The position numbers were made by a program, and so were the translations under genes. Positions 1 to 64,000 of a DNA stretch of 64,000 nucleotides are shown here, piece by piece. This DNA comes from Rathayibacter oskolensis (lineage in GTDB: Bacteria; Actinomycetota; Actinomycetes; Actinomycetales; Microbacteriaceae). The stretch lies in NCBI RefSeq assembly GCF_900177245.1, contig NZ_FXBM01000001.1:1426001-1490000 (forward strand), read 5' to 3'. A model generated the notes under the pieces. The model was not told the origin of the DNA and did not search any database. It saw only the letters and a list, made by a program, of their open reading frames with translations. Position 1 is the first letter of the stretch. Every line of letters begins with the position of its first letter.

Positions 1-403
1 GCGCACGATCGTCGACGCCGCCCACAACCCGCACGGCGCGGCGTCCCTCGCCGCCGCTCTGGGCCGCTACTTCGACTTCGACCGCGTCACCGCCGTTCTC
101 GGAGTGCTCGCCGAGAAGGACGCCGAGGGGATCCTCCGCGAGCTCCGGCCCGTCGTCGACGAGCTGATCATCACGACGGCGCCGAGCGCCCGGGCGCTCC
201 CCTCGGCCGATCTCGCCGCCCTGGCCCGCACGGTGTTCCCGGAGGAGGCGGTGCACGTCGCCGACGACCCGCACGCAGCGCTGACGGCAGGCCGGCTCCT
301 CGCCGCGCGCACCGACAAGGGCGCGCTGATCGTCACCGGATCGATCACCCTGGTCGGGACCACCCTGACCGTCTCCCGCGACGAGAACTGGCTCGGTTCG
401 TGA
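1..403 (+). CDS. folC: Folylpolyglutamate synthase / dihydrofolate synthase, C-terminal part
   Basis: The gene enters from the left edge, so only about the last 133 codons are seen, read from base 2. FolC adds glutamate to (dihydro)folates in the cytoplasm with ATP. The visible segment begins with the Mur-ligase-type motif DAAHNPHG, which lies at the junction to the C-terminal Rossmann-like domain, and ends with ...GSITLVGTTLT, as usual in FolC. The stop at 401-403 overlaps the GTG start of the next gene (GTGA), so the two are translationally coupled. The N-terminal ATP-binding half is outside the window. Confidence 0.93.
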   Translation, partial: RTIVDAAHNPHGAASLAAALGRYFDFDRVTAVLGVLAEKDAEGILRELRPVVDELIITTAPSARALPSADLAALARTVFPEEAVHVADDPHAALTAGRLLAARTDKGALIVTGSITLVGTTLTVSRDENWLGS

Positions 404-792
404 GGGCGGGGCGACCGCGGCGCAGCAGGACGGTCCGCGAGAGCCTCGGCTCGATCGTGCTCGGTTTCGAGACGGTCATCGTGTTCCTGGCGACCCTCGT
501 CGCCTTCGGCCTGAAGACCGCCGACCCGGTCGTCGTGCTCGTGGGCGGCGCCGTCCTCTGCCTCGCCCTCGTCGCGACGCTCGGCCTGCTGAACCGGCCG
601 ATCGGATTCCGGATCGGCTGGGTCCTCCAGTTCGTTATCGTGGCCACGGGCCTGCTCGTCCCGATCATGTTCCTCATCGGCGCGGCGTTCGTCGCGCTGT
701 GGGCGTACTGCATGGTGACCGGCGCCCGACTCGACGCCCAGGGCCGCCCACCGGCGGCCGGGACCACCGACCCCATCGAAGGAGACCGCTGA
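400..792 (+). CDS. DUF4233 domain membrane protein
   Basis: A 130-residue membrane protein starting with GTG inside the folC stop codon. Residues about 15-110 are hydrophobic and can form three or four membrane segments; the N-terminus is Arg-rich (cytoplasmic by the positive-inside rule) and the C-terminal tail is polar. Its position between folC and ndk is typical of DUF4233 proteins in Actinobacteria. No catalytic motif is visible and the function is unknown. It probably shares a transcript with folC and ndk. Confidence 0.85.
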   Translation: MRAGRPRRSRTVRESLGSIVLGFETVIVFLATLVAFGLKTADPVVVLVGGAVLCLALVATLGLLNRPIGFRIGWVLQFVIVATGLLVPIMFLIGAAFVALWAYCMVTGARLDAQGRPPAAGTTDPIEGDR

Positions 793-795
793 ACC

Positions 796-1212
796 ATGGC
801 CATCCAGGAGACCCTCGTCCTCGTCAAGCCCGACGGCGTCGCCCGCAACCTCACCGGCGAGATCCTCCGCCGCATCGAGGCGAAGGGCTACTCGCTCGTC
901 GACATCAAGCTCGTCGAGGCCGACCGCGAGCTGCTCGCCGCCCACTACGCCGAGCACGAGGGCAAGCCGTTCTACGAGCCCCTCGTGGAGTTCATGGAAA
1001 GCGGACCCATCGTCGCCCTCCGCATCGCGGGAGACCGCGTCATCGAGGGCTTCCGCTCCCTCGCCGGCACCACCGACCCCACCACCGCGGCCCCTGGCAC
1101 CATCCGCGGCGACCTCGGCCGCGACTGGGGCCTGAAGGTCCAGCAGAACCTCGTGCACGGGAGCGACAGTGTGGAATCCGCGGAGCGCGAGCTCTCACTC
1201 TGGTTCGCCTGA
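796..1212 (+). CDS. ndk: Nucleoside diphosphate kinase
   Basis: Transfers the gamma-phosphate of ATP to nucleoside diphosphates through a phosphohistidine. The 138-residue length is normal. It shows the N-terminal TLVLVKPDGV strand, the RNLTGEI region, and the active-site segment NLVHGSDS with His121 as the phosphorylated residue, followed by the usual SAERELSLWF ending. A strong ribosome site (AAGGAGA) sits 8 nt before the ATG at 796, only 3 nt after the upstream stop, so it is the last gene of folC-DUF4233-ndk. A repeat-filled spacer of about 650 bp follows. Confidence 0.97.
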   Translation: MAIQETLVLVKPDGVARNLTGEILRRIEAKGYSLVDIKLVEADRELLAAHYAEHEGKPFYEPLVEFMESGPIVALRIAGDRVIEGFRSLAGTTDPTTAAPGTIRGDLGRDWGLKVQQNLVHGSDSVESAERELSLWFA

Positions 1213-1217
1213 GCTCG

Positions 1218-1332
1218 TTCGCGCCGCGGTGATCCGCGGCGCCGCGGTCGTCTTTCCGAGGCGGTAGCGCTCCAGAGAGCGTCCTGCCTGCGGCGACGGG
1301 AAAGCGCTCCAACGCGCTTTCCCGGATACGCC
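1218..1332 (+). repeat. 115-bp structured intergenic repeat, copy A
   Basis: First of five related copies in the window (others at 1340-1454, 15537-15653, and inverted at 16217-16331 and 16388-16499). It has a GC-rich palindromic first half (CCGCGG-tgat-CCGCGG), a conserved core GAGAGCGTCCTGC at 1275-1287, and a perfect 10-bp hairpin: arms 1298-1307 and 1314-1323 with loop TCCAAC. No coding function is evident. Copies A and B are tandem, 122 bp apart. Confidence 0.8.
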
Positions 1333-1339
1333 GTTCCTC

Positions 1340-1454
1340 TTCGCGCCGCGGTGATCCGCGGCGCCGCGGTCGTCTTTCCGAGGCGGTAGCCCTCCCGAGA
1401 GCGTCCTGCGTGCGGCGACGGGAAAGCGCTCGGACGCGCTTTCCCGGATACGCC
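1340..1454 (+). repeat. 115-bp structured intergenic repeat, copy B
   Basis: Tandem duplicate of copy A, 7 bp after it and nearly identical. The hairpin arms are 1420-1429 and 1436-1445; the stem equals that of copy A but the loop has changed (TCGGAC against TCCAAC). The core GAGAGCGTCCTGC is intact. The high identity suggests a recent local duplication. Confidence 0.8.
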
Positions 1455-1527
1455 TCCGACTTGGTCACCGACTCTGGAGAGTGACACATGGGCGGAGAAC
1501 TGACCGCGGCCGTTCTCTGGGTCGAGT

Positions 1528-1574
1528 GTCCAGGAGTTGTCGTACTCGAGTGGCGACTACGACAACTTCTGGAC
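1528..1574. repeat. Inverted repeat IR1 with AGTTGTCGTA arms
   Basis: Arms 1528-1544 and 1558-1574 match at 16 of 17 positions around a 13-nt loop. The right arm (TACGACAACTTCTGGAC) recurs exactly at 1684-1700 in IR2. It lies in the ndk-VKOR spacer, between genes that converge, so it could act as a terminator or be a dispersed REP-like element. Nothing recognisable was seen between IR2 and the VKOR stop at 1870. Confidence 0.7.
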
Positions 1575-1656
1575 TCTCGTGGCCGGAGTCGCGCGCACCC
1601 GTCGGTGCTCCGCGCGTCATCGAGGCGCTGGTCCGGTCGCAGAGCGACCGAGACCT

Positions 1657-1697
1657 CAGAAGTTGTCGCACTCGTGTGCCGAGTACGACAACTTCTG
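1657..1697. repeat. Inverted repeat IR2, same motif as IR1
   Basis: Arms 1657-1674 and 1680-1697 match at 17 of 18 positions with a 5-nt loop, giving a very stable hairpin. It carries the same AGAAGTTGTCG / CGACAACTTCT arms as IR1, 110 bp upstream. It lies downstream of the VKOR gene on the minus strand and may end that transcript, though there is no T-tract. Confidence 0.7.
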
Positions 1698-1869
1698 GAC
1701 AGTCGACCGCTTCAGCCGGGCGCTCGGCTCCGAGGCCACCGGCCACGCCCGAGGCATGTGCGGGAGAGCGCCTCCCGCGCGGTCCTGTCGGCGCACGCAG
1801 GACGCACGACGGAGCGCGGCCACGCCGGGAAGCCGGCCGCGGCACCGCGGATCGCCGCGGTGCACAGGA

Positions 1870-2487
1870 TCACAGGTACGACAGCACGTCCAGGCGGACC
1901 TGCGCCAGCACGGCGATCGCGAGGTAGCAGACGAGCGTGATGAAGGGGATCCAGCCGTAGGCGGCTCCGGCCGCGCGGCGGACCGCTGCGGGCACCGGGA
2001 ACAGGCCGTCGCGGAGCGTGCGCAGCGTCACCAGCCAGAAACTCGGGATCACGACTGCCCACGTGAGCATGCACCAGGGGCAGAGGGTACCCAGCACGAA
2101 CAGGCTCGTGCCGATCAGCCAGATCACGAAGCCGAGCGCGAAGACGAAGCCGAGAGTGAACAGCGCCCAGAACCAGCGGGCGAAGCGGGCCCCCGCGAGC
2201 AGACCCGCGCCGACCACGATCGGCGCGATCCAGGCCGCGACTCCGATGAGCGGGTTGGGGAAGCCGAAGACCGCGCCCTGCGGCGAGTTCAGGTTCGCGC
2301 TGCACTGCACGAGGAGGCTGAAGTCGCACCCGAGGCCCGTCGTCGGGTCGGTCAGGGCGGTGAACTTGTCGATGGTCAGCGCGAACGCCGCGGTCCAGCC
2401 CACGGCTCCGAGCACGATCAGCAGGACCGCGAACACGGTCGGGCGAGGGGGAGTGGCGGTGCTGGGCACCGCGGGATCGCTGGACAC
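1870..2487 (-). CDS. Vitamin K epoxide reductase family protein
   Basis: Integral membrane oxidoreductase of the VKOR family; bacterial members use quinone to re-oxidise a DsbA-like partner and so drive disulfide formation outside the cytoplasm. The 205-residue product has about five membrane segments. Both redox pairs are present: loop cysteines Cys54 and Cys62 (GLGC...QCS) and the CPWC motif Cys136/Cys139. The GTG at 2487 was chosen because a -10-like CATAAT (2494-2499) lies 6 nt upstream with no ribosome site, so the mRNA is probably leaderless. No thioredoxin-fold partner is encoded nearby. Confidence 0.88.
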   Translation of the reverse strand: MSSDPAVPSTATPPRPTVFAVLLIVLGAVGWTAAFALTIDKFTALTDPTTGLGCDFSLLVQCSANLNSPQGAVFGFPNPLIGVAAWIAPIVVGAGLLAGARFARWFWALFTLGFVFALGFVIWLIGTSLFVLGTLCPWCMLTWAVVIPSFWLVTLRTLRDGLFPVPAAVRRAAGAAYGWIPFITLVCYLAIAVLAQVRLDVLSYL

Positions 2488-2534
2488 CGGGGGATTATGG
2501 CATGCGCCGGATCGGCGGCTCTGGGAATGCGTGC

Positions 2535-2711
2535 GATAATCGGTTCCGTCGGTCAGGGAGATCCCGCTCCGACGAGAAGAAGGTTTACCGGGCGAGCACC
2601 GGGCCACAGAAGATCGACAGCGTTCCGCGAATGGACGTGACTGATCAGAGCTCCTCCGCGAGACGACCGAGGTCGCACCGCGGCGGGGCACGTGTCGGAT
2701 AGTCAGTTCCG
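2535..2711 (+). promoter_or_regulatory. Duplicated promoter-like motif in the rne leader
   Basis: Two near-identical 14-mers, GATAATCGGTTCCG (2535-2548) and GATAGTCAGTTCCG (2698-2711), lie upstream of rne. Each begins with a -10-like hexamer (GATAAT, GATAGT), so they look like tandem promoters giving 5' leaders of roughly 150 and 315 nt. The 376-bp spacer 2488-2863 holds no other gene. Promoter activity is inferred from sequence only. Confidence 0.4.
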
Positions 2712-2863
2712 AGAGTGAAGCTGCACCCAGAGTCCGCGCCACGTGAGCGACGGAACCGGGGGAGCGGAAGGATTCGCGACGGGCCCCAGGCGGTCCGCTC
2801 GCACGACAAGAGCATCCGGGTGAGAAGGCGCGGCGGACGACCCGGCCGAGGAGTGCACCAGTA

Positions 2864-5482
2864 ATGGTGGAAGAGAACAACACGAGCGGATCCGATCCGG
2901 ACCGCGACGAGCCCCGCAGCGGGGCCAGGAAGATCAGCCGCCTCTTCGGTGGCCGTCGGGCGACCCGGCGGACCGAGTCGAGCGCGCCAGCGACAGGGGG
3001 AACGATCATCGATACCGACGAGACCGACCAGACCGAGCAGGGGACTCCCGGCGCAGAGGCGGCCGACGAGCCGTCGACGTCGACGGGTGCCGTGTTCTTC
3101 AACGCTCTGCCGCCGCTGGCGACGCAGGAGGCGGACGGGCGGCCGAGCAGGCCGGCCCTCCCGAGCACGTCCCTCCTCTTCCAGGCGCCCGAGCTCCCCG
3201 ACTACGTCGAGCTGGCGCCCCTCCCGCCCCGCGGTGCGCCGCTGGGCGTCCGCGAGGAGCGCGACGCGCCGGTGGAGGAGCAGGGCTCGGTCCGCCGCCG
3301 GACCCGTCGCCGCAGCGGCGAGGGTGATCGGAGCGGAGCGGACGACTCCGAGAACACCGTCGTCCGGGTCCGCCAGCCCCGCGAGCAGAGGGAGCCCCGC
3401 GAGCCGGAGCTCATCACCGAACCCCAGCGGATCAAGGGCTCGACCCGCCTCGAGGCCAAGAAGCAGCGCCGCCGCGACGGTCGCGATGCGGGTCGTCGCC
3501 GCACGGTCGTCACCGAGTCCGAGTTCCTCGCCCGTCGTGAGGCCGTCGACCGCGTCATGGTCGTCCGCTCGAAGCAGGACAGCATCCGCATCGGCGTCCT
3601 CGAGGACGGCGTGCTCGCCGAGCACTACGTCGCCCGCTCGCAGGAGGCGTCCCTCATCGGGAACGTGTACCTCGGCCGGGTGCAGAACGTCCTGCCGAGC
3701 ATGGAGGCGGCCTTCGTCGACATCGGGCGCGGTCGCAACGCCGTGCTCTACTCCGGAGAGGTCGACTGGGACGCGGCGAACAACGCCGGCGGCCCCCGCC
3801 GCATCGAGCTCGCGCTGAAGCCGGGCGACCGCGTCCTGGTGCAGGTCACGAAGGACCCGATCGGGCACAAGGGCGCCCGCCTGACGAGCCAGATCTCGCT
3901 CCCGGGCCGCTACCTGGTCTACGTACCCAACGGCTCCATGAACGGCATCTCGCGCAAGCTCCCCGACACCGAGCGGGCGCGCCTCAAGAAGATCCTCAAG
4001 GAGGTCCTCCCCGAGAACGTCGGCGTCATCGTGCGCACGGCAGCCGAGGGCGCCACCGAGGAGCAGCTCACCGTCGACGTCGAGCGCCTCACCGCGCAGT
4101 GGACGGCGCTCAGCGAGAAGGCGGCGACCGGGCAGGCTCCCGCGCTCCTGCACAGCGAGCCCGACCTGCTCATCAAGATCGTCCGCGACGTCTTCAACGA
4201 GGACTTCGAGAAGATGGTCATCGCCGGGGACGACGCCCGCGAGACGATCGAGCTCTACCTCAGCCAGGTCGCCCCCGATCTGCTCGAGCGCGTCGAGATC
4301 TACGCCGGCGAGGAGGACGCGTTCGACGCGTTCCGCATCACGGAGCAGATCGAGAAGGCCCTCGAGCGCAAGGTCTGGCTGCCCAGCGGCGGGTCGCTCG
4401 TGATCGACCGCACCGAGGCGATGACGGTCGTCGACGTCAACACCGGCAAGTTCGTCGGCTCGGGCGGCAACCTCGAAGAGACGGTCACCAAGAACAACCT
4501 CGAGGCCGCGGAGGAGATCGTCCGGCAGCTGCGTCTGCGCGACATCGGCGGCATCATCGTCGTCGACTTCATCGACATGGTCCTCGAGTCCAACCGCGAC
4601 CTCGTGCTCCGCCGCCTCGTGGAGTGCCTGAGCCGTGACCGCACGAAGCACCAGGTCGCCGAGGTCACCTCCCTCGGTCTGGTGCAGATGACCCGCAAGA
4701 AGCTGGGCCTCGGCCTCCTCGAGACCTTCAGCGAGAACTGCGAGGTCTGCGCCGGCCGCGGCGTGATCGTCCACCACGACCCCGTGCTCAAGCACCGCTC
4801 GACCGCGGCGCCGCAGCAGGAGCGCCGCCGCGGCAAGCCCGCGTCCGGCGACCAGGCTCCGTCCGGCGGGTCCAGCCGCTCGAACGGGCAGAACGGCTCC
4901 GGAGGCGTCAAGTCGGTCAGCACGCACGCGATCACGGACGACGCCAAGAACGCGCTCGCCCAGATCGCCGCGAGCACCATCCACCCGCCGGCCGTCCGGC
5001 AGGTCGCGGAGGAGGCGGTGGCACTCGTCGACGACGCGGCCGAGTCGCTCACGGACGAGACCGCGACGGCCGAACCGTCTGCACCCTCTGCCGACGAGTC
5101 CGAGGGGGCGCCGCGCGCCGAGCGCGAGCCCTCGAGCCGGCGAGGTGACCGCCCCGCCCGCGGTGAGCGCCGTCGGCGAGGACGCGACCGCGAGCCGCGT
5201 GCCGAGGCGACCGACGCCCCCGCCGAGGAGGAGGCCGCGCCGACGCCGGTCGAGCCCGCCGCCGTCCCCATCCTCGACATCCCTCTCACGCCCGCTGCGC
5301 CCGTCGAGCGTCGGGTGCCGAGCGAGGTCGCCGAGCACCTGCTCGACTCAGTGCTCGACGCCCTTCCGGCGCCGAAGCAGCCGGGTCAGGGGCGCGCGAA
5401 GAGCCGTCGCGTGACGACCGCCGCCCTGACCGGCGTCGCCGTCATCCCCGAGCAGACGCCGCGCCGCGCCGAGCAGCAGTAG
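2864..5482 (+). CDS. rne: Ribonuclease E/G family endoribonuclease
   Basis: Main endoribonuclease for mRNA decay and rRNA maturation in actinobacteria. The product has 872 residues. The catalytic core starts near residue 232 (VVRSKQDSIRIGVLEDG) with an S1-type domain; the metal-binding aspartates are Asp524 in VVDVNTGKF and Asp568 in VVDFIDM; the zinc link is CEVC at Cys626/Cys629. Long charged, low-complexity arms precede (1-230) and follow (about 650-872) the core, as in actinobacterial RNase E where the core is central. The ATG at 2864 opens a continuous frame. Transcription probably starts at one or both motifs in the long leader. Confidence 0.95.
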   Translation: MVEENNTSGSDPDRDEPRSGARKISRLFGGRRATRRTESSAPATGGTIIDTDETDQTEQGTPGAEAADEPSTSTGAVFFNALPPLATQEADGRPSRPALPSTSLLFQAPELPDYVELAPLPPRGAPLGVREERDAPVEEQGSVRRRTRRRSGEGDRSGADDSENTVVRVRQPREQREPREPELITEPQRIKGSTRLEAKKQRRRDGRDAGRRRTVVTESEFLARREAVDRVMVVRSKQDSIRIGVLEDGVLAEHYVARSQEASLIGNVYLGRVQNVLPSMEAAFVDIGRGRNAVLYSGEVDWDAANNAGGPRRIELALKPGDRVLVQVTKDPIGHKGARLTSQISLPGRYLVYVPNGSMNGISRKLPDTERARLKKILKEVLPENVGVIVRTAAEGATEEQLTVDVERLTAQWTALSEKAATGQAPALLHSEPDLLIKIVRDVFNEDFEKMVIAGDDARETIELYLSQVAPDLLERVEIYAGEEDAFDAFRITEQIEKALERKVWLPSGGSLVIDRTEAMTVVDVNTGKFVGSGGNLEETVTKNNLEAAEEIVRQLRLRDIGGIIVVDFIDMVLESNRDLVLRRLVECLSRDRTKHQVAEVTSLGLVQMTRKKLGLGLLETFSENCEVCAGRGVIVHHDPVLKHRSTAAPQQERRRGKPASGDQAPSGGSSRSNGQNGSGGVKSVSTHAITDDAKNALAQIAASTIHPPAVRQVAEEAVALVDDAAESLTDETATAEPSAPSADESEGAPRAEREPSSRRGDRPARGERRRRGRDREPRAEATDAPAEEEAAPTPVEPAAVPILDIPLTPAAPVERRVPSEVAEHLLDSVLDALPAPKQPGQGRAKSRRVTTAALTGVAVIPEQTPRRAEQQ

Positions 5483-5512
5483 CGCACGCCCGGAGCGATC
5501 AGCCCGGAGCGT

Positions 5513-5824
5513 TCAGTGGGGCCCGGCGCCCGGCGAGAGCCGGCGCCGGGCCCTCTCGCTCTCGCGGTCCCGCCCCTTGACCCGGAGTCCGCTGTCCCGG
5601 AGTCGCTCCACCAGCTCGCGAGCGCCGACCGGAACGGCCCCGGCCGCGATCAGCGCCGCACGCCGCTCCTCGGGCACGTCGTAGTGATCGAGGTCGAAAC
5701 TGCGCTCGGGGAGGCCGACGCGACGGGCGAAGGCGTGCAGCTCCTCCAGCGAGGTGTCGCTCACCAGGTGCGCCCAGAGCGTGTCGTGGGCCGGCCAGCG
5801 CGCCGCGTCGAGGAGGATCGCCAT
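5513..5824 (-). CDS. DUF4031 domain-containing protein
   Basis: A 103-residue cytoplasmic protein of the DUF4031 family, convergent with rne. It shows the family's start MAILLDAARWPAHDTLWAHLVSD, the DLDHYDVPEERRAAL segment with conserved His/Asp, and a C-terminal GARELVERLRDSGLR helix. Function unknown. A -10-like TACGAT (5831-5836) lies exactly 6 nt before the ATG, indicating a leaderless mRNA. Its last codons also form the hairpin that probably ends the rne transcript. Confidence 0.85.
   Translation of the reverse strand: MAILLDAARWPAHDTLWAHLVSDTSLEELHAFARRVGLPERSFDLDHYDVPEERRAALIAAGAVPVGARELVERLRDSGLRVKGRDRESERARRRLSPGAGPH
5519..5553. terminator. Strong hairpin after rne, inside the DUF4031 3' end
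   Basis: Perfect 12-bp arms GGGCCCGGCGCC (5519-5530) and GGCGCCGGGCCC (5542-5553), 37 bp after the rne stop. It lies within the last codons of the convergent DUF4031 gene, so one hairpin serves as terminator sequence and coding sequence. There is no T-tract, as is common in high-GC actinobacteria. Confidence 0.65.
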
Positions 5825-5941
5825 CCGTCGATCGTAGGCGGCGCGCCGCAGACCACGGCCGCGCCTCCTCGACTATCGTGACGGGGTCGTCCGTTCGCGA
5901 GTGCGAAGACCTCCCGGCATCCCGTGGCCATCCCGCCGCGT

Positions 5942-5970
5942 TTGACCGGTGGCCCCGCATCCCGTACTCT
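5942..5970 (+). promoter_or_regulatory. SigA-type promoter of the rplU-rpmA-obgE cluster
   Basis: TTGACC (5942-5947), 17-nt spacer, TACTCT (5965-5970): a near-consensus primary sigma promoter. The start point would be near 5977, leaving a leader of about 190 nt before rplU. The leader contains a GC-rich hairpin (CGGGGC-tcc-GCCCCG, near 6100) and may be a ribosomal-protein leader. The 345-bp spacer 5825-6169 holds no other recognisable gene. Confidence 0.65.
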
Positions 5971-6169
5971 TGACCGTTGGTGTGGCGCGATCCATGTGCT
6001 CACGCAGATTTCCGTCGTCGCTCGTCTCCTCCGGGAGGACGGGCCGCGGTGCCGGTTCCCTCGTGTCGTGTGGGAGACGGGAACGAATCGGAAGACCGGG
6101 GCTCCGCCCCGTCCATACAAGCCCCCGGATGGCCCATGCGCCCGTCCAGACGAGAAACAGGTACGAGAA

Positions 6170-6478
6170 GTGGTTTACGCAGTAGTGCGCGCCGGCGGTC
6201 GGCAGGAGAAGGTCGAGATCGGCACCATCGTGACGATGGACCGCATCAAGGCCGGCAAGGGCAGCACCGTGCAGCTTCCTGCCGTGCTCCTCGTCGACGG
6301 TGAGTCGATCACCTCCGACGCAGCGGCCCTCGCGAGCGTCTCGGTCACGGCCGAGGTGCTCGAGGATCTCCGCGGTCCGAAGATCATCATCCAGAAGTTC
6401 AAGAACAAGACCGGCTACAAGAAGCGCCAGGGGCACCGTCAGGACCTCACGCGCGTCAAGGTCACAGGCATCAAGTAA
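6170..6478 (+). CDS. rplU: 50S ribosomal protein L21
   Basis: Binds 23S rRNA in the large subunit. The 102 residues match the normal length: [17 protein letters not shown] at the N-terminus and [18 protein letters not shown] at the C-terminus are L21 hallmarks. The GTG at 6170 was chosen because it gives the canonical M-V-Y-A-V start; upstream codons in the same frame belong to the leader. First gene of rplU-rpmA-obgE, expressed from the promoter at 5942-5970. Confidence 0.96.
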
Positions 6479-6593
6479 CCCCGCCGTCAGGCACACCGTG
6501 CCGTCCAGGCACAAGAGCTGACCTGCGGAGCGAGCCATCGCCCGCAGGACACCAGCACGGGGCTGCGGCCCCCCGGTCTCGAGGAGATGAGAA

Positions 6594-8517
<1,924 letters not shown>

Positions 8518-8690
8518 CCCGGCCCGCGAGCGATCAGCAGGCACCTGGGCGATCTGCCGGTCCGGGTGCGGTCAGCAGGCACCTGCGCGATCAGCAGGTG
8601 CCTGCGCGATCTGCAGGCTTCGCCGGCGATCGAGCCACCGGCCAGGACTCGCTCCGCGAAGCCTGATCGCCTGCAGATCGCACCTCCGCC
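8518..8690. repeat. Intergenic repeat array with GCGATCTGCAGG motif, locus 1
   Basis: Degenerate direct repeats (CAGCAGGCACCTG, GCGATCWGCMGG) fill the obgE-proA spacer. A forward copy at 8606-8617 is answered by the inverted copy CCTGCAGATCGCAC at 8670-8683, so the RNA can fold into a long hairpin, supported by GCTTCGC/GCGAAGC inside it. Related arrays occur at 41011-41169 and 54646-54696. It may terminate obgE transcription. Confidence 0.65.
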
Positions 8691-8721
8691 GCCCGCCTTC
8701 GGCACCGAATACACTGGTCCG

Positions 8722-9993
8722 ATGCCGCAGACGACCCTCGACCGCAGCGCCGAACTGACCGAGCGCTTCGCCGCCTCCCGTCTGGCCTCGCGCTCTCTCC
8801 GCAGCGCCACGACCGACCTCAAGAACCGCGCTCTCCTCGCCATCGCGGACGCCGTGCGCGCAGGCACCGACCGCATCGTCCCCGCGAACGCCCTCGACCT
8901 GGCCGCCGGACGCGAGAGCGGGATGAGCGCCGGCCTCCAGGACAGGCTCCGTCTCGACGAGGCGCGGCTCGGTTCCCTCGCCGATGCGGTCGTCGCCGTC
9001 GCCGGCCTGGTCGACCCGGTCGGGCAGACCGTCCGCGGCTCCCTCCTCCCCAACGGCGCCTCGTTGACCCAGGTCCGCGTGCCGTTCGGCGTCGTCGGAG
9101 CCATCTACGAGGCGCGACCCAATGTCACCATCGACATCGCGGCGCTGGCTCTCAAGAGCGGCAACGCCGTCGTCCTCCGGGGAGGCTCGGCGGCCGAGAA
9201 CACCAATCGCGTCCTCGTCGAGCTCCTCCAGGAGGCCGTCGCCTCCGTCGGCCTCCCGGCTGAGCTGATCCAGACGGTCGACGACCACGGGCGCGACGGG
9301 GCGAGGGCGCTGATGCGCGCCCGCGGCTACGTCGACGTCCTGGTGCCGCGGGGGAGCGCCGGCCTGATCGAGTCCGTCGTCACCGAGTCGACGGTTCCGG
9401 TCATCGAGACGGGCGCCGGAGTGGTGCACGTCTTCCTCGACGAGACCGCCGACGAGCGATGGGCGATCGACATCGTCCACAACGCCAAGACCCAGCGGCC
9501 GAGCACCTGCAACGCTCTCGAGACGCTCCTCGTCCACCGCGCAGCCGCCGAGAGGCTGCTCCCGCCGGTCCTCGGCCGTCTCGTGCGCGCCGGAGTGACG
9601 GTGCACGGCGACGAGAGGGTCCGCAGACTCTTCCCCGACGCGGTGCCCGCGACGGAGGAGGACTGGTCGGCCGAGTACTACTCGCTCGACATCGCGGTGG
9701 CCGTCGTCGACGACCTCGACGCCGCGATGGACCACATCGCGCGCTACTCGACCCACCACACCGAGTCGATCGTCACGAACGACCTCGGCAGCGCCGAGCG
9801 CTTCCTCGCCGAGGTCGACTCCGCGGTGGTCATGGTCAACGCCTCCACCCGGTTCACCGACGGAGGCGAGTTCGGCTTCGGCGCCGAGGTCGGCATCTCG
9901 ACGCAGAAGCTGCACGCCCGAGGCCCGATGGGCCTCCCCGAGCTGACCAGCACCAAGTGGCTCCTGCGGGGCGCGGGCCAGGTCCGCGCCTAG
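8722..9993 (+). CDS. proA: Glutamate-5-semialdehyde dehydrogenase (gamma-glutamyl phosphate reductase)
   Basis: Second step of proline synthesis: NADPH-dependent reduction of gamma-glutamyl phosphate. The product has 423 residues. The catalytic cysteine is Cys263 in QRPSTCNALE; IYEARPNVTIDIAALALKSGN and GNAVVLRGGSA mark the nucleotide-binding region. The ATG at 8722 is favoured because TACACT (8710-8715) lies exactly 6 nt upstream and there is no ribosome site: a leaderless start. No proB is adjacent. Confidence 0.95.
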   Translation: MPQTTLDRSAELTERFAASRLASRSLRSATTDLKNRALLAIADAVRAGTDRIVPANALDLAAGRESGMSAGLQDRLRLDEARLGSLADAVVAVAGLVDPVGQTVRGSLLPNGASLTQVRVPFGVVGAIYEARPNVTIDIAALALKSGNAVVLRGGSAAENTNRVLVELLQEAVASVGLPAELIQTVDDHGRDGARALMRARGYVDVLVPRGSAGLIESVVTESTVPVIETGAGVVHVFLDETADERWAIDIVHNAKTQRPSTCNALETLLVHRAAAERLLPPVLGRLVRAGVTVHGDERVRRLFPDAVPATEEDWSAEYYSLDIAVAVVDDLDAAMDHIARYSTHHTESIVTNDLGSAERFLAEVDSAVVMVNASTRFTDGGEFGFGAEVGISTQKLHARGPMGLPELTSTKWLLRGAGQVRA

Positions 9994-10060
9994 CGCGACA
10001 GCGTCCGGGTAGACTCGTCGAAGCCCCGCGCGGGCACCCCCGACTTTCAAGGAGCACAGC

Positions 10061-10258
10061 ATGTCCCTGGCGACGACCGTCCTCGCAGAGGCCTCGACGC
10101 ACGTCGAGCTGCCGTTCCCCGCCCTCGTCTTCGGCCTGATCGCCGTGGTGGCCTTCTCGGCGCTCGGCTTCGTCACGTGGAGCTACCGCGACGTCGCGAA
10201 CCGCCACTCCCACAAGACCGCCGGTGCCTCGCACGACCAGCACGGCCACGGCCACTAG
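10061..10258 (+). CDS. Small membrane protein with His-rich tail
   Basis: A 65-residue protein with a clear ribosome site (AAGGAG) 8 nt before the ATG and a TAGACT -10-like box at 10010-10015. Residues about 18-42 form one membrane helix; the C-terminus is rich in histidine (NRHSHKTAG...HDQHGHGH), suggesting metal contact or buffering, which is inference. Small proteins of this kind lie between proA and nadD in relatives as I recall. Function unknown. Confidence 0.7.
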   Translation: MSLATTVLAEASTHVELPFPALVFGLIAVVAFSALGFVTWSYRDVANRHSHKTAGASHDQHGHGH

Positions 10259-10276
10259 TCCGGCGGCCCCGCGATC

Positions 10277-10888
10277 GTGACGTCCGCCGTCAGCGGTGAC
10301 CCGCGGCGTCCCCGCATCGGCGTGATGGGCGGCACGTTCGACCCGATCCACCACGGGCACCTCGTCGCCGCCTCCGAGGTAGCCCAGTCCTTCGACCTCG
10401 ACGAGGTCGTGTTCGTCCCCACGGGCCAGCCCTGGCACAAGAAGACGGTGACCTCGGCCGAGCACCGCTACCTCATGACGGTCATCGCGACGGCGGCCAA
10501 CCCCCGCTTCACCGTCAGCAGGGTCGACGTCGACCGGATCGGCACGACCTACACGATCGACACGCTGCGCGACATCCATGCGGCGCATCCCGACGCCGAG
10601 CTCTTCTTCATCACCGGAGCGGACGCCGTCGCCCAGATCCTGAGCTGGAAGGACTACGACGAGCTCTGGGAGCTGGCGCACTTCGTCGCGGTCAGCCGCC
10701 CCGGCCACGTGCTCAACGTTTCGGGTTTGCCGGCCCAGGACGTATCCTTGTTGGAAATTCCGGCGCTAGCGATTTCCTCGACGGATTGTCGGAGCCGCGT
10801 GAACCGGGGTCATCCGGTCTGGTATCTGGTTCCCGATGGTGTCGTCCAGTACATCTCGAAGCACCACCTGTATCGGAGTACGTCATGA
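10277..10888 (+). CDS. nadD: Nicotinate-nucleotide adenylyltransferase
   Basis: Joins ATP and nicotinate mononucleotide to form deamido-NAD in NAD synthesis. The product has 203 residues. It shows the nucleotidyltransferase motif [12 protein letters not shown] near the N-terminus, the [17 protein letters not shown] region and the C-terminal ISSTDCRSR (ISSTxxR) motif. The GTG start at 10277 follows the small membrane protein by 18 nt. Its stop overlaps the next gene's start (ATGA at 10885-10888), so the two are coupled. Confidence 0.95.
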
Positions 10889-11973
10889 CAGTTCAGCCCG
10901 AGGAGAAGCCGCTCACCCGGCGCGAGATCCGCGAGCGCGAGCGACGTGAGGCAGGTGCCGCCCCCGCCGCCGTGCCCACGACCTCCCGGCGGGCCGCGAC
11001 GGCGACCGTCACCGCCGCAGGCGAGATGCCCGTCCTCACGGCGACCCAGGCGATCCGGATCACCGCGGTCGAGCCCACTCCCGCCGGTGAGCCGGAGCTG
11101 CGCACGTCGTCTATCGACATCGTCGGTGCCGACGGTGAGCGCCCCCTCACCCGTCGCGAGCTGCGCGCACTGCTCGCCAAGCAGCAGGCCGAGCAGGTCG
11201 CCGCGACTCCGGCGGTCGATGCCGCGCCGGCTCCGGCCGACCACTCCGGGCCGAGCTCCACTGCGCCGGGGGCGGACGGTCCCGAGCCGGTTCCCTCCGA
11301 CGGGGCCGAGGAGCGCGAGCAGACCGAGGTCGAGCGTGCACTGGGTCGCGCCTCGTCGCTCCCCGCCACCGGCCCCGTCGCAGAGGCGGTGGTCGTCGAG
11401 CAGCCCAAGCTCAACACGGCCCTCTTCGCCACGGTCGGCGGCTCCCTCGACATCGCCGACGAGAAGGCGACCGAGATCACCGGCAGCTTCCACCCGCCGA
11501 TCGAGCACCTGGCCATCACCGACGAGCTCGACAGCAAGTCGAAGGAGGAGGTGGACGCGTCGTTCGACTCGCTGATCGCGAGCGGCGTCGCCTCGACCGG
11601 GGCGGTCACCACGACGAACGCGCTCATCCTCCCGACCTCGGGCGACGCGAAGGCCGACACCGGCGAGGTGCTGGTGACCGGCTCGTTCGACCTCCCGCGC
11701 AGCCTCGGCTCGACCGGTCAGCACCCCAACCTCTACGACTCCCCGGACGTCGACCGCTACGTCGACCGCATCGACCGGGAGCAGCCCGCCGCCGACTCCG
11801 AGCCCGTCCGTGCGTCGAGCGCCGTCTCGACGCACGCCGCGGGCACCGCCATGATCGCCCCGCAGAAGCGGCGCGGCATCAGCACTCCGGTCGTGCTCGC
11901 CATCACGGCGGCCGTCCTCCTGGTGGCGTCGATCGCGCTGTTCATCGGCGGCTTCGTCCTCAACATCTTCTGA
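10885..11973 (+). CDS. Unknown single-pass membrane protein between nadD and rsfS
   Basis: A 362-residue protein not recognised as a named family. The start codon overlaps the nadD stop. The motif [14 protein letters not shown] near residue 9 is echoed by [14 protein letters not shown] near residue 87. Residues 100-170 are Ala/Pro/Glu-rich and probably disordered; the last ~30 residues form one hydrophobic helix, so the long acidic part probably lies in the cytoplasm with a C-terminal anchor. No enzymatic motif is visible. Its setting in nadD-X-rsfS suggests co-transcription with housekeeping genes. Confidence 0.75.
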
Positions 11974-11997
11974 CCCATCACCGACTCTGAAGGCTTC

Positions 11998-12393
11998 ATG
12001 ACTGCGACCGATTCCGCCCGCGCACTGCTCGACATCGCGGCAACCGCCGCCGACTCCAAGGGCGGGGAGGATCTGGTCGCACTGGACGTCTCCGGTCCGC
12101 TGCCGCTCGTCGACATCTTCTTCCTCGTGACCGGTCGTTCCGAGCGCAACGTCGTGGCGATCGCCAACGAGGTGGAGGATCGGCTCCACGACTCCGGGGC
12201 CAAGCTCCTCCGCCGCGAGGGTCGAGCAGAGGGCCGCTGGATCCTCCTCGACTTCGGCGACCTCGTCGTGCACGTCTTCCACGAGGAGGACCGGATGTAC
12301 TACTCCCTCGAGCGGCTCTGGAAGGACTGCCCGGTCGTGCCGTTCACCGTCGACCATCCCGTCCGGGTCGACTCCGCGGCACCGTCCAACTGA
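11998..12393 (+). CDS. rsfS: Ribosomal silencing factor RsfS
   Basis: Binds L14 on the 50S subunit and blocks joining with 30S when nutrients are scarce. The 131-residue product shows the DUF143 core: ALDVSGPLPLVDIFFLVTG near the middle, GRAEGRWILLDFGDLVVHVFHEEDR and YYSLERLW at the C-terminal side. The ATG at 11998 lies 24 nt after the preceding gene, consistent with one operon nadD-X-rsfS. Confidence 0.96.
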   Translation: MTATDSARALLDIAATAADSKGGEDLVALDVSGPLPLVDIFFLVTGRSERNVVAIANEVEDRLHDSGAKLLRREGRAEGRWILLDFGDLVVHVFHEEDRMYYSLERLWKDCPVVPFTVDHPVRVDSAAPSN

Positions 12394-12504
12394 CGAACAC
12401 GCCCGGCGACGCCGACCGATTTCCTCCGGCGCGCTCGGTGTTGTAAGTTGTTCGAGTTGCTTCCGCCGGGCGGAGGACCGGATCGTGAGATCCGACGACG
12501 ACGA

Positions 12505-12577
12505 GGGTCCGTGGCGCAGCTGGTAGCGCACCTGCATGGCATGCAGGGGGTCAGGGGTTCGAATCCCCTCGGATCCA
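12505..12577 (+). tRNA. tRNA-Ala(GGC)
   Basis: A cloverleaf of 73 nt: the acceptor arms GGGTCCG and CGGATCC pair in all 7 positions including a G3-U70 wobble, the alanine identity element. The anticodon loop ATGGCAT within CCTGC/GCAGG gives anticodon GGC; the T-arm is AGGGG-TTCGAAT-CCCCT; the discriminator is A. The CCA end is not encoded. A terminator hairpin follows directly. Confidence 0.97.
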
Positions 12578-12584
12578 CCGAGAT

Positions 12585-12612
12585 GAAGAAGCCGCCCGCG
12601 GGCGGCTTCTTC
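12585..12612 (+). terminator. Terminator after tRNA-Ala
   Basis: Perfect 12-bp hairpin GAAGAAGCCGCC (12585-12596) / GGCGGCTTCTTC (12601-12612) with a CGCG loop, beginning 7 nt after the tRNA and followed by a short TCTCGTT stretch. Confidence 0.85.
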
Positions 12613-12689
12613 TCGTTGAGCGCCTCACCCGAACCCTGCGCACGAAGAGGGGCCACGGCGGCCCGGATCTCCTCCGCCAGACTGAGTCC

Positions 12690-13433
12690 ATGCCGACTCC
12701 GACCGCCCCGCGCGGCCTCATCACCCAGTTCTCGATCGTCGACGCCCTGCTCGCCGGCCTCTTCGACGGAGTCGTCTCACGGTCCGAGGCCGACCTCGCC
12801 GGCGACTTCGGGCTCGGCTGCGGCGACCACATGGACGGCGAGCTGGTTGTCCTGGACGGCGTGCACCGCCTCTTCCGCGGGGACGGATCGGTCCGCGTCC
12901 TCGCGCCGGAGGACACCATCGCCTTCGCCGAGATCGCGCTGTTCACGCCGGACGCGACGGCGGACCTCGATGCCACCGCCTCCCTCGAGGGTCTGCTCGA
13001 GGCCGTGCGACGGATCATCCCCAGTCCGAACGTCTTCGTCGGCGTCCGGGTGCGCGGGCGGTTCGACCGACTGACGCTCCGGCAGCCGATCGCCCAGGTC
13101 AAGCCGTACCTCCGGCTCGCCGACGCGATGCACGATCAGCGCGAGATGCACCTGACCGGGGTGCAGGGCACCCTGATCGGGTTCATCGGACCGAGGCCGT
13201 TCCAGGGCATCAGCGTCGCGGGTCTGCACACGCACTTCGTCGACGGGAGCGGGACGGTCGGCGGCCACGTGCTCGCCGCCTCCGGACTGCACGGTGAGCT
13301 CGCCGTCGAGCAGTACGGCGGCATCACGGTGCGGCTGCCCGAGTCCGAGGACTACCTGGCCGCCGACCTCGAGGACGACGCCTCGGTCGCCGACGCCGCG
13401 ATCCGCGCCGTCGAGACCGACCACGCACACTGA
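12690..13433 (+). CDS. budA: Alpha-acetolactate decarboxylase
   Basis: Converts alpha-acetolactate to acetoin in the butanediol/acetoin route and drains excess acetolactate. The 247-residue length is usual. Seen are ITQFSIVDALLAGLFDG near the N-terminus, GLGCGDHMDGELVVLDG, and the metal-binding segment GLHTHFVDGSGTVGGH. No acetolactate synthase or butanediol dehydrogenase gene is nearby. A -10-like CAGACT (12678-12683) lies exactly 6 nt before the ATG, suggesting a leaderless mRNA. Confidence 0.95.
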   Translation: MPTPTAPRGLITQFSIVDALLAGLFDGVVSRSEADLAGDFGLGCGDHMDGELVVLDGVHRLFRGDGSVRVLAPEDTIAFAEIALFTPDATADLDATASLEGLLEAVRRIIPSPNVFVGVRVRGRFDRLTLRQPIAQVKPYLRLADAMHDQREMHLTGVQGTLIGFIGPRPFQGISVAGLHTHFVDGSGTVGGHVLAASGLHGELAVEQYGGITVRLPESEDYLAADLEDDASVADAAIRAVETDHAH

Positions 13434-13452
13434 CCGCCCCTACCCTGGAACC

Positions 13453-14268
13453 ATGCCCAGCCTCCGCGACGTCCACGCCGTCATCGACCGACTCTGGCCC
13501 GAGGGAGCGGCGGAGAGCTGGGATGCTCCCGGTCTCGTGACCGGCGATCCCGACGCCTCCGTCGAGCGCATCCTGCTCACGGTCGACGTGGTCTCGGACA
13601 CCGTCGCGGAGGCGGTCGAGGGCGGGTACCAGCTCCTCCTCGCCCATCACCCGCTGCTGCTGCGCGGGGTCACCACGATCGCCGAGGACGGCTACAAGGG
13701 CCGTCTGCTCGCCGAGCTCATCCGCGGCCGGTGCGCGGTGATCTCGGCCCACACCAACGCCGACATCGTCGCCGACGGCGTCTCGGACGTCATCGCCACC
13801 CGACTGGGACTCTCGGGGACGACTCCGATCGTGCCGGGTGAGGACCCGTCGGTCGGTCTCGGACGAGTCGGCGACCTCCCGGAGGAGGTGCCCCTCGGAC
13901 GCCTCGCCCGCGCCGTGGCCGACCTGCTGCCCGCGACGGCCGGGGGAGTGCGCGTCGCAGGAGACTACGAGACGCCCGTCAGGCGGGTCTCGCTCTGCGG
14001 TGGCGCGGGGGACTCCCTCCTCGACGCTCCGGGCGTCCGCACGAGCGACGTCTACCTCACCGCCGACCTGCGCCACCACCCGGCCTCGGAGGCGCGCGAG
14101 AAGGCCCTCCACGGGACCGGTCCCGCACTCATCGACGTCTCGCACTGGGCCAGCGAGTGGCTGTGGCTCGATGTCGCCGCCGCCGCACTCCGGCGGGCAC
14201 TCCCGACGCTGGCCATCGATGTGAGCGAGACCCGCACCGACCCGTGGGATTTCGCGATCGTCCACTAG
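13453..14268 (+). CDS. Nif3-like dinuclear metal centre protein (GTP cyclohydrolase 1 type 2/Nif3 family)
   Basis: A 271-residue member of the Nif3/YbgI family of toroidal hexamers with a two-metal site; the exact reaction is not settled. Metal ligands are visible in LLAHHPLLLRG, AVISAHTNAD and the C-terminal DVSHWASEW. TACCCT (13441-13446) lies 6 nt before the ATG, giving a leaderless start and separating it from the decarboxylase gene, whose stop is only 19 nt upstream. It may share transcripts with the coiled-coil gene downstream. Confidence 0.9.
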   Translation: MPSLRDVHAVIDRLWPEGAAESWDAPGLVTGDPDASVERILLTVDVVSDTVAEAVEGGYQLLLAHHPLLLRGVTTIAEDGYKGRLLAELIRGRCAVISAHTNADIVADGVSDVIATRLGLSGTTPIVPGEDPSVGLGRVGDLPEEVPLGRLARAVADLLPATAGGVRVAGDYETPVRRVSLCGGAGDSLLDAPGVRTSDVYLTADLRHHPASEAREKALHGTGPALIDVSHWASEWLWLDVAAAALRRALPTLAIDVSETRTDPWDFAIVH

Positions 14269-14334
14269 GCGCCCGCCGGCACGGGAGAATGGTCGCGGCA
14301 CGCCACCCTCCGTGCCGGGAACGAGGACCGCGAC

Positions 14335-15072
14335 GTGAAAGCCAGCCCCGCAGACCAGCGCGAACTCCTGACCCTGCAGAGTCTCGACACGCGAGGCGCG
14401 CAGCTGCGCCACGCCATCGCGACCCTGCCGCAGATCGCGAAGATCCAGGCGATGCAGGCGCGCGACAGCCAGACCCGACGGACGCTGGCCGAGCGGGTCG
14501 GCCGCCTCGAGGACGTGCGCACCGAGCTGGGCCGCATCGAGTCCGACGTGACCGTCGTCGAGAAGCGCCTCGCGCGCGACCGGGAGCGCCTGCAGACCGC
14601 GTCATCGTCGAAGGACATCGCGGCCCTCGAGGGCGAGATCACCTCGCTCATCAAGCGCCGGAGCGATCTCGAGGACATCGAGCTCACCCTGATGGAGCGC
14701 ATCGAGGGGATCGAGGCCGAGGTCGCCGCCGCTCAGGCTGAGCGCGACGACGTCGTCGCCGCCCTCAGCACCCTCGCCGACGAGAAGGACGCGCAGGCCG
14801 AGAAGCTGGCCGGCAAGCAGGAGGCGCTCGCCCGCGACCGCGCCTCGCTCGTCGCGACGATCCCGGAGGACCTCGTCGAGCTCTACGAGAAGCAGCGCAG
14901 CCGCTACGGGATCGGCGCAGCGCTCCTGCGCGGCAAGGTGTCCGAGGGCAGCGGAGTCGCCCTCACCGAGTCCGACCTGTCCTGGATCCGCGCCGCAGCA
15001 CCCGACGAGGTCGTCCTCTGCCCCGACAGCGGATGCATCCTCGTCCGCGGAGACGAGTCGACGCTCGCCTGA
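14335..15072 (+). CDS. Coiled-coil protein of the C4-type zinc ribbon (CT398/DUF164) family, zinc ribbon degenerate
   Basis: The 245-residue product is a long antiparallel coiled coil (about 5-180) with heptad-rich Glu/Arg/Leu content, followed by the remains of the family's zinc ribbon. Normal members carry two CxxC pairs; here the first is gone (EGSGVALTESDL) and the second reads CPDSGC, with Cys229 and Cys234 the only cysteines of the domain, so zinc binding is probably lost. Starts at GTG 14335. It follows a Nif3-like gene, a conserved actinobacterial pairing. Its biochemical role is unknown. Confidence 0.85.
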   Translation: MKASPADQRELLTLQSLDTRGAQLRHAIATLPQIAKIQAMQARDSQTRRTLAERVGRLEDVRTELGRIESDVTVVEKRLARDRERLQTASSSKDIAALEGEITSLIKRRSDLEDIELTLMERIEGIEAEVAAAQAERDDVVAALSTLADEKDAQAEKLAGKQEALARDRASLVATIPEDLVELYEKQRSRYGIGAALLRGKVSEGSGVALTESDLSWIRAAAPDEVVLCPDSGCILVRGDESTLA

Positions 15073-15080
15073 TCGGGCCC

Positions 15081-15086
15081 TACACT
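15081..15086 (+). promoter_or_regulatory. -10 box of the RNase P RNA gene
   Basis: TACACT at 15081-15086 sits 5 nt before the first base that can join helix P1 of the RNase P RNA, so transcription probably starts at the mature 5' end or within a base or two of it. Confidence 0.6.
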
Positions 15087-15090
15087 GAAC

Positions 15091-15480
15091 GGGCGAACGG
15101 GCCGGCAAGACGGTCGCGTCGCCGGAGCGAGAGCCCCGGCGCCGAGGAACGTCCGGGCTCCGCAGAGCAGGGCGGTGGGCAACACCCACCCGGGGCGACC
15201 CGCGAGACAGTGCCACAGAAAGCAGACCGCCACGGGCCCCGGCCCGCGGTAAGGGTGAAACGGTGGTGTAAGAGACCACCAGGGGCAGGAGTGATCCTGC
15301 CCGCTCGGTAAACCTCGCCCGGAGCAAGGTCAGACAGAGGACGATGCGGCTGCTCGTCGGGTCCTCGGGTAGACCGCTGGAGGGTCACGGCAACGTGACT
15401 CCGAGAGAGATGGCCGTCCAGCGCCCGCCGAGAGGCGCGGCGTGAACAGAACCCGGCGTATCAGCCGACCCCTTCGCCCC
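15091..15480 (+). ncRNA. rnpB: RNase P RNA, bacterial type A
   Basis: Catalytic RNA of the tRNA 5'-end processing ribozyme. The hallmark GAGGAACGTCCGGGCTCC-like block lies near 15146. The 3' part has the ACAGAA-CCCGGC segment. Helix P1 can be formed by GGGCGAA (15091-15097) with TTCGCCC (15473-15479), which sets both ends; total about 390 nt, typical for actinobacteria. A very strong hairpin terminator overlaps the 3' end. Confidence 0.95.
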
Positions 15481-15526
15481 AGAATGCCCCGCCTCGGCGG
15501 GGCATTCTGGGGCTTCGGGGTCGGCT
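15463..15526 (+). terminator. Very long hairpin terminator of rnpB
   Basis: Inner perfect 17-bp arms 15477-15493 and 15496-15512 with a 2-nt loop, extended by outer arms AGCCGACCCC (15463-15472) and GGGGTCGGCT (15517-15526). The outer left arm and part of the inner one use the 3' end of the RNase P RNA, so folding of the terminator competes with helix P1. A short T-rich run (GTTCTTCTTC) follows. Confidence 0.85.
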
Positions 15527-15536
15527 GAGTGTTCTT

Positions 15537-15653
15537 CTTCCGCGGCGGTCCCCGCCCGCCGCGGCGCGGTCGGCTTCGTGAGGTGGTCGCGTTCCGGAGA
15601 GCGTCCTGCGGCCGGCTCCCAGAAAACGCTGGCACGCGTTTTCTCGATTCGCC
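15537..15653 (+). repeat. 115-bp structured intergenic repeat, copy C
   Basis: Third copy of the family described at 1218. The GC-rich half is CCGCGGCGG...CCGCCGCGG; the core GAGAGCGTCCTGC lies at 15597-15609; hairpin arms AGAAAACGC (15621-15629) and GCGTTTTCT (15636-15644) enclose loop TGGCAC. Compared with copies A and B the stem bases differ on both sides in a compensatory way. Confidence 0.78.
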
Positions 15654-15686
15654 TCGACCCTGAGGGTGAAGGCCTCCCTCGCAGGT

Positions 15687-15972
15687 GGGCTCGGCTGTGC
15701 CGTCGACTCCCTACGGGCTCGGCTGCGCCGTCGACCCCTTGCGGGCTCGGCTGCGCCGTCGACCCCTTGCGGGCTCGGCTGCGCCATCGAACCTCCTTGC
15801 GGGCTCGGCTCCGCCGTCGACTCCCTACGGACTCGGCTGCGCCATCGAACCTCCTTGCGGGCTCGGCTCCGCCGTCGACTCCCTACGGACTCGGCTGCGC
15901 CATCGAACCTCCTTGCGGGCTCGGCTCCGCCGTCGACTCCTTGCGGGCTCGGCTGTGCTATCGACTCCTCGC
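15687..15972 (+). repeat. Tandem array of ten 28/30-nt units
   Basis: Ten head-to-tail units of the form GGGCTCGGCTGCGCCGTCGA plus a short variable tail. Units 1-3, 5, 7, 9 and 10 are 28 nt, units 4, 6 and 8 are 30 nt, so units 4-9 form a 58-nt higher-order repeat copied three times. The period is not a multiple of three and no start or ribosome site is present, so this is not a repeat-protein gene. It lies in the rnpB-ppgK spacer. Confidence 0.85.
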
Positions 15973-16002
15973 AGAGCGGCATGCTGATGGGGCGGGCTCT
16001 GC

Positions 16003-16129
16003 CTGCTGTCGAGTAGCCCGAGGAGCGGGGGTATCGAGATACGCCGGCGTCAGGGCAGGACACGTCCGGACGTGACCTGCCGACGATGGCGGGTCTCGAT
16101 ACGGCCCTTCACGGCTACTCGACCAGCAG
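16003..16129. repeat. 127-bp nearly self-complementary element with TCGATAC arms
   Basis: Left arm 16003-16042 (CTGCTGTCGAGTAGCC...TATCGAGATAC) is the inverted counterpart of the right arm 16092-16129 (GTCTCGATACGG...CTACTCGACCAGCAG). The centre is a 28-bp palindrome, GGCAGG-aCACGTCCGGACGTGa-CCTGCC (16054-16081). From memory, TCGATAC-type palindromic repeats are common between genes in Microbacteriaceae; this was not checked. Confidence 0.7.
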
Positions 16130-16216
16130 AGGAGGGGAGGCCGACCCTGAGGCTGGCGAGCGGAAGACCATCCGTCTCTCCAGCGGCGCACTGTCGGACC
16201 CGCCGCCCTCTGCAAG

Positions 16217-16331
16217 ACGAACAGGCGAAACGCGTGCCAGCGTTTCGTCGTAGTCGAACGCAGGACGCTCTACCGAACGCCACCGCCCCCATCTGGCCGA
16301 CTGCGCCGCGGCGGGCGGGGACCGCCGCGGG
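16217..16331 (-). repeat. 115-bp structured intergenic repeat, copy D (inverted)
   Basis: Reverse-orientation copy of the family at 1218. The hairpin arms CGAAACGC (16226-16233) and GCGTTTCG (16240-16247) surround the same loop as copy C; the core appears as its complement at about 16260-16271; the GC-rich half ends the copy. An isolated GC-rich half-copy follows at about 16345-16373. Confidence 0.75.
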
Positions 16332-16387
16332 AACAGGCACCTCGACTGCGCCGCGGCGGGCGGGGACCGCCGCACCATCGGATCGGC

Positions 16388-16499
16388 CGAACCGGCGAAA
16401 CGCGTGCCAGCGTTTCGTCGTAGCCGGACGGGACCCGCTCTGCGGAGCGCACCACCTCAAAGGGCCGACTGCGCCGCGGCGGGCGGGGACCGCCGCGGG
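16388..16499 (-). repeat. 115-bp structured intergenic repeat, copy E (inverted)
   Basis: Second inverted copy in the hot spot, ending 7 nt before the ppgK stop, so it lies in the 3' untranslated region of ppgK and is read in its sense orientation by ppgK transcription. Hairpin arms 16396-16403 and 16410-16417. The core is degraded (GGGACCCGCTCT) compared with the other copies. Confidence 0.72.
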
Positions 16500-16505
16500 A
16501 TGGGC

Positions 16506-17270
16506 TCAGCGCCGCACGCCGCCTCCGGCGAGGGCCGCGGCGCCGAGGATGCCCGCGTTGTTGCGCAGCTCGGCGGGCACGATCGGGGTGCGGAGATCCA
16601 GCAGGGGCAGGAACTCGTCGTAGTGCTTCGAGATGCCGCCGCCGACGATGATCAGGTCGGGCCAGAGCAGCGCCTCGAGGTGGGAGTAGTAGCGCTGGAG
16701 GCGCTTGGCCCAGTGCTTGTAGTCGAGGTCGTCCCGCTCCTTCGCGGCGAACGACGCCTTCTTCTCGTAGTCCCCGCCATTGATCTCGAGGTGGCCGAGC
16801 TCGGCGTTGGGGATGAGCACGCCGTCGTAGATCTGTGCGGTGCCGATGCCGGTGCCGAGGGTGGTCATGATGACCAGGCCCTTCTTGTCCTTCGCGGCGC
16901 CGAAGCGCGATTCGGCGTAGCCCGCCGCGTCGGCGTCGTTGACGAAGAAGATGTCGCGCCCGATGGCGTCCTCGAACAGCTTCTCGGCCTCGAGGCCGAT
17001 CCACTCGTCCGAGACGTTCGCCGCCGACATGGTGCGACCGTGCACGACCGCCGCCGGGAAGCAGATCCCGACCGGGGTGTCCGCAGCCGCATCCGGGAGC
17101 ATCGCGAGGATCTGCTGGACCGTGTCGACGATGTCCTTCGGACGGCCGCCCTCGGGGGTCGCGACCTTCATCCGGTCGGTGAGGAGGGTCCCTCCCTCGA
17201 GGTCGACCAGTGCCCCCTTGATGCCGGTCCCCCCGATGTCGATTCCGATAGCGGTCGTCGCAGCAGTCAT
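16506..17270 (-). CDS. ppgK: Polyphosphate glucokinase
   Basis: Phosphorylates glucose with polyphosphate (and usually ATP) as donor; an actinobacterial ROK-family enzyme. The product shows AIGIDIGGTGIKGALVDL at the N-terminus, FFVNDADAAGYAE with the catalytic Asp, TLGTGIGTAQIYDG, and WPDLIIVGGGISK near the C-terminus. The ATG at 17270 (254 residues) is preferred over the one at 17279 because TAGCAT (17278-17283) lies exactly 7 nt before it, indicating a leaderless mRNA. It diverges from the SPOR-like gene. Confidence 0.94.
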   Translation of the reverse strand: MTAATTAIGIDIGGTGIKGALVDLEGGTLLTDRMKVATPEGGRPKDIVDTVQQILAMLPDAAADTPVGICFPAAVVHGRTMSAANVSDEWIGLEAEKLFEDAIGRDIFFVNDADAAGYAESRFGAAKDKKGLVIMTTLGTGIGTAQIYDGVLIPNAELGHLEINGGDYEKKASFAAKERDDLDYKHWAKRLQRYYSHLEALLWPDLIIVGGGISKHYDEFLPLLDLRTPIVPAELRNNAGILGAAALAGGGVRR

Positions 17271-17347
17271 ACCGGTCATGCTAGCGAAGCGGGGTCACGC
17301 AGAACGGGGGCGGGACCGGCCGCGGGCGTCGGCGTATGATCGGCCGC

Positions 17348-17536
17348 ATGTCTGACGGTGACGCGAACTCCTGGTGGTACAACCTCTCGTCCGGCGCGGT
17401 GGAGCAGGGGTTCGTGTCCCCGTCCGTCGACCGCGTGGGCCCGTTCTCGTCGCGCGTCGACGCCGAGCACGCGCTCGACAAACTGCGCGAGAACAGTCGC
17501 AAGTGGGCCGAGGAGGACGCGGCGGAGGACCGCTGA
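17348..17536 (+). CDS. Small SPOR-like conserved protein
   Basis: A 62-residue acidic protein with the actinobacterial small-protein pattern WWYNLSSGAVEQGF...SPSVDRVGPFSSRVDAEHAL, often annotated as SPOR-domain-containing. No signal or membrane segment is seen. TATGAT (17335-17340) lies 7 nt before the ATG at 17348, so an in-frame ATG inside the -10 box (17336) is rejected as start. Function unknown. Confidence 0.85.
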   Translation: MSDGDANSWWYNLSSGAVEQGFVSPSVDRVGPFSSRVDAEHALDKLRENSRKWAEEDAAEDR

Positions 17537-17557
17537 CTCCGGTCCTGCTCGTGCCCG

Positions 17558-18370
17558 CTACTCGTAGCTGTGCTCGGCGGCCGGGTAGGCGCCGGACTCC
17601 ACGTCGTCGCGGTACGCGGTGACGGCACCCGTCAGCACTCCGCGCAGATCCGCGTACTGCTTGACGAAGCGCGGGACCCGTCCGGTGGTGAAGCCGGCGA
17701 AATCCGTCCAGACCAGCAGCTGACCGTCCACGTGCGGACCAGCTCCGACGCCGATGGTCGGGATCCTCAGCTCCTCCGTCACCTGACGCGCCGCCTCGCT
17801 CGGCACCATCTCGAGCACGACGGCGAAGGCACCCGCCTCCTGCACGGCACGCGCGTCGGCGAGCAGCTGCTCGAGCCCGTCTCCGCGTCCCTGGACGATG
17901 TGGCCACCCAGACCGTGCTCGCTCTGCGGGGTGAAGCCGATGTGCGCCATGACGGGGATGCCCGCGTCGACGATGCGGCGGATCTGCTCGGCCGAGCGCA
18001 CGCCGCCCTCGAGCTTCACGGCGTGCGCGTGGGTCTCCTTCATGAAGCGGAACGCCGTGTGCAGAGCGTCGTCCGGACCCGACTCGTACGAGCCGAACGG
18101 CATGTCGGCGACGACGAAGGCCCGCTCGACGGCTCCGGCGACCGCGCGGGCGAAGGGGATGAGCTCGTCGACGGTGACCGGCAGCGTCGTGTCGTAGCCC
18201 AGCACGTTGTTCCCGGCGGAGTCGCCGACGAGCAGGAAGTCGATGCCCGCCTCGTCGAAGATCCGAGCGGTGAGCTGGTCGTAGCTGGTGAGTCCGGTGA
18301 TGCGCACCCCGGACTCCTTGGCGTTCTGGAAGTGACGGGTTCGAACGCGTTTCACGGGCTGCGCTGACAT
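17558..18370 (-). CDS. panB: 3-methyl-2-oxobutanoate hydroxymethyltransferase
   Basis: First committed step of pantothenate synthesis: transfers a hydroxymethyl group from methylene-tetrahydrofolate to ketoisovalerate. The 270-residue product has the expected [44 protein letters not shown] and [11 protein letters not shown] motifs. TAGACT (18378-18383) is 7 nt upstream of the ATG, indicating a leaderless mRNA. No panC or panD lies in the window. Confidence 0.96.
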
Positions 18371-18477
18371 GGCCGCAAGTCTATGCGCGCCGTGCCGGGG
18401 CGGCGGGGGGCGCCTCCGGCTCCCAGCGGCCCCGGGGCGGAGCCACTAGCCTTAGGGGCGAAACAGGAAGGGCCTTG

Positions 18478-19815
18478 ATGGACAAGCAACGGGACTTCGT
18501 TCTTCGCACGATCGAAGAGCGAGGGATCAAATTCGTTCGCCTCTGGTTCACCGACGTCGTCGGCACGCTCAAGTCGGTCGCGATCGCGCCGGCAGAGGTC
18601 GAGGGCGCGTTCGCCGAGGGCCTCGGCTTCGACGGCTCCGCGATCGAGGGCCTCACGCGCTCGTTCGAGGCTGACGTGCTCGCCCACCCCGATCCGTCGA
18701 CCTTCCAGATCCTCCCGTGGCGCGGCGAGATCGACCCGACCGCGCGGATGTTCTGCGACATCACGACCCCCGACGGCCAGCCGGCGGTGGCGGATCCCCG
18801 CAACGTGCTCAAGCGCACGCTCGCCAAGGCCGCCGAGCGCGGCTTCACGTTCTACACGCACCCCGAGATCGAGTTCTACCTGCTCAAGTCCTCGACCTTC
18901 GGTGCCGAGGGCCCCGAGCCGGTCGACTCCGCGGGCTACTTCGACAACGTCCCCGGAGGGACGGCCCACGACTTCCGCCGACGCTCCGTCCGGATGCTCG
19001 AGGATCTGGGCATCTCGGTAGAGTTCAGCCACCACGAGGCGGGACCCGGTCAGAACGAGATCGACCTCCGCTACGCCGACGCCCTGACGACGGCCGACAA
19101 CATCATGACCTTCCGCACCGTGATCAAGGAGGTGGCGATCGAGCAGGGCGTCTATGCGACGTTCATGCCCAAGCCGCTCTCCGGACACCCCGGCTCGGGC
19201 ATGCACACCCACCTCTCGCTGTTCGAGGGCGACATCAACGTGTTCTACGAGCAGGGTGCGCAGTACCAGCTGTCGAAGCTCGGCCGTCAGTTCATCGCGG
19301 GCCTGCTCAAGCACGCGCCCGAGATCACGGCGGTCACGAACCAGTTCGTCAACTCCTACAAGCGCCTGTGGGGCGGCGACGAGGCGCCGAGCTACGTCTC
19401 GTGGGGCCACAACAACCGCTCGGCGCTCGTGCGGGTGCCGCTCTACAAGCCCAACAAGGGCCAGTCGTCGCGCATCGAGTACCGCGCACTCGACTCCGCG
19501 GCGAACCCCTACCTCGCCTACTCGCTGCTCCTCGCAGCGGGCCTCAAGGGCATCGAGGAGGGCTACGAGCTCCCGGCCGAGGCCGAGGACAACGTCTGGT
19601 CGCTCTCGGACGCGGAGCGTCGCGCGCTGGGCTACAGCCCTCTGCCGGCGAGCCTGGATCGCGCCATCTCGCTGATGGAGGAGTCGGAGCTCGTCGCCGA
19701 GACCCTCGGCGAGCAGGTGTTCAACTTCGTCCTGCTCAACAAGCGGAAGGACTGGGCCGAGTACCGCGCGCAGGTGACTCCGTACGAGCTGCGCAGCAAC
19801 CTCGAGATGCTCTGA
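18478..19815 (+). CDS. glnA2: Type I glutamine synthetase, short actinobacterial form (GlnA2)
   Basis: ATP-dependent synthesis of glutamine from glutamate and ammonia. The 445-residue product begins MDKQRDFVLRTIEERG, typical of the GlnA2 paralogue. KPLSGHPGSGMHTHLS and the RVPLY...RIEYRALDSAANPYLA block give the active site. The adenylylation tyrosine of classical enzymes is replaced by Trp374 (DNVWSLSD), so this enzyme should not be controlled by GlnE. Ribosome site AGGAAGG precedes the ATG at 18478; TAGCCT (18447-18452) is a likely -10. glnE follows after 12 nt, so the two form an operon. Confidence 0.95.
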   Translation: MDKQRDFVLRTIEERGIKFVRLWFTDVVGTLKSVAIAPAEVEGAFAEGLGFDGSAIEGLTRSFEADVLAHPDPSTFQILPWRGEIDPTARMFCDITTPDGQPAVADPRNVLKRTLAKAAERGFTFYTHPEIEFYLLKSSTFGAEGPEPVDSAGYFDNVPGGTAHDFRRRSVRMLEDLGISVEFSHHEAGPGQNEIDLRYADALTTADNIMTFRTVIKEVAIEQGVYATFMPKPLSGHPGSGMHTHLSLFEGDINVFYEQGAQYQLSKLGRQFIAGLLKHAPEITAVTNQFVNSYKRLWGGDEAPSYVSWGHNNRSALVRVPLYKPNKGQSSRIEYRALDSAANPYLAYSLLLAAGLKGIEEGYELPAEAEDNVWSLSDAERRALGYSPLPASLDRAISLMEESELVAETLGEQVFNFVLLNKRKDWAEYRAQVTPYELRSNLEML

Positions 19816-19827
19816 CCCGTCCCTCCC

Positions 19828-22800
19828 ATGGCCCGCGACCGCACTCTCAGCGACTTCGCGCGCCTCGGCTTCGCTGAGCTCGGCGAGGCCGGGGCGCGTC
19901 TCGCCGAGGCGGAGGAGCTGGCCGGCCGGTCGCTCGACCACCTCGATCCCGCTTTCGCGCGCGCAGCCGATCCCGACGCCGCACTCCGCGCGCTGATCGA
20001 CCTGCTGCGGAGTCATCGCGACCGGATGGACGTCGTCCTGGACGACGACGCCGCGCTCACCCGCCTCCTGCTGGTGCTCGGCGCGTCCTCCGGTCTGGCC
20101 GACTTCCTCCACCGGCGGCCGGCCGAGCTCGAGACCTTCCGCGACGCCGTCACGACCCTCCCCGGGCGGGCCGAGCTGCGGCAGGAGCTCCTCGACTCGG
20201 TCGGCGCCGTCGAGGGTTTCGCGACCCTCGGCGAGGAGGCCGGCTGGACGGCACTGCGGACCCGGTACCGCCGGCTGCTGACCCGCGTGGTCGTCCACGA
20301 TCTGAGCCAGCTCGATCCGGTCGCGGCGATCGACCGCGTCAGCCGCACGCTCGCCGATCTGGCGGGTGCGGCCCTCGAGGCGTCCCTCGCCGTCGCACGC
20401 GCCGATCTGGTGCACGGCTCCGGCCCGGGCCGCTTCACGCGAGACGAGGTCGAGGCGACTCGGTTCGCCGTGATCGGGATGGGCAAGGCGGGTGCCTCCG
20501 AGCTGAACTACGTGAGCGATGTCGACGTCATCTTCGTCGCCGAGGGCGATCCGGAGCGCGAGCTCTCGAATGCGCGCGCGATCGACATCGCGACCCGGCT
20601 GGCGGTGCTTCTGATGCGGGGGACGTCGGCTCTCGCCCTCGAGCCGGAGCTGTGGGAGGTCGACCCGAACCTGCGTCCCGAGGGCAAGCAGGGGGCCCTG
20701 GTCAGGACCCTCGACTCGCACATCGCCTACTACGACCGCTGGGCGAAGAGCTGGGAGTTCCAGGCGCTGCTGAAGGCGCGACCGCTCGCCGGCGACTCCG
20801 AGCTCGGGCGCGCCTACGTCGACGCCGTGGCCCCGAAGGTCTGGTCGAGCGCGTCGCGCGAGAACTTCGTCGAGTCGGTGCAGCGGATGCGCGAGCGCGT
20901 CACCGAGAACATCCCGCAGAACGACGTGCACTACCAGATCAAGCTCGGACCGGGCGGGCTGCGCGACATCGAGTTCACGGTCCAGCTCCTCCAGCTGGTG
21001 CACGGTCAGACCGACGATGAGATCCGGATGCCGGGCACGCTGCTCGCGCTCGGGGCCCTCGCCGACCGCGGCTACATCGGCCGGTCGGCCGCCGACGAGT
21101 TCTCCCGCGACTACCGCGCCCTCCGGCTCCTCGAGCACCGCCTCCAGCTGCGGAGGCTCCGCCGCACCCACCTGATGCCGCGGGACGAGCACGAGCTGCG
21201 GACCCTCGCCCGTTCGAGCGGCCTCGCGACGAACGCGGACGAGCTGCTCGTGGTCTGGAACGGGATCAAGCACCGGGTGCGCGGTCTGCACGAGAAGCTG
21301 TTCTACCGTCCGCTCCTCTCGGCCGTGGCCGCTCTGTCCGACGGGGGAGCGGAGCTCTCGACCGGCCAGGCGGAGGCGCGTCTCGCCGCCATCGGCTTCA
21401 CCGACTCCCGCGGAGCGCTCGGGCACATCGCGGCGATGACCACGGGCGTGTCGCGTCGAGCCACCATCCAGCGTCACCTGGTTCCCGTCATGCTGCAGTG
21501 GTTCGCCGACGGAGCCGACCCCGACTACGGCCTCCTCGCGTTCCGGCGCCTGAGCGACACGCTGGGCGGGACGCCGTGGTTCCTCCGGATGCTCCGCGAC
21601 TCCTCCGGGGCGGCCAAGCGCCTGACGACCGTGCTCTCGGGGTCGCGCTTCGTCGGCGAGCTGCTCGACCGCATCCCGGAGTCGGCGGCCTGGCTCGAGG
21701 ACGACGACGCGCTGCGTCCCCGGAGCGCCTCCGCCCTCGGCGAGGAGGTCAGGGCCGTGCTCGCGCGCCACGACACCCCGGAGGCGGTGGCCGCGGTCCT
21801 CCGAGCGATGCGCCGACGCGAGGTGCTGCGGACCGCGATGGGGGGCGTGCTCGGTCTGAACACGATCGAGGAGACCGCGCAGAGCCTCACGGACATCATC
21901 ACCGCTCTGCTCACCGGAGTGCTCGGCGCGGTGCGCCGATCGAGTGCCGGCCGGCCGGGGGCCGACGCGCGGTTCGCAGTGATCGGCATGGGGCGCTACG
22001 GGGGAGCGGAGCTGGGCTTCGGCTCGGACGCCGATGTGATGTACGTCCAGCGCCCGGTGTCCGGCGAGCCGCGGGACGCCCAGCTGTACGCGCAGCATCT
22101 GGTGGCCGAGCTCGTCCGGCTCACGGACGACTCCCGCCTCCCGCTCGACCTCGACGCCGACCTCCGACCGGAGGGCAAGAACGGCCCGCTCGTGCGCTCC
22201 CTCGACTCCTACCGTGCCTACTACGCGCGGTGGTCGCTGACCTGGGAGGCCCAGACCCTCCTCCGCGCCCGAGGAGTCGCCGGCGACGAGGAGCTGATCA
22301 CCGACTTCGAGGCACTCGCCGACGGCGTCCGGTATCCCTCCGCGATCTCCGACCGCGACATCCGCGAGGTGAAGCGGATCAAGGCGCGCGTCGAGAAGGA
22401 GCGCCTCCCGCAGGGAGCCGACCCGCTGCGGCACATCAAGCTCGGTAGGGGGTCGCTGAGCGACGTGGAGTGGCTCGTGCAGCTCCTGCAGCTCCAGCAC
22501 GCCCGCACTGTGCCCGCCCTGCGCACGACCTCGACCGTCACCGCGCTCCGAGTCGCGGAGGAGGCGGGCCTCATCACTGCCCCGGATGCGGACCGTCTGC
22601 GCAGGGCCTGGCGATTCTCCTCCCGCGTGCGCTCGGCGATGACCCTGTGGACGAACCGCACGAGCGACGTCCTCCCGACCGACAGACGGCAGCTCGACGC
22701 GATCGCGCGCCTCCTCGAGTACCCCGCGGGCTCCGCCACTCGGCTCGAGGACGACTACCTCGGAGTCACCCGCCGGGCCCGCGCCGTCTTCGAGCGCCGC

Positions 22801-22842
22801 TTCTACGGCCCGGCCGAGGGCGAGCAGCCGACCTACCGCTGA
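19828..22842 (+). CDS. glnE: Bifunctional glutamine synthetase adenylyltransferase/deadenylylase
   Basis: Attaches AMP to, or removes it from, glutamine synthetase according to nitrogen status. The 1004-residue protein has two nucleotidyltransferase domains: the N-terminal deadenylylase (GMGKAGASELNYVSDVDVIFV, about 210-235) and the C-terminal adenylylase (GMGRYGGAELGFGSDADVMYV, about 720-740), both with the D-x-D metal pair, each followed by a helical GlnE domain (HYQIKLGPGGLRDIEF; HIKLGRGSLSDVEWLVQ). It sits directly behind glnA2, but its target is more probably GlnA1, which keeps the tyrosine. Confidence 0.97.
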   Translation: MARDRTLSDFARLGFAELGEAGARLAEAEELAGRSLDHLDPAFARAADPDAALRALIDLLRSHRDRMDVVLDDDAALTRLLLVLGASSGLADFLHRRPAELETFRDAVTTLPGRAELRQELLDSVGAVEGFATLGEEAGWTALRTRYRRLLTRVVVHDLSQLDPVAAIDRVSRTLADLAGAALEASLAVARADLVHGSGPGRFTRDEVEATRFAVIGMGKAGASELNYVSDVDVIFVAEGDPERELSNARAIDIATRLAVLLMRGTSALALEPELWEVDPNLRPEGKQGALVRTLDSHIAYYDRWAKSWEFQALLKARPLAGDSELGRAYVDAVAPKVWSSASRENFVESVQRMRERVTENIPQNDVHYQIKLGPGGLRDIEFTVQLLQLVHGQTDDEIRMPGTLLALGALADRGYIGRSAADEFSRDYRALRLLEHRLQLRRLRRTHLMPRDEHELRTLARSSGLATNADELLVVWNGIKHRVRGLHEKLFYRPLLSAVAALSDGGAELSTGQAEARLAAIGFTDSRGALGHIAAMTTGVSRRATIQRHLVPVMLQWFADGADPDYGLLAFRRLSDTLGGTPWFLRMLRDSSGAAKRLTTVLSGSRFVGELLDRIPESAAWLEDDDALRPRSASALGEEVRAVLARHDTPEAVAAVLRAMRRREVLRTAMGGVLGLNTIEETAQSLTDIITALLTGVLGAVRRSSAGRPGADARFAVIGMGRYGGAELGFGSDADVMYVQRPVSGEPRDAQLYAQHLVAELVRLTDDSRLPLDLDADLRPEGKNGPLVRSLDSYRAYYARWSLTWEAQTLLRARGVAGDEELITDFEALADGVRYPSAISDRDIREVKRIKARVEKERLPQGADPLRHIKLGRGSLSDVEWLVQLLQLQHARTVPALRTTSTVTALRVAEEAGLITAPDADRLRRAWRFSSRVRSAMTLWTNRTSDVLPTDRRQLDAIARLLEYPAGSATRLEDDYLGVTRRARAVFERRFYGPAEGEQPTYR

Positions 22843-23139
22843 CCCCGTCGCCGCGCGGCCGACCTGCGCCGTGGTTCCGACGATTTGACTCGGTGGCAGA
22901 GCTCCCTGGGTGCTGTGGTCGGTCCCGATGCACGCGCCGTGCCGCGGAGTCGACGGAGCTGGAAGCCTGCGGGTGCGGTCCACCGATGACGAGACTCCAG
23001 CTCTCGAGCAACCCCGATCCGGCGTTCGCCAATCCGAACGCCGCAGGCTGACGAATCGATACGACGCCTTCGAGCGACCCGTGAGCACCCGAAGCTCGCA
23101 GCCACACGGCGGTCGCGGCGCCGACACCCTGGGGTGACC

Positions 23140-23265
23140 ATGTCTTCCTTCTTCGCTGCACTCGTCCCGTCTCGCCGGTGCGTGGCCTGCGGTGCGTCTC
23201 CAGCCGTGCGTCCGAGCCCGTTCTGCTCCTCCGCGTGCGCGCGCACCAACCACCTCTACTCCTGA
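23140..23265 (+). CDS. Possible 41-residue Cys4 zinc-finger mini-protein
   Basis: A short frame from ATG 23140 encodes 41 residues with the pattern RCVACG-(9)-PFCSSACA: Cys14, Cys17, Cys29 and Cys33 (spacing CxxC...CxxxC). This resembles small FCS-type zinc fingers (C-x2-C-G ... F-C-S-x2-C), a pattern unlikely by chance. A weak GGGGTG lies before the ATG. It stands alone in the 900-bp glnE-glnA1 spacer, whose first part (22843-23139) shows nothing else recognisable. Confidence 0.5.
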   Translation: MSSFFAALVPSRRCVACGASPAVRPSPFCSSACARTNHLYS

Positions 23266-23377
23266 GGGACGCGTCCGGATCGGCCTGCCGAGAACCTTTC
23301 GGTTCGATACGCACGTATGCTTTTCGCTTCTCCTCAACCCTGGGTGGGACCCGAACCCCGCAGACTGAGAGCACGTG

Positions 23378-23560
23378 ATGAACCACCACTCCCGTACGAC
23401 ATCAGCGATCTCCTCACCGTCCGACGCGGTCGCGCTCACCGCAGGCGAGCTTCGCGCCGCACTGCTCGACCCCGGAGCGGTCCATCCCGGGCTCGCAGCG
23501 CACGTCCTCGCCCAGCTGCACCAGCTCGGTCGCGCAGTCGATCAGGATGTCGCGGCCTGA
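23378..23560 (+). CDS. Possible small conserved protein, 60 residues
   Basis: Starts at ATG 23378 (or GTG 23375). The product ends in a helical segment ALTAGELRAALLDPGAVHPGLAAHVLAQLHQLGRAVDQ that looks like a folded three-helix region rather than random sequence. CAGACT (23361-23366) could be its -10. No family recognised. It is convergent with glnA1. The remaining spacer to 23693 shows nothing firm, apart from a minus-strand reading (VLTGLARDTNPSGSVVFF) of uncertain meaning. Confidence 0.4.
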   Translation: MNHHSRTTSAISSPSDAVALTAGELRAALLDPGAVHPGLAAHVLAQLHQLGRAVDQDVAA

Positions 23561-23693
23561 GCGGTTCGCCTCGCGATCGGCCCCTCCTCGGGCACGAACG
23601 GCAGTGAGCCCGTGTCGGCGAAGAAGACGACCGAGCCCGACGGGTTGGTATCGCGGGCCAGACCAGTCAGCACTGCCGACGCGCCGCACGGCG

Positions 23694-23725
23694 AAGGGCC
23701 GCCCCTCCGAGGAGGGACGGCCCTT
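23694..23725 (-). terminator. Terminator of glnA1
   Basis: 15-bp arms 23694-23708 and 23711-23725 (AAGGGCCGCCCCTCC / GGAGGGACGGCCCTT) with one mismatch and a 2-nt loop, 16 nt beyond the glnA1 stop. Confidence 0.75.
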
Positions 23726-23741
23726 GCAGTGGTTCCGAGGA

Positions 23742-25166
23742 TCAGACTCCGTAGTAGAGCTCGAACTCGAAGGGGTGCGGACGCTGTGCGAGCGGCTTGA
23801 TCTCCTTCTCGCGCTTGAACTCGATCCAGGTGTCGATGAGCTCCTGCGTGAACACGCCGCCCTGCAGCAGGAAGTCGTGGTCGGCGGCCAGGGCGTCGAG
23901 CGCCTCGCCGAGCGACGCGGGAACCTGCGGGATGAGCTTGGCCTCCTCCGGGGGCAGCTCGTACAGGTCCTTGTCGACGGGCTCGTGCGGCTCGATGCGG
24001 TTCTTGATGCCGTCGAGGCCGGCCATGAGCTGCGCGGCGAACGCCAGGTAGGGGTTGCCCGACGCGTCCGGAGCGCGGAACTCGATGCGCTTGGCCTTCG
24101 GGTTGGTGCCCGTGATCGGGATGCGGATCGACGCGGAGCGGTTGCCCGCCGAGTAGACCAGGTTCACCGGCGCCTCGAAGCCCGGGATGAGGCGGTGGTA
24201 GGAGTTGACCGTCGGGTTCGTGAAGGCCAGGACCGCCGGGGCGTGCTTGAGCAGGCCGCCGATGTACCAGCGGGCGAGGTCCGAGAGGCCCCCGTAGCCG
24301 TTCTCGTCGTAGAAGAGGGGAGTGCCGTCGTTCCAGAGCGACTGGTGGGTGTGCATGCCCGAACCGTTGTCGCCGAAGAGCGGCTTCGGCATGAACGTGG
24401 CGGTCTTGCCCCACTGCTCGGCCGTGTTCTTCACGATGTACTTGAACTTGAGGATGTCGTCCGCCGCGTGGACCATGGTGTCGAAGCGGTAGTTGATCTC
24501 GGCCTGGCCGCCGGTGCCCACCTCGTGGTGCGAGCGCTCGAGGATGAGGCCGGCGTCGATGAGCTTCAGGCAGATGTCGTCGCGCAGGTCGGCCTGCTTG
24601 TCGACGGGGCTGACGGGGAAGTAGCCGCCCTTGTAGGGCGTCTTGTTGCCGAGGTTGCCGCCCTCTTCGACGCGGCCCGAGTTCCACGCACCCTCGACGG
24701 AGTCGACGACGTGGAACGCGGCGTTCTGCGTGACCTCGTAGCGGACGTCGTCGAAGATGTAGAACTCCGCCTCCGGGGCGAAGAACGCGGTGTCGGCGAT
24801 GCCGGTGGAGGCGAGGTACTTCTCGGCCTTCTTGGCGACCTGGCGAGGGTCCTTCGAGTAGATCTCGCCGTTGCGCGGGTTGTAGATGTCGAAGACCAGG
24901 ATCAGCGTGCGCTCGACGCGGAACGGGTCCACGTAGGCGGTCGTCACGTCAGGGATCAGCTGCATGTCCGATTCGTGGATGTTCGCGAATCCACGGATCG
25001 AGGACCCGTCGAAGAGCTGGCCGACGGAGAAGAACTCCTCGTCCACGGTCGAGGCGGGGATGTTGAAGTGCTGCTGGACACCGGGGAGATCGGTGAACCG
25101 GATGTCGAGGAACTTGACGTCCGTGTCCTTGATGAACTTGAGCACCTCGGAAGAATCTTTAAACAT
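23742..25166 (-). CDS. glnA1: Type I glutamine synthetase (GlnA1)
   Basis: Main ammonia-assimilating enzyme, a dodecamer. The 474-residue product has the full set of motifs: [44 protein letters not shown] and the adenylylation site [12 protein letters not shown] with Tyr402, the residue GlnE modifies. The ATG at 25166 has a ribosome site GGAGACC. Upstream on the same strand lie a -10-like TACCCT and a four-half-site GlnR operator, so both transcription and activity seem nitrogen-controlled. Confidence 0.97.
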
Positions 25167-25215
25167 GCAAAGGTCTCCAATGGCATAACGGGTTGCTGCA
25201 GAGCGCAGCCGTTTC

Positions 25216-25221
25216 AGGGTA
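25216..25221 (-). promoter_or_regulatory. -10 box of glnA1
   Basis: TACCCT on the minus strand, 10 nt downstream of the GlnR operator; expected start near 25209, leaving a leader of about 42 nt with the ribosome site. Confidence 0.5.
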
Positions 25222-25231
25222 GTGACAGGGG

Positions 25232-25269
25232 GTTTCCCTCCCGTGTCCCTTTTGTTTCCGGCGTGTTAC
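25232..25269 (-). promoter_or_regulatory. GlnR-type operator upstream of glnA1
   Basis: On the minus strand the 38-bp stretch reads GTAAC-n6-GAAAC-n6-GACAC-n6-GAAAC, matching the actinobacterial GlnR consensus gTnAc-n6-GaAAc repeated twice, with exact 6-nt spacing throughout and one deviation (A for T in the third half-site). It lies just upstream of the putative -10, an activator position. A GlnR gene is not in the window. Confidence 0.8.
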
Positions 25270-25333
25270 GGGGCCGGGCAGCGGTCGCTCCGGCTCACGG
25301 GACGTTCCGGGGCGACGCCGATAGGATCGCGGG

Positions 25334-25756
25334 ATGCCAGGAGCCGACCGCAGGACCTTCGCCGATGTCGGACCGAGTTCGTGGCCGGGGGAGCGCCTCG
25401 GGCTCCCCGAGCACGGTCGGATGTCCGTCGGACGGGTCGGCCGGCGGTTCGCGGCCCTCGCCGTCGACCTCGCGGTGGCTGCGCTGCTCTCGCTCGCCTT
25501 CTTCGACTACGACCGCTGGGCGAGCCTCGTGCTCTTCATCGTGCTGCAGGCGGTCTTCATCCCCACCATCGGCGGCAGCGTCGGGCACCGGCTGCTCGGC
25601 ATGAGGGTCGTGCGGCTCGGCGGCGGCTGGGTGGGCGTCTGGCGGCCGCTGGTGCGGTCCGTGATGCTCGCCGTGCTCGTCCCCGCCCTCGTCTGGGACT
25701 CGGACCAGCGGGGCTTCCACGACAAGGTCGCCGGCACGGTGCTCGTCCGCTACTGA
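25334..25756 (+). CDS. RDD family membrane protein
   Basis: A 140-residue protein with the RDD pattern: GRRFAALAVDLAVAALLSL (helix 1 with R and D), a second helix SLVLFIVLQAVFIPTIGGSVGHRLLGMRV, and RSVMLAVLVPALVWDSDQRGFHDKVAGTVLV. Two or three membrane segments; function unknown, often thought to be transport-related. TAGGAT (25322-25327) lies 6 nt before the ATG, indicating a leaderless mRNA. It diverges from glnA1. Confidence 0.85.
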   Translation: MPGADRRTFADVGPSSWPGERLGLPEHGRMSVGRVGRRFAALAVDLAVAALLSLAFFDYDRWASLVLFIVLQAVFIPTIGGSVGHRLLGMRVVRLGGGWVGVWRPLVRSVMLAVLVPALVWDSDQRGFHDKVAGTVLVRY

Positions 25757-25777
25757 CTCCGTCCCGCCCGCGAACGA

Positions 25778-25811
25778 CGAAGAGCCCGTGCCCGGAGGCA
25801 CGGGCTCTTCG
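25778..25811. terminator. Bidirectional terminator between RDD and DUF4191 genes
   Basis: Perfect 14-bp arms CGAAGAGCCCGTGC (25778-25791) and GCACGGGCTCTTCG (25798-25811), centred between two convergent genes, able to stop transcription from both sides. Confidence 0.85.
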
Positions 25812-25829
25812 CGCGGAGGTCGACGTGGC

Positions 25830-26540
25830 TCAGCGGGAGCGCTGCGGTCGCACCTTGAACGGGTCGACGCCCTTCGGGATGGGCAGCGAGGTGTTGAGCG
25901 ACGCGAGGCGGTTCTTCACGGCCAGCACCTCGGCCTTCGTGAGGACCTTCTTGGTCTTCGCGAGCGTGCGCGGCACGCGATGCAGGGGGACGGCGTCCGC
26001 GTCCGGTCCGACGTGCACGAAGGTGACGGGCACGTTCGGCAGGATCCGCGTGACCTTGCGCCGCTCGTCCTCGAGCATCCGCTTCGTCCGCCCCGTCGGG
26101 CCCTCCGCGATCAGGACGACTCCGCCGCGGCCGACGGCGCGGTAGACGGCGTCCTGGGTCTTGCCGTTGACGGCGACCGGCATCTCGCCGCCCGTCCACG
26201 TCCCGCGGAGTCCGCTGCGCAGCACCGCGCCGACGGCTCCGGGCTGGCCGGCGATCTGACCGTAGGCGGCGCGTTCGGCGCGACGGGAGAGGACGGCGAG
26301 GCCCGCCACCATTCCCGCGAGGATCCCGACGAGCACCCAGAGGGCGATGACGAAGCCGTTGCCGTCTCCGAGCAGCACACCGAGGAGGACGCCGAGGAGG
26401 ACCGGCAGGAGCGCGGCGAGCAGGATGATCCACACCGCGTTGCTGTCGTAGCGGCGGGTCATCTGGAACACCTGCCACATCTGCTTGAGACGTCCGGGTT
26501 CCTTGACCGCCTTCGTCGACGGTTCCGTGCTGCGTGCCAT
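25830..26540 (-). CDS. DUF4191 domain membrane protein
   Basis: A 236-residue protein with two membrane helices (about 38-85) followed by a cytoplasmic domain carrying conserved GRGGVVLIAEGPTGRTKRMLEDERRK and NRLASLNTSLPIPKGVDP segments, typical of DUF4191 in actinobacteria. Function unknown. TATCCT (26548-26553) lies exactly 7 nt before the ATG, so the mRNA is probably leaderless. Confidence 0.87.
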   Translation of the reverse strand: MARSTEPSTKAVKEPGRLKQMWQVFQMTRRYDSNAVWIILLAALLPVLLGVLLGVLLGDGNGFVIALWVLVGILAGMVAGLAVLSRRAERAAYGQIAGQPGAVGAVLRSGLRGTWTGGEMPVAVNGKTQDAVYRAVGRGGVVLIAEGPTGRTKRMLEDERRKVTRILPNVPVTFVHVGPDADAVPLHRVPRTLAKTKKVLTKAEVLAVKNRLASLNTSLPIPKGVDPFKVRPQRSR

Positions 26541-26690
26541 GAGGTCAAGGATACCGAGCGGACCCCGGGAGCAGGACCGGAGGTCAGGATCGGACCAGCG
26601 GCACTCCTCCTCAGGCGTCGATCCGCGGCTCCGTCCACCGATCGAGCACGCGTCGCTCGACGGGAGCAGGGCCGGGTGCAGGCTCGTGGC

Positions 26691-28007
26691 ATGGAATCCG
26701 GGAGCGCCGCGCGGGAGGGGGGAGTCGAGGAGGCGGAGCGCTTCGGGGGCTTCGAGGTCGTCGGAGCGACCTTCCGAGGGCCCCTGGTGCGCACGGGCAC
26801 CGGGCAGACGGCCTCCGCGGTGGTGCTCTCGCGGGAGCGTGCAGCGGCCGCGCTGCGAGACGGGCTCGCCCGACTCCCGCACCACGAGCATCGCGAGACA
26901 CTGGTCGACGTCGCGGTGGGCCGCGAGGGTCCGGTCCTCGTCACCGCGCCTCCCGTGGTGACCACGCTCGAACGCGTCCTCGACTCGGGTCACCCGCTGT
27001 CGCCGGGTCACCTCGTGACCGTGCTCGCGCCGATCGCCGATGCGATCCGCGACGCGGCCGCCTCCGGGGTCGACCTCGCCGTCGACGCCTCGCAGGTCGG
27101 CCTGACGGGCGACGGGGCACCGGTGCTGCTGCTCAGCGGGGGCCGCTCGGCGGCGGCCGACGAGTCGCCCGCCTCGGCGCTCCGCTCCCTGATCGTGCGC
27201 TGCGCCGAGCACTGCGCCGACCCCCTGGTCGTCCTCGGCGAGGACGTGGGGCTCGAGGAGCTGGAGGCGTTCCTCTACCGGACGGCGCCGCCGCTGCCAC
27301 TCGGGCCGCTCCTCCGGGCCCGACCTCGGCCCGTGCTCGAGCCGACCGAGGCGCCGCCGCGGCGTCAGGCCTCGTCCCGGCTCCGAATGCCGAGGGCGGC
27401 GGGTGAGCGTGGACCGGCGACCCGGCCGGCACTGCCGAGTGCCCCGTCGTCGGAGGCGTCCGCCCCGCCGGCTCGTCATCGCAGGGGGCATCCCCTCGAC
27501 GGCTGGCAGTCGCGCCTGGTGTCTCTGATGAAGCGCCATCGCGGACCTCTGGCAGCGGCGGCGGTCATCCTGCTCGGCTCCGTTGTCGCCTCGGGAGTGA
27601 GCGCGGGCCCCTCCGCCGACGGGCCCGCCCCGCAGCCGACCAGGGCCGGCTCGTCCGGTCCCCCGTCGTCGGCGTCGGAGGTCGTCGAGCGTCCTCCGCC
27701 CGACTCCTCTCCGGAGGCAGCGGCCCGAGGGCTCGTCGAGTCGGCGAGCAACTGCACCGGCGGCTTCGACGCCTGCGCCGAGGCGCTGACGACGGCCGAC
27801 TCGCCGCTCCGCACGGGCGGCGCCGAACGGGTCCAGGAGCTGCTCCCGGCCGGGGCCGCGATCGACGCCGTCCTGGCCGACGAGAACGGCGCCTCCGCTC
27901 TCGTCAGGCTGGTCTCCGGCGACACGACGACAGCGGCCTCCGTCCTGATCATCAGGACGGAGGCCGGCTGGTTCATCCGCGACGTCTTCGCCGACGGCCG
28001 CGACTAG
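26691..28007 (+). CDS. Membrane protein with pseudokinase-like cytoplasmic domain
   Basis: A 438-residue protein not matching a named family that I recognise. Residues about 15-215 resemble a shrunken serine/threonine kinase fold: a lobe ending in ...TTLERVL, a helix HLVTVLAPIADAIRDAAASGV, then LAVDASQVGLTGDGAPVLLLSGG in the place of the HRD/catalytic loop and DFG, both absent. A Pro/Arg-rich linker leads to one membrane helix (about 284-306) and an outside domain with two cysteines (SNCTGGFDACAEAL). CAGGCT (26679-26684) lies 6 nt before the ATG. The kinase relation is inference. Confidence 0.65.
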   Translation: MESGSAAREGGVEEAERFGGFEVVGATFRGPLVRTGTGQTASAVVLSRERAAAALRDGLARLPHHEHRETLVDVAVGREGPVLVTAPPVVTTLERVLDSGHPLSPGHLVTVLAPIADAIRDAAASGVDLAVDASQVGLTGDGAPVLLLSGGRSAAADESPASALRSLIVRCAEHCADPLVVLGEDVGLEELEAFLYRTAPPLPLGPLLRARPRPVLEPTEAPPRRQASSRLRMPRAAGERGPATRPALPSAPSSEASAPPARHRRGHPLDGWQSRLVSLMKRHRGPLAAAAVILLGSVVASGVSAGPSADGPAPQPTRAGSSGPPSSASEVVERPPPDSSPEAAARGLVESASNCTGGFDACAEALTTADSPLRTGGAERVQELLPAGAAIDAVLADENGASALVRLVSGDTTTAASVLIIRTEAGWFIRDVFADGRD

Positions 28008-28028
28008 CGCGCGGAGTCGGCGGAGGCG

Positions 28029-29462
28029 TCAGATGCCGAGGTCGTTCTCGAACGAGCCCTCCTCGAGGCGCTGCTTGATCGCGACCAGGAAGCGGGCCGC
28101 GTCGGCGCCGTCGACCGTGCGGTGGTCGTAGGACAGCGCCAGGTAGACGGTGGAGCGGATCGCGATCGCGTCCTGACCGTCGACCTGGACCACGGCCGGC
28201 TTCTTGGTGACGATGCCGGTGCCGAGGATCGCGGTCTGCGGGAGGAAGACGACCGGAGTGTCGAAGAGAGCACCGCGGGAGCCGGTGTTCGTCAGCGTGA
28301 AGGTGCCGCCGGCCAGCTCGTCGGGCTTGAGCTTGTTGTTGCGAGTGCGCTCGGCGAGGTCGCCGATCGTCGACGCGATCTGGGCGAGCGAGAGGTCGGC
28401 CGCGTTCTTCAGCACGGGCGTGAGCAGCCCGCGCTCGGTGTCGACCGCGATGCTGATGTTCTCGTGGTCGGGGTAGACGATCGAGTCGCCGTCGAGCGTC
28501 GAGTTGATCACCGGGTAGGCCTTCAGCGCCTCGGCGGCGGCGAGGGCGAAGAACGGCAGGAAGGACAGCTTGGCGCCGGTCTTCTCCTGGAAGCTCTTCT
28601 TCACCGAATCACGGAAGCGCGCCACTGCGGTGACGTCGACCTCGACGACGGAGGTGAGCTGAGCGCTCGACTGCATCGACTCGACCGCGCGCTGGGCGAG
28701 GACCTTGCGCAGGCGCGACATCGGCTGCGTGGTGCCGCGCAGCGGGGACGTCTCGAGCGGGGTGCGTGCCGTCTTGGCAGCAGCCGCGGCGGGAGCCGAC
28801 ACTGGAGCGGGGGCGGACTTCGCCGCCTCGACCGCGTCGAGGACGTCCTGCTTGCGGATGCGACCGCCGACTCCGGTGCCGGTGAGACCGGCCAGGTCGA
28901 TGCCGTGCTCGCTCGCGAGCTTGCGCACCAGAGGCGTGACGTAGCCCGGGTTCGAGTCGGTCGGCTCGGGGGTCGCTGCGGGAGCGGGAGCGGCCGCAGG
29001 CGCTGCCGCGGCGGGCGCGGGCACCGAGGGAGCGGGAGCCGACACCTCGGGCGCTGCGGGCTTCTCGGCAGCGGGTGCCGGCTCGGGCTCGGCGGGCGCG
29101 GGCGCCTCGTCGTCGCTGTCCGAGTCGACGGAGGGCGTCGCGACGTCGGTGGGCTCGGCCTCGGCCGCCTCGACCTCGGGTGCCTCCTCGGCCGGAGCCT
29201 CGGGCTCGGGCGCTGCTGCACCGGAGCCGTCGCCGATCCGGACGAGCTCGGCGCCGACCTCGACCGTCTCGTCCTCCTGGACGAGGATCTCCTCGATGAC
29301 ACCGGCGATGGGCGACGGGATCTCGGTGTCGACCTTGTCGGTCGAGACCTCGAGCAGGGGCTCGTCGACCTCGACGCGGTCCCCGACGTTCTTCAGCCAG
29401 CGGGTGACCGTTCCTTCCGTGACACTCTCTCCGAGTGCCGGGAGGCTGACGGATTCGCTCAT
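28029..29462 (-). CDS. sucB: Dihydrolipoamide acyltransferase, E2 of 2-oxoglutarate dehydrogenase
   Basis: E2 component of a 2-oxo acid dehydrogenase complex. The 477-residue product has one lipoyl domain (1-77, lipoyl Lys43 in STDKVDT), a long Ala/Pro/Glu linker (80-165), an E3/E1-binding domain ([23 protein letters not shown], about 172-208) and the catalytic domain with [10 protein letters not shown] near the C-terminus. It is co-oriented with lpdA just upstream. In actinobacteria such E2 genes may serve the pyruvate and/or oxoglutarate complex, so the substrate is not certain. Ribosome site AAGGAGA. Confidence 0.92.
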
Positions 29463-29541
29463 GAGCCTGTCTCCTTAAGACGCGTTGTTTCGATCTTCAG
29501 CTTAGTGAAGCGGGAGCAGCGGGTCGCCGCTCCCGGTGGTT

Positions 29542-30915
29542 CTACAGGGCGTGCAACGGCTTGCCGGCCAGTGCGAGGTGCGCCTCGCCGAGCGCCTCGT
29601 TCTGAGTGGGATGGGCGTGCACGAACGGTGCGACGTCCTCCGGGTGTGCCTCCCAGTTCACGATGAGCTGGGCCTCGCCGATCAGCTCGCCCACGCGGGC
29701 GCCGATCATGTGCACGCCGACGACGGGACCGTCGACGACTCGGACGACCTTCACCGAGCCCGCGGTGCCGATGATGGTGCTCCGGGCGTTCCCCGCCAGG
29801 CCGTAGTCGTAGCTGGCGATCCGCTCGGCGCCGTACTCGGCGATCGCCCTCGCCTCGGTGAGACCGACCGACGCGACCTCGGGATCGCTGTAGGTCACCT
29901 TCGGCACGTTCAGATCGGCGACGGTCTGCGGGCCGAGTCCGGCGATCTCCTCTGCGACGAAGATCCCCTGCTGGAAGCTGCGGTGGGCGAGCTGGAGCCC
30001 GGGGACGATGTCGCCGACGGCGTAGACGTTCGGGACCGAGGTCTGCAGGCGCTCGTCCGTGACGACGTAGCCGCGGTCGAGGCGGACGCCGATCTCCTCG
30101 AGTCCGATTCCGGCGGTGACCGGGCCCCGCCCGACCGCGACGAGCAGGATGTCGCCCTCGACGGACGCGCCGGACTCGAGCGAGACCGTCACCCCGGCGT
30201 CCGTCTGCGAGACGGACGACACGCGCGACCCGAGGGTGAACGCGATCCCGCGCTTCCGGAACGCGCGCTCGAGCTGCTTGCTCATGCTCTCGTCCTCGTT
30301 GGGGACCAGGTGCGGAAGCGCCTCGACGATCGTGACCTCGGCCCCGAACGAGCGCCACACGCTCGCGAACTCGACGCCGATGACTCCTCCGCCCAGGACG
30401 ACCACGCGGTCGGGGACGTGATCGAGCTCGAGCGCCTGATCGCTCGTGATGACGCGACCGCCGATCTCGATGCCCGGCAGTGTCCTGGAGGAGGATCCGG
30501 TGGCGACCACGACGGTGCCGCCGTGCAGAACGTGCTCTCCGACGACGACCGTGCCCGGTGCCGTGAGCCGGCCCTCCCCGGTGACGACGGTGATGCCGCG
30601 CGCGGAGACGAGGCTCTGCAGACCCTTGTACTTGCCGGCGACCACTCCCTCGCGGTAGCGCGTGACTCCGGCGATGTCGATGCCGCGGAACTCGGCGAGC
30701 ACGCCGTACTTCTGCGCGTCCTTCGCGCCGTCGGCCAGCTCCGCGGCGTGGAGCAGGGCCTTGGTCGGCACGCAGCCGCGGTGGAGGCAGGTGCCTCCGA
30801 GCTTGTCCCGCTCGACGATCGCGACGCTCATCCCGAGCTGGGCCGCACGGAGGGCCGCCGCGTAGCCGCCGCTGCCACCACCGAGCACGACGAGGTCGTA
30901 GCGCTCTTCCGACAC
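29542..30915 (-). CDS. lpdA: Dihydrolipoyl dehydrogenase (E3)
   Basis: FAD enzyme that re-oxidises the lipoyl group of E2. The 457-residue product has the FAD-binding VVLGGGSGGYAAALRAAQLG, the redox-active disulfide GGTCLHRGCVPTK, the NAD-binding VVLGGGVIGVEFASVW and the C-terminal catalytic HAHPTQNEALGEA. Starts at GTG 30915 with AGGGAG upstream. 79 nt separate it from sucB, so the two form an E3-E2 operon. Confidence 0.95.
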   Translation of the reverse strand: MSEERYDLVVLGGGSGGYAAALRAAQLGMSVAIVERDKLGGTCLHRGCVPTKALLHAAELADGAKDAQKYGVLAEFRGIDIAGVTRYREGVVAGKYKGLQSLVSARGITVVTGEGRLTAPGTVVVGEHVLHGGTVVVATGSSSRTLPGIEIGGRVITSDQALELDHVPDRVVVLGGGVIGVEFASVWRSFGAEVTIVEALPHLVPNEDESMSKQLERAFRKRGIAFTLGSRVSSVSQTDAGVTVSLESGASVEGDILLVAVGRGPVTAGIGLEEIGVRLDRGYVVTDERLQTSVPNVYAVGDIVPGLQLAHRSFQQGIFVAEEIAGLGPQTVADLNVPKVTYSDPEVASVGLTEARAIAEYGAERIASYDYGLAGNARSTIIGTAGSVKVVRVVDGPVVGVHMIGARVGELIGEAQLIVNWEAHPEDVAPFVHAHPTQNEALGEAHLALAGKPLHAL

Positions 30916-30994
30916 GGAGTGACTCCCTTGCGACGCGGGTCCCCTCGCCTCCTGAGCGGCTCCGGCGCGGTGCGCACGAGGCCTGCGGAGGGGG

Positions 30995-31020
30995 GACGAG
31001 GCGGGATCTCCCGCCCCGTC
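30995..31020 (-). terminator. Hairpin after pepA
   Basis: 11-bp arms GACGAGGCGGG (30995-31005) and CCCGCCCCGTC (31010-31020) with one mismatch and a 4-nt loop, 7 nt beyond the pepA stop and upstream of lpdA; likely separates pepA from lpdA-sucB. Confidence 0.55.
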
Positions 31021-31027
31021 GACCCTA

Positions 31028-32518
31028 CTACGCGCTCGCGAAGCCCTCGGCCAGCACGAGGAGCGCCCGCACCGAGACTCCGGTCGGCCCCCCTGCCGTG
31101 AAGCCGTGCGCCCCGCCGGAGTTGTTGGCGGCGCCCGCGATGTCGAGGTGGACCCAGGGGATCGTGGTGGCGTCCTCGCCCTCGCCGCGCGTGCCGACGA
31201 ACTCCTTCAGGAAGTGCCCGGCGATCAGCATGCCGCCCGCCGTGTTGCCCGGCTTCACGTTCGCGATGTCGGCGATGTCCGAGTTGAGCAGGGGACGCAG
31301 CTCCGGAGGGAGCGGCATGTGCCAGAAGGTCTCGCCCGCTGCCGTCGCCGCCTCGATCACCGTGCCGATCAGCTCGTCGTCGCCCATCGCGCCGACGTAG
31401 CGGTTGCCGAGCGCGACCATCGCCGCACCGGTGAGCGTCGCGACGTCGACGATGGCGTCGGGCTGCTCCTCGCTCGCGGCGACGATCCCGTCGGCGAGCA
31501 CGAGGCGTCCCTCGGCGTCGGTGTTGAGCACCTCCACGGTCGTGCCTCCTCGGATGGTGAGGACGTCGTTGGGTCGGATGGCCGTGCCCGACGGCAGGTT
31601 CTCGGCGATGCAGAGCCACGCGGTGATCCGCACCGGGAGGCTCAGCTCGGCTGCCGCGCGCACGACCGCGTAGACGGTTGCGGCGCCGGTCATGTCGTAC
31701 TTCATGCCGATCATCGACGCCGGCGGCTTGAGCGAGAGTCCGCCGCTGTCGAACGTGATGCCCTTGCCGACGAGAGCGAGGTGCGCCGTCGCGCCCTCGG
31801 GCGAGTAGGCGACCTTGACGAGTCGCGGCGGCCGGGAGGAGCCGCTGCCCACGCCGAGGATCCCGCCGAAACCCTCGGCCTCGAGCGCCTCCTCGTCCCA
31901 GACCGTCACCTCGAGGGGGAGCCCGGCGGATCCCTCCTGGACCGCCTCGGCCATCGTCCGGGGGTAGAGGTGCGACGGGGGAGTGTTGACGAGGTCCTTG
32001 ACGGTCGAGACGGCGCGGCCGATGACGAGCGCGCGCTCGAGGATCGCGGTGTCGCCGCCCTCGGGCGCGAGCAGGACGACGTCCTGGACCGGGCGCTTGA
32101 CCGAGTCGGCGGTGCTGCCGCGGTAGGCCGAGAAGGAGTAGGCGCCGAGTGCCGCACCTTCGGCGACCGCGGCGAGCGCGCCGTCGGCGCCGGCGGGCAG
32201 CGCGAGAGCGACGGAGGCGCTCCCCGCGAGCGACCGGACGGCCAGGCCCGCGGCTGCTCGGAGGACCGTGGCCGACGGCTCGGACGAGCCGAGACCGACG
32301 AGGACGAGGACGCCGGCGCGCACGGGGGACGGGACGCGGACCAGGGTCTCGACCGCTCCGGTGGCACCGAGCGCAGGGAGGGCGCTCACGAGCTCGTCGA
32401 AGCCCTCGACGCCGACCAGACGGGGACCGTCCGGTCCCGGCGCGACCCCGAGGACGAGGGCGTCCGAGTCGATGTCGGAGGCCGGAACAGTCGAGAACTC
32501 GAGAGAGGAGAGGGGCAT
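31028..32518 (-). CDS. pepA: Leucyl aminopeptidase (M17 family)
   Basis: Two-metal cytosolic aminopeptidase releasing N-terminal residues. The 496-residue product has the M17 catalytic domain: VGKGITFDSGGLSLKP, MKYDMTGAATV and the signature NTDAEGRLVLAD, plus IADIANVKPG. TACGAT (32526-32531) lies exactly 7 nt before the ATG at 32518, a leaderless start that fixes the N-terminus as MPLSSLEFSTVP. It diverges from the PAC2 gene with start codons 81 nt apart. Confidence 0.96.
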   Translation of the reverse strand: MPLSSLEFSTVPASDIDSDALVLGVAPGPDGPRLVGVEGFDELVSALPALGATGAVETLVRVPSPVRAGVLVLVGLGSSEPSATVLRAAAGLAVRSLAGSASVALALPAGADGALAAVAEGAALGAYSFSAYRGSTADSVKRPVQDVVLLAPEGGDTAILERALVIGRAVSTVKDLVNTPPSHLYPRTMAEAVQEGSAGLPLEVTVWDEEALEAEGFGGILGVGSGSSRPPRLVKVAYSPEGATAHLALVGKGITFDSGGLSLKPPASMIGMKYDMTGAATVYAVVRAAAELSLPVRITAWLCIAENLPSGTAIRPNDVLTIRGGTTVEVLNTDAEGRLVLADGIVAASEEQPDAIVDVATLTGAAMVALGNRYVGAMGDDELIGTVIEAATAAGETFWHMPLPPELRPLLNSDIADIANVKPGNTAGGMLIAGHFLKEFVGTRGEGEDATTIPWVHLDIAGAANNSGGAHGFTAGGPTGVSVRALLVLAEGFASA

Positions 32519-32599
32519 GCGCGCAATCGTAGGCGCTGTTCGCTCAGGGCTCAGCGCCGCCGCCGAGGGGCTGGACGGGCGCCGTCTACAGTTGATCGC

Positions 32600-33523
32600 A
32601 TGCTGGATCCGGAAGAGCTGTTCGAGATCGAGGGCGACCTGTCGGAGGTTCCGCGCGGGCTGCACCTGGTCGCGGGGCTCACCGGGTTCGCCGATGCCGG
32701 CGGTGCCGTCGCACAGGTGGGCGAGTACCTGCTCGACACCCTCCAGCACCGGCCGATCGTCTCGTTCGACCAGGATCAGCTGCTCGACTACCGGGCTCGT
32801 CGACCCATCATCACCTTCGATCAGGACCACCTGACCGACTACCGCCCGGCGACGCTGCGACTCTCCATCGCCTACGACGAGCTGCACCAGCCCTTCCTCC
32901 TGCTGACCGGCTTCGAGCCCGACTTCCAGTGGGAGCGGTTCACACGCGCCGTGGTCTCGCTGATCGACCGGCTCGAGGTCGCGGGCACCACCTGGGTGCA
33001 CGCGATCCCCATGCCGGTCCCGCACACCCGGCCGGTGGGCGTGACCGTGAGCGGCAACCGCGAGGACCTGATCGACGCGATGTCGGTCTGGAAGCCGCAC
33101 ACGCAGGTCCCCTCGAACGTGCTGCACCTGCTCGAGTACCGGCTGTACGAGCGCGGGACGCCCGCGGTCGGCTTCGCCCTGCTCATCCCGCACTACCTCT
33201 CGGACACCGAGTACCCCCAGGCCGCCGTCGCCGCGCTCGAGAGCATCTCCGCCTCGACCGGCCTCATCTTCCCGACCGACCGCCTCCGGGAGAGCGGTCG
33301 CGAGTTCCTCGCGAAGGTCGACGAGCAGGTCGCCGGCAACGAGGAGCTGCAGAAGCTGGTGCAGGCGCTCGAGTCGCGGCACGACACCTACATGGAGGGG
33401 ACGAGCCTGCGCTCGCCGCTGACGGACGAGGACGGCTTCGTCCCGAGTGCCGATGCGCTGGCCGCGGAGCTCGAGAAGTTCCTCGCGATCCGCCGACCCG
33501 GGGACGAGCCCGCCGCCTCCTGA
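32600..33523 (+). CDS. PAC2 (proteasome assembly chaperone) family protein
   Basis: A 307-residue member of the PAC2 superfamily, present in most actinobacteria whether or not they have a proteasome. Seen are LVAGLTGFADAGGAVAQVGEYLL, LLTGFEPDFQWERF, IPMPVPHTRPVGVTVSGNR and HYLSDTEYPQAAVAALE. Role in bacteria unknown. TACAGT (32587-32592) lies 7 nt before the ATG at 32600, marking a leaderless mRNA. Confidence 0.88.
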   Translation: MLDPEELFEIEGDLSEVPRGLHLVAGLTGFADAGGAVAQVGEYLLDTLQHRPIVSFDQDQLLDYRARRPIITFDQDHLTDYRPATLRLSIAYDELHQPFLLLTGFEPDFQWERFTRAVVSLIDRLEVAGTTWVHAIPMPVPHTRPVGVTVSGNREDLIDAMSVWKPHTQVPSNVLHLLEYRLYERGTPAVGFALLIPHYLSDTEYPQAAVAALESISASTGLIFPTDRLRESGREFLAKVDEQVAGNEELQKLVQALESRHDTYMEGTSLRSPLTDEDGFVPSADALAAELEKFLAIRRPGDEPAAS

Positions 33524-33554
33524 GCCCCTCGGCCCGCTTGCTAGGCTCGGGCGA

Positions 33555-34883
33555 GTGCGATCTCGTCGAGCCTGGTTCGTCTTCGGTGCCGGTTCGTTCG
33601 CCTACCTCGTCGCGGTCCTGAACCGCACGACCCTCGGTGTCGCGGGGATCGACGCCGCCGAGCGGTTCGGAGTCGCCGCCGCGGTCCTCTCCACCCTCGC
33701 CGTCGTCCAGCTCATCGTGTACGCGGGGATGCAGATCCCGGTCGGCATCCTGATCGACCGCTTCGGGCCCAGGACGCTGATCCTCAGCGGTACCGCTCTG
33801 ATGATGATCGGCCAGGTCGTGCTCGCGGTCGCCCCCTCGATCGGGATCGCCGTCCTGGGCCGGGTCCTCGTGGGGGCCGGTGACGCGGCGATCTTCACCT
33901 CCGTCATCCGTCTGACGGTGACCTGGTTCAGCGGGCCGACCGTCCCGCAGCTCTCGCAGTGGATCGGGAACATCGGCCAGATCGGGCAGATCCTCTCGGC
34001 GCTCCCGTTCGCGGCGCTCCTGCACTCCGTCGGGTGGACGCCCGCGTTCCTCAGCGCGGCGGGGCTCGGAGCGGTCGCCTTCCTGGGCGTGCTCCTCCTG
34101 ATCAGCGACGTCCCTCCACGCACGGAGCCGATCGTGATCGTGCCGCCGACACTGCGGGCGACGATCGCGCAGCTCGTGGTCAGTCTCCGGCGACCCGGTA
34201 CGCAGCTCGGCTTCTGGTCGCACTTCGTGACGCAGTCCTCGGGAACGGTCTTCACGCTGCTCTGGGGCTACCCGTTCCTCGTCTACGCGATCGGCCTGCC
34301 TCCGAGCTCCGCCGCTCCGACGCTGACGATCGTCGTGGTCGCGGGGATCATCGTCGGTCCGGTCCTCGGAGTGCTGACCGCGCGGCATCCGATGCGGCGG
34401 AGCAACCTCGTGATCGGGATCGTGTCGGCCATGGCCGTCGCCTGGACGGTCGTCCTGCTCTGGCCCGGTGTCCCGCCGTACTGGCTGATCGTCCTCCTGC
34501 TCATCGTGATCGGCGCGGGCGGGCCCGGCTCCATGATCGGATTCGACTTCGCGAGGACCTTCAACCCCCAGCGGAGCCTCGGTGCGGCGAACGGCGTGGT
34601 CAACGTCGGCGGATTCCTCGCGACCTTCACGATGATGTTCGCGATGGGGCTCCTCCTCGACGCGCTCGCGGGCCCCGGCGCCGACTCGGCACGCCTCTAC
34701 TCGATGGACAGCTTCCGGCTCGCGTGGTGCGTGCAGTACATCGTGGTGGGCGCGGGAGTCGTGGGACTCGTCAGCGCCCGTCGGCGGACCCGGCGCCGTC
34801 TCGCCGAGGACGAGGGAATAATGGTGGCCCCTCTCTGGGTTGCACTGAGTGACCGGCTCCGTCGTGGGCGCTCGGGACGCTGA
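33555..34883 (+). CDS. Major facilitator superfamily transporter
   Basis: A 442-residue carrier with about 12 membrane helices. The loop 2-3 motif is GILIDRFGPRTL, a good match to the MFS motif G-x3-D-R-x-G-R. Motifs GRVLVGAGDAAIFTSVIRL and GFDFARTFNPQRSLGAANGVVNVGGFLATF suggest the oxalate/nitrate-related group, but no substrate can be assigned. TAGGCT (33542-33547) lies 7 nt before the GTG at 33555: leaderless start. Monocistronic; the next gene is rpoD after 279 bp, a spacer with a 12-bp palindrome (34970-34981) and an AATAAT box near 35004. Confidence 0.88.
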   Translation: MRSRRAWFVFGAGSFAYLVAVLNRTTLGVAGIDAAERFGVAAAVLSTLAVVQLIVYAGMQIPVGILIDRFGPRTLILSGTALMMIGQVVLAVAPSIGIAVLGRVLVGAGDAAIFTSVIRLTVTWFSGPTVPQLSQWIGNIGQIGQILSALPFAALLHSVGWTPAFLSAAGLGAVAFLGVLLLISDVPPRTEPIVIVPPTLRATIAQLVVSLRRPGTQLGFWSHFVTQSSGTVFTLLWGYPFLVYAIGLPPSSAAPTLTIVVVAGIIVGPVLGVLTARHPMRRSNLVIGIVSAMAVAWTVVLLWPGVPPYWLIVLLLIVIGAGGPGSMIGFDFARTFNPQRSLGAANGVVNVGGFLATFTMMFAMGLLLDALAGPGADSARLYSMDSFRLAWCVQYIVVGAGVVGLVSARRRTRRRLAEDEGIMVAPLWVALSDRLRRGRSGR

Positions 34884-35162
34884 CCGCCGCTTCGGCTCCG
34901 CCCCGCGCACGATGTCCCGCCCGCGAGGGGAGTCGTGAGGATCGGATCGGGAGATCCGTGCTCGCCACCCGCCGATCGGCGCGATCCCACTACTCAGGCG
35001 TGCAATAATTGTCAATAGGACCCGTTCGGGTCGAGGAGCACCAGGCCCACGTCGGGCGTGCGACGTCCTCGACTTGACATGGGTCCTCGTAATGCCCACC
35101 GACGGACGACGCCCTCCCGGCGACGTGCGCTACCGGGACGCAACGGATGGAGAGGTGCCGCC

Positions 35163-36455
35163 ATGGCCACCAGAGCTACCAAGACAGCAACGCTCGACGC
35201 CGTCGACGACGACGCGACGACGACCAAGAAGCCGGCCGCGCGCAAGCCCGCAGCCGCCAAGACCCCGCGCGCCCGCGCCTCCGCGAAGACCGCTGCGCCC
35301 GCCACGGCCGCCGAGGAGGAGACTCCCGACGCGCCCGAGCCCGACGAGGCGGAGGTGACGGAGGACGACGAGACCGAGACGGTCGTCGAGGAGCCCGAGG
35401 CCGACGCCAAGGACGACACCGAGACCCCCGAGACCCCTGCCGTCGCCGTGGCTGCGCCGGCGGAGCCGCTCCCGAGCGGCGCCCTCGTCCTGTCCTTCGG
35501 CGGCGACGACGACGAGGTCCCCGTCTACTCGACGGCGATCACCGGCGCGACCGCCGACCCCGTCAAGGACTACCTCAAGCAGATCGGCAAGGTCGCGCTC
35601 CTGAACGCGGCCGAGGAGGTCGAGCTCGCGATGCGCATCGAGGCGGGCCTCTTCGCCGAGGACAAGCTCGCCAACACGAGCGACCTCAGCCCGGAGCTCG
35701 TCCGCGAGCTCCGCTGGGTCGCGAAGGACGGGCAGCGGGCGAAGAGCCACCTGCTCGGTGCGAACCTCCGACTCGTCGTCAGCCTCGCGAAGCGCTACAC
35801 GGGTCGTGGCATGCAGTTCCTGGACCTCATCCAGGAGGGCAACCTCGGCCTCATCCGCGCCGTCGAGAAGTTCGACTACACCAAGGGCTTCAAGTTCTCG
35901 ACCTATGCGACCTGGTGGATCCGTCAGGCGATCACCCGCGCCATGGCCGACCAGGCGCGCACCATCCGCATCCCGGTCCACATGGTCGAGGTCATCAACA
36001 AGCTCGCCCGCGTCCAGCGGCAGATGCTCCAGGATCTGGGCCGCGAGCCCACTCCGGAGGAGCTGTCCCGCGAGCTCGACATGACCCCCGAGAAGGTCAT
36101 CGAGGTGCAGAAGTACGGCCGCGAGCCGATCTCGCTGCACACCCCGCTCGGCGAGGACGGCGACAGCGAGTTCGGCGACCTCATCGAGGACACCGAGGCC
36201 GTTGTGCCGGCCGACGCCGTGGGCTTCACGATGCTGCAGAAGCAGCTCGAGTCGCTCCTCGACTCCCTGTCGGAGCGTGAGGCCGGAGTCATCCGCATGC
36301 GCTTCGGTCTCGGCGACGGCATGCCGAAGACCCTCGACCAGATCGGCGACACGTTCGGCGTCACGCGCGAGCGCATCCGTCAGATCGAGTCGAAGACGAT
36401 GGCGAAGCTGCGCCACCCCTCCCGCTCGCAGTCGCTGCGCGACTACCTCGAGTAG
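35163..36455 (+). CDS. rpoD: Primary RNA polymerase sigma factor (SigA/RpoD/HrdB)
   Basis: Housekeeping sigma factor. The 430-residue product has an Ala/Lys/Glu-rich, disordered N-terminus (1-130), region 1.2 ([16 protein letters not shown]), region 2 with [24 protein letters not shown] and [13 protein letters not shown] for -10 recognition, region 3, and region 4 with [21 protein letters not shown]. The ATG at 35163 has GGAGAGG at a good distance; the leader is about 150 nt if the AATAAT box is used. murT-like starts 5 nt after the stop. Confidence 0.97.
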
Positions 36456-36459
36456 GCCG

Positions 36460-37725
36460 GTGATCCGCTACGCGCCGGCGGTCCTCCTGGGGAGGGCCGC
36501 CCGCTTCGCGGCGCGTGTCCGGAAGCCCGGCGGGGGCTCCGCCGTCCCCGGACTCGTGGTCAACCGCCTCGCGCCCGGATTCCTCCCGGCTGTCCTCGAG
36601 GGCTTCGCCGAGGGGCTCGTCGTCGTCACGGGGTCGGCGGGCAAGTCGACGACGACCAAGATGCTCGTCGCGGTGCTCCGAGCACATGGGCTGCGGGTGT
36701 TCACGAATCCCTCGACCGCCAACATCGCACAGGGGCTCACCTCGGCCCTCCTCGAGCGCTCGGACCTCCGCGGCCGGATCGACGCTGACATCGCCGTCCT
36801 CGAGATGGACGAAGGGCACGGCGCTCGGCTCGCGCCGCGCATGCGCCCGAGAGTCGTGCTGCTGACGAATGTGGTCGTCGATCAGATCGACCGCTTCTTC
36901 GACCCCGCGATGGTCGCCCGCATGCTCGGCACCATCGCCGAGCGGGCCACCGGCCCGGTCGTGTTGAACGCGGACGACCGCCACGTCGCCGAGATCGCGA
37001 CCGCGCTGCCGCAGGACGGCGTCCGCTGGTACGGCGTGTCCGCTCCGGTGCGCGAGGACGCGGTCGGCGGGCTCGGCTACGCCGCTGCGGCCGAGGGCGG
37101 AGCCGAGCGGGCCACGACCGTCGTCGAGTCGACCTCGGGCGCGAGCGCTCGGATCGTGAGCGACGGCGACACGCTCGACGTGCGCCTGCCGGCGCGCGGC
37201 GTCCACTACGCCGTCGACGCCGCAGCAGCGGTCTCGGCCGCGCGCGCGGTTCTCAGCGAGCGCTTCGACGCCGATGTCGCCTCCGCGGCCCTCTCCTCGA
37301 TCGATCCCGTCTTCGGACGCGGCGAGGTGGTCACCGTCCGCGGCCAGGAGGTGGAGTTCGTGCTGGTGCAGAACCCGGCGAGCTACCGGCTGAACCTGGC
37401 CGAGATCCCGCAGGGCACCGAGCAGATCATGCTCGCGATCGGCTCCGACGTGCGCGATCCCTCCTACTTCTGGCCCGTCGACACCTCCGGCCTCGGTCGG
37501 GTGCGCGTCGTCTCGGGGTCGAAGGCCCACGAGGCCGCCCTGCAGCTGCGCTACGACGGAGTCGCGATCGACGCGGTCGACGAGGATCTGGGTCGAGCTC
37601 TCGACAGCTTCCTCGCGCTGCCCACACCCGTCTCTGGCAGGAAGACGATCGTCTTCTCGGCCGACTCGATGCGCCGCACCCGCGCCCACCTTCAGCTCGC
37701 CTCCAACCGCGAGGAGGACTCGTGA
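36460..37725 (+). CDS. murT: Divergent MurT-like Mur ligase, cysteine-free
   Basis: MurT, with GatD, normally amidates the alpha-carboxyl of D-Glu in lipid II using ATP and glutamine-derived ammonia. This 421-residue product has the Mur ligase core with P-loop VVTGSAGKSTTTK (usual form GTNGKTT), TNPSTANIAQG (usual NRSGAN), VLEMDEGH, TNVVVDQIDRF and VLNADD, then the DUF1727 C-terminal domain (FGRGEVVTVRG, VQNPASY, IGSDVRDPSYFWPVD). The Cys4 zinc ribbon inserted in known MurT is missing and the whole protein has no cysteine. GTG start at 36460; the last codons overlap gatD. Substrate assignment is therefore open. Confidence 0.82.
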   Translation: MIRYAPAVLLGRAARFAARVRKPGGGSAVPGLVVNRLAPGFLPAVLEGFAEGLVVVTGSAGKSTTTKMLVAVLRAHGLRVFTNPSTANIAQGLTSALLERSDLRGRIDADIAVLEMDEGHGARLAPRMRPRVVLLTNVVVDQIDRFFDPAMVARMLGTIAERATGPVVLNADDRHVAEIATALPQDGVRWYGVSAPVREDAVGGLGYAAAAEGGAERATTVVESTSGASARIVSDGDTLDVRLPARGVHYAVDAAAAVSAARAVLSERFDADVASAALSSIDPVFGRGEVVTVRGQEVEFVLVQNPASYRLNLAEIPQGTEQIMLAIGSDVRDPSYFWPVDTSGLGRVRVVSGSKAHEAALQLRYDGVAIDAVDEDLGRALDSFLALPTPVSGRKTIVFSADSMRRTRAHLQLASNREEDS

Positions 37726-38444
37726 CCACTCTCCGCATCGGCGTGCTCGCGCCGGAGGCTCTCGACAGCAACGGCGACGCGGCGAACGCGCGGGTCCTCG
37801 TGGCTCGGGCCCGGTGGGCGGGTCTCGACGCCGAGGCGGTGCAGTTGCGCTCCGCCGGCGACTTCGCCGTCCGACCCGATGTGCTCGTGGCCGGCACCGG
37901 CGCCGATCAGGATCTCCCGGCCGTCCTCGACCTCCTGCAGGAGGTCGGTGACGAGCTCCGCGGCTGGGTCGGTGACGGCGTCGAGATCGTGGCCGTCGGA
38001 GCCGGCTGGGAACTGCTGACCGAGTCCTTCGAGACACCCTCGGGGGTCGTGCAGGGCCTCGGGGTCTTCCCGGGCAGAGCGGTGACCGGTGAGCGGACGA
38101 CCGGGGACCTCGTCGTCCAGTCGACCGACGGCGTGCTCGTCGGGTTCGAGAACCACGTCCGCCGGATCGACGGCTTCGACACCACCTCGGCGCTCGGGCG
38201 AGTGCTGCACGGAGTCGGCGACGGTCACGGCGTCGAGGGGTACCGGAGCGGCTCGCTGCTCGGCACGCACCTGCACGGACCGGTCCTGGCCAAGAATCCT
38301 GCACTCGCCGACGCGATCCTCCGCAGGACGGCCGATCGCCACGGTCTCGCGTACGCGGCGACGGACGAGCGGATCCGGGCGTCCGATGAAACGGCACGAG
38401 CCGCCCGCGAGGTGATCGCGAAGCGGCTCGGTGTCGTTCGGTAG
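37722..38444 (+). CDS. gatD: GatD-like subunit without the catalytic cysteine
   Basis: GatD is the glutaminase subunit of lipid II isoglutaminyl synthase. This 240-residue homologue keeps the fold and several motifs: VQGLGVFPG, VGFENHVRR and GTHLHGPVLAKNP with the catalytic-type His185. The nucleophile motif, normally ICGGxQLLG, reads VGAGWELLT: the cysteine is Gly93 and the conserved Gln is Glu. The bases (gtc gga gcc ggc) leave no doubt about the reading. Glutamine hydrolysis by the known mechanism is excluded. It overlaps murT by 4 nt, so a stable complex is likely. Confidence 0.82.
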   Translation: MTTLRIGVLAPEALDSNGDAANARVLVARARWAGLDAEAVQLRSAGDFAVRPDVLVAGTGADQDLPAVLDLLQEVGDELRGWVGDGVEIVAVGAGWELLTESFETPSGVVQGLGVFPGRAVTGERTTGDLVVQSTDGVLVGFENHVRRIDGFDTTSALGRVLHGVGDGHGVEGYRSGSLLGTHLHGPVLAKNPALADAILRRTADRHGLAYAATDERIRASDETARAAREVIAKRLGVVR

Positions 38445-38479
38445 GGCGTCTCAGCGACGCTCCGACGTCTCGCCGTGGC

Positions 38480-38713
38480 TCAGGGCCGCTGCTCTTCGAA
38501 GAGTCGCGCGGACTCGTCGTGCCAGCTCTGTGCGATGCTCGAGAGCTTCTCCTGGTACTTCTTGCCGTGGTGGGCGCAGAACAGAAGCTCTCCGTTGTTC
38601 ACCACGACTCGGATGTACGCCTGGGCGCCGCAGCTGTCGCAGCGGTCGGCGGCGGAGAGCTGGTGGACGCCAGCGAGTTCGTCCACGCCGTTCTGGGTTG
38701 CTGTGGTCGACAT
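38480..38713 (-). CDS. Small zinc-finger-like DUF7455-type protein
   Basis: A 77-residue protein with AADRCDSCGAQAYIRVVVNNGELLFCAHHGKKY: a CxxC followed by a CxxH pair, which should bind one zinc. The family is widespread in actinobacteria next to sigma factor or topoisomerase genes; the role is unknown. Strong ribosome site AGGAGG before the ATG at 38713. It diverges from parE across 192 bp and converges with gatD across 35 bp. Confidence 0.85.
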   Translation of the reverse strand: MSTTATQNGVDELAGVHQLSAADRCDSCGAQAYIRVVVNNGELLFCAHHGKKYQEKLSSIAQSWHDESARLFEEQRP

Positions 38714-38905
38714 GACTTGGCCTCCTGCACTCGGTCTTCGATCTCTGCTTAGTGGAACCATCAAAGCACGCGAATGTTTCCGCACAGAGACGATCGAGCG
38801 GCATTTCGCTGTGCGCGTAGGCGCTCTGTGGTACTGGACGGCATGCGCGTTCACGCTCGCCGCGTCGCGCACGGGGAGAGGAGCCCCCGAAAGTAAACTG
38901 GAGGA

Positions 38906-40987
38906 ATGGCCTCCTCCGATTACTCCGCTCGACACCTCTCCGTCCTCGAGGGTCTCGAGGCGGTCCGGAAGCGCCCGGGCATGTACATCGGATCGACCGA
39001 CTCCCGCGGACTCATGCACTGCCTCTGGGAGGTCATCGACAACTCCGTCGACGAGGCTCTGGCGGGGCACGGCACCGAGATCAGCGTCGTGCTGCACTCC
39101 GACGACAGCGTCGAGGTGCGCGACCGGGCGCGCGGGATCCCCGTCGACATCGAGCCGAAGACCGGACTGACCGGCGTCGAGGTCGTCTTCACGAAGCTCC
39201 ACGCGGGCGGCAAGTTCGGCTCCGGCTCCTACGCGGCGTCGGGCGGACTGCACGGGGTCGGCGCGTCGGTGGTGAACGCCCTGTCGGAGCGGCTCGACGT
39301 CGAGGTCGACCGCGACGGTCGCACCTACCGCATGTCGTTCCACCGCGGGGAGCCCGGCCGCTTCGCCGACGCGGGCGAGCCCACTCCCGATGCTCCGTTC
39401 ACTCCGTTCGAGAACGGGTCGGAGCTGGCCGTCGTCGGCAAGGTCGCGAAGGGCGTCACGGGGACGCGCGTGCGCTACTGGGCCGATCGGCAGATCTTCA
39501 CGAAGGGCGCGGCGTTCCAGACCGACGACCTCGTGACCCGCGCTCGGCAGACGGCCTTCCTCGTCCCGGGGCTCACGATCGACATCGTCGACGACCGCGA
39601 GGACGAGCGGCGTGCCGAGATGTTCCGCTACGACGGGGGGATCTCGGAGTTCGTGGAGTTCCTGGCGCCCGACTCGGCGGTGACCGACGTCCTCCGGCTC
39701 TCGGGCTCGGGCGCCTTCACAGAGACGGTCCCGGTGCTGACGCCGGGCGGCGCGATGGTGCCCACCGAGGTGGAGCGCACGTGCGAGGTCGACATCGCCC
39801 TGCGCTGGGGCACCGGCTACGAGACCGTGATGCGCAGCTTCGTGAACATCATCTCGACTCCCAAGGGCGGGACCCACCAGACCGGCTTCGAGCAGGGCCT
39901 GCTGAAACTGCTCCGCTCGCAGGTCGAGGCGAATGCGCGTCGGCTCAAGGTCGGCTCCGACAAGCTCGAGAAGGACGACATGCTCGCCGGCCTGACGGCC
40001 GTGCTCACCGTCCGGCTCCCCGAACCGCAGTTCGAGGGCCAGACGAAGGAGGTGCTCGGCACCCCGGCGGTGCGCGCCATCGTCGCGCAGACCATCGGCT
40101 CGACGCTCGGCGCGGTCTTCTCCTCGACCAAGCGCGAGGACAAGGCGCAGATGTCGCAGCTGCTCGAGAAGCTGGTCGCCGAGATGAAGTCGCGCATCTC
40201 GGCACGTGCCCACAAGGAGACGCAGCGGCGCAAGAACGCCCTCGAGTCCTCCTCCCTCCCCGCGAAGCTCGTCGACTGCCGCAGCAACGACGTCGAGAAC
40301 AGCGAGCTGTTCATCGTCGAGGGGGATTCCGCCCTCGGCACCGCGAAGAGCGCCCGCAACAGCGAGTACCAGGCACTCCTGCCCATCCGCGGCAAGATCC
40401 TGAACGTGCAGAAGGCGAGCATCGCCGACATGCTCTCGAACGCCGAGTGCGCGTCGATGATCCAGGTCATCGGAGCCGGGTCCGGCCGATCGTTCGACCT
40501 GTCGGCCGCGCGCTACGGCAAGATCATCCTGATGAGCGACGCCGACGTCGACGGGGCGCACATCCGCACGCTCCTGCTGACCCTCTTCTTCCGCTACATG
40601 CGCCCGCTGGTCGAGGCCGGCCGGGTCTTCGCGGCGGTACCGCCGCTGCATCGCGTCGTCGTGATGAACGCGGGGAAGAAGCCGAACGAGACGATCTACA
40701 CCTACTCCGAGAAGGAGCTCACCGGGGTGCTGGCCTCGCTCGCCAAGGCGGGCCGGCGCTACCAGGACCCGATCCAGCGCTACAAGGGTCTCGGCGAGAT
40801 GGATGCCGACCAGCTGGCGACGACGACCATGGACCGCTCGCGCAGGACGCTCCGCCGGGTGCGGGTCGCCGATGCCGAGAACGCCGGCCGCGTCTTCGAG
40901 CTCCTGATGGGCAACGACGTCGCACCGCGCAAGGAGTTCATCGTCCGCGGCTCGGAGACGCTCTCGCGCGACCGCATCGACGTGTAG
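38906..40987 (+). CDS. parE: DNA topoisomerase IV subunit B (second type II topoisomerase)
   Basis: ATPase subunit of a type IIA topoisomerase. The 693-residue product has the GHKL ATPase (EVIDNSVDEALAG; ASGGLHGVGASVVNALS), the transducer domain and the Toprim domain (EGDSALGTAKSARN, LMSDADVDGAHI). The usual DNGRG motif reads DRARG, so the first Gly is Ala. Assigned as ParE, not GyrB, because it stands apart from dnaA/recF and is paired with a convergent subunit A gene. TAAACT (38894-38899) and a GGAGGA ribosome site both abut the ATG. Confidence 0.9.
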   Translation: MASSDYSARHLSVLEGLEAVRKRPGMYIGSTDSRGLMHCLWEVIDNSVDEALAGHGTEISVVLHSDDSVEVRDRARGIPVDIEPKTGLTGVEVVFTKLHAGGKFGSGSYAASGGLHGVGASVVNALSERLDVEVDRDGRTYRMSFHRGEPGRFADAGEPTPDAPFTPFENGSELAVVGKVAKGVTGTRVRYWADRQIFTKGAAFQTDDLVTRARQTAFLVPGLTIDIVDDREDERRAEMFRYDGGISEFVEFLAPDSAVTDVLRLSGSGAFTETVPVLTPGGAMVPTEVERTCEVDIALRWGTGYETVMRSFVNIISTPKGGTHQTGFEQGLLKLLRSQVEANARRLKVGSDKLEKDDMLAGLTAVLTVRLPEPQFEGQTKEVLGTPAVRAIVAQTIGSTLGAVFSSTKREDKAQMSQLLEKLVAEMKSRISARAHKETQRRKNALESSSLPAKLVDCRSNDVENSELFIVEGDSALGTAKSARNSEYQALLPIRGKILNVQKASIADMLSNAECASMIQVIGAGSGRSFDLSAARYGKIILMSDADVDGAHIRTLLLTLFFRYMRPLVEAGRVFAAVPPLHRVVVMNAGKKPNETIYTYSEKELTGVLASLAKAGRRYQDPIQRYKGLGEMDADQLATTTMDRSRRTLRRVRVADAENAGRVFELLMGNDVAPRKEFIVRGSETLSRDRIDV

Positions 40988-41010
40988 GGCTCAGCACCCC
41001 GCGGGTGCCG

Positions 41011-41169
41011 GTGCGCTCTGCAGGTCCGCGGGCGCTCTGCAGGTGTTCGTGCGATCTGCAGGTGCTCGCGCTCTGCAGTTGTTGGTGCGATCTGCGGGTG
41101 CTGGCGCACGAAGAGTCCGTCCTCCGCGACGGAACCCCAGGAAGGCGCTGCACCCCCTGCAGATCGCAC
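41011..41169. repeat. Intergenic repeat array with GTGCGMTCTGCAGG motif, locus 2
   Basis: Five degenerate direct copies (41011-41024, 41031-41043, 41049-41062, about 41067-41079, about 41084-41097) between the stops of convergent parE and parC, followed by the exact inverted copy CCTGCAGATCGCAC at 41156-41169. The plan equals that of locus 1 at 8518-8690. Between them lies about 55 nt of unique sequence. Confidence 0.7.
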
Positions 41170-41216
41170 GGCGACGCACCGCAGTCGCTCGGAGCGCCAC
41201 TCCCGCGAGGTGACGA

Positions 41217-43685
41217 TCAGAGCAGCTCGGGAGCTGCTCCGATGCTGGCGATCGGCGCGGCGAGGGCCACTCCCGAGGCGTCCCGCTTCATCCCGGACTC
41301 GGGGAGGGCGGCGACGGCGCCGTTCGCCTCGAGGGCGTGAGCCGGCGCCGGGCCGACCCACGCGACTCCGAGCGCCGTCTCGCCCTTCAGGAACCGCTGC
41401 GCCCGGACGCCGCCGGTCGCGCGCCCCTTGGCCGGGAACTCCGAGAACGCCGAGACCTTCGCGCTCCCGGTGTCGGTCCCGGAGAGCGCCCAGCTGTCGA
41501 CCGCCACCGTCGCGACGACCGCCTCGTCGCGATCGGCCTCGGGGACGACGGCGAAGTGCACGACCTCGTCGGTCTCGCCGAGCTTCACTCCCGCCATCCC
41601 GGCCGCGGTCCGCCCCTGAGGGCGCACGGAGGAGGCGCTGAAGCGCAGCAGCTGCGCCTCTCCCGTCACGAAGACGAGCTCGTCCTCGTCGGCGGCGGGC
41701 GCGGCGCCGACGACCGCGTCCTTCGGCTTGAGGGCGATCAGCTCGAGGTCGGGACGATCGGGCAGGTCGGCGAGTGACACGCGCTTCACGATGCCCTGGA
41801 GGGTGCCGAGCGCGACGGGCCGCGGGTCCTCGAGAGAGACGAGCGCGAGGACGCGCTCGTCCTTTCCGAGGTGGGTGAGGTAGTCGGCCATCCTGACCCC
41901 GGCCCCCAGCTGGACGGAGGTCGACGGGACGGCCGGGACGTCGACCGGGGAGAAGCGCAGGAGCCTCCCGGCCGACGTGACCGCTCCGATCTCGGTGCGC
42001 GTGGTCGTGTCGATCACGCTGAGCACCGCGTCGTGCTTGCTGCGGCGGGAGGCGCGCTCGGGGTGGGGAGCCGCCTCCGGATCCCGGTCGACCCGCACCA
42101 TGCGACCGGTCGTGCTGAGGTGGATCCGGCACGGGGCATCGGCGATCTCGAGGACCGCGGCCGTCTTGCGCCCGGTCGTCGCCACGGAGGGGCGGGCCTC
42201 GGTCAGCAGCGTGCGGCGCGGCGTGCCGAGGCGCTGCGCGACGTCGTCGAGCTCGTCCGAGACGAGCTCCTCGATGCGGGCGCGGCTCGCCAGCAGCGCC
42301 TCGAGCTCGGCGATCTCGGCGAGGAGGGTGTCGCGCTCGGCCTCGAGCTCGATCCGGGAGAACTTGGTGAGCCGTCGCAGCTGGAGCTCGAGGATGTAGT
42401 CGGCCTGCACGGTGCTGAGGTCGAAGACCTCGATCAGGCGCGCCCGGGCGGCGGCGGTGTCGTCGCTGCCGCGGATCAGCTGGATGACCTCGTCGATGTC
42501 GAGGATCGCGACCAGGAGACCCTCCACGAGGTGCAGGCGGTCCTGACGCTTGCGCAGCCGGTAGCGCGAGCGGCGCGTCACCACCTGGACGCGGTGACCG
42601 ACGTAGACCTGCAGCAGCTCCTTGAGCCCGAGCGTGCGCGGTCCGCCGTCGACCAGGGCCACGTTGTTGATCGCGAACGTGTCCTCGAGGGGCGTGTACC
42701 GGTAGAGCTGCTCGAGCACCGCCTCCGGGCTGAAGCCGGTCTTGATGCCGATGACGAGGCGGAGGCCGTTGTCGCGGTCGGTCAGGTCCGTGACATCCGA
42801 GATGCCGCTGAGCTTCTTGCTCTGGACGCCGTCCTTGATCTTGTCGATCACCTTCTCGGTCCCGACGAGATAGGGGAGCTCGGTGACGACGAGGCCGGAC
42901 TTGCGCGCGGTGATGCTCTCGACCGAGACCCGTGCGCGTGTCTTGAAGCTGCCGCGCCCCGTGGCGTAGGCGTCGCGGACCCCCGCCAGGCCGACGATCG
43001 TTCCTCCACTCGGGAAGTCGGGGCCGGGCACGAACGACATCAGGTCGTCGAGCGAGGCGTCGGGGTTGCTGATCAGGTGCCGGGCGGCGCCGATGACCTC
43101 GACCAGGTTGTGCGGAGCCATGTTCGTCGCCATGCCGACCGCGATGCCGCTCGCGCCGTTTACCAGGAGGTTCGGGAAGGCGGACGGCAGCACCTCCGGC
43201 TGCGTCAGCTGGTTGTCGTAGTTGGGCACGAAGTCGACGACGTCCTCGCCGAGGTGCTCGGTCATCGCCAGAGCCGCCGGAGCGAGGCGCGCCTCGGTGT
43301 AGCGGGCGGCCGCCGGTCCGTCGTCGAGCGAGCCGAAGTTGCCGTGCCCGTCGACGAGGGGGACGCGCATCGTGAACGGCTGGGCGAGGCGCACCAGCGA
43401 GTCGTAGATGGAGGCGTCGCCGTGCGGGTGGAGCTTGCCCATCACCTCGCCGGTGACGCGCGCCGACTTCACATGACCGTGATCGGGCCGCAGCCCCATC
43501 TCGCTCATCATGTAGAGGATGCGCCGCTGGACGGGCTTCAGGCCGTCGCGGGCGTCGGGCAGGGCGCGGGAGTAGATGACCGAGTAGGCGTACTCGAGGA
43601 ACGACCCCTCCATCTCGGCGGAGACGTCGACGTCCTCGATGCGCTCGGTCAGGGAGGATCCGGAGGCGGGGGCTGCAGCGTTCAT
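41217..43685 (-). CDS. parC: DNA topoisomerase IV subunit A
   Basis: DNA-cleaving subunit that partners with ParE to decatenate chromosomes. The 822-residue product has the cleavage domain with [26 protein letters not shown]-type contacts ([19 protein letters not shown]) and the catalytic tyrosine in [10 protein letters not shown]; a coiled-coil and the C-terminal beta-pinwheel follow. No GyrA box (QRRGGxG) was seen, in line with ParC. parC and parE are convergent, not an operon, so subunit balance must be set by two promoters. Confidence 0.92.
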
Positions 43686-43688
43686 GAC

Positions 43689-43832
43689 TCACTTCGATGG
43701 CGGGCGCAGGGCGACGGCGACGGGTTGGCGCCTCTTCTCCGCGGCCCGTCGCACGCGGGTCCGACGGCGGCGGCCGGCCGGGGCCTTCTCCACCACCGGA
43801 CCGGCGGCCCTGGGCGGAGCCGGAGCGCTCAT
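43689..43832 (-). CDS. Possible 47-residue basic peptide upstream of parC
   Basis: A minus-strand frame from ATG 43832 encodes MSAPAPPRAAGPVVEKAPAG followed by a strongly basic tail (RRRRTRVRRAAEKRRQP). The stop ends 3 nt before the parC ATG, the spacing of a coupled leader ORF. There is no good ribosome site and composition alone could explain the frame, so it may be fortuitous. Confidence 0.25.
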   Translation of the reverse strand: MSAPAPPRAAGPVVEKAPAGRRRRTRVRRAAEKRRQPVAVALRPPSK

Positions 43833-43896
43833 CTCTCGAGACCCGCGGCAGCGGGGCTCGCCCCGCGGAACGGAGCACCGTGCGACACTGGGCGCG

Positions 43897-45027
43897 ATGA
43901 CCCACATGCTACCGGTCGCCCCCGCCGGGCGGCGGAGCCTCGCCGATGTCCTGCCCGGAGCCCTCGATGCCGTCCTCGGTCGACCCGGAGTCTTCGGCTC
44001 CCCCCGCGTCGAGCGGATCGTCGTCGTCCTGGTCGACGGTCTCGGTGCCTCGAGCCTGCGTCAGCGTGCCGGCCACGCCCGCACCCTCGCGCCCGCTCTG
44101 ACCCGGGCGTCGACCCTCGCCTCCGGATTCCCGACGACGACCGCCGCGGCACTGGCCAGCCTCACGACGGGCCTCCGCCCGGGGGAGCACGGGATGGTGG
44201 GCTACCGCGTCCTCGATCGCGCCTCGGACCGGCTGGTGAACCAGCTCTCGGGCTGGGACGCGGGCATGGTGCCCGAGGAGTGGCAGCCGCATCCCACGGT
44301 CTTCGAGCGCGCCCGCGACGAGGGGGTGAGTGCGAGCGTCATCGGCCCGGCCCGGTACGCGCGGTCCGGTCTGACGCGTGCGATCCTCCGCGGTGCCGAC
44401 TACCGGCCGGCGGGGACGATCGCCGAGCGCTTCGCGGCGGCCCGCGACGCCCTCGACGCAGGCGGACGGCAGCTCGTCTACCTCTACGTCCCCGAGCTCG
44501 ACATGACCGCTCACGCCCGCGGGTGGGAGTCACCGGAGTGGACCGCCGCGCTCGAGCTCCTCGACGGCGAGTTCTCGGCGTTCGCCCGCCGTCTCTCGGC
44601 GAGAGAGGCAGCGCTCGTCACGGCGGATCACGGAGTGCTCGACGTGCCGGCGTCCTCGCACGTGCTGGTGGGGCAGGGCGCGCTGCTGGATGGCGTGCGG
44701 CACCTCGCCGGCGAGCCGCGCTGCCTGCAGCTCCACCTCGAGCCCGGAGCCGACGTCGACGCGATCGCCGCGCGATGGATCGAGTCCGAGGGCTCGCGGG
44801 CGTGGATCGCGACCCGGGACGAGGTCAGGGCGAGCGGCTGGTTCGGGACCACCGGGCCGGCAGCGGCTGACCGCATGGGCGATCTCTTCGTCGCCGCCCG
44901 GAAGGCGATCGCGTACTACTCGGCCGACGACGCCTCCGGACGCTCCATGATCGGCCAGCACGGATCGCTGACCCCGGAGGAGATCCAGGTGCCACTGCTG
45001 GGGTTCGGGGCGCTCGCGGGCGTCTGA
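43897..45027 (+). CDS. Alkaline phosphatase superfamily protein (nucleotide pyrophosphatase/phosphodiesterase type)
   Basis: A 376-residue metal-dependent hydrolase of the type I phosphodiesterase family. The metal-binding and nucleophile motifs are VVVLVDGLGASSL and SGFPTTTAAALASLTTG (Thr nucleophile in FPTTT), with later ligands in YLYVPELDMTAHARGWE and LVTADHGVLDVP. There is no clear signal peptide, so it is probably cytoplasmic. The substrate is unknown. A -10-like GACACT (43884-43889) lies 7 nt before the ATG: probable leaderless start. Confidence 0.88.
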   Translation: MTHMLPVAPAGRRSLADVLPGALDAVLGRPGVFGSPRVERIVVVLVDGLGASSLRQRAGHARTLAPALTRASTLASGFPTTTAAALASLTTGLRPGEHGMVGYRVLDRASDRLVNQLSGWDAGMVPEEWQPHPTVFERARDEGVSASVIGPARYARSGLTRAILRGADYRPAGTIAERFAAARDALDAGGRQLVYLYVPELDMTAHARGWESPEWTAALELLDGEFSAFARRLSAREAALVTADHGVLDVPASSHVLVGQGALLDGVRHLAGEPRCLQLHLEPGADVDAIAARWIESEGSRAWIATRDEVRASGWFGTTGPAAADRMGDLFVAARKAIAYYSADDASGRSMIGQHGSLTPEEIQVPLLGFGALAGV

Positions 45028-45036
45028 ACGCCTGCG

Positions 45037-45064
45037 CGCCTCCCGAGCGTCGGCCAGGGAGGCG
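45037..45064. terminator. Weak hairpin between convergent phosphatase and sepH genes
   Basis: 8-bp arms CGCCTCCC (45037-45044) and GGGAGGCG (45057-45064) in the 46-bp gap between convergent stops. Confidence 0.4.
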
Positions 45065-45073
45065 GGACACGGC

Positions 45074-46168
45074 TCAGTCGTCGCTGCGTGCGCCGAAGAC
45101 GATCTCGTCCCAGCTCGGCATCGCCGCGCGACCCCTGCGAAGGCCCGTGCGCAAGCCGGCCGCCGGGTGGTCGTTCGGGGGAGTGGGCCGCTCGGGCTCG
45201 GGCGTCTTCTCGACGACCGGGGCCTCGCGCTCCGGATCCTCGCGCACGCGCAGGGTCGAGGCGTGATCGCGCTCGCCCCGTCGGCGGCGGAGCGCGTCGA
45301 GGAGATCCGCGGTGTCGTTCAGGTTGCGCTCGCGCTGCTCCGTGGTGCTCGAGACCGGACGGGGGAGCGTGGAGACGGGGCGCGGTGCATCGGACAGCGC
45401 GGGCTGCGGCTCGGTGTCCGACTGACGGACAGCGGCCGGCCGCGAGTGCTGGCGTACGGCTGACGGACGACCCGGCGCAGAATGCTCGGACCGCGGCGCG
45501 CGCGGGGCGTCGGGCGCCGGCTTCGCGAACGCGTCGGTGTCGAAGCGGGTGGCGAGCTCGTCGACGGCGGCGGGGATGACCGCTCGCAGGCGGGGGATGA
45601 GGGTCGGCCGGATCTCACCCTGCTGCGAGAGCGTCGTCGCCTCAGCGGTGAGCGGGGAGAGCACCGCCTTCTTCGGATCGAAGCGCCACCGTGCGTCGTG
45701 GTCGATCTCGTCGGAGCGGAACAGGAGCTTGACGACCCAGCCCTCGTCCTCCTTCCAGCTCGACCACTGCTCGCCCTCGGCGCCCAGGGCCGCGAGGCGC
45801 TCGCGGATGACGTCGCCGAAGGGAGTGCCCTCCTCGAGAGGATCGGGATCGGCGCTCGTGTAGACGCGGACGGCGAGGGCGGAGGCGACGATGTGCTCGC
45901 GCTCGGCGGTCACCGGGCCCTCGAAGCGCTCGACGTAGTCCAGCGCGGCTCCCGTCAGCTCGGCGACCTCGTCCGCGGACAGGCCGGAGCGGATGTGAGC
46001 CTGGATCTCCCGCGGCGACACGCGCTTCTCGCGGGCGGGCAGGGAGTGCACGCGGGGCCGGAGCTGGCTCTGCAGCGTCTCGTCGATCCGGACCGAGAAC
46101 CGTTCGCCGCCGTCCGAGACGAGGACGAGCGATCCGCTCTCGACGCCGATCACCTTCAGTTCCATCAT
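45074..46168 (-). CDS. sepH: Septation protein SepH (DUF3071)
   Basis: Actinobacterial cell-division factor that helps FtsZ assembly. The 364-residue product has the N-terminal DUF3071 with a helix-turn-helix-like part (VSPREIQAHIRSGLSADEVAELTG), a GEQWSSWKEDEGWVVKLLF core, then a long disordered Pro/Arg/Glu region and the conserved C-terminal tip PSWDEIVFGARSDD. The ATG at 46168 is favoured by GGAGG 9 nt upstream; a second ATG follows at once. It diverges from the DUF4193 gene over 284 bp that hold hairpins but no gene. Confidence 0.93.
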   Translation of the reverse strand: MMELKVIGVESGSLVLVSDGGERFSVRIDETLQSQLRPRVHSLPAREKRVSPREIQAHIRSGLSADEVAELTGAALDYVERFEGPVTAEREHIVASALAVRVYTSADPDPLEEGTPFGDVIRERLAALGAEGEQWSSWKEDEGWVVKLLFRSDEIDHDARWRFDPKKAVLSPLTAEATTLSQQGEIRPTLIPRLRAVIPAAVDELATRFDTDAFAKPAPDAPRAPRSEHSAPGRPSAVRQHSRPAAVRQSDTEPQPALSDAPRPVSTLPRPVSSTTEQRERNLNDTADLLDALRRRRGERDHASTLRVREDPEREAPVVEKTPEPERPTPPNDHPAAGLRTGLRRGRAAMPSWDEIVFGARSDD

Positions 46169-46452
46169 CGTGCTGGACCTCCTTCTGGACGCGAACGGGG
46201 CAAGGATCGCACGCGATCGGCCGGATGCCCGGGAATACACCGGGCGGGTCGAAAGTTGGGGCGGAAGGAAGGCGTCGCCGACCCCCTCGGGGGAGGTGCG
46301 CCGCACCTCGTCGGGGAGTGCTCCGCGGAGCCCGTCACCGGTGCTCCGAAGGGCCTGTCAAGACCGCGTCGATGCGGTTTGCGAATCGATACGTCTTGAT
46401 GCACACTGACCCCGCCGAATTTTCGAACAGCTGAATAAGAAGTGGAATGGGA

Positions 46453-46746
46453 ATGGCTACGGACTACGACGCCCCCCGCAAGACCGATGACGACTCCGAG
46501 TCGATCGAGGCCCTGAAGGAGCGAGTCCCCGACAAGATGTCCGGAGTCGTCGACGTCGATGACGCCGACAACCCGGGCGGATTCGAACTGCCCGGCGCCG
46601 ATCTCTCCGACCTCGATCTGGACGTCGTGGTCCTTCCGCCCCAGGCGGACGAGTTCACGTGCGTCAACTGCTTCCTCGTGAAGCACCGCTCCCAGATCGA
46701 CCACGAGGAGAAGCTCGGACCGATCTGCCTGGAGTGCGCCGCCTAG
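46453..46746 (+). CDS. DUF4193 family protein
   Basis: A 97-residue acidic protein beginning MATDYDAPRKTDDDSES, the standard DUF4193 start, and ending with a zinc-finger-like segment FTCVNCFLVKHRSQ...GPICLECAA (two CxxC pairs). Abundant and conserved in actinobacteria, function unknown. ATG 46453 is chosen for the family match; ATG 46447 is possible. Its stop shares the four bases CTAG with the stop of the convergent DUF3093 gene. Confidence 0.92.
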   Translation: MATDYDAPRKTDDDSESIEALKERVPDKMSGVVDVDDADNPGGFELPGADLSDLDLDVVVLPPQADEFTCVNCFLVKHRSQIDHEEKLGPICLECAA

Positions 46747-47216
46747 GCGTCTCCTCGCTCGGAAGGACGACCGCTCCGTCGCCGTGATCCTCGGATCGCG
46801 GCGACGATGTCGTTGGGGCGACGACTCGACAGCAGCCAGTACGGGGTCGGGTCCTGCGCGTCCTCGATCGGGATCTTGACCACGTCCTTGACCCAGCCCC
46901 GGATCACGAGGAACGCCCTCGCGTCCAGCCGCGGTCCGCGCTGCGCGAAGGCGCGCTCGCCCGTGTACGCCGTCGGCTCGCCCACCAGCTCGAGAGGGAT
47001 GTGCGCGCGTCCGGCCCTCAGCTCTCCGTCGACGATCTCGATCGTCGGCGACAGGGTGAGCAGCGACACCACGCAGCCCGCGTACAGCACCACGGCCACG
47101 ATGACGCCGACGACGAGGTCGATCGGCGCGAAGACGAGGATGCTGGCGGGGATCACGAGGGCTGTGGAGACGAAGAGCCAGGGCGCGGGCCACAGCCTCT
47201 CCCGGTAGGACTGCAT
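46743..47216 (-). CDS. DUF3093 domain membrane protein
   Basis: A 157-residue protein with two N-terminal membrane helices (about 12-55) and a small cytoplasmic domain with TAYTGERAFAQRGPRLDARAFLVIRGWVKDVVKIPIEDAQDPTPYWLLSS-type conserved segments of DUF3093. It lies between DUF4193 and dut, a typical actinobacterial neighbourhood. Function unknown. The start codon is 38 nt from the divergent dut start, so the two promoters must overlap or abut. Confidence 0.9.
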   Translation of the reverse strand: MQSYRERLWPAPWLFVSTALVIPASILVFAPIDLVVGVIVAVVLYAGCVVSLLTLSPTIEIVDGELRAGRAHIPLELVGEPTAYTGERAFAQRGPRLDARAFLVIRGWVKDVVKIPIEDAQDPTPYWLLSSRRPNDIVAAIRGSRRRSGRPSERGDA

Positions 47217-47254
47217 AGCTCTATTGCACCAGACAACTGGACTACCCTCGTCAC

Positions 47255-47749
47255 GTGAATCAATCCGTCGACGTCCCGATCCGTGCGGAGCAGCTCCCGT
47301 CCTACGCGCATCCCGGTGACGCGGGGGCGGATCTGCGCTCCACCGACGACGTGGTGCTCGCCCCGGGGGAGCGCGTCAGCGTCGGCACCGGAGTCTCGAT
47401 CGCACTCCCGGAGGACCACGTCGGCTTCGTCGTCCCGCGCAGCGGTCTCGCCTTCAAGCACGGTCTGACGATCGTCAACGCACCCGGCACGATCGATGCG
47501 GGCTACCGGGGCGAGATCCGGGTCGCCCTGCTCAACACCGACCCCCGCGAGAGCTACCGCATCGCCGCGGGCGACCGCATCGCGCAGCTCGTGATCGTCC
47601 CCGTCGTCCGCGCCCGTTTCGTCCCCGTCGACGAGCTCCCCGACTCCGCCCGCGGGGCCGGTGGATTCGGCTCGACCGGGTACTCCGCCGACGTCGTCGC
47701 GGGGACGGCGGGCACCCACCAGGCCAGTACCACTGAGGAGACCGCATGA
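47255..47749 (+). CDS. dut: Deoxyuridine 5'-triphosphate nucleotidohydrolase (dUTPase)
   Basis: Hydrolyses dUTP to dUMP, keeping uracil out of DNA and feeding thymidylate synthesis. The 164-residue trimeric-type enzyme has the motifs [36 protein letters not shown] and the C-terminal GGFGSTGY (P-loop-like). TACCCT (47243-47248) lies 6 nt before the GTG at 47255, so the mRNA is probably leaderless. The stop overlaps the DUF3710 start (ATGA). Confidence 0.96.
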
Positions 47750-48375
47750 GCGACATCCAGCCCGCGGGCACGACCGACGCGTCCGCCGAGCCCGTGGAGC
47801 AGGACTTCGAGAAGTCCGCCCCCGACGACCGGGCAGAGGCCGGCCCCCTCGACGAGCGCGAGGCCAACCCGGTCCGTCCCTACATCGACCTCGGCGGAGT
47901 GAAGGTGCTGCCCCGCGAGGGCATGCACATCCGCCTCGAGGTCGAGGAGGGGACCAAGCGCGTCATCGCCGTCGGCCTCGACTACGCCGGCTCGACCCTC
48001 CAGGTGCAGCCCTTCGCCGCGCCGCGGTCGTCGGGTCTCTGGCACGAGATCCGCGGCCAGATCGCCGATCAGATCGCCAAGCAGGGCGGCACCACCGCCG
48101 AGCGCGAGGGGACGTTCGGGCCCGAGCTCGTCGCCGAGCTGCCGATCGTCGGCGGGCAGACCCGCGTCGCGCGCTTCGTCGGGGTCGACGGTCCGCGCTG
48201 GTTCCTCCGGGGTGTCATCGCCGGGGCGGGCGCGGTCGACGAGCAGGCGGCCGCCGCCGTCGAGGAGCTCTTCCGGAGCATCGTCGTCGTGCGCGGCACG
48301 GGTCCGATGCCTCCGCGGGATCTGATCCCGCTCAAGGTGCCGACCGGCGGCCAGACCCAGCAGAGCGCGAGCTGA
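47746..48375 (+). CDS. DUF3710 domain-containing protein
   Basis: A 209-residue cytoplasmic protein with an acidic N-terminal tail and the DUF3710 core ([62 protein letters not shown]). It always sits near dut in actinobacteria. Function unknown. Coupled to dut by a 4-nt overlap and followed by the DUF3159 gene after 4 nt, so dut-DUF3710-DUF3159 is one operon. Confidence 0.9.
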
Positions 48376-48379
48376 CCGC

Positions 48380-49135
48380 ATGGAGTCGAGCCCGCCGGAG
48401 CGCGGGGACAGCCAGAAGGAGCCGGCCCGCCCCGAGGTGGGCGAGGCGATAGCCGAGGCGGCGCGGCGCTCCGGGCTGGGCGTGGTCGCCGACGGCGAGC
48501 CCTTCGACGGGCGGGCCCTCCTGCGGACCATGGGCGGTGTGCGGGGGATCCTCGAGGCCGTCGTGCCCGGGATCGCCTTCGTCCTCCTCTTCACGATCAC
48601 GGGAGAGCTCGTGCTCTCCCTCGTGGCGTCCGTCGGCATGGCGGTTCTCTTCACCGTCGCGCGGATCCTCGGGCGCACCCCAGTCGTCCAGGCGGTCGGC
48701 GGCCTCCTGGGCGTCGTCGTCTCGGCGGCGCTCGCGCTGTTCACCGGCCGCGCCGTGGACAACTTCGTGCCCGGGCTGATCACCAACCTGGCCTACGGAC
48801 TCGTGTTCCTCGTCTCGGTGCTCGTGCGCTGGCCGCTCATCGGAGTCGCCGCCGGCTACCTGATGGGGGACGGCACCCAGTGGCGCGCCGACCGGCGCAA
48901 GCGCCGGTTGTTCTCGGCGCTCACCCTCGCCTGGGCCGGCCTCTTCCTCCTCCGTCTCGCCGTGCAGTACCCGCTCTTCCTCGCCGAGGACACGACCGCA
49001 CTGGGCACGTGGAAGCTGGTGCTCGGTCTCCCTCTCTATGCGCCGCTGCTCGTGCTGACGGTTCTCGCCGTCCGCTCCGAGTACCGCGGCGCGGCGGAGC
49101 GCGCCGACGAGGGACCGACCGCCGGACGTGCGTAG
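48380..49135 (+). CDS. DUF3159 domain membrane protein
   Basis: A 251-residue protein with about six membrane helices from residue 60 on (LEAVVPGIAFVLLFTITGELVLSL, VGGLLGVVVSAALALFTG, DNFVPGLITNLAYGLVFLVSVLVRWPLIGV). It matches DUF3159, usually the last gene of the dut group, function unknown. Its stop codon overlaps a -10-like TAGAAT (49133-49138) that probably serves acnA. Confidence 0.9.
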   Translation: MESSPPERGDSQKEPARPEVGEAIAEAARRSGLGVVADGEPFDGRALLRTMGGVRGILEAVVPGIAFVLLFTITGELVLSLVASVGMAVLFTVARILGRTPVVQAVGGLLGVVVSAALALFTGRAVDNFVPGLITNLAYGLVFLVSVLVRWPLIGVAAGYLMGDGTQWRADRRKRRLFSALTLAWAGLFLLRLAVQYPLFLAEDTTALGTWKLVLGLPLYAPLLVLTVLAVRSEYRGAAERADEGPTAGRA

Positions 49136-49157
49136 AATTGTCTCGACGTCGAGATAA
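49133..49157 (+). promoter_or_regulatory. acnA promoter with palindromic operator
   Basis: TAGAAT (49133-49138) is a likely -10, and the 20-bp palindrome TTGTCTCGACGTCGAGATAA (49138-49157; inner 14 bp perfect) covers the expected start site. A dimeric repressor (TetR- or GntR-like in spacing) bound here would block transcription. The leader to the acnA ATG would be about 175 nt. Confidence 0.55.
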
Positions 49158-49322
49158 ATAGCACGCCTGCCCACCCGTCCTCCCGGGGCGGATCCGGCCG
49201 TGCGACGGCGTCGAGGTGTTAGGTCCTCCTTGGTGGCAGGTCGCGATGCGCGGTCGCCAAGATGGAGACGGATACGTGGGTCCGCCCGTCGGCGGAGCGA
49301 CGTCAGCGAAGGAGAGGGCGAC

Positions 49323-52136
<2,814 letters not shown>

Positions 52137-52144
52137 TCCCGACA

Positions 52145-52183
52145 CGCGTGTGCGCCTTCCCGCAAGGGGGAGGCGCACACGCG
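52145..52183 (+). terminator. Terminator of acnA
   Basis: Perfect 13-bp arms CGCGTGTGCGCCT (52145-52157) and AGGCGCACACGCG (52171-52183), with further C/G pairing in the loop, 8 nt after the acnA stop. Confidence 0.85.
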
Positions 52184-52253
52184 TTCCTGCGCGCCTCCGT
52201 GCGTAGACTCGGGAGACGATCACACCCTCCCTCGACCAGGAAAGGCGGCGCGA

Positions 52254-54194
52254 ATGGCTGTTCTCGAGACCATCGGCGGCCCGCGCGATCTCGATCGCCT
52301 GACCAAGGCCGAGCTCGAGACCCTGGCGCAGGAGATCCGCGACTTCCTCGTCCGCGAGGTGTCGAAGACCGGCGGCCACCTCGGGCCGAACCTCGGCGTC
52401 GTCGAGACGACGATCGCGATCCACCGGGTCTTCGACTCGCCCCGCGACTCGATCATCTTCGACACCGGGCACCAGTCGTACGTGCACAAGCTGCTGACCG
52501 GCCGCCAGGACTTCTCGGGCCTGCGGCAGCGCGGCGGGCTCGCCGGCTACCCGCAGCGCTCGGAGTCGCCGCACGACATCGTCGAGAGCTCGCACGCCTC
52601 CAGCTCGCTCTCGTGGGCCGACGGGATCTCGCGCGCGTTCACCATGACCGGGCAGACCGACCGCCACGTCGTCGCCGTCGTCGGAGACGGCGCCCTCACC
52701 GGGGGCATGACGTGGGAAGCGCTGAACAACATCAGCGACGACAACGCGCGCGGCCTGGTGATCGTCGTCAACGACAACGGCCGCTCCTACGCCCCGACGA
52801 TCGGCGGCATGGCGCGCTTCCTCAACGGCGTGCGCACGCGCCGCACCTACCGCACCCTGCACCGCGGGTCGCGGGCCGTCTCCGAGCGTCTCGGCGGACC
52901 GGCCGCGGCCGTCTACCGCGGCGTGCGCGGAGGCATGCACGGGTTCCTCAGCCGCTTCATCAACAACGAGGCCCTGTACTCCAACCTCGACATCAAGTAC
53001 CTCGGCCCGATCGACGGTCACGACGTGACGGCGATGGAGGAGGCGCTGCAGCAGGCGAAGGACTACGGCCAGCCGGTCATCGTCCACGCCATCACGCAGA
53101 AGGGCAAGGGCTTCGGTCCGGCCGTCCAGGACCTCGCCGACCAGTTCCACGCGGTGGGGCAGATCGACCCGGAGACGGGAGAACCCCTGAGCGCGAGCGG
53201 CGCCCGCTCGTGGACCTCGGTCTTCGCGGAGGAGATCGTCACGCTCGCGGACGAGGACGCGACCATCGTCGGCATCACCGCCGCGATGCTCCGACCCGTC
53301 GGGCTCGACCGGCTCGCCGAGAAGTACCCCGACCGCGTCTTCGACGTCGGCATCGCCGAGCAGCACGCCGTCACCTCGGCGGCCGGCCTCGCCTTCGGCG
53401 GGCTGCACCCCGTCGTCGCGCTCTACGCGACCTTCGTCAACCGCGCCTTCGACCAGATCCTCATGGATGTGGCGTTGCACCGTGCGGGAGTGACCTTCGT
53501 GCTCGACCGCGCCGGCGTCACCGGTCCGGACGGTCCGAGCCACCACGGCATGTGGGACCTCGCGATCCTCCAGGTGGTGCCGAACATCCGGCTCGCAGCG
53601 CCGCGCGACTCGGTCCGGCTCCGGGAGGAGCTCAGGGAGGCGGTCGGAGTGACCGATGCGCCCACGGTCGTGCGCTTCTCGAAGGGCAACGTCGGCGACG
53701 AGATCGACGCGGTCGAGCGCCTCGAGGACGGGGTCGACGTGCTGTCGCGCGCCGAGCGCAAGGACGTGCTCCTGGTGACCGTCGGCCCGATGGCCACGAT
53801 GGGCCTCGACGTCGCACGCCGCCTCGCAGCACAGGGGATCGGCGCCACCGTCGTCGATCCGCGCTGGGTCGTCCCCGTCCCCAAGAGCGTCATCGAGCTC
53901 GCCCGTGACCACCGCATCGTGGTCTCGATCGAGGACGGGGTCCGCGTCGGCGGGATCGGCACGCGCATCCGCCAGGATCTGCGCGAGGCCGGAGTCGACA
54001 CGGCCGTGACCGAGCTCGGCCTGCCCGACCAGTTCCTCGACCACGCGCTCCGCGAGGAGATCCTCGAGGACGTCGGGCTCACCCCGCAGCACATCGCGCG
54101 CGACGTCGTGGCGCAGGTGCTCGGCAGCAAGATCCCCGTCGCCCGGCCGCTTCCCGAAGAGGTCGGCGCCCGCGACGACGCGCGGAGCGACTGA
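52254..54194 (+). CDS. dxs: 1-deoxy-D-xylulose-5-phosphate synthase
   Basis: First step of the MEP isoprenoid pathway: condenses pyruvate and glyceraldehyde 3-phosphate with thiamine diphosphate. The 646-residue product shows GGHLGPNLGVVETTIAIH, the ThDP-binding GDGALTGGMTWEALNN, the LGPIDGHDV linker, VGIAEQHAVTSAAGLA and the C-terminal transketolase domain with VEDGV-like SIEDGVRVGG. Ribosome site AGGAAAGG; TAGACT (52204-52209) is a likely -10, giving a leader of about 38 nt. Confidence 0.97.
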   Translation: MAVLETIGGPRDLDRLTKAELETLAQEIRDFLVREVSKTGGHLGPNLGVVETTIAIHRVFDSPRDSIIFDTGHQSYVHKLLTGRQDFSGLRQRGGLAGYPQRSESPHDIVESSHASSSLSWADGISRAFTMTGQTDRHVVAVVGDGALTGGMTWEALNNISDDNARGLVIVVNDNGRSYAPTIGGMARFLNGVRTRRTYRTLHRGSRAVSERLGGPAAAVYRGVRGGMHGFLSRFINNEALYSNLDIKYLGPIDGHDVTAMEEALQQAKDYGQPVIVHAITQKGKGFGPAVQDLADQFHAVGQIDPETGEPLSASGARSWTSVFAEEIVTLADEDATIVGITAAMLRPVGLDRLAEKYPDRVFDVGIAEQHAVTSAAGLAFGGLHPVVALYATFVNRAFDQILMDVALHRAGVTFVLDRAGVTGPDGPSHHGMWDLAILQVVPNIRLAAPRDSVRLREELREAVGVTDAPTVVRFSKGNVGDEIDAVERLEDGVDVLSRAERKDVLLVTVGPMATMGLDVARRLAAQGIGATVVDPRWVVPVPKSVIELARDHRIVVSIEDGVRVGGIGTRIRQDLREAGVDTAVTELGLPDQFLDHALREEILEDVGLTPQHIARDVVAQVLGSKIPVARPLPEEVGARDDARSD

Positions 54195-54267
54195 TCCGCG
54201 TCGCGCGCTGACGGGCATCGGACGCTGAACTCCGTCGGGCGCGGACCGGCCTCGGCATCGAGCCGCC

Positions 54268-54590
54268 TCAGAGTCTGTGCGCCAGCTCGATCGCACCCCC
54301 GCCGAACGTCGTCGTCCCCATCAGAGCGAGCGGAGCCGTACGTCGGAACGGGAGCAGCGGCCGTCCGCTCCCGAGCACCACGGGCATCACCGTGACGCGG
54401 AGCTCGTCGAGAGCGGGCACCTCGGCGAACCGGGCCGCGACGCCTCCGCCGCCGACCACCCGGACATCGCGACCGGAGGCGCTCTCGAGGATCGCGGGGA
54501 GCAGTTCGGAGGCGAGGCGCAGATCGGCGCCTCCTCATCGGCGATGAGGACGTCGAGCGAGGACCCGACGTCGTACACGGTGCGAGTCAT
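54268..54590 (-). pseudogene. Broken dihydrofolate reductase-like (RibD C-terminal family) gene
   Basis: The N-terminus MTRTVYDVGSSLDVLIAD (from 54590) and the C-terminal half VRVVGGGGVAARFAEVPALD...VMPVVLGSGRPLLPF (to 54268) are pieces of one RibD_C/DHFR-like reductase, but they lie in different frames and the middle of the domain (roughly 70-80 residues) is missing. The join is near 54515-54530, just after IADEEAP. This is what an internal deletion with frameshift leaves; the gene is dead unless a re-initiation product is used. Confidence 0.75.
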
Positions 54591-54645
54591 ACCCGCGGGG
54601 TGGAGCCCCCATCGCACCACCGACACGACGAAGGCGTCCGCTGCG

Positions 54646-54696
54646 GTGCGAGCTGCAGGAGTCGGCGCGGTCCCTGCAGACCGCACCGACTCCTGC
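54646..54696. terminator. Long hairpin after fadJ carrying the GTGCGATCTGCAGG repeat motif, locus 3
   Basis: 18-bp arms 54655-54672 and 54679-54696 (17 of 18 matched) with a CCTGCA loop, 44 nt beyond the fadJ stop on the minus strand. The flanking motifs GTGCGAGCTGCAGG (54646-54659) and CCTGCAGACCGCAC (54673-54686) each differ by one base from the repeat of loci 8518-8690 and 41011-41169. Confidence 0.7.
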
Positions 54697-54739
54697 GAAC
54701 CGAACCGGCACCCGCCGAACGACCGGAGGTCGGGAGTCC

Positions 54740-56863
54740 TCAGGCCACGCCGCGGATGACCGGGTGGTGGAACGTGTCGCCGAAGGCCCGCTCGCTCGCC
54801 CCGACACGGTCGAGGTAGGGGGTGAGCCCGCCCATCTGGAACGGGTAGCCCGCTCCGAGGATGAGGCAGAGGTCGATGTCCTCGGCGGCGTGCACGACGT
54901 CGTCGTCCAGCATCCGCTTCACCTCGTCGGCGAGACCGGTCTCGACACGCAGGCGCAGCTCGTCCGCCGTCATCGGCTCGGTGCCTCCCGACACGATCGC
55001 GACCGCGCGCTTGTCGACTCCCTTCACCCGCCCCTTCGAGTCGCGCTCGAAGACGTGCCCCAGCTCGGCGAGCCGGTGCAGGTTCGCGCTGTCGTAGAAG
55101 CGGTCGGGGAACGCGGCGTGGTGGGTGTCGAGCACGTGCGCGCCCACCTTGAGCCCGACCAGCTCCAGGAGCTCGAAGGGGGTCATCGGGAGGCCGAACG
55201 GCGCGAGGGACTGCTCGACCACCTCGAAGGGCGTGCCGGTGTCGACGGCGTGCATCGCCTCTCCGAGCACCTTGGCGAGGACACGGTTGACGACGAACCC
55301 AGGCGTGTCGCGGGTGATCACGGCGTTCTTCTTCAGCTTCGCCGCCGTCACCATCGCCGTCGAGAGCGTCTCGTCGTCGGTGTGCGGCGTGCGGACGACC
55401 TCGATCAGCGGCATCACCGCGACCGGGTTGAAGAAGTGGAAGCCGACGAGCCGCTCGGGGTGCGCGAGACGCTCGCCGATCCGCTCGACCGAGAGGGAGG
55501 AGGTGTTGGTCGCCAGCACCGCGGTGGGCGAGACGTAGCGCTCGATGTCGGCGAAGACCTCCTGCTTGACGCCGAGCTCCTCGAAGACCGCCTCGATCAC
55601 CCAGTCGGCGTCGGCGAAGTCGGCGCGGTCGGTCGTCCCGGTGATCAGTCCACGGAGCCGATTCGACTCGTCGGTCGAGATCCGGCCCTTCGAGAGCAGC
55701 GAATCGATCTCGCGGACGATGGTCGCGACTCCCTTGTCGACGCGCTCCTGGTCGAGGTCGGTGATCACGACCGGGACCTGCAGCCGGCGGAGGAAGAGCA
55801 GCGCGAACTGAGTGGCCATGAGACCCGCTCCGACGACTCCCACCTTCGAGACGGGCTTCGCCAGCCCCTTGTCGGGAGCGCCGGCCGGCCGCTTCGCGCG
55901 CTTCTGCACGAGATCGAACGCGTAGATGCTCGCTCGGAACTGATCGCCCGAGACGAGATCGGCGAGGGCCTCGTCCTCGGCGGCGAAGCCCTCCTCGCGG
56001 GTCGTGCTCTTCGCGGCCTTGAGCAGATCCAGGGCGCGGTACGGCGATGCCGCCACCGTTCCGATCTTCGACTCGAGCTGCTTGCGCGCGATCGAGATCG
56101 CGACGTCCCACTTCACGAGACGCTCGAGCCTGCCCGGCGCGTTCGGGCGCTCGACCTTCACCGAGCCGCCGAGCACGCCGTCGGCCCAGCGCAGAGAGTC
56201 CTCGAGGAACGCCGCCGGCGGGAAGATCGCGTCGGCGATGCCGAGATCGAACACGTCCTGGCCCTTGAGGGTCCGGTTGTTCTTCAGGGGGTTCTCGACG
56301 ACCACCTTGAGGGCGTTCTCGATGCCGATGAGGTTCGGGAGCAGCCACGCCCCGCCCCAGCCCGGGATGATGCCGAGGAAGACCTCGGGCAGTCCGAGAG
56401 CCGCGATCGAGGAGTCGACGGTGCGGTAGTCGGCGTTCAGCGCGATCTCCGTGCCGCCGCCGAGCGCCAGGCCGTTGATGAAGACGAACGACGGGACGCC
56501 GAGCTCGCTCAGCATGCCGAGGGTGCGGTGCCCGAGCCGGGCGAGCTGGCGGCCGAGCTCACGGCTCGGGATGCTGCCGACCTTGCTCAGATCGGCACCC
56601 GCGGCCAGGATGAACGGCTTGCCGGTGACGGCGACGCCCTGGATCTCTCCGGCGGCGGCCCTCGCCTTCTGCGCGAGCAGCACGTCGGCCAGCTCGAAGA
56701 GACCCGCGGGCCCGAACGTGCTCGGCCGGGTGTGGTCGCGGTCGTTGTCGAGGGTGATCAGAGCGATGACGCGGCCGCTGGCGAGCGGGACGTCGCGCAC
56801 GTAGGAGTGGGTGACGACCTCGCCCTCGGCGAGATCGACGAGGTTCTCGAATCCGTCGAGCAT
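54740..56863 (-). CDS. fadJ: Fatty-acid beta-oxidation multifunctional protein (enoyl-CoA hydratase / 3-hydroxyacyl-CoA dehydrogenase)
   Basis: Carries out hydration and NAD-dependent oxidation of acyl-CoA intermediates. The 707-residue product has an N-terminal crotonase domain (GLALGGGTEIALNADYR; LPEVFLGIIPGWGGAWLLP with the catalytic Glu) and a C-terminal dehydrogenase domain from about 330 (VGVVGAGLMATQFA, FHFFNPVAVMPLIEV, TRDTPGFVVNRVL). ATG at 56863 is 3 nt from the fadA stop, so the two form an operon whose products normally assemble into a trifunctional complex. Confidence 0.94.
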   Translation of the reverse strand: MLDGFENLVDLAEGEVVTHSYVRDVPLASGRVIALITLDNDRDHTRPSTFGPAGLFELADVLLAQKARAAAGEIQGVAVTGKPFILAAGADLSKVGSIPSRELGRQLARLGHRTLGMLSELGVPSFVFINGLALGGGTEIALNADYRTVDSSIAALGLPEVFLGIIPGWGGAWLLPNLIGIENALKVVVENPLKNNRTLKGQDVFDLGIADAIFPPAAFLEDSLRWADGVLGGSVKVERPNAPGRLERLVKWDVAISIARKQLESKIGTVAASPYRALDLLKAAKSTTREEGFAAEDEALADLVSGDQFRASIYAFDLVQKRAKRPAGAPDKGLAKPVSKVGVVGAGLMATQFALLFLRRLQVPVVITDLDQERVDKGVATIVREIDSLLSKGRISTDESNRLRGLITGTTDRADFADADWVIEAVFEELGVKQEVFADIERYVSPTAVLATNTSSLSVERIGERLAHPERLVGFHFFNPVAVMPLIEVVRTPHTDDETLSTAMVTAAKLKKNAVITRDTPGFVVNRVLAKVLGEAMHAVDTGTPFEVVEQSLAPFGLPMTPFELLELVGLKVGAHVLDTHHAAFPDRFYDSANLHRLAELGHVFERDSKGRVKGVDKRAVAIVSGGTEPMTADELRLRVETGLADEVKRMLDDDVVHAAEDIDLCLILGAGYPFQMGGLTPYLDRVGASERAFGDTFHHPVIRGVA

Positions 56864-56866
56864 GAG

Positions 56867-58081
56867 TCAGCGTCCCTTCCGCTTGGCGCGCTTGCCGTCG
56901 AAGTGCGGGTTCTCCCAGATGACCGAGCCGCCCTGACCGAGCCCCACGCACATCGCGGTGAGGCCGTACTGCACCTCGGGGTGCGACTCGAACTGCCGTG
57001 CGAGCTGGATCATCAGCCGCACGCCGGAGGAGGCGAGCGGGTGGCCGACGGCGATCGCGCCTCCGTACTCGTTGACGCGGGCGTCGTCGTCATCGATGCC
57101 GAAGTGGTCGAGGAACGAGAGGACCTGCACGGCGAACGCCTCGTTGAGCTCGAAGAGGCCGATGTCCTCGATGCCGAGCCCCGCCTTCCGCAGAGCCTTC
57201 TCGGTGGAGGGGACCGGGCCGATGCCCATGATCTCGGGCTCGACACCGGCGAACGCGAAGCTGACGAGGCGCATCTTCTCGGTGAGCCCGAGCTCCTTCG
57301 CGGCGTCCGCGCTCGCGAGCAGCGACACCGCGGCTCCGTCGTTCAGTCCGGAGGAGTTGCCGGCGGTCACCCGCCCGTGCGGCCGGAACGGGGTGCGCAG
57401 GCCCGCGAGGCCCTCCAGGGTCGTCTCGGGTCGCGGTGCCTCGTCGGCGGTCGCGAGACCCCACCCGGAGCCGCTGCGCGTCGCCACCGGCACCAGGTCG
57501 GGCTGCACGAGCCCCGACTCGTACGCGGCCGCGAGCTTCTGCTGGCTGCGCAGCGCGTAGCGGTCGGAGCGCTCCTTGGTGAGCTGGGGGAAGCGGTCGT
57601 GGATGCGCTCCGCCGTCTTGCCCATGTTGAGCGCGTCCTCGCTCACGAGCCGCTCAGAGAGGAAGCGCGGGTTCGGGTCGGCGTTGAAGCCCATCGGGTG
57701 CCGGCCCATGTGCTCGACTCCGCCCGCGATCACCACGTCGTAGGCGCCGAACGCGATACCGCCGGCGGTCGTCGTGACCGAGGTCATCGCTCCGGCGCAC
57801 ATCCGGTCGATCGCGTAGCCGGGCACCGACCGGGGGAGGCCCGCCAGGAGCGCGGTGGTGCGTCCCAGCGTGAGCCCCTGGTCGCCCTGCTGCGTCGTCG
57901 CGGCGATGGCGACCTCGTCGACCCGGTCCTTCGGCAGCGCCGCGTTCCGCTCGAGCAGGCCGATCATCGCCTTGACGACGAGGTCGTCGGCTCTGGTCTG
58001 CCAGTACATGCCCTTCTCACCGGCTCGACCGAACGGAGTACGGACTCCATCGACGAAAACGACTTCGGATCTCTCGGCCAC
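56867..58081 (-). CDS. fadA: Acetyl-CoA acyltransferase (thiolase)
   Basis: Thiolytic last step of beta-oxidation. The 404-residue product has the acylated cysteine in IDRMCAGAMTSV, the conserved GGAIAVGHPLASSG histidine and the C-terminal cysteine in TAMCVGLGQGG. GTG start at 58081 with GGGAGG 4-8 nt upstream. TACGAT on the minus strand near 58114 is a possible -10. It is followed by fadJ and preceded at 75 nt by rnd. Confidence 0.95.
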   Translation of the reverse strand: MAERSEVVFVDGVRTPFGRAGEKGMYWQTRADDLVVKAMIGLLERNAALPKDRVDEVAIAATTQQGDQGLTLGRTTALLAGLPRSVPGYAIDRMCAGAMTSVTTTAGGIAFGAYDVVIAGGVEHMGRHPMGFNADPNPRFLSERLVSEDALNMGKTAERIHDRFPQLTKERSDRYALRSQQKLAAAYESGLVQPDLVPVATRSGSGWGLATADEAPRPETTLEGLAGLRTPFRPHGRVTAGNSSGLNDGAAVSLLASADAAKELGLTEKMRLVSFAFAGVEPEIMGIGPVPSTEKALRKAGLGIEDIGLFELNEAFAVQVLSFLDHFGIDDDDARVNEYGGAIAVGHPLASSGVRLMIQLARQFESHPEVQYGLTAMCVGLGQGGSVIWENPHFDGKRAKRKGR

Positions 58082-58156
58082 AATGCCTCCCAGGAACTCA
58101 CGGTCGCCGTCGATCGTAGGAAGGGGACGGAGGGGACCTGAATCCTTTGCCGCTTC

Positions 58157-59356
58157 CTACGAAGCGGTTTCCGTGCTCTCCGCGGGCGCTTGGGCTGCTT
58201 CCACAAACGCGGTCGCGATCGAGCCGGCGGTCGCGTCGATCTGCCAGGGCCGCGCGCCGCCGCGTTCGAGGTCGGCGGCGATCGACGCGGCGTCGAGCGG
58301 CTCGGGCGGGCTCCAGGCGAGACGGCGGAGGAGGTCGGGGGTCAGCAGGTTCTCGACCGGGAGGGAGAGCAGCTCGGCGATCTCGCCCACCACCGCTCGA
58401 CCCGCCTTGAGGCGCGCATCGGCGGCCGGGTTGCGGTCTCCCCAGGCGCGGGGAGGAGGGAGCGTGTCCGCGGCGGGACGGACCGCCGTCGGCAGATCCT
58501 CCGTGGTCATGCCGCGCTCGATCGCGGCCCACCAGCGCTCGACCTCGCCTCGGCTGGCGCGCCCGGTGAAGTCGCGACGCCCCGAGAGCTGGCTGACGCT
58601 CGTCGGGATGTTGCGCGAGACGGCGATGATCGAGGCGTCCGGGATCAGCCGCCCGGGAGCGATGTCGCGCTCGCGCGCGAAGGCGTCTCGGGCGAGCCAG
58701 AGCTCGCGGGCGACGGCGAGGGGCCGGAGCCCGCGCAGCGAGTGGACACCGGAGAGGCGGCGCCACGGGTCGGGGGGAGCGACCTTGGGCTGCCGGCGCA
58801 GCGTCGCCTCGAACTCCTCCCGCGCGATCCGCGTCTTGCGGGCCTCGACGAGCATCTCCTCCATGCGGTCGCGCAGATCGACCAGGAGCTCGACGTCCTT
58901 CGCCGCGTAGACGAGCCAGCTCTGCGGCAGGGGACGGGTGGACCAGTCGGCGGCCGAGTGCTCCTTGGCCAGGTGGATGCCCAGGAGGTCCTCCACGACG
59001 GCGCCGAGACCGACCTTGGGCAGACCGAGCAGACGGGCCGCGAGCTCCGTGTCGAAGATCCGGGAGGGGTCGAGACCGACCTCGCGCAGGCACGCCAGAT
59101 CCTGGCTGGCCGCGTGCAGCACCCACTCCTCGTCGCCGATGACGTCCTGCAGGGCGTCCATCCTCCCGATCGCCGGGGGGTCGAAGAGGAACGCTCCCGA
59201 CCCCCGCCGGTACATCTGGATGAGATAGGCGCGCTGCGAGTAGGTGAAGCCGGACGCCCGCTCGGCGTCCACGGCCACCGGGCCGTGACCCGCCGCGAGG
59301 GCGTCGACAGCGGCGTGGAACTCGGAGGGGGTGGAGAGGACGCGGTAATCAGTCAC
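58157..59356 (-). CDS. rnd: Ribonuclease D (HRDC domain protein)
   Basis: 3'-5' exoribonuclease for tRNA and stable RNA trimming. The 399-residue product has the DEDD motifs (VAVDAERASGFTYSQ; HAASQDLACLREVGLD; YAAKDVELLVDLRDRM) in the first 190 residues and an HRDC domain (LRGLRPLAVARELWLARDAFARERD). Its GTG start lies inside the last codons of the DUF3000 gene (8-nt overlap), so the two are co-translated. Confidence 0.93.
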   Translation of the reverse strand: MTDYRVLSTPSEFHAAVDALAAGHGPVAVDAERASGFTYSQRAYLIQMYRRGSGAFLFDPPAIGRMDALQDVIGDEEWVLHAASQDLACLREVGLDPSRIFDTELAARLLGLPKVGLGAVVEDLLGIHLAKEHSAADWSTRPLPQSWLVYAAKDVELLVDLRDRMEEMLVEARKTRIAREEFEATLRRQPKVAPPDPWRRLSGVHSLRGLRPLAVARELWLARDAFARERDIAPGRLIPDASIIAVSRNIPTSVSQLSGRRDFTGRASRGEVERWWAAIERGMTTEDLPTAVRPAADTLPPPRAWGDRNPAADARLKAGRAVVGEIAELLSLPVENLLTPDLLRRLAWSPPEPLDAASIAADLERGGARPWQIDATAGSIATAFVEAAQAPAESTETAS

Positions 59357-59948
59357 GGTTGTTCCGTCGGAAGGCGAGTGAGGTCACGCCGTCGCCCGAC
59401 ACGGGCGGGAGGCCCGCCAGCATGCACAACAGCTCTCCCCAGCCTTCCACGTGTGCGGCGAGCTGCGCATCCTCGGGACTCCACGAGGCACGGATCTCGA
59501 TCTGCGCGCCGTCGCCCTGCGCCGCGAGCTCGCCGAACCCCGTGGAGAGGACCTTGGTCGCTGTACCGGACGCCGCCGCGTAGGCGGCCCCGCGGACCTC
59601 GAGGGCGTCGATCAGCCACGACCAGGCGACCTCGGCGAGGAACGGGTCGGTGCCGATCTCGATCTCGAGGGGAGCCTGGGCGAAGCAGACGACGCGGAAC
59701 GGTCCGCCCCACTGCTCGGGCTCCTCCGGGTCGTAGAGGAGGATGAACCGGCCGGTGCCCAGCTCGGAGTCGCGGCCGTGCGCCCGCGGTGACACGTCGC
59801 CCGAGAGCGCGAGGGCCCAGGGCGCGAGCCCGGTCGGCGAGGCGATCTCGGAGACCGTCAGTTCGGATCGCGTCGAGACCGCGCGGATCGACTCCGTCGC
59901 GGCCCGGAACGCCTCCGGGAGCTGAGACGGTGCTGAGAAATCGGACAC
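59349..59948 (-). CDS. DUF3000 domain-containing protein
   Basis: A 199-residue cytoplasmic protein matching DUF3000 (SELTVSEIASPTGLAPWALALSGDV, GRFILLYDPEEPEQWGGPFRVVCFAQAPLE, DPFLAEVAWSWL). It always precedes rnd in actinobacteria; function unknown. GTG at 59948 is chosen because TAGTCT (59955-59960 on the plus strand, read backwards) is exactly 6 nt upstream. That -10 overlaps the -10 of the divergent hydrolase gene. Confidence 0.9.
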   Translation of the reverse strand: MSDFSAPSQLPEAFRAATESIRAVSTRSELTVSEIASPTGLAPWALALSGDVSPRAHGRDSELGTGRFILLYDPEEPEQWGGPFRVVCFAQAPLEIEIGTDPFLAEVAWSWLIDALEVRGAAYAAASGTATKVLSTGFGELAAQGDGAQIEIRASWSPEDAQLAAHVEGWGELLCMLAGLPPVSGDGVTSLAFRRNNRD

Positions 59949-59954
59949 GTCCGC

Positions 59955-59964
59955 AGACTAGAGT
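59955..59964. promoter_or_regulatory. Overlapping divergent -10 boxes
   Basis: The 10 bases AGACTAGAGT contain TAGTCT for the minus strand (59955-59960) and TAGAGT for the plus strand (59959-59964), sharing two bases. Each lies 6 nt before its start codon (GTG 59948 and ATG 59971). Two polymerases cannot occupy both, so DUF3000-rnd and the hydrolase gene should compete for initiation. Confidence 0.6.
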
Positions 59965-59970
59965 TCCCGC

Positions 59971-61194
59971 ATGCCCGAAGCCCGCAGGCACGCCGCGGAA
60001 GGCGGGCGTCGAGCCGGCCTCCTCCTCGTCGGCATCCTCTCGATCCCCGCCCTGGTGCTCGCCGGAGCGGTCGGCGCCTCGGCGCTGGTCACGGCGTTCG
60101 TGCGGGGCGTGGTGATCCCGCCCTCGCGCCGCTCGCAGGACTCCCGTGTCCTCGCGGTGCGCCAGGAGGCGGGGGAGATCGTCCTCGCGGCCGACGCCGA
60201 CTCCTCGGTGCGCGGCTCCTTCAGCCTGTGGTTCGACGGCGGCCGCGGGCACGCGCGGGTCGGTCGGCTGCTGGCCACCGGGCCCGGACGCGTCGTGCGC
60301 GAGCTCGGACCTGTCGACCGCGGCCGGCTCCGCGCGGGCGTGCGGGCGAGGATCAACGGCTGGCTGTTCCTCAGCCCGCGCGAAAGGGGCCTCCCCTTCT
60401 CGGCGGAGGAGGTGCCCACCCAGTTCGGAGCGGCCCCGGCCTGGCTCTTCCCGGCGCAGGACCCCGACGCCGACGTCTGGGCCGTGCACGTGCACGGCCG
60501 CGGCACGACGAGGGAGGAGACGCTGCGCGGCATCGACGCCTTCCACCGCTCCGGTCTGACCTCGCTGGTGGTCTCGTACCGGAACGACGGCGATGCGCCG
60601 GCGAGCCCCGACCGCCGCTACGGCCTCGGCGACACCGAGTGGCGCGACGTCGACGCCGCGATCCGGTTCGCCGAGCGGCGCGGCGCGCGGTCCGTCGTCC
60701 TGGTCGGCTGGTCCATGGGCGGTGCGATCGCGCTGCAGACCGTCCTCCGATCCTCCCGACGCGGCGTCGTCTCCGGGCTCGTGCTCGACTCGCCCGTGAT
60801 CGACTGGTTCGAGACCCTGCGCGGACAGGCGCGACTGCGGCGCATCCCGCCGGTCGTCGCGGCCCTCGCGATGACCGTGATGCAGCGCCCGTGGTCGACC
60901 GCCCTCACCGGCCAGAGCACGCCGATCCCGCTGGCCGGGCTCGATCTCGTCGCCCGCGCTGCAGAGCTCGAGACGCCGATTTTGCTGATGCACAGCGTCG
61001 ACGACGACTTCGTGCCCAGCGGCCCCTCGGAGGCGCTGGCCGCCGCCCGGCCGGACCTGGTCGAGCTCGTGCTCTTCCGCGGCGCCCGGCACACCCGGCT
61101 GTGGAACGACGACCGCCTGCTGTGGGAGTCGTCGGTCGAGCTCTGGCTCGCCCGGCGGGGCCTCAGCCGTTCCGGCTCCAGCGCGCATAGGTGA
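59971..61194 (+). CDS. Membrane-anchored alpha/beta hydrolase
   Basis: A 407-residue protein with an N-terminal membrane helix (about 14-40) and an alpha/beta hydrolase domain from about 170. The catalytic set is visible: nucleophile Ser in LVGWSMGGAIALQ, acid in HSVDDDFVPSG, and base in GARHTRLWN. HVHGRGTTREETLRG before it is a typical oxyanion-side motif. Substrate unknown (peptidase- or esterase-like). Leaderless start with TAGAGT 6 nt upstream. The last 32 nt overlap the 3' end of the convergent reductase gene. Confidence 0.87.
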   Translation: MPEARRHAAEGGRRAGLLLVGILSIPALVLAGAVGASALVTAFVRGVVIPPSRRSQDSRVLAVRQEAGEIVLAADADSSVRGSFSLWFDGGRGHARVGRLLATGPGRVVRELGPVDRGRLRAGVRARINGWLFLSPRERGLPFSAEEVPTQFGAAPAWLFPAQDPDADVWAVHVHGRGTTREETLRGIDAFHRSGLTSLVVSYRNDGDAPASPDRRYGLGDTEWRDVDAAIRFAERRGARSVVLVGWSMGGAIALQTVLRSSRRGVVSGLVLDSPVIDWFETLRGQARLRRIPPVVAALAMTVMQRPWSTALTGQSTPIPLAGLDLVARAAELETPILLMHSVDDDFVPSGPSEALAAARPDLVELVLFRGARHTRLWNDDRLLWESSVELWLARRGLSRSGSSAHR

Positions 61195-61867
61195 ATCCGG
61201 AGTCGTCGACCGCGAGCGAGGTCAGGGAGTAGCGGTCGTCGACCGCCCTGTCGGCCAGGGCGACCGGGAGCCCGGGGAGGACGACGCGCGGAGCCGTCGT
61301 CAGGCAGATCTCGTCGACCCGGCCGGAGGCGAGGAACTGGCCCGAGAGCGTCGCACCGCCCTCGCAGACGACCCGCTCGAGACCGAGCCCGGCGAGCGCA
61401 TCGAGGATCGCGTCGACGCTCAGGCGATCGCCGTCGGCCGCGACGCGGACGATCTCGACACCGCGGGGGAGCGAGTGGCCCTCCCGCCACGACTCCGGCA
61501 CCAGGAGCAGCACTCGGGCGCCCTCCTGCAGCTCCAGCCGATGACCGGCGAGGTCGCCCGAGGCCGAGACGACCGCCAGCGGCACCCGCTTCGGAACCCG
61601 GTAGCCCTCGGCGCGGACACTCGCCGCTCCCACGACCACGACATCGGCCTGGGCCCGGATGACGCCGAGGATCGTGCGGTCGACCCGATTGGTGAGGGTC
61701 TCGCTCGTGCCGTCGGAGCCGATGCTCGAGCCGTTCACGCTCGCGATCATGTTGAGTCGCACCCGCACCGCGACATCGGGACGGTAGGCGTCCTCGATGA
61801 CCGACCGCGCCCCGTCGTCGCCGAGGCGCACGCGATCGCCGACGGGGAGCAGGGGCTGGAGGATCAC
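61163..61867 (-). CDS. Pyrimidine reductase family protein (RibD C-terminal domain)
   Basis: A 234-residue stand-alone RibD_C/DHFR-like reductase with NMIASVNGSSIGSDGTSETL, ADVVVVGAASVRAEGY and ERVVCEGGATLSGQFLASGRVDEICLT. Such proteins reduce the ribosyl side chain in riboflavin synthesis or have unknown roles; without neighbouring rib genes the substrate stays open. GTG start at 61867 overlaps the sufE stop by 3 nt (GTGA). It is the last gene of sseA-sufE-reductase and overlaps the hydrolase gene on the other strand. Confidence 0.85.
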   Translation of the reverse strand: MILQPLLPVGDRVRLGDDGARSVIEDAYRPDVAVRVRLNMIASVNGSSIGSDGTSETLTNRVDRTILGVIRAQADVVVVGAASVRAEGYRVPKRVPLAVVSASGDLAGHRLELQEGARVLLLVPESWREGHSLPRGVEIVRVAADGDRLSVDAILDALAGLGLERVVCEGGATLSGQFLASGRVDEICLTTAPRVVLPGLPVALADRAVDDRYSLTSLAVDDSGFTYARWSRNG

Positions 61868-62301
61868 GCGGCCAGGTGCGCGCGGATCTGCCGCTTGGTG
61901 CGGCCGAGCAGCGCGCTCATCCCGCGCAGGCGCAGCGGCGAGACGGCCTCGGAGAGTCCGATCGTCTGGGGGAAGTCGTCCGGCACGGCGAGGACCTGCT
62001 CGGCGGTCAGCCCGTCGAGCCCCTGCGCCAGGATCGAGGCGAACCCGCGGGTGGTCGGCGCCTCCCGGGGAGCGGTCGCGTGCAGGTGCACCAGGTCGCC
62101 GTCGAAGTCGACGACGATGAACACCGGTGCCTGGCACTCCTCGACCCGCTCGAACAGATCGGGGTGGTCGCGGTAGCGCTCGGGCAGCTCGGGCAGCTCG
62201 TTCGAGAACTCGAGCAGCAGCTGCAGCCGCTCGGGCTTGTCGAGAGCCAGGAACTCGTCACGGATGTCGCGGAGCGCGGAGGGGAGTTCGGCGGAAGTCA
62301 T
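61864..62301 (-). CDS. sufE: SufE family protein
   Basis: Sulfur acceptor for cysteine desulfurases in Fe-S assembly. The 145-residue product has the acceptor cysteine in RVEECQAPVFIVV and the later RGFASILAQGLDGLTAEQVLAVPDDF segment of SufE. ATG 62301 is preferred over 62310 because AGAGG lies 9 nt before it. The pairing with a rhodanese, not with sufS, is usual in actinobacteria and suggests transfer of sulfane sulfur from SseA. Confidence 0.92.
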   Translation of the reverse strand: MTSAELPSALRDIRDEFLALDKPERLQLLLEFSNELPELPERYRDHPDLFERVEECQAPVFIVVDFDGDLVHLHATAPREAPTTRGFASILAQGLDGLTAEQVLAVPDDFPQTIGLSEAVSPLRLRGMSALLGRTKRQIRAHLAA

Positions 62302-62366
62302 CACGGTCATCCTCTCAGAGGAGAGGACCCCGGACGCTGGGCGCCCGAGGTCCTCCGGCCTCGTCC

Positions 62367-63269
62367 TCACCGGGGCGCGGGTGCCTCGCCGGGCTCGGCG
62401 CCGGTGGCGATCGGGACGCGCACCGCGCTGCCCCACTCGGTCCACGAGCCGTCGTAGTTGCGCACGCCCTCGAAGCCGAGCAGGTGGGTCAGGACGAACC
62501 AGGTGTGCGAGGAGCGCTCTCCGATCCGGCAGTAGGCGATGACCGAGTCGCCCTCCTCGAGCCCCGCGCCGTCGCGGTAGATGCCGTTCAGCTCGTCGAG
62601 CGGGCGGAAGGTGCCGTCCTCGGCGGCCGCCTTGCCCCACGGCACGTTCTGCGCGCTGGGGATGTGGCCGGCGCGGAGGGCGCCCTCCTCCGGGTAGGCG
62701 GGCGCCGTCGTGCGCGCGCCCGAGAACTCCTCGGGGGAGCGCACGTCGATGAGGGGGCTGCCGAAGTGGGCGAGCACGTCCTCCTTGAACGCGCGGATGT
62801 CTCCGTCGCGCCGCTCGACGACCGGGTACTCGACCGGCTCCGGGCTCGAGGCGTCGGTGGTGATCGGACGACCGTCGGCGATCCACTTGTCGCGGCCTCC
62901 GTCGAGGAGGCGGACGTCCTCGTGGCCGAAGAGCGTGAACACCCAGAGGGCGTAGGCGGCCCACCAGTTGTTCTTGTCGCCGTAGATGACGACGGTGGTG
63001 TCGCGGGCGATGCCCTTGCCGCCGAGCAGCGCGGCGAAGGCCTCGCCGCCGATGTAGTCGCGCTCGACAGGGTCGTTGAGATCGGTGTGCCAGTCGATCT
63101 TCACGGAGCCGGGGATGTGGCCGGTCTCGTAGAGCAGGACGTCCTCGTCGGACTCGACGACGACGAGACCGGGCGTGCCGAGTCGTTGTTCGAGCCACTC
63201 ACCGCTGACGAGTCGTTCGGGGTGCGCGTAAGCGGCGAACTTCGGCGACGGATCGAGTTCAACGGACAA
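62367..63269 (-). CDS. sseA: Thiosulfate/3-mercaptopyruvate sulfurtransferase (rhodanese)
   Basis: Transfers sulfane sulfur to thiol acceptors or cyanide. The 300-residue protein has two rhodanese domains: the inactive N-terminal one ([39 protein letters not shown]) and the active C-terminal one with Cys in [18 protein letters not shown] start at 63269, supported by GGAGG 6 nt upstream. sufE follows after 65 nt. Confidence 0.94.
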
Positions 63270-63313
63270 GGAGGACCTCCAGGGTGGTGCGCGGAGCGCA
63301 GGCGTGATTCCTT

Positions 63314-63338
63314 GGGCGGGCTACGCTGGAGCCCGCCC
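63314..63338. repeat. Hairpin in the sseA-zapE divergent spacer
   Basis: Perfect 9-bp arms GGGCGGGCT (63314-63322) and AGCCCGCCC (63330-63338) with a 7-nt loop, standing between two genes that diverge, so not a simple terminator of either. It may be an operator, a leader structure or the end of a short RNA. TACGCT (63322-63327) inside it could be a -10. Confidence 0.4.
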
Positions 63339-63445
63339 TTCAGCGACAGTACGCGCCCGCGAGCGCGGGTGCACGGAAGGCGGCGTAAGAGTTCGACACA
63401 CTGTCAGACCCCCGTGGCCGGCCCTCTCCGGACGCATGATGCGAG

Positions 63446-64000
63446 GTGCGCGTGACCCCCGACGACGTCCGATCCACGAGCAGTCTCACGACGCGCTCGC
63501 CGCAGATCAGCGGTCATGAGATCGCATCGACGCTCGTCCCGCCGCGGCAGTTCGAGGGGGCGACCTTCGAGAGCTACCGCCCCGACCCGGAGTACCCCTC
63601 GCAGGCCGAGGCGGTGGAGGCGCTGCGCGCCTTCGCTGCGGGAGGCGGCTCGCGGGGCGGGGGCGGCGGCTTCTTCGGGTTCGGCCGCAAGAAGGCTCCG
63701 GAGGTGAAGCCGGGCGTCTACCTCGACGGCGGCTTCGGAGTGGGCAAGACCCACCTGCTCGCGGCGATCTGGCACGCGGTGCCCGGCCGCACCTACTTCG
63801 GCACCTTCATCGAGTACACCGCCCTCGTGGGCGCGCTCGGCTACGCGGCGACCGTCTCGCTCCTCAAGGGCTCCGCGCTGCTGTGCATCGACGAGTTCGA
63901 GCTCGACGACCCGGGCGACACCATGCTGATGACCCGGCTGCTCGGCGAGCTGGTCGCCTCCGGGACGCGCATCGCCGCGACGTCGAACACGCCCCCGAAT
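63446..64000 (+). CDS. zapE: Cell division protein ZapE (AFG1-like ATPase), N-terminal part
   Basis: The gene runs off the right edge; 185 codons are visible. It has PRQFEGATFESYRPDPEYPSQAEA, then Walker A in GVYLDGGFGVGKTHLLAAIW, FIEYTALVGALGY and Walker B LLCIDEFELDDPGDTMLM, all typical of the AFG1/ZapE ATPase family. An unusual Gly-rich stretch (AGGGSRGGGGGFFGFGRKK) precedes the P-loop. GTG 63446 is taken as start; GTG 63452 is equally possible. CATGAT (63435-63440) may be the -10. Confidence 0.92.
   Translation, partial: MRVTPDDVRSTSSLTTRSPQISGHEIASTLVPPRQFEGATFESYRPDPEYPSQAEAVEALRAFAAGGGSRGGGGGFFGFGRKKAPEVKPGVYLDGGFGVGKTHLLAAIWHAVPGRTYFGTFIEYTALVGALGYAATVSLLKGSALLCIDEFELDDPGDTMLMTRLLGELVASGTRIAATSNTPPN

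What the first reader, a model, noticed from the sequence alone, without database searches (positions are those of the whole stretch)
36460..38444. MurT/GatD pair that has lost its glutaminase: candidate enzyme for type-B peptidoglycan bridges
Seen in sequence: GatD has VGAGWELLT where the family has ICGGxQLLG, so the nucleophilic Cys is Gly93 and the following Gln is Glu; His185 in GTHLHGP is kept. MurT has no cysteine at all, so its Cys4 zinc ribbon is gone, and several substrate-side motifs differ (NPSTAN for NRSGAN, VVVDQIDRF for FRDQLDRYG) while the P-loop survives. Both frames are intact and overlap by 4 nt, so the pair is under selection. Known: MurT-GatD activates the D-Glu alpha-carboxyl of lipid II for amidation, and Microbacteriaceae commonly have group B peptidoglycan, cross-linked from that same carboxyl through a diamino acid. 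Inference: the pair attaches the bridge amino acid (or free ammonia) rather than glutamine nitrogen. To my knowledge the ligase for this bond is not assigned.
Basis: partly seen in the sequence, partly recalled or inferred. Interest (0 to 1): 0.92.

Follow-up and report, generated by a model that had tools for sequence, protein, structure and literature searches.

The report
Glutaminase-dead MurT/GatD cell-wall ligase
A two-protein enzyme that normally puts an amide on the bacterial cell wall has lost its ammonia-making half in one bacterial family known for an unusual wall cross-link, and its genomic setting suggests it now attaches the amino acid that starts that cross-link.

Summary
GatD (37722-38444) has Gly93 for the nucleophilic Cys, the same change as the S. 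aureus C94G mutant that cannot use glutamine. MurT (36460-37725) keeps its main ligase residues. Nearest relatives are Rathayibacter (Microbacteriaceae, a group B peptidoglycan family). Of 118 family-sample genomes read at MurT/GatD, 84 are Cys-less only, 8 carry both kinds, 26 only a Cys pair. Of 61 genomes of the order outside that sample, 61 keep Cys; their families are not told.

Over 398 family genomes, 64 have an unrelated CofE-like ligase and none of these has MurT; 318 of the other 334 do. In 11 of 15 MurT-less genomes inspected, CofE-like lies downstream of sigA, where the window has MurT/GatD. Neighbours in some relatives include diaminobutyrate transaminase, a second alanine-racemase-like gene and an ATP-grasp gene. 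This points to joining an amino acid, not ammonia, to D-Glu: the group B bridge. Inferred, not shown.

Corrections: zinc-ribbon loss is common in the order, not diagnostic. The 26 Cys-only genomes, and genomes I could not name, keep the claim below certainty.

The parts
36460..37725 (+). murT-like gene (421 aa): Mur-ligase middle and MurT C-terminal domains
   Evidence: Pfam Mur_ligase_M 3.8e-14; MurT_C 3.8e-5 at 24.1 bits against a cut-off of 25; PDB match to pneumococcal MurT 9e-25
36631..36648 (+). P-loop GSAGKS, residues 58-63; Lys62 catalytic
   Evidence: K62 in 97/97 rows of the main Cys-less clade; Asn60 of Cys rows is Ala here; pneumococcal Lys59Ala inactive
36706..36723 (+). NPSTAN, residues 83-88; Asn88 is the acceptor-side Asn
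   Evidence: N88 97/97; pneumococcal Asn85Ala inactive
36802..36813 (+). Glu115, Asp117, Glu118: Mg2+ and acceptor site
   Evidence: each 97/97; roles of pneumococcal 110, 112, 113
36877..36897 (+). V-DQIDRF loop; Val140 stands where Cys-type MurTs have Arg
   Evidence: Arg in 117/117 Cys rows and 1/97 rows of the main Cys-less clade; pneumococcal Arg135 'closes the gate' in loop models
37369..37377 (+). Gln304-Asn305-Pro306, counterpart of the conserved Lys-Asn-Pro
   Evidence: Lys in 117/117 Cys rows; Gln 55, Lys 42 of 97 in the main Cys-less clade; Asn305 97/97
37456..37458 (+). Asp333, likely counterpart of S. aureus MurT-D349, the partner of GatD His
   Evidence: 97/97; role; correspondence by motif and alignment only
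37722..38444 (+). gatD-like gene (240 aa), class I glutaminase family by sequence
   Evidence: Pfam GATase_3 3e-13; PDB match to S. aureus GatD 4e-22
37770..37772 (+). GatD Asn17, where Cys-type GatDs have Tyr
   Evidence: Tyr 117/117 in Cys rows; Asn, Ser or Thr in 93 of 96 and no Tyr in the main Cys-less clade
37998..38000 (+). GatD Gly93 in place of the nucleophilic Cys
   Evidence: same substitution as S. aureus C94G
38094..38096 (+). GatD Arg125, counterpart of glutamine-holding R128
   Evidence: kept in 93/96 rows of the main Cys-less clade; role
38274..38276 (+). GatD His185
   Evidence: kept in 71/96 rows of the main Cys-less clade
35058..36455 (+). sigA (principal sigma factor), upstream border of the slot (ORF coordinates; name from sequence, recalled)
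   Evidence: sigA-MurT-GatD-parE in 13 of 13 named Microbacteriaceae loci that hold both sides
38906..40987 (+). parE-like topoisomerase gene, downstream border of the slot (name from sequence, recalled)

Best explanation
MurT and GatD here form a Mur-type ligase whose glutaminase half is dead. MurT uses ATP to activate the alpha-carboxyl of D-Glu at position 2 of a lipid-linked peptidoglycan precursor (retained residues shown; activity inferred). GatD should no longer make ammonia from glutamine (shown by sequence and by the matching S. aureus mutant) but stays as the partner that MurT needs. Two positions at the passage between the subunits have changed, so the incoming nucleophile is most likely an amino acid, probably the one that starts the group B bridge (inferred). 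The product would be D-Glu carrying the bridge residue on its alpha-carboxyl, ready for group B cross-linking (inferred).
For: Natural Cys-to-Gly equals S. aureus C94G, which loses glutamine use but keeps NH3-dependent ligation at pH 8.5, with GatD still required. Thirteen MurT positions 97/97. Cys loss in 84 only and 8 mixed of 118 family-sample genomes read, 0 of 61 order genomes outside that sample. The family is described as group B; Agromyces aureus is B2gamma; Rhodoluna lacicola, 1.43 Mb, is B2beta with D-Dab. None of 64 strong CofE-like genomes has MurT, 318 of the other 334 do, and CofE-like sits downstream of sigA where the window has MurT. Near these loci in relatives: a diaminobutyrate transaminase over two NCBIfam cut-offs, an alanine-racemase-like gene near GatD in 12 of 20 type II genomes, extra to another copy in all 7 tested, and one ATP-grasp family beside 13 of 15 CofE-like genomes and 4 of 7 type V pairs.
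Against: 26 of 118 family-sample genomes read have only a Cys pair, with no Cys-less MurT and no CofE-like match; if they are group B, another ligase exists. Sixteen family genomes have neither enzyme. Glutamine-pocket residues Arg125 (93/96) and His185 (71/96) are largely kept. The window's 64 kb has no relative of the racemase, transaminase, ATP-grasp or CofE-like genes. Relatedness of genomes is not corrected for in the statistics. No biochemistry.
Confidence: 0.6

Rival explanations
1. The pair still amidates D-Glu but takes free ammonia instead of glutamine nitrogen.
For: S. aureus MurT with GatD C94G works with NH3 at pH 8.5. His185 and Arg125 are often kept.
Against: At pH 7.5 neither the mutant nor the wild type used ammonia. 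Group B walls use that carboxyl for the cross-link (recalled). A CofE-like ligase takes the place of the pair, and known CofE joins glutamate, not ammonia (recalled).
Confidence: 0.15
2. The pair ligates something other than the first bridge residue, for example it amidates or extends the bridge, or acts on another carboxyl.
For: Positions fixed in Cys-type MurT have changed (Arg at 140 kept in 1 of 97; Asn to Asp at 253 in 97 of 97), so the substrate may differ. ATP-grasp genes near type V and CofE-like loci suggest more than one ligation step.
Against: Acceptor-side residues N88, E115, D117 and E118 are unchanged, which favours the same acceptor carboxyl.
Confidence: 0.15
3. GatD is a decaying passenger and the pair has lost cell-wall function.
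For: In streamlined genomes the GatD elbow is degenerate (L154, L158 by profile match; L178 judged by eye). GatD dN/dS is about twice that of MurT.
Against: In the window and its relatives both genes are intact, linked and under purifying selection. MurT catalytic positions are invariant in 97 rows. A GatD-like frame still follows MurT in L154 and L158.
Confidence: 0.07

Closest known systems
MurT/GatD lipid II isoglutaminyl synthase (S. aureus, S. pneumoniae, M. tuberculosis)
   Same: Adjacent genes, Mur-ligase plus class I glutaminase domains, P-loop Lys, acceptor and Mg2+ residues, GatD His and glutamine-holding Arg
   Different: GatD nucleophile is Gly; Tyr17 is Asn; MurT Arg before DQ is Val; Lys of Lys-Asn-Pro is Gln; NCBIfam equivalog scores far below cut-off (90 of 800 and 97.5 of 450 bits)
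S. aureus GatD C94G laboratory mutant
   Same: Identical substitution at the same position
   Different: Natural, shared by relatives, and accompanied by changes at positions facing the partner subunit
CofE-like proteins (Pfam F420_ligase) downstream of sigA in other Microbacteriaceae
   Same: Same genomic neighbourhood; Pfam family of amide-forming ligases; never with MurT in the 398-genome sample
   Different: Not related to MurT by sequence; no PDB match with the A3 profile; no partner subunit seen
Asparagine-synthase-like proteins with a CofE-like end in 16 genomes of the order
   Same: CofE-like domain; none of the 16 genomes has a GatD match
   Different: Single large protein; role unknown; only five read and one run through Pfam
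Archaeal MurT-like without GatD (PMC11915815, passages read)
   Same: A MurT relative in genomes without a GatD homologue
   Different: Pseudomurein archaea; the partner gene is absent rather than altered

Membership tests
MurT (Mur-ligase partner) | Mur ligase middle domain with P-loop and acceptor Asn/Asp/Glu residues | tested here: met
   Pfam 53.5 bits against 24; residues
MurT (Mur-ligase partner) | MurT C-terminal domain over Pfam gathering score | tested here: inconclusive
   24.1 bits against 25 for the window; over the cut-off in 14 of 16 genomes of named loci, ten of them Microbacteriaceae
MurT (Mur-ligase partner) | Cys4 zinc ribbon | tested here: not met
   No Cys; but 43 of 61 Cys-type order MurTs have three or fewer Cys and the ribbon is reported in a subset of bacteria only, so it does not define the family
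GatD glutaminase | GATase_3 domain beside murT | tested here: met
   50.3 bits against 27; adjacency
GatD glutaminase | Nucleophilic Cys | tested here: not met
   Gly93
GatD glutaminase | Catalytic His and glutamine-holding Arg | tested here: met
   His185, Arg125
Lipid II isoglutaminyl synthase (the reaction) | NCBIfam equivalog cut-offs | tested here: not met
Lipid II isoglutaminyl synthase (the reaction) | Glutamine-dependent amidation of lipid II | not testable with these tools
   Needs an assay; S. aureus C94G lacks it
Group B bridge ligase (proposed) | Present in group B taxa, absent from others | tested here: inconclusive
   Strong link at family level, but 26 Cys-only genomes, and wall types known only for named taxa
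Group B bridge ligase (proposed) | Ligation of a bridge amino acid to D-Glu | not testable with these tools
   No assay

The most novel reading that the evidence does not exclude
The stretch between sigA and parE in Microbacteriaceae is the locus for the group B cross-bridge. Two unrelated ligases, a MurT/GatD with a dead glutaminase (lost at least twice in the family on the tree) and a CofE-like protein, do the same step there: they join the first bridge amino acid to the D-Glu alpha-carboxyl, while transaminase, racemase-like and ATP-grasp enzymes encoded nearby in some genomes make or add the rest. GatD has been turned from an ammonia maker into a holder or gate for the incoming amino acid, through its kept Arg125.
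Probability: 0.45. Interest if true: 0.92.

Novelty: new variant of a known kind. Interest (0 to 1): 0.82.

Why it matters
Group B peptidoglycan is a defining trait of a whole bacterial family, yet I know of no assigned ligase for its D-Glu bridge bond, and the listings of the paper searches made here showed none (open-licence PMC only; one search listed 40 of 68 papers and 20 of 318). The result names concrete candidate genes: a natural glutaminase-dead amidotransferase that looks like an amino-acid ligase, and a second, unrelated candidate at the same place. That makes the question testable with purified proteins and lipid II.

Tried and rejected
Sequencing error or pseudogene: rejected for the window, because the change is shared by a 102-row clade and both genes are under purifying selection.

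Second, normal pair in the same genome: no second MurT_C match over the cut-off in the Rathayibacter and Agromyces genomes searched, but that search missed the known pair in 2 of 16 genomes, so it is not exhaustive. A Cys pair beside the Cys-less one was found in 8 other family-sample genomes.

Zinc-ribbon loss as a mark of new function: rejected.

Structure prediction: the machine was busy twice, so no model was made; structural statements rest on sequence alignment and published structures.

PDB search with the CofE-like profile: no match at E 0.001.

A first reading of L297 as Cys-less was an alignment artefact; the real elbow is ICGMYQLFG. A first 16S tree mixed strands and was redone.
Full report
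WHAT IS THERE. Between sigA and parE the window carries two overlapping genes: MurT 36460-37725 (421 aa, no Cys) and GatD 37722-38444 (240 aa). Pfam sees Mur_ligase_M (3.8e-14), a borderline MurT_C (24.1 bits against 25) and GATase_3 (3e-13). NCBIfam equivalogs for the isoglutaminyl synthase match far below their cut-offs. The best solved relatives are S. aureus GatD (E 4e-22) and pneumococcal MurT (E 9e-25). GatD has Gly93 where the nucleophilic Cys should be.

WHOSE GENES. A scan of named genomes with GatD gave 47 loci; the nearest are seven Rathayibacter (67-77%), then other Microbacteriaceae (L010 placed). All 14 Microbacteriaceae loci lack the Cys: 13 have Gly, and Planctomonas has Ala with His to Asn. 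Four Clostridia loci (L016, L029, L030, L039) lack Cys and His; the other 29 have Cys. Of the 14, the 13 that hold both sides show sigA-MurT-GatD-parE (L007 lacks the sigA side); none of the other 33 loci showed both border genes in the DNA held. In a MurT_C search of 16 genomes behind these loci, 14 showed one match over the cut-off each; two type I genomes (G008, G011) showed none although the locus is known, so that search is not exhaustive.

DISTRIBUTION. GatD was sought in 398 genomes of the family of Rathayibacter L001 (309 with a match at 1e-6; up to seven candidates scored per genome) and in 198 of the order (71 at 1e-10). At a MurT/GatD locus I read 118 family-sample genomes: 84 Cys-less only, 8 both kinds, 26 Cys only; and 61 order genomes not in the family sample: 61 Cys. 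The tool does not say which family those 61 belong to; unsampled members of the family could be among them. Dropped before the count: identical MurT rows were merged; five rows of the main clade had no readable elbow or no GatD; L353 had a Cys GatD but no MurT in the stretch. All 71 order matches were read: 62 order-only GatDs have Cys (L297 after correction) and the 9 genomes shared with the family sample are Cys-less. The family reads were best-scoring or chosen matches, so the proportions are not estimates. In a FastTree tree of 239 MurT rows the main Cys-less clade has 102 rows (97 Cys-less, 5 unread, support 100), and the label needs at least 3 changes (several long branches).

TYPES. Type I (the window): MurT NPSTAN, GatD mostly GTGWELL or GAGWELL. 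Type II: mostly NPSGGN, with A, S or G at the Cys position and His variable. More members of that half have Gln or Lys for His. Type III: Cys kept, MurT NxTGSN or NxSGSN; this form is common in the order. Type V: elbow FLFTHNA(L/A)EV, His to Leu or Ile, MurT with 5-6 Cys (7 genomes), outside the main clade, so a separate loss on that tree. In streamlined genomes (1.1-1.5 Mb) MurT is intact while the GatD elbow is degenerate (L154, L158; L178 by eye).

RESIDUES. In the 97 Cys-less rows of the main clade, K62, N88, E115, D117, E118, D141, Q142, R145, N170, D173, R287, N305 and D333 are 97/97. Published work tests or places several of their counterparts at the ligase site: P-loop Lys, acceptor Asn and two acids by mutation; Glu110 and hinge Arg by superposition (section read). 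Not all is kept: the Lys of Lys-Asn-Pro is Gln in 55 of 97 (the window too), and the P-loop middle varies. The Arg before DQ, 117/117 in Cys rows, remains in 1 of 97; its pneumococcal counterpart closes the gate to GatD in loop models (passages). GatD Tyr17, 117/117 in Cys rows and reported to block glutamine entry or plug the channel (passages), is Asn, Ser or Thr in 93 of 96. Arg125, the glutamine holder R128 of S. aureus, stays in 93 of 96; His185 in 71 of 96. Matching window residues to published ones rests on alignment only.

WHAT THE MUTANT TELLS. In S. aureus, GatD C94G lost glutamine-dependent amidation and kept ammonia-dependent activity at pH 8.5; at pH 7.5 neither wild type nor mutant used ammonia (passages of PMC3266927). 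MurT alone was inactive with any donor. The natural pair should therefore still activate D-Glu but wait for a nucleophile from outside.

A SECOND ENZYME IN THE SAME PLACE. I fetched the DNA after sigA in 20 family genomes. Of 15 without MurT, 11 have a CofE-like gene there: ten as the gene next to sigA, G036 after a transaminase. parE lies downstream in the stretch in ten of the 11 (not within 5.6 kb in G097). Of the other four, G035 and G066 have sigA and parE about 0.6 kb apart, G064 holds other frames I did not identify, and G060 gave 237 bases only. Pfam calls three CofE-like proteins F420_ligase (2e-12, 9.5e-7, 1.4e-9); NCBIfam CofE models match only below cut-off. Over the 398 genomes, 64 have a strong CofE-like match (below 1e-110; three more are weak, 1e-38 to 1e-50, all with MurT), and 318 have MurT at 1e-15 (up to four candidates scored). 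The overlap is 0; 16 genomes have neither; Fisher p 3e-59. Against GatD hits the overlap is one genome, G266, at 2.3e-7, which has no MurT match. Relatedness is not corrected for, although five CofE-like genomes with 16S are scattered in a weakly supported 16S tree. Of the 318, 249 score at 1e-116 or better; among genomes read, only Cys-less pairs of the main clade reach that. In the order, 16 genomes outside the family sample carry a CofE-like domain inside a large frame; five were read, with the domain at the C-terminal end, and one run through Pfam, which saw asparagine synthase and GATase_7 but not F420_ligase. None of the 16 has a GatD match (0/16 against 71/182, p 7e-4).

NEIGHBOURS. In the 15 strong CofE-like genomes with DNA held, 13 have the same ATP-grasp family nearby (Pfam ATPgrasp_ST on the two proteins tested), 6 an alanine-racemase-like gene and 2 a transaminase; the G072 transaminase passes two diaminobutyrate-transaminase cut-offs (625.7 against 438; 603 against 552), and the G036 one is 67% identical to it. 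The same ATP-grasp family lies near 4 of 7 type V pairs. An alanine-racemase-like gene lies near GatD, pointing towards it, in 12 of the 20 type II genomes. All 7 such genomes tested have another Alr elsewhere, while five of six Rathayibacter/Agromyces genomes have one. Group B bridges contain diamino acids and D-amino acids, which such genes could supply; the racemase specificity is unknown. The window's 64 kb has no relative of these genes at E 1e-3.

WALL TYPE. The family is described as having group B peptidoglycan (PMC10978784, passage). Agromyces aureus is B2gamma (passage), Clavibacter B2gamma (passage), and Rhodoluna lacicola, 1.43 Mb, B2beta with a D-Ala-D-Dab peptide (abstract and passages). 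A table of ten Microbacteriaceae taxa gives nine B types and one unknown (passage). Rathayibacter B2gamma is recalled. That the D-Glu alpha-carboxyl, the MurT target, carries the bridge in group B is recalled.

READING. The simplest account is that both enzymes put an amino acid on that carboxyl. Known CofE is an amino-acid ligase (recalled), which argues against ammonia as the shared nucleophile. Shown: loss of Cys, retained ligase positions, distribution, exclusion, neighbours. Inferred: substrate, nucleophile, product. Against: the 26 Cys-only genomes have neither a Cys-less MurT nor a CofE-like match. In four of them (G040, G327, G030, G195) sigA and parE are 0.1-0.6 kb apart; in G336 the gap is 3 kb with frames I did not identify. 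Their wall type is unknown to me.

PRIOR WORK. Ten paper searches were made in an open-licence PMC library; no listed title or abstract start reported a Cys-less GatD or a group B bridge ligase. MurT with Microbacterium gave 0 papers, and CofE with peptidoglycan, Actinobacteria and ligase 0. A 2025 pangenomic study of MurT/GatD has no mention of cysteine or type B in its main text (term counts).

Noticed in passing
L265, L267-L271, L274-L277, L281: CofE-like gene downstream of sigA in Microbacteriaceae that lack MurT, with transaminase, racemase-like or ATP-grasp genes beside it in some
   Followed up: yes
L365-L369: Asparagine-synthase-like proteins with a CofE-like C-terminal end in genomes of the order that have no GatD match
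   Followed up: partly
L215-L221: GatD with elbow FLFTHNALEV (or AAEV), lacking both Cys and His, beside a MurT with 5-6 Cys
   Followed up: partly
L016, L029, L030, L039: Clostridia GatDs that lack both Cys and His beside a MurT; wall type unknown
   Followed up: no
L184 11932-14881 (plasmid NZ_CP043642.1): A Cys-type MurT/GatD pair on a Leifsonia shinshuensis plasmid, next to an M15 peptidase with a predicted vanY label, among metal-transport genes
   Followed up: no
L154, L158, L178: Streamlined genomes keep MurT intact while the adjacent GatD-like frame has lost its nucleophile elbow
   Followed up: partly
L222 (G068): A weak CofE-like match with in-frame stops lies beside an odd Cys-less MurT/GatD pair
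   Followed up: no
L273, L280 (G035, G066): Family genomes with sigA and parE about 0.6 kb apart and neither MurT nor CofE-like match
   Followed up: no
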